From contig CAMLRI010000022.1 in assembly GCA_946482385.1 (NCBI GenBank), forward strand, positions 1-11,426: a DNA stretch of 11,426 bases, read 5' to 3'. The notes beneath the pieces are model-generated. The model was given only the letters and a program-made list of their open reading frames with translations, searched no databases and was not told the DNA's origin. Made by a program: the position numbers and the translations under genes. Position 1 is the stretch's first letter, and each line of letters starts with the position of its first letter. The DNA is from an uncultured Cellvibrio sp. GTDB taxonomy: Bacteria; Pseudomonadota; Gammaproteobacteria; Pseudomonadales; Cellvibrionaceae. Positions 1 to 11,426 of this stretch are shown in pieces.

Positions 1-1
1 T

Positions 2-538
2 ACCCTGCTGGCCTCACTGGCCGCCGCCATAGCCACAGGCGCCCTTACCAAACGCTTCAATAAGCGCAGCCTTATGGCGGCAGCGTTTATGTTGGGATCG
101 GTATTCAACGGGGCGATTTATTTTGTCGCACCAGAACAAGTGACCCTGATGTTAACGCTGGCCACTATCGGCGAATTTTTTGCCGGCATGATGCCGGTGC
201 TCTTCTTTAGCATGCTGGGCGATACGGTGGATTATTCCGAATGGAAAAACGGCCGCCGCGCCACCGGCCTAATTTATTCTGCGGGCACTTTTATCAATAA
301 AACCGGCCACGGCTTTGCCGGCGCCCTGGTGCTGATAGTGCTGACCCTTTACGGTTACGACGCCAAGGTGCCCGAGGCTATTAGCGGCGCTGTGGATGGC
401 ATGGTGCTGTTAATGACGGGAATACCGGTGCTGATTGGTATTCTGGGCACAGTGTTGGTAGCCTGCTACCCGCTGGATGACCAGCAGATGAAAACCATTG
501 AAAGTGAATTAATTGCGCGGCGCGGCAGCAGCCTGTAA
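2..538 (+). CDS. GPH-family sugar:cation symporter, 3' part only
   Basis: The reading frame is open from base 2, so the gene starts upstream of the window; 178 residues remain, ending in TAA. Members of the glycoside-pentoside-hexuronide (GPH, MelB-like) branch of the major facilitator superfamily carry sugars across the inner membrane with Na+ or H+. The call rests on the signature at residues 73-90 of the fragment (GDTVDYSEWKNGRRATG), which matches the cytoplasmic DxxDYxEWxxGxRxxG loop after the middle helices of this family, followed by GLIYSAGTFINKTG. Hydrophobic stretches at about residues 25-43, 50-71, 104-117 and 132-152 are the last membrane helices. The usual family length is about 450-480 residues, so roughly 60 percent is missing. 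The substrate cannot be told from this part. The gene is followed by a strong hairpin and is probably the last of its unit. Confidence 0.88.
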   Translation, partial: TLLASLAAAIATGALTKRFNKRSLMAAAFMLGSVFNGAIYFVAPEQVTLMLTLATIGEFFAGMMPVLFFSMLGDTVDYSEWKNGRRATGLIYSAGTFINKTGHGFAGALVLIVLTLYGYDAKVPEAISGAVDGMVLLMTGIPVLIGILGTVLVACYPLDDQQMKTIESELIARRGSSL

Positions 539-568
539 AGCTGGCCCCAATACTTACTGCATAAACAA

Positions 569-597
569 CACTATGCCCGGGTTGCCCGGGCATAGTG
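569..597. terminator. Perfect 13-bp hairpin between convergent genes
   Basis: CACTATGCCCGGG (569-581) and its exact reverse complement (585-597) are separated by TTG. The hairpin lies 31 bases after the symporter stop and about 58 bases beyond the stop of the convergent AsmA gene. The + strand side has no clear U run (CTTAGTGG follows). The - strand side reads TTGTTTATGC, which is T-rich. It most likely works as a bidirectional terminator, best supported for transcripts arriving on the - strand. Confidence 0.7.
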
Positions 598-660
598 CTT
601 AGTGGAACTCTCGTTTAGTACAACTTTCGTTTAGCAACTATTCGCTTAGTGAAACTACTC
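598..660. repeat. Four degenerate 15-16 bp tandem repeats
   Basis: Four adjacent units can be lined up: CTTAGTGGAACTCTCG (598-613), TTTAGTACAACTTTCG (614-629), TTTAGCAACTATTCG (630-644) and CTTAGTGAAACTACTC (645-660). The common core is YTTAGtn-AACT-nTCG. The last unit overlaps the stop codon of the AsmA-family gene (CTA at 655-657 on the + strand). The array starts directly at the foot of the hairpin terminator. The function is unknown; it may be a decayed minisatellite or a repeated protein-binding site. Confidence 0.7.
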
Positions 661-2775
661 AGCTGCGGCACTGCTTGCAGCTGACGATGAAGACTCACTG
701 GTTTTCTTTTTCTTCAACAAATTACCCAGCAGCTCTTTACCCGCCTCCCCGCCAATTTTTTCGCCGGCCTTGTCGATCAGCTCCTGCTTTTTCTCCTTGG
801 CTTTTTGCTCAGCCGCATCGATTTTAGCGCCGTGTTTTTCACGCAGTTTGTACTCGGCAAAATCCTTGGTTAAGTCGCCCAGGGCGCTTTTATCGAAACC
901 GCAATCCTTCAGGGGATCTATAGCGCCAAAGGAGCCTTTGCAGCGCAGCAGCGACAGGCCGCGATCCACCCAGTAATTGGTGGTGGTGAGGCTGCAACCC
1001 TTGAGGCTGGCAGCAGCGCTGGCCTCGGCCAGTTTGATCGGCAATTTAAATTCGTATTTGTCGCTGGCCAGGTTGATTTTGCCGGTGCTGGTGAGCAGCA
1101 GCTGCGATACGCCCGCGTTAAAACTTTGCAGGTTGATCACCTGGTCGCGCCACACAATATTGCCGTTGAGTTGGCGCATTTCGGTAAAGCTATCCCAATT
1201 CACGGTTTCGCTATTTTGGGTGAGCAGGTTCACCAGCTCACAAAATTTTTGTTCGATATTCAAGGGCGACAAACGCACCTGGGCGCCGGAAAAATTCGCA
1301 GTGGAATCCATGCCCGCCAGCAACTGGTTAACGCTGGCCCCCTGGCTGGTGCCCTGGGTGTTGGCCTGGATGGCGCCGCTCAGGCCGAGCTGTTCGCTCA
1401 TTTCCAAATCCTGCATCAGGGGCGCCAGTTCAAAACCCTGTACACCGCCGTCAAACTTAAGTGCAGCCTGATCGCCGCGGGCATCGGTGCGGCTGTTAAA
1501 TTGAATATCGCCCTGATAGGCCTTGGCGTTGAGTTGCTGCTGGATCAAGCCATTGTTTGCCTTCACCTTTAATTCGATATTTTGCAGCGCCATTTTTTTC
1601 AGGCGCATGCTATCCAACGCCAGATTGGCATCCAGGTTAAGGCCGCGCAGCGCCTCCAAAGGCAAGGGGGTATCCTCGCCCGCTACCACTGGCTGTTCGG
1701 CAGCTGGCTCAGCGCTGGGCGGCGGCAAATAATCGTCGACATTAATGCTGTCGCCTTTGAGCTTGAGTTTGATGGCCGCCTTGGCTAAATCCGTCACAGC
1801 CAGGTCGCCGTTAAAGCGGGTTTTATCCAGGGCCAACTGCATATCCTTGAGCGCCAGCTGTTGGTTGTCGCCCGCCAGGGCGCTGCGAAACTCAACACTT
1901 TTTAACGCATCGCTATTGGCGGTATCCAGCTCTGTACCCAGCGCTGCCAGCAATTGGCGCAGGTTGAGCGGCTGTAGGTGGATTTGCCCCTGGTAGCTGG
2001 GTTTGCCCTGTAAATCTTTCACGGCCAGATCGTAGCCCAGGGCTATATCTGCCGCGCCTTTTTGGTTGAGGGTCAGCGCCAGTTTGCCGTCGCTGAGTTG
2101 CAGGTTATTAAAATCCTTATCCAGGCTGATGCGCTGGTTGAGGGCGCCTTTGAGTTGCAACGGGGCGGCATTGGCCTGGGCCAATTCCAGCAGCCAACTG
2201 AGTTGGGTATCGAAAGGCTGGCCCTGGGTATTAACCCCGGTGAGGCTGATGTTCACATCGCGCAGGCTGATCTGCTGGCCAGTTTGTTCATCGCGGTAAT
2301 CCAGGGCGCTGTTGCTGAGGCTGATGTGGTTCACCTGCAAATCCAACTCCGCCTTTGCCTTCACCTCTGCCGGTGCCGCTTGCTCTGCCGGCTTGCCGCT
2401 AAACGCCTGCCAATTGCCCCGGCCATTTTTATCCACGGCTAAATGGATATTGGCGCCCTCGACACGCACATGGTCCACCTGGAATTGGCCGCTCAACAGC
2501 GGCATTAAGGCCAGCATCAAACTGGCGCTATCCAGCTCGGCAATGGGTTTATCCGGCTGCGCCTGGGAGGCGACTTTAATATCGTTCAGGCTGACCCCCA
2601 GGCTCGGCCAAAAAGCCCAGCCCAGGTCGCCCATCTGCAGGGCAACCCCCTGTTCCAGGGCGGCTTTTTCGATATGGGGTTTGAATTGGTTGGGGCTCAC
2701 CAGGGTGATTAAGGCCACCACCGCCAGCGCTATTAGCGCCACCAAGCCCAGGATAATTTTGATGAGCAGTTTCAT
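655..2775 (-). CDS. AsmA family protein, membrane-anchored
   Basis: This encodes 706 residues, somewhat longer than E. coli AsmA (about 617). Residues 4-26 form one hydrophobic segment after MKLLIK, typical of an uncleaved signal anchor that leaves the bulk in the periplasm. The segment from SPNQFKPHIEKAALEQG (27-43) to GDLGWAFWPSLGVSLNDIKV (49-68) is the classic AsmA N-terminal block, and SINVDDYLPP (343-352) is the usual mid-protein landmark. A second conserved region follows at 463-520. AsmA-like proteins have a bridge-like, repeat-beta fold and are linked to phospholipid transport to the outer membrane and to outer membrane assembly; the exact role here is an inference. An acidic/proline linker (353-372) separates the halves. 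The C-terminus (645-706) is a Lys/Ala-rich helix ending in four lysines and a Ser/Ala tail. Cysteines at 594, 612 and 625 may form disulfides. The start is supported by AAGGAG (minus strand of 2781-2786), 5 bases before ATG. Confidence 0.9.
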   Translation of the reverse strand: MKLLIKIILGLVALIALAVVALITLVSPNQFKPHIEKAALEQGVALQMGDLGWAFWPSLGVSLNDIKVASQAQPDKPIAELDSASLMLALMPLLSGQFQVDHVRVEGANIHLAVDKNGRGNWQAFSGKPAEQAAPAEVKAKAELDLQVNHISLSNSALDYRDEQTGQQISLRDVNISLTGVNTQGQPFDTQLSWLLELAQANAAPLQLKGALNQRISLDKDFNNLQLSDGKLALTLNQKGAADIALGYDLAVKDLQGKPSYQGQIHLQPLNLRQLLAALGTELDTANSDALKSVEFRSALAGDNQQLALKDMQLALDKTRFNGDLAVTDLAKAAIKLKLKGDSINVDDYLPPPSAEPAAEQPVVAGEDTPLPLEALRGLNLDANLALDSMRLKKMALQNIELKVKANNGLIQQQLNAKAYQGDIQFNSRTDARGDQAALKFDGGVQGFELAPLMQDLEMSEQLGLSGAIQANTQGTSQGASVNQLLAGMDSTANFSGAQVRLSPLNIEQKFCELVNLLTQNSETVNWDSFTEMRQLNGNIVWRDQVINLQSFNAGVSQLLLTSTGKINLASDKYEFKLPIKLAEASAAASLKGCSLTTTNYWVDRGLSLLRCKGSFGAIDPLKDCGFDKSALGDLTKDFAEYKLREKHGAKIDAAEQKAKEKKQELIDKAGEKIGGEAGKELLGNLLKKKKTSESSSSAASSAAAE

Positions 2776-2800
2776 ACAGACTCCTTACTGAAACCTAAAG

Positions 2801-2831
2801 GGAAAAATGTTTGCGCGGCCAGTCGCCGCGC
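2801..2831 (-). terminator. Probable intrinsic terminator upstream of the AsmA gene
   Basis: On the - strand GCGCGGC and GCCGCGC (2813-2819 and 2825-2831) pair across a 5-base loop, followed after AAACA by a run of five T. It lies 30 bases beyond the stop of the repeat-rich protein gene and 37 bases before the AsmA start. If active, it would reduce read-through between these two same-strand genes. The gap between stem and T run makes it weaker than a textbook terminator. Confidence 0.5.
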
Positions 2832-2860
2832 CTGATGGCTTGGCCGTTATCGACCAGGCT

Positions 2861-3655
2861 TTAACCCTTATCGACCAATTTAAGGGCGCTGGTGTCCGGG
2901 TTGACTGGCTGCACCCGGGGTTTGAGCTGCCCCAGGTCGCTGCCGGCTGGCGCCAGGTCGAAATCGCTGTTGGCCAGGGCCACAGGCACCACCAGCGGCC
3001 GCTCGTCGTCGCTGAGCAGATCTGTGCCGGCGGGGGCTATATCCCAATCTTCCAGTTCGATTTCCACCAGGGGCAGTTGCAGCTTTTCCTCGGCGCGCAC
3101 CAGGTCGGCGCCGACCTCGGCCAGATCCAGCGCCGGTGCCACCACGGCGGCAACGGGGGCGGGGGCAACTTCGCTGCTATCGAGCAGATTGCCCGCCAGG
3201 GGGCGCAAGCTGAGGTGCCCGGTATCCACCCGCACAGGTGCTACCTGGGGGCGCTGCGCTGGCTCGAGCAAATCGGCACCTGTGGGCGCCAGGGACCAGT
3301 CGGCTTTGGCCGCCGCTGGCAGCCGGGTTGCAGCCACAGGTGCCGCCGCCGGTGCCACTGGGGCAACCGGGGGCGGTGGGGTTTGGGGGCGCACTGGCGC
3401 AGCCGGAGCCCCGCTGAACTTGCCTGCCGGTACAACTTCCACCTGGGCGCCGGCTTTGAGCAGCACCTCGCGGTATTTGTGGGCAGTGGCCTCGTCCAGG
3501 TTGCGCTTGAGCGGCACAGGGCGGCCAGTAAACAAGCTGTCGACCTTGGCGGCATCGACCTTGAACAGCTGTTGTAGCTTGAGTTTGACCTCGGCCAACT
3601 GGTGGCCGATGACTATGTCGCCGCGAAACACTATGTCGAATTCGTTATTGCTCAT
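2861..3655 (-). CDS. Hypothetical protein with small N-terminal domain and Pro/Ala-rich 28-residue repeats
   Basis: This encodes 264 residues with no signal peptide or membrane segment. Residues 5-76 form a compact domain (FDIVFRGDIVIGHQLAEV, LFKVDAAKVDSLFTGRPVPLK, AGAQVEVVP). Its order of strands and helices resembles a small domain found at the front of other uncharacterised proteobacterial proteins, and more loosely the C-terminal domain of ribosomal L7/L12; this is my impression, not a search. Residues 80-118 are a Pro/Ala linker. Five copies of a short motif follow: DWSLAPTGADLL (119), HLSLRPLAGNLL (147), LDLAEVGADLV (176), DWDIAPAGTDLL (203) and DFDLAPAGSDL (231), spaced 27-29 residues. 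The repeats are acidic and separated by Pro/Val-rich spacers, so they could be linear binding motifs. The ATG at 3655 is chosen because the domain begins there; a GTG 14 codons upstream adds only unrelated residues. AAAGG lies 9 bases before the ATG. The function is unknown. Confidence 0.8.
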   Translation of the reverse strand: MSNNEFDIVFRGDIVIGHQLAEVKLKLQQLFKVDAAKVDSLFTGRPVPLKRNLDEATAHKYREVLLKAGAQVEVVPAGKFSGAPAAPVRPQTPPPPVAPVAPAAAPVAATRLPAAAKADWSLAPTGADLLEPAQRPQVAPVRVDTGHLSLRPLAGNLLDSSEVAPAPVAAVVAPALDLAEVGADLVRAEEKLQLPLVEIELEDWDIAPAGTDLLSDDERPLVVPVALANSDFDLAPAGSDLGQLKPRVQPVNPDTSALKLVDKG

Positions 3656-3881
3656 GAGGGGAAACCTTTGGCATTGCCAGCGGGCAGTAGCTGGCACTTA
3701 TCGCTGAATGTGCTTGCAGGATAATAGCACCGATTATTTTCTGCCCTGGCACCTGGCCTGGCTGCTGTGAATCCTGGCAATAAATCACTGCTGTTTTTGT
3801 AACCATTTGTTCTTGTGGCGCCTTGGCGCGCCGAGGCCGGGGCAACCATACTCAGAGTCAGCACCACCCCTGGAGACCGCC

Positions 3882-4109
3882 ATGCTGCCCCTTAACCCCC
3901 ACAAGGCCGAAGCCCTGATTGACCGCGACAAGGTAGAGCGGGATATAGCTTTTTTAACCGACCGCTTGGCGGCCATGAAGTTGCAGCCCAAACCCAACCA
4001 GCCGCTGATTGCCCACTACGAAGCCATGCTCAAAAGCCGCACCTCTGTGCTCAACTGGCTGGATGACGGCAGCGACGACCTGGATTTGCCCCGCCACCAG
4101 CAGGGGTAA
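3882..4109 (+). CDS. Small hypothetical protein, 75 aa
   Basis: The product begins MLPLNPHKAEALIDRD and is soluble, charged and mostly helical, without cysteines, a signal peptide or a membrane segment. Two helical stretches can be seen (about 6-30 and 40-60), suggesting a helical hairpin, followed by an acidic, disordered tail. The ATG has GGAG 7 bases upstream, which supports translation. The frame extends upstream to a TTG at 3807 but without a ribosome site, so the shorter form is preferred. The gene is divergent from the repeat-rich protein gene; their 226-bp spacer should hold both promoters, but I find no convincing boxes there. Its end lies 7 bases before the large palindromic element. 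I do not recognise a family, and the function is unknown. It could be a conserved small protein of the group, but only comparison can show that. Confidence 0.65.
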   Translation: MLPLNPHKAEALIDRDKVERDIAFLTDRLAAMKLQPKPNQPLIAHYEAMLKSRTSVLNWLDDGSDDLDLPRHQQG

Positions 4110-4116
4110 ATCGTAA

Positions 4117-4232
4117 GGTTTCAGGCGGGGAGCCACACCTATCGAGACCGAGCGAGGCATGGATGCCGACCTCGAGCCTACAGGGATGTATTTACGGCGT
4201 GTCTCGAGAGGTGTGGCTCCCCGCCTGAAACC
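4117..4232. repeat. 116-bp palindromic element with 32-bp arms, between convergent genes
   Basis: The arms 4117-4148 and 4201-4232 are inverted repeats with a single mismatch (A4141 against G4208); the outer 24 bases match perfectly. The 52-base centre (4149-4200) has its own hairpin: GGCA and TGCC (4156-4159, 4164-4167) flanked by CGA and TCG. It also holds two GGATG blocks, one in GCATGGATGCC and one in ACAGGGATGTATTTACGGCG (4180-4199). The element fills nearly all of the space between the 75-aa gene and the convergent cysE stop (4250). The transcript of either strand would fold into a long cruciform-like hairpin, so it probably also terminates transcription from both sides. The size and architecture suggest a dispersed palindromic repeat (REP/MITE-like) or structured RNA element, not a coding region. 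The centre resembles intergenic repeats I recall from other gammaproteobacteria, but I could not check this. Confidence 0.8.
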
Positions 4233-4249
4233 CGACCCCCGACCCTATG

Positions 4250-5068
4250 TTAAATACTGGGGTCATCCGTCAGCTGGTGGTCCATATCCCGCGCGGGGGC
4301 ATCCCCTTTGGGCCTGCCAATGGGCCTGGCCGGCACCCCGGCTACTGTGGTGTGGGGCGCCACCGGCTCCAGCACCACACTGCCAGCACCTATCTTGGCA
4401 CCCTCGCCTATTTCGATATTGCCCAGGATTTTCGCCCCCACGCCAATTAGCACACCCTGGCGGATTTTGGGGTGGCGGTCGGTTTTGGCACAGCCACTGC
4501 CGCCCAGGGTAACGCTGTGGAGCATGGAGACGTTATCGTCAATCACCGTGGTTTCGCCAATCACTACCCCGGTGGCGTGGTCGATCATAATGCCGCTGCC
4601 AATGCGCGCCCCCGGGTGTATATCCACATCAAAAATCTGCGAGATCTGGTTTTGGAAATAGAGCGCCAGGGAACTGCGCCCCTGCTGCCACAGCCAATGG
4701 GCAATACGCCAGGATTGCAGGGCGTGGTAGCCCTTAAAGAACAAAAACGGCAGGCAGTAGCGGTTACAGGCGGGATCGCGCTCGCGGTGGGCGCGGATAT
4801 CGGCGCGCATGGCCAGCTCTATGGCCGGGTCGGCGGCCATGGCCTGCTCGAACACCTCGCGCAACAACATGGCCGGCAGCGCCTGGCTATCCAACTGGTT
4901 GGCCAGGTGGAAGCTGATGGCGGCGGCAAAGCTGCTGTGGTTGAGGATGGTGGTGTGATAGAAACTGGCCAGCACTGGCTCTTCGGCACTGGCCAGGCTG
5001 GCTTCAGCGCGGATTTCCGCCCAAACATCAATTGCGGTCTGCGGGCTCGGAGAGAGAGAGGGAATCAT
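4250..5068 (-). CDS. cysE: Serine O-acetyltransferase
   Basis: CysE transfers acetyl from acetyl-CoA to L-serine, giving O-acetylserine, the first step of cysteine synthesis in the cytoplasm. The 272 residues match the E. coli enzyme (273) along the whole length. The N-terminal helical domain (about 12-145) is followed by the left-handed beta-helix hexapeptide domain (about 146-255). Catalytic Asp149 and His164 lie in DVDIHPGARIG and MIDHATGVVIGET. DRHPKIR (197-203) provides the other conserved His and Arg. The C-terminus ends in isoleucine (LTDDPSI), the residue that inserts into the active site of CysK to form the cysteine synthase complex, so that partnership is likely kept. Only 5 bases separate the stop of the upstream permease from this ATG, and the ribosome site is weak (GAG, 8 bases away), which suggests translational coupling. 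Last gene of the M15-MFS-cysE operon; the palindromic element follows. Confidence 0.95.
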   Translation of the reverse strand: MIPSLSPSPQTAIDVWAEIRAEASLASAEEPVLASFYHTTILNHSSFAAAISFHLANQLDSQALPAMLLREVFEQAMAADPAIELAMRADIRAHRERDPACNRYCLPFLFFKGYHALQSWRIAHWLWQQGRSSLALYFQNQISQIFDVDIHPGARIGSGIMIDHATGVVIGETTVIDDNVSMLHSVTLGGSGCAKTDRHPKIRQGVLIGVGAKILGNIEIGEGAKIGAGSVVLEPVAPHTTVAGVPARPIGRPKGDAPARDMDHQLTDDPSI

Positions 5069-5073
5069 AGAAC

Positions 5074-6465
5074 TTACTCGCGGTTCACAGGCTGGGACAA
5101 AGCGGGATAGGGGCAGGCGCGCAACACCCAGTAGCCCAGCAGCAAAAAGACAATCAGCGCCGCCATGCCCAGGCGCGCCGAATCGGTATAGAGCGTCAGT
5201 GTAGCGACACTCAGGGGCGCCAGGAACGCCGTGGCACGCCCCGCCAGGGCATAAACACCAAAGTAACGCCCCGCCTCGGCGGCGCCCAGGCTGCGCGCCA
5301 GATAGGCGCGCGAGCTGGCCTGCACCGGGCCAAAAGCCAAGCCGATCAACAAGCCAAACAGGATATACACCTGCTCTGCCGCCGTGGCAAAGGGGCCGCC
5401 CGCATCGGCGGTCGACAAGGGCACCAGGCCAAACAGGGTAAAGCCCGGCCCGGTTGAAATAATGCCCAGGGTCGCCACCAGCAAACAGCCCAGGCTTAAC
5501 TGCACCACCCGCTTGGAACCCAGGCGGCTATCCAGGCGGCTGGCGTAAACACAACCACCAATGGCAGTGACCAACAACAAAATACCGTAAAGCCCCATCT
5601 CCAGGGTTTGCCAGCCAAACATGCCGGCGGCGAAGGTGCCACCCAGGGCGAGCAGGCCGTTGACGCCATCCTGATAGATCATCCGCGCCAGTAAAAAGCG
5701 CAACAGCGGCCGCCGCTGGCGCAACTCACCCAGGGTTTGCGCCAGCTCGGCCAAGCCCTTCGCCAATGCCTGCGCCAGGGGGCGCCCGGCACGGCTATCC
5801 GGCGTCCAGATAAACAGCGGCAGGATGAACAGCAAATACCAGAGCCCGGCAAAGGGGCCAGTGATGCGCGCATCCTCCCCCTGTGCCGGATCCAGGCCAA
5901 ACAGCGGGCTTATGCCGAGCAGGGTTTTACCAGTTTGGGGGTTGGCCGCCAGCAACAGCAGCACGCAGAACAACACCACCAGCCCGCCCAGGTAACCCAG
6001 GCCCCAGGCCTGGTTGGAAACCCGGCCTATGTCCGCCTGGCTGAGCAGGCGCGGCATCATGGAATCGTTGACCACTATGGAAAACTCTGCCGCCACAGTG
6101 GCGACAATAATCGCCAGCATCGGCAGCCAGAGCTCACTGCCCGGCGCCGCCCACCAGAGCGATGCCAGGGCGCCGACCTTGATTAGCGCCAGGCCGGCCA
6201 GCCAGGGCTTGCGCGCGCCGCTGGCATCGGTAATAGCACCCAGCAGCGGTGCGAACAGCGCAATCACCACGCCCGCGAGGGTGATGGTATAGCCCCAGGC
6301 CGCCTGCCCCTGTACCGGATCCAGCGCCAGGCGCGAGACAAAATAGGGGCCAAAAATAAAGGTGATAATCACGGTAAAAAAAGGCTGGGCAGCCCAGTCA
6401 AATAGCATCCAACTGCGGATAGCAATGGGCTTGACGGGCACCCCGGGGGAATCTGTCACGGTCAT
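5074..6465 (-). CDS. UMF1/Atg22-like MFS permease
   Basis: This encodes 463 residues with about 12 hydrophobic helices, an integral inner-membrane protein of the major facilitator superfamily. The subgroup is indicated by SWMLFDWAAQPFFTVIITF (18-36), where family members have a SWxxYDWAnsaF motif, by GARKPW (83-88) after helix 2, and by NDSMMPRL and IGRVSNQAWGLGYLGG (133-161), the hallmark of the UMF1/Atg22 group. Bacterial members have no well-established substrate; yeast Atg22 exports amino acids from the vacuole. With cysE directly downstream, export or import of an amino acid or of a cysteine-pathway compound is a reasonable guess but only that. The ATG has AAGGA only 2 bases upstream, unusually close. 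A GTG at codon 3 (6459) would give 8 bases, so the true start may be there. It lies 23 bases after the M15 peptidase gene. Confidence 0.85.
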   Translation of the reverse strand: MTVTDSPGVPVKPIAIRSWMLFDWAAQPFFTVIITFIFGPYFVSRLALDPVQGQAAWGYTITLAGVVIALFAPLLGAITDASGARKPWLAGLALIKVGALASLWWAAPGSELWLPMLAIIVATVAAEFSIVVNDSMMPRLLSQADIGRVSNQAWGLGYLGGLVVLFCVLLLLAANPQTGKTLLGISPLFGLDPAQGEDARITGPFAGLWYLLFILPLFIWTPDSRAGRPLAQALAKGLAELAQTLGELRQRRPLLRFLLARMIYQDGVNGLLALGGTFAAGMFGWQTLEMGLYGILLLVTAIGGCVYASRLDSRLGSKRVVQLSLGCLLVATLGIISTGPGFTLFGLVPLSTADAGGPFATAAEQVYILFGLLIGLAFGPVQASSRAYLARSLGAAEAGRYFGVYALAGRATAFLAPLSVATLTLYTDSARLGMAALIVFLLLGYWVLRACPYPALSQPVNRE

Positions 6466-6488
6466 AATCCTTGAAGAAGTTGCAGGAC

Positions 6489-7163
6489 TTAATCAACGCG
6501 CACAAAGCGCGCATATATCTCACCCAAATGGGCGAGTAGGGTGGTTTTTAACTGGATATCCGTCTGCTCCAGTTGATGGCGCAACAGGGCTTCGCTCATC
6601 TGCTGCGCATAGGCTTTGGCCAGGGGGGCATAACTTAAATGCCAGGGCTCGGGCGCTATGCCGCCGGTATCCTGCTGGTAGGGGCGATAAAACACCGCCT
6701 CCGGCCGCTGCAATTCACTATCCAGCCAGCGATGGAAAGGGGCAAACACACCATCGCCCCGGGTTTCCGCTTGGGTGAGTTGCAATTGGTAACCGGCGGG
6801 CATGGCAGCGGCGTCGTAGACATCCAGATCCGTACCCCAATGGTGGCGAGAGGCGCCGGGCAGCGCCGACCAGCGCAGTATGGCAAAAGCCAGATCGCGC
6901 TCGCCCAGGCGCGCAATATCCAGCACTAAACCGCGATCATCCAACACCGGGCGCAAGCCCATAGCCTTGTTGTTCCAGATAAGCAGTTGCCGCGCAAAGC
7001 TGCGGTAGCCACTCGCCACGCGCATATCAAAACCCGCTGCAGCGGCGCGCGCACGCAACTCATGCAGCGCTGCTAAAACCTCCGCCTGCAAATCGCATTG
7101 CAAGGTGTCGTCATGCACCAACAAGTGAGGGTCACAACCCAGCAATAAAGCGCTATCCACCAA
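6489..7163 (-). CDS. M15-family D-alanyl-D-alanine carboxypeptidase/peptidase (VanY-like)
   Basis: VanY-type M15B zinc peptidases remove the terminal D-Ala from peptidoglycan precursors or stem peptides. The 224 residues contain the family motifs in order: SGYRS (51-55), SRHHWGTDLD (105-114; SxHxxGxxxD, zinc ligands His107 and Asp114) and EPWHLSY (172-178; catalytic Glu172, zinc ligand His175). All catalytic residues are kept. No signal peptide, lipobox or membrane anchor is visible, and an in-frame stop at 7188-7190 leaves little room for a longer start, so the enzyme looks cytoplasmic. The start is not ATG: TTG at 7163 (GGGAG 9 bases upstream) or the next codon, GTG at 7160. The first in-frame ATG is at codon 47, far too late. 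It is the first gene of the operon with the MFS permease and cysE. DD-carboxypeptidase or dipeptidase activity cannot be told apart here. Confidence 0.85.
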   Translation of the reverse strand: MVDSALLLGCDPHLLVHDDTLQCDLQAEVLAALHELRARAAAAGFDMRVASGYRSFARQLLIWNNKAMGLRPVLDDRGLVLDIARLGERDLAFAILRWSALPGASRHHWGTDLDVYDAAAMPAGYQLQLTQAETRGDGVFAPFHRWLDSELQRPEAVFYRPYQQDTGGIAPEPWHLSYAPLAKAYAQQMSEALLRHQLEQTDIQLKTTLLAHLGEIYARFVRVD

Positions 7164-7279
7164 GGGGCAAAGCTCCCACTTATCAGGTTAATCGGAATAA
7201 TAAAAAAGAATTTTACGTCAATCTGTCATCAGGAAATATTATTTGTGTACTAAACCCACAAACTTTATGGGGCAAGCGA

Positions 7280-7307
7280 TTGCGTGTAGCTATTAAGCAT
7301 GTAAGAT
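7280..7307 (+). promoter_or_regulatory. Candidate sigma-70 promoter for the TfoX-domain gene
   Basis: TTGCGT (7280-7285), a 16-base spacer and TAAGAT (7302-7307) fit a moderate sigma-70 promoter. It lies in the AT-rich 215-bp spacer between the divergent M15 operon and the TfoX-domain gene. It would give a leader of about 65 bases. The M15 side has TTGACG and TATTAT boxes on the - strand, but with a spacer too short to be convincing. Confidence 0.4.
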
Positions 7308-7378
7308 GAGCCTGCGACGACAATGGATATAAATCCAACACAAGACAAGATAAACATAATTAAAAGGAGATTGCTAAC

Positions 7379-7672
7379 ATGACGACCAGTCATAGCGAAT
7401 TGTTGCAGTTAAAAAATCTTGGCATGGCATCGGTAAATATTTTGCGTGCTATAGGCATAAACACCTATGCAGACCTGAAGCGTACAGGGGCGGTGGAAGC
7501 CTATAGGCGTATCAAAGCGCGCAACATCAACGTTTCAAAAGTTATGCTCTATGCACTCCAGGGGGCACTGCTTGACGTGCACTGGAATGACCTGGCGCCC
7601 GACCTTAAGCGCCAACTGGTACTGGATGCCGAGCAGGAACCAGACACAGATTTGGATCGCGCTTCCGCCTAA
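7379..7672 (+). CDS. TfoX C-terminal domain-containing protein
   Basis: The 97 residues are almost entirely one TfoX C-terminal domain (PF04994-like), a helical helix-hairpin-helix-related fold. LKNLGMASVNILRAIGI (11-27) followed by YADLKRTGAVEAYRRIKA (30-47) and MLYALQGALLDVHWNDL (56-72) are the diagnostic segments. In full-length TfoX/Sxy, which switch on competence genes together with CRP, this domain follows an N-terminal domain that is missing here. Free-standing versions are common and their role is not settled. The start is supported by AAGGAG (7364-7369) 9 bases before ATG. The acidic C-terminal tail (84-97) is outside the domain. It is probably transcribed alone, with a hairpin downstream. 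The next gene also encodes a protein with CRP-type domains, which is suggestive given the TfoX-CRP link, but no functional tie can be shown. Confidence 0.88.
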   Translation: MTTSHSELLQLKNLGMASVNILRAIGINTYADLKRTGAVEAYRRIKARNINVSKVMLYALQGALLDVHWNDLAPDLKRQLVLDAEQEPDTDLDRASA

Positions 7673-7700
7673 AACCCGCCTCCTAAATATCCCCTTTTCA

Positions 7701-7736
7701 GCGCTCCGCAACCGGACATACCGGTGCGGAGATCGC
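7701..7736. terminator. Imperfect hairpin after the TfoX-domain gene
   Basis: CTCCGCAACCGG (7704-7715) pairs with CCGGTGCGGAG (7721-7731) with one bulged A and a 5-base loop; GCG and CGC extend the foot. It sits 28 bases after the TfoX-domain stop. There is no T run on either side, so it may be a weak or factor-dependent terminator or another structured site. Confidence 0.4.
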
Positions 7737-7859
7737 ACTGCGCAGAACGCGTGAGTGCGCACAGAATTTTACGCGACAGCGGCTACACTCTAACTATTCT
7801 TGCGCCCCCATGGATCGGCCGGCATTCATATCCCTGTATCCACCGCCATTGAGGAGCCT

Positions 7860-8645
7860 ATGCATTTACCATCCAAAGAATCCGCCACCCTCAGCGACCT
7901 GGCCGCCAAGCTCTACGGCTTGAGCGAACTCTTGTGCAGCGACCTGCCCCCCGCCACCCAGGTGCACCTGGCACCCGACAGCGACCTGCTCGGCGAGCTG
8001 CCCACCACCCAAATACTGCGCCTGCGCGAGGGCCAGGCGGATTACTACCTGAACGGCAAACTGATTATGCATTGCGACAGCGGCGACCTGCTCGGCCTGC
8101 CGCGCAGCCTCAACCTGCCCAGTGGTGAATGGCGCAGCAGCACCAGCCTAGTGGCCGATGTGTACGAGCGGGACACCCTGGTGAACCATATCCACAGCGA
8201 TAGCAAGCGCCAGCGCCACTGGGCACACTACCTGCTGTGCATGCAGAGTTTTTATGAGCAGGCCCTGGCCCAGGAACTGCGCCGCCCCTTCCAACCCTCC
8301 GCCGGCTTTTTGCACTACCAGGCAGGGGAAACCATTATCCAGCAGGGCGACACCGCCGACCGGGTCTACACCCTGCTAGAGGGCAGTGCCGACGCCCTGC
8401 GCGATGGTGTCAAAGTGGGCGAGGTTCACCCCCAGGAGATCTTTGGCGCCCTGGCGGTATTTACCCGCCAACCGCGCATGGCATCGGTGGTTGCCACCAG
8501 CGATTGCACCCTGCTGGCGGTGCGCAAAGAGGAATTTATCGAGCTGATTGACCACCAACCCCAGGTTTGCCTGGGACTGATCGAAGAGATGGCCGCCAAA
8601 ATCAACCAGCTCAATGGCCAGCTGCGCGACCTTAAAAACGAATAG
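7860..8645 (+). CDS. Cyclic nucleotide-binding-domain protein without DNA-binding domain
   Basis: This encodes 261 residues. The C-terminal half (about 147-235) is a CAP-type effector-binding beta-roll: FLHYQAGETIIQQGDTADRVYTLLEG, then PQEIFGALAVFTRQPRMASVVA (191-212), which aligns with the phosphate-binding cassette and keeps Glu193, Arg206 and Ser209. The usual Gly before the Glu is Gln192, so nucleotide binding is possible but uncertain. Residues 51-111 look like a second, degenerate copy of the same fold (LRLREGQADYYLNGKLI, CDSGDLLGLPRS, SLVADVYERDTLVNHI). No helix-turn-helix follows; the protein ends in a short helical, likely coiled-coil tail (235-261). So it is not a CRP-like transcription factor but a sensor or adaptor that must act through a partner. 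The ATG at 7860 has GAGGAG just upstream; a TTG at 7800 extends the frame but has no support. The gene is preceded by 187 bases of spacer. Confidence 0.85.
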   Translation: MHLPSKESATLSDLAAKLYGLSELLCSDLPPATQVHLAPDSDLLGELPTTQILRLREGQADYYLNGKLIMHCDSGDLLGLPRSLNLPSGEWRSSTSLVADVYERDTLVNHIHSDSKRQRHWAHYLLCMQSFYEQALAQELRRPFQPSAGFLHYQAGETIIQQGDTADRVYTLLEGSADALRDGVKVGEVHPQEIFGALAVFTRQPRMASVVATSDCTLLAVRKEEFIELIDHQPQVCLGLIEEMAAKINQLNGQLRDLKNE

Positions 8646-8667
8646 GGCGACAATTTAAATCGCCCAC

Positions 8668-8696
8668 TTGCAAACACAAATGATAGTCATTATCAT
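8668..8696 (+). promoter_or_regulatory. Sigma-70 promoter under the Fur box
   Basis: TTGCAA (8668-8673), exactly 17 bases, then TATCAT (8691-8696): a strong match to the sigma-70 consensus with ideal spacing. Transcription should start near A8703. No open reading frame of any size starts in the following 150 bases, so the product is expected to be an RNA. Confidence 0.65.
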
Positions 8697-8697
8697 T
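8679..8697. promoter_or_regulatory. Fur box
   Basis: AATGATAGTCATTATCATT is a 9-1-9 inverted repeat with a single mismatch. Its core TGATAGTCATTATCA matches the Fur 7-1-7 consensus (TGATAATCATTATCA) at 14 of 15 bases. It covers the -10 box and the spacer of the promoter at 8668-8696, the standard position for repression by Fe-Fur. Confidence 0.85.
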
Positions 8698-8702
8698 AAT
8701 TC

Positions 8703-8841
8703 AACTGCTGCATCTTTCTCCTCGCGGCAGTTGCACTGGATCGATTAACCTCCTGCAAGTCGTTAATGGTTTCAGTGGGGCGCCAGTTGTTGGCGCCCGG
8801 CTAACACGGTTGCTTGGGCCGCCCCTGTGGCGGCCATTTTT
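8703..8841 (+). ncRNA. Candidate Fur-repressed small RNA, about 140 nt
   Basis: The span starts about 7 bases after a TATCAT box that is covered by a Fur site and ends at a rho-independent terminator. It contains no credible reading frame. The 5' end folds at once: 8702-8711 pairs with 8724-8733 (10 pairs, one G-U), leaving a 12-base pyrimidine-rich loop with CUUUCUCCUC. A mostly unpaired stretch (8734-8777) follows, with ACCUCCUGC and UCGUUAAUGG. A perfect 8-bp hairpin (8778-8785 with 8791-8798) and the terminator hairpin (8817-8835) come next. Both C-rich segments could pair with ribosome-binding sites. This is the design of RyhB/PrrF-type iron-sparing RNAs, which are made when iron is low and silence mRNAs of iron-using proteins. 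I infer the analogy from arrangement and cannot claim sequence homology. Confidence 0.65.
8817..8841 (+). terminator. Rho-independent terminator of the candidate small RNA
   Basis: GGCCGCC (8817-8823) and GGCGGCC (8829-8835) form a perfect 7-bp stem with a 5-base loop, followed by A and five T (8837-8841). It lies 146 bases before the first possible htpX start codon and 172 bases after the stop of the cyclic-nucleotide-domain gene, so it ends a transcript that starts in between or reads through from that gene. Confidence 0.8.
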
Positions 8842-8882
8842 CCTCCCCCGCCCCAGCTTCACCCCATGCCTTTCACCCAGTC

Positions 8883-8907
8883 TTAACGCCTCTTAACACG
8901 GCTTAGC
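8883..8907. promoter_or_regulatory. 10-bp phased direct repeats, CpxR-box-like
   Basis: TTAAC (8883-8887), TTAAC (8893-8897) and TTAGC (8903-8907) repeat with a period of exactly 10 bases. On the - strand the first two read GTTAA-N5-GTTAA, one change per half from the CpxR consensus GTAAA-N5-GTAAA. They end 11 bases upstream of the -35 box proposed for htpX, a usual activator position. E. coli htpX is known to be under CpxR control; control here is inferred. Confidence 0.4.
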
Positions 8908-8918
8908 CCAGCGCACGA

Positions 8919-8946
8919 TTGAAATTTTTACGCGGCGCACACATAT
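8919..8946 (+). promoter_or_regulatory. Candidate sigma-32 (heat-shock) promoter for htpX
   Basis: TTGAAA (8919-8924), 14 bases, then ACACATAT (8939-8946), which fits the sigma-32 pattern TTGAAA-N13/14-CCCCATNT except for two bases of the C run. A sigma-70 reading (TATACT at 8944-8949) would need a 19-base spacer, which is long. E. coli htpX is heat-induced, so a sigma-32 promoter is expected; the match alone is moderate. Confidence 0.4.
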
Positions 8947-8988
8947 ACTGCGCAAAGCTGCGTATAAGCAGTAACCTCAAACCTCTAT

Positions 8989-8993
8989 GGGAG
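8989..8993 (+). promoter_or_regulatory. Shine-Dalgarno site that fixes the htpX start at GTG 9002
   Basis: GGGAG lies 8 bases before GTG 9002. It overlaps the in-frame ATG at 8987, which itself has no ribosome site upstream (TAACCTCAAACCTCT). The ATG is thus part of the ribosome site, not the start. Confidence 0.75.
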
Positions 8994-9001
8994 ACTTTAT
9001 C

Positions 9002-9877
9002 GTGTTACGCATTGGCCTGTTTTTGCTCACTAACCTCGCGGTATTACTGGTGGCTGGTGTAGTGCTTAACTTACTGGGTGTTGGCACACACCACACGCCC
9101 GGCGGCCTCAACCTGACCAACCTGCTGATCTATTGTGCTGTTTTCGGTTTTGTCGGCTCGTTTATCTCCCTGTTTTTATCCAAGTGGATGGCGAAAAAAA
9201 CCATGGGTGTGCAGCTGATTGAACAGCCGCGCAATGCCGACGAGCAGTGGCTGGTCAACACAGTAGTAGAGCTATCGCAAAAAGCCGGTATTAAAACCCC
9301 GGAAATCGGCGTGTTTGCCGCCCAGGAATCCAACGCCTTTGCCACCGGCTGGAACCGCAATGCCGCCCTGGTGGCCGTTAGCCTCGGCCTGTTGCAGCGC
9401 TTTGAGCGGGATGAAGTGAAAGCCGTACTGGCCCACGAAATCGGCCATGTCGCCAATGGCGATATGATCACCCTGAGCCTGATCCAGGGTGTGGTGAACA
9501 CCTTTGTGATGTTCTTCGCCCGCATCATCGGCGACCTGGTTGACCGGGTGCTGCTGAAAAACGAAAACGGCCGCGGCATGGCCTATTACGCCACCACCTT
9601 TGTCGCCGAGATGGTGCTGGGTATTCTTGCCTCGATGATTGTCGCCGCCTTCTCGCGCTACCGCGAATACCGCGCCGACCACGCCGGTGCCACCCTGGCC
9701 GATCGCGGCGCCATGATCCGCGCCCTGCAGCGTTTGCAGGCGGAAATGAACGCCGGTGTAGAAAGCCCACTGCCGAGTAGCATGCGCGCCTTTGGTATCA
9801 GCGGCGGTATGCGCAACCTGTTTGCCAGCCACCCGCCCCTGGAAGCCCGTATCCAGGCCCTGCGCGATAACGCCTAA
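9002..9877 (+). CDS. htpX: HtpX, inner-membrane zinc metalloprotease (M48B)
   Basis: HtpX cleaves misfolded or damaged inner-membrane proteins from the cytoplasmic side and works alongside FtsH. From the GTG start the product has 291 residues (E. coli 293) and begins (M)[16 protein letters not shown], aligning with E. coli [15 protein letters not shown] from the first residue. Two N-terminal membrane helices (about 3-26 and 40-60) are followed by the conserved EQPRN segment (74-78). The zinc site HEIGH (145-149) lies in [15 protein letters not shown], and the third ligand is Glu222 in [12 protein letters not shown]. Two more hydrophobic stretches flank 155-175 and 195-216. [14 protein letters not shown] near the C-terminus is the family's usual end. 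Preceded by candidate CpxR and sigma-32 signals, and followed after 14 bases by an HtrA-type protease gene, with which it is probably co-transcribed. Confidence 0.96.
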
Positions 9878-9891
9878 GCGGGGTTGCAGCT

Positions 9892-10935
9892 ATGAGACTC
9901 TGGCGCTGGTTAGCCCTTGCGATCCTGTCTGGCGCCAGCGCCCTGAGCGCTGTCGCCCAGGCCTTTTCCACCGACGATGAGCGCAACAGCATGGAGGTGT
10001 TCGAAGCCGCGCGCCCCAGCGTGGTATTTGTCACCAACCAACAGTTGGCGCGCGATCCCTATTCTTTTGACCTTGTGACTGTGCCGCGCGGTTCGGGCAC
10101 AGGTTTTGTGTGGGATAAACAGGGCTACATAGTCACCAACTTCCATGTGGTGGAGGGCGCGCGCCAGATCACCATCACCCTGCAAGACCAATCCAACTGG
10201 CCCGCCGAAGTGGTGGGGCTGGCGCCGGAGCGCGACCTGGCGGTGCTGCGCATCAAAGCCCCCAAAGCCAAGCTGACGCCCCTGCCCCTGGGCGATTCCG
10301 CGCAGCTGCGGGTGGGCCGCAAGGTGCTGGCCATCGGCAACCCCTTTGGCCTGGATGCCACCCTCACGACCGGAGTGGTGAGCGCCCTGGGGCGCGAAAT
10401 CATCTCCCCCAACCAGCGCAAAATTACCAATGTGGTGCAAACCGATGCCGCCATTAACCCCGGCAACTCCGGTGGCCCCCTGCTCAACTCCCAGGGCGAG
10501 CTAATCGGCGTTAACACCATGATTTACAGCCCCAGCGGCGCCAGCGCCGGTATTGGCTTTGCCATACCCGTCAACACCGTTAAGGAAGTGGTGCCGGAGT
10601 TGATCCAGCACGGCCGCCTGGTGCGCCCGGTGCTGGGCATAGCCGTGGCGCCGGAGCACTGGGCACAGCAAATTGGCGTAGAGGGCGTGCCTATTTTGCG
10701 GGTGGAGCCCAATTCCCCGGCCGCCGCTGCCGGGCTGGAAGGCGCCAAACGCAACCACTGGGGCCAAATCAGCCTGGGCGATGTAATAGTCGCCATAGAT
10801 GACAGCCCCACCACCAATGATGACCAGTTGCTGAGTGCACTGGAAAATTATCAGCCGGGCGATGAAGTTAATATCAGCCTGGTGCGCAATGGCAAACTGC
10901 TCACCCGCCGCCTGCGCCTGGCTGCGCCCAAATAA
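9892..10935 (+). CDS. HtrA/Deg-family periplasmic serine protease with one PDZ domain
   Basis: This encodes 347 residues. A clear signal peptide (residues 1-24: basic MRLWR, hydrophobic core, cleavage after AVAQA) sends it to the periplasm. The trypsin-like domain (about 35-240) has the full triad: His85 in TNFHVVEG, Asp115 in ERDLAVLRI and Ser193 in NPGNSGGPL. The motif AIGNPFGLDATLTTGVVSALGRE (147-169) is typical of S1C proteases. One PDZ domain follows (about 247-345: RPVLGIAVAP, VPILRVEPNSPAAAAGL, LGDVIVAIDD). Length and single PDZ resemble DegS, but a cleavable signal peptide in place of an anchor and the full active site suggest a soluble quality-control protease like plant Deg1 or bacterial trypsin-like Deg proteins. 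The ribosome site is poor (GGGG, 8 bases upstream), so translation may be coupled to htpX, 14 bases away. Together they look like an envelope-stress module. Confidence 0.93.
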   Translation: MRLWRWLALAILSGASALSAVAQAFSTDDERNSMEVFEAARPSVVFVTNQQLARDPYSFDLVTVPRGSGTGFVWDKQGYIVTNFHVVEGARQITITLQDQSNWPAEVVGLAPERDLAVLRIKAPKAKLTPLPLGDSAQLRVGRKVLAIGNPFGLDATLTTGVVSALGREIISPNQRKITNVVQTDAAINPGNSGGPLLNSQGELIGVNTMIYSPSGASAGIGFAIPVNTVKEVVPELIQHGRLVRPVLGIAVAPEHWAQQIGVEGVPILRVEPNSPAAAAGLEGAKRNHWGQISLGDVIVAIDDSPTTNDDQLLSALENYQPGDEVNISLVRNGKLLTRRLRLAAPK

Positions 10936-10936
10936 G

Positions 10937-11266
10937 ATGGCGGCGCAGGAATGGCAGCGGCTGTGCGACCTGGCCGATATACCCGAAGGCGGCAGCCGCG
11001 GTTTTAGCGCACAGCGGCTGTTTGCCCTGCGCCAGGGCGGCCGGGTGTTTGTCTACCGCAACCAATGCCCGCACCTGGGTATCCCCCTGGAGTGGGTGGA
11101 GCACCAATTTCTCGACCCCAGCGGCAGTATGATCCAATGCGCCAACCACGCAGCCCTGTTTGTGGTGGATTCCGGCCGCTGCGTCGCCGGCCCCTGTGCC
11201 GGCAAGCGCCTCACCCCTGTACCCCATGAACTGCGCGACCAACAGCTGTGGATCGCCAGCGACTAA
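10937..11266 (+). CDS. Rieske [2Fe-2S] ferredoxin-like protein
   Basis: This encodes 109 residues, a single Rieske domain with no membrane anchor or signal peptide. The cluster ligands are Cys44 and His46 in CPHLG, and Cys68 and His71 in CANHAALF; C-x-H and C-x2-H at this spacing are the Rieske signature. The rest (DSGRCVAGPCAGKRLTPVPHEL) fits the small ferredoxin subunits of aromatic-ring dioxygenases and their many stand-alone relatives. Such proteins carry electrons at fairly high potential; the partner here is unknown and no oxygenase gene is in view. The ATG lies one base after the protease stop, without a good ribosome site, so translation probably depends on ribosomes that finish the protease. 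Two extra cysteines (Cys82 and Cys87) sit near the cluster. A longer start at 10835 would run through the protease gene and is unlikely. Confidence 0.9.
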   Translation: MAAQEWQRLCDLADIPEGGSRGFSAQRLFALRQGGRVFVYRNQCPHLGIPLEWVEHQFLDPSGSMIQCANHAALFVVDSGRCVAGPCAGKRLTPVPHELRDQQLWIASD

Positions 11267-11290
11267 GCCTTACTTCCAAGGAGTTAAGCC

Positions 11291-11426
11291 ATGCAAAATT
11301 TCACCTTTTCCAACCCCACCAAGATTGTGTTTGGCGAGGGGCAAATCAAAGAATTAGCCAACCTGGTGCCCGCCAATGCCCGCATTCTGGTCACCTATGG
11401 CGGCGGTTCCATCAAGCACAATGGCG
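11291..11426 (+). CDS. yqhD: Iron-containing alcohol dehydrogenase, YqhD type, 5' part only
   Basis: The first 45 codons are visible and run off the window end. The product starts [19 protein letters not shown] and continues [24 protein letters not shown], which lines up closely with E. coli YqhD (NFNLHTPTRILFGKG, then DARVLITYGGGSVK). The YGGGSxK loop begins the NADPH-binding fold of this NADPH-dependent aldehyde reductase, which detoxifies short-chain and lipid-derived aldehydes. The metal-binding half lies outside the window. AAGGAG sits 8 bases before ATG. It is 24 bases after the Rieske gene and on the same strand, hence likely in the same transcript. The symbol follows similarity only; related dehydrogenases share this N-terminus. 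Confidence 0.85.

Follow-up and report, generated by a model that had tools for sequence, protein, structure and literature searches.

In the 11,426-nucleotide stretch of DNA analysed here (the window), we identified a putative small RNA locus at 8703-8841 that is very probably a Fur-repressed, trans-acting prrF orthologue. The RNA would spare iron by silencing sodB in the first place, and likely fumA and sdhC, through a linker sequence. When iron is plentiful, Fe-Fur sitting on the -10 element would keep the small RNA silent, and when iron falls, the RNA would be made and would end at an intrinsic terminator. Its single-stranded linker CACGGUUG, probably with help from the CU-rich hairpin-1 loop, is then predicted to pair with iron-enzyme mRNAs (sodB first and likely fumA and sdhC) at their ribosome-binding regions, whereupon translation would be blocked and the mRNAs sent to decay. 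PrrF RNAs depend on Hfq, and the RNA described here would presumably use it as well; the same targets are expected in the window's own genome, the sites themselves having been read in the genomes of relatives. The promoter, the Fur box, the conserved RNA, its homology and common position with PrrF and the conserved complementary sites in relatives are all established by sequence, and a PrrF-like function is the most likely one.

The first-pass annotation placed a 14/15 Fur box on a sigma-70 promoter with the arrangement TTGCAA-17-TATCAT, and both elements are indeed present (Table 1). The promoter match is the sole one between 8000 and 9500, where 0.8 would be expected, and by itself is no better than chance; its weight comes from conservation in relatives, all 26 of which carry TTGAC or TTGCA 16-18 bases ahead of a -10-like element, a spacing that was also the search pattern. 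The Fur box has one mismatch and is the only site with three or fewer in the 11.4 kb window, such sites occurring at a mean of 0.14 per shuffled window (one or more in 24 of 200 shuffles); under a laxer scoring it reaches 14, and sites elsewhere in the window reach at most 11. In 26 of 27 sequences (the window and 26 relatives), the promoter region contains the single highest-scoring Fur-box-like site of its locus, the exception being L033. In 13 of the 26 relatives (L009-L015, L019-L023 and L035), this best site is of the TAAGAATATTTCTCA type and is located upstream of the -35 element, 56-59 bases before the inferred start, and a weaker site can be read on the -10 element. No upstream Fur-box-like site of the TAAGAATATTTCTCA type was seen in the window, where the site sits on the -10 element.

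No long reading frame follows the promoter, as had been claimed, and the transcript contains just overlapping frames of 20-53 codons. The predicted fold of the 139-nt transcript has an energy of -62.8 kcal/mol (z = -4.35; none of 200 shuffles as low), and the corresponding z-values of three relatives are -3.77 (L024) and, less clearly, -2.22 (L003) and -1.74 (L001). This fold includes the hairpin that the same annotation had proposed for the 5' end. Other hairpins occupy the place of hairpin 3 in relatives, and in PrrF loci that score over the Rfam threshold (hereafter, over-threshold loci) no hairpin separates the CU-rich seed from the linker. The terminator, found about 140 bases on as proposed, has seven G-C pairs, all invariant in eight sequences, but its run of five T, compared with seven in the Pseudomonas-type loci read, makes the epithet 'textbook' slightly generous.

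Table 1. Features of the small RNA locus and its neighbouring genes in the window.
Feature	Coordinates	Strand	Basis or remark
TfoX C-terminal-domain gene (tfoX)	7379..7672	+	second syntenic neighbour, upstream
Cyclic-nucleotide-binding-domain (CNB) protein gene	7800..8645	+	syntenic counterpart of the gene that precedes over-threshold prrF loci
Sigma-70-like promoter	8668..8696	+	sequence match; -35 TTGCAA 8668-8673, 17-bp spacer, -10 TATCAT 8691-8696
Fur box TGATAGTCATTATCA	8681..8695	+	14/15, N counted; overlaps the -10 element
Predicted small RNA, ~139 nt	8703..8841	+	both ends deduced from the promoter and the terminator; model R1 92.2 bits over 8704-8845
Hairpin 1	8703..8732	+	predicted fold and alignment; loop holds TTTCTCCT at 8715-8722
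Hairpin 2	8734..8777	+	predicted fold; loop CCTGCAAGTC at 8752-8761, invariant throughout alignment A2 (8 sequences)
Hairpin 3, GGGCGCCA-GTTGT-TGGCGCCC	8778..8798	+	predicted fold
Linker CGGCTAACACGGTTGCTTG	8798..8816	+	proposed seed CACGGTTG at 8805-8812
Intrinsic terminator	8817..8841	+	stem 8817-8835, 7 G-C pairs, then ATTTTT
htpX, downstream neighbour	8987..9877	+	identity also by NCBIfam

Fur box, loop and terminator, the conservation of which in related genomes had been proposed as a check, are all kept in relatives. In alignment A2 (8 sequences), 95.8% of the cells are paired and 12 of 42 pairs changed on both sides; neither value was reached in any of 500 shuffles, and slid versions of the structure were at most 52.6% paired. 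Because the structure was derived from A2 itself and the terminator stem never varies, this pairing supports chiefly hairpins 1 and 2. The alignment combines variable stems with an invariant hairpin-2 loop and an invariant block that runs from the linker into the terminator. A homologous element was read in 41 of 144 family genomes, of which 26 contributed to the training of model R1 and 15 were found by it (E <= 0.01). R1 was built from 26 family sequences and contained neither the window nor promoters nor any over-threshold PrrF; RNAalifold yielded just 12 pairs on these sequences, and R1 is thus mostly a sequence model. It matched the window with 92.2 bits (E 1e-23, a rough value like all R1 E-values) and recovered, at E <= 0.01, all 15 of the loci L042-L056 and all 17 of the over-threshold PrrF loci. 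Tandem PrrF-like RNAs were observed in G125 (three copies; L042, 883-1644) and in G393 (five copies; L097, 933-2213).

Rfam searches at threshold found nothing in the window. The best lax match of the stretch is PrrF (RF00444), which covers the full length of the RNA at 27.5 bits (E 0.0094) against a gathering threshold of 90, so that Rfam annotation misses the small RNA and the gene may have gone unannotated, as had been suspected. The comparison with the two Rfam models recommended earlier was accordingly split: the PrrF model matches over the whole length, albeit far below threshold, and the RyhB match (RF00057) is not meaningful. Membership in RyhB was rejected, as the match reached 16.3 bits (E 2) against a threshold of 55, covered the 3' end only and revealed no homology.

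Among relatives, the PrrF model matches the element in four of six other loci (E <= 0.5) and, elsewhere in the family, in another 15 of 19 loci. Across the family, 74 of 144 genomes yielded an RF00444 match at E <= 0.1, with the best at 78.8 bits and none of the 144 reaching the threshold, but this is not a count of PrrF genes, given that it includes a different element at five loci and weaker matches that were not read. Across the order, 61 of 390 genomes had a match at E <= 0.01 and 17 exceeded the cut-off (best, 163 bits), the scores showing a step between 84 and 127 bits and no smooth ramp. Intermediate-scoring family loci keep TTGAC or TTGCA, the Fur box, the 5' hairpin, GGCTAAYCACGGTT or GGCTAACACGGTT and the terminator, and often the CUUCUCCU motif.

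The different element (L063, L065, L069, L070 and L071, ~1450-1680) is a conserved sRNA-like sequence with a 5' hairpin and with CACGGG and TTTTCTCTCATCATCGC before a strong terminator, scoring 35-38 bits with RF00444. It has TGGCAY-N5-TTGC, which we take to be sigma-54-like; no Fur box was seen by eye, and R1 found none of the five loci. These loci were not counted as PrrF genes and possibly represent a separate, unnamed sRNA family.

Furthermore, the window locus shares its position with prrF. A CNB match (33-38% identical) lies directly upstream of 12 of the 17 over-threshold PrrF loci (L077-L088), and tfoX accompanies 11 of the 17; the remaining five (L072-L076) are without CNB and tfoX, and each comes from a genome with two PrrF matches. 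CbpA (PA4704) is a cAMP-binding protein. PA4704 bears the name cbpA (PMC6147739), and prrF1 and prrF2 of P. aeruginosa are PA4704.1 and PA4704.2 (PMC6954232, PMC5870498). From the shared tfoX-CNB position and this numbering, the window locus is best read as the prrF locus itself. The first-pass remark that the RNA is found next to no iron gene is correct for the window, but the position is that of prrF, since bona fide PrrF loci likewise have tfoX and CNB upstream. The small RNA is a non-member by the Rfam criterion, but its position, promoter, linker and target sites, together with the reciprocal model matches, make it to all appearances a diverged, remodelled prrF orthologue, and the PrrF-type arrangement of a Fur-controlled small RNA that had been put forward gains support from these comparisons.

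Known PrrF RNAs are Fur-repressed, are made at low iron and lower the expression of iron enzymes (PMC2851614, PMC7948967, PMC8534726, PMC7377471). The window RNA resembles the members of RF00444 (P. aeruginosa prrF1/prrF2, Azotobacter ArrF) in that its promoter carries a Fur box, its 5' end folds into a hairpin, the GGCUAA(U)CACGGUU linker immediately precedes the terminator, genes for TfoX and CNB proteins are located upstream and iron-enzyme targets are predicted; its linker seed CACGGTTG equals PrrF GGCUAAUCACGGUU minus one base (GGCUAA-CACGGUU). In contrast to PrrF, it lacks the contiguous UAUCUCCUCAUCA(G/A)GCUAAUCACGG that is present in all 17 over-threshold loci, carries extra hairpins between the blocks and the CU-rich motif in hairpin 1 instead, and occurs as one copy at this locus, with htpX downstream.

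An independent, convergent RyhB-like RNA with no homology to PrrF would explain the score far under the Rfam threshold and the differing hairpins between the shared blocks, and Burkholderia BrrF, an analogue without sequence similarity, provides a precedent (PMC7377471). This reading is disfavoured, and we consider it very unlikely in view of the shared linker at the same place before the terminator, the graded RF00444 scores with reciprocal R1 matches and the tfoX-CNB position held in common with PrrF loci. That source describes BrrF of Burkholderia cenocepacia as a low-iron RNA with predicted and regulated targets including sodB, fumA and sdhC, in which it resembles the window RNA, but as having neither its own Fur box nor any resemblance to known Fur RNAs, whereas the window RNA possesses such a box and is PrrF-like. 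It also describes the logic of RyhB, a Fur-repressed RNA that lowers iron-enzyme mRNAs (PMC7377471), and the window RNA is predicted to follow the logic of E. coli RyhB in this respect.

Downstream of the small RNA locus, the window encodes a trypsin-PDZ protease and htpX. A search with the CNB protein retrieved eight loci (six titled Cellvibrio, a gammaproteobacterial MAG and a Marinimicrobium locus), and the homologous element is present in the CNB-htpX interval of seven, namely, the six titled Cellvibrio and the MAG; the Marinimicrobium locus L008 contains htpX and lacks the RNA element, as judged from reading the interval and from model R1, which did not find it. Of the 19 A3 family loci tested, all contain htpX and 17 contain CNB, and the family loci L042-L056 have tfoX in 15 of 15, htpX in seven and CNB in two. 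A search for plasmid copies of the region gave no match. In G034 (L034, ~1480-1545), CNB and htpX are kept and just a degraded linker-terminator remnant lies between them, an apparent natural loss of the RNA body; other copies in this genome were looked for by the two family-wide searches alone.

The position of htpX as the next gene downstream on the same strand, retained in all the A3 loci tested, could be taken to indicate that the Fur box and promoter serve htpX, with 8703-8986 forming a long leader, the terminator being read through and the protease gene responding to iron. We regard this as highly improbable, considering the strong, invariant terminator, the lack of an htpX match in any of 12 over-threshold CNB-upstream PrrF loci (~1.5 kb downstream examined), the presence of htpX without the RNA in Marinimicrobium and the ATTGAAATTT..CACACATAT-like block ahead of htpX in Cellvibrio loci, which has a changed form in L008. 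In the window, this block (ATTGAAATTT...CGCACACATATA, 8918-8950) is one that we take to resemble a sigma-32-type promoter, and htpX would thus have its own start.

As to the targets of the predicted prrF orthologue, the sodB leaders of all 12 Cellvibrio-type genomes contain CAACCGTG shortly before AGGAGA, complementary to the linker CACGGTTG, and relatives also have sites complementary to the linker at the starts of sdhC and fumA. ACCGTG was found within -50..+25 of the start in 23 of 25 sodB, 26 of 26 sdhC, 24 of 25 fumA and 3 of 12 acnB genes, compared with 7 of 201 control starts; contiguous complementarity was adopted as the measure after the poor result for whole-linker energy was known, and the genomes and control starts are not phylogenetically independent. 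By whole-linker duplex energy, the sodB median falls at the 14th percentile of controls and sodB is not singled out, and energies below the 5th percentile (114 controls) were obtained for 1 of 25 sodB, 15 of 26 sdhC, 21 of 25 fumA and 1 of 12 acnB genes. These comparisons exclude sodB of G023 (no start found), fumA of G007 (partial gene) and acnB of 14 of the 26 genomes (all 12 Cellvibrio-type, G046 and G049), for which the start pattern or gene search came back empty; the sodB paralogue of G022 was swapped for its MAFELP copy.

An unbiased scan of 12 genomes for AACCGTG..AGGA..ATG returned 47 matches, compared with 19 for the reversed pattern, and the sodB site alone occurs in 12 of 12, at least three other strings each being seen, by eye, in two genomes. 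The sdhC match spans 6 nt in 11 of the 12 Cellvibrio-type genomes, and the fumA site lies within codons and may be kept for the protein. In addition, several relatives have AGGAGAAA in the Shine-Dalgarno region of sodB, the complement of TTTCTCCT in the hairpin-1 loop, and these sequences may pair.

We further compared sodB leaders (-40..+3) with the complements of both PrrF seeds, the over-threshold genomes being represented by 16 Fe-type leaders from 16 of the 17 genomes (11 distinct, several identical; other SOD paralogues excluded). The CU-rich seed 13-mer, with up to two mismatches, was found in 11 of these 16 leaders (one exact), 1 of 241 control starts and none of 12 Cellvibrio-type leaders, which have 5-7 mismatches. 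Conversely, the linker seed 8-mer was found exactly in all 12 Cellvibrio-type leaders, 3 of 13 from the rest of the family, none of the 16 and 1 of 241 controls. The median longest contiguous match to the linker is 9 in Cellvibrio-type, 8 in other family and 5 in over-threshold leaders; the corresponding medians for the CU-rich seed (7, 7 and 7.5) do not separate the groups because this seed includes the Shine-Dalgarno sequence. Thus, the sodB leaders of relatives match the linker, not the CU-rich seed as in PrrF, and the over-threshold genomes appear to use the UCUCCUCAUCAGG seed on sodB, judging from these matches. In all 17 over-threshold loci, the CU-rich seed and the linker form one uninterrupted stretch; the seed is split off by inserted hairpins in non-Cellvibrio family sequences and is missing from that place in Cellvibrio-type ones. 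It is possible, although we would stop just short of calling it probable, that Cellvibrio prrF lost the contiguous UCUCCUCAUCAGG seed, moved the CU-rich motif into a hairpin loop and gained hairpins, with the sodB leader re-paired with the linker seed. If so, the regulator and the target would have been kept and the contact between them replaced.

The hairpin-2 loop CCTGCAAGTC also occurs in many further family sequences (differing at the last base in L023) and was not seen in the Pseudomonas-type PrrF sequences inspected; it may serve as a second seed or bind a protein. In a target scan with the CCUGCAAGUC loop, for which the reversed control was not composition-matched, no leader among the matches listed recurs in all genomes. 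A silent conserved relic, or an RNA with a main job other than iron sparing, such as protein binding via the CCUGCAAGUC loop, could accommodate the invariance of this loop in the eight A2 sequences with no target assigned to it and the seeming loss of the RNA body in G034, yet is very improbable given the joint retention of promoter, Fur box, linker and terminator and the matching sites kept at iron-enzyme start regions.

Among the matches listed from the open-licence literature, no title or abstract reports a PrrF-like RNA in Cellvibrio, and a term search of the GLASSgo paper found neither PrrF nor Cellvibrio named. The prrF reading of the window locus would add Cellvibrio and its relatives, in which Rfam annotation is blind, to the bacteria with a PrrF iron-sparing system. 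Orthologues scoring from less than 30 to more than 160 bits at one conserved position would allow a test of how the contact between a small RNA and its target changes as the circuit is kept, and the RNA is a concrete candidate for the regulator that adjusts central metabolism to iron in Cellvibrio and its relatives.
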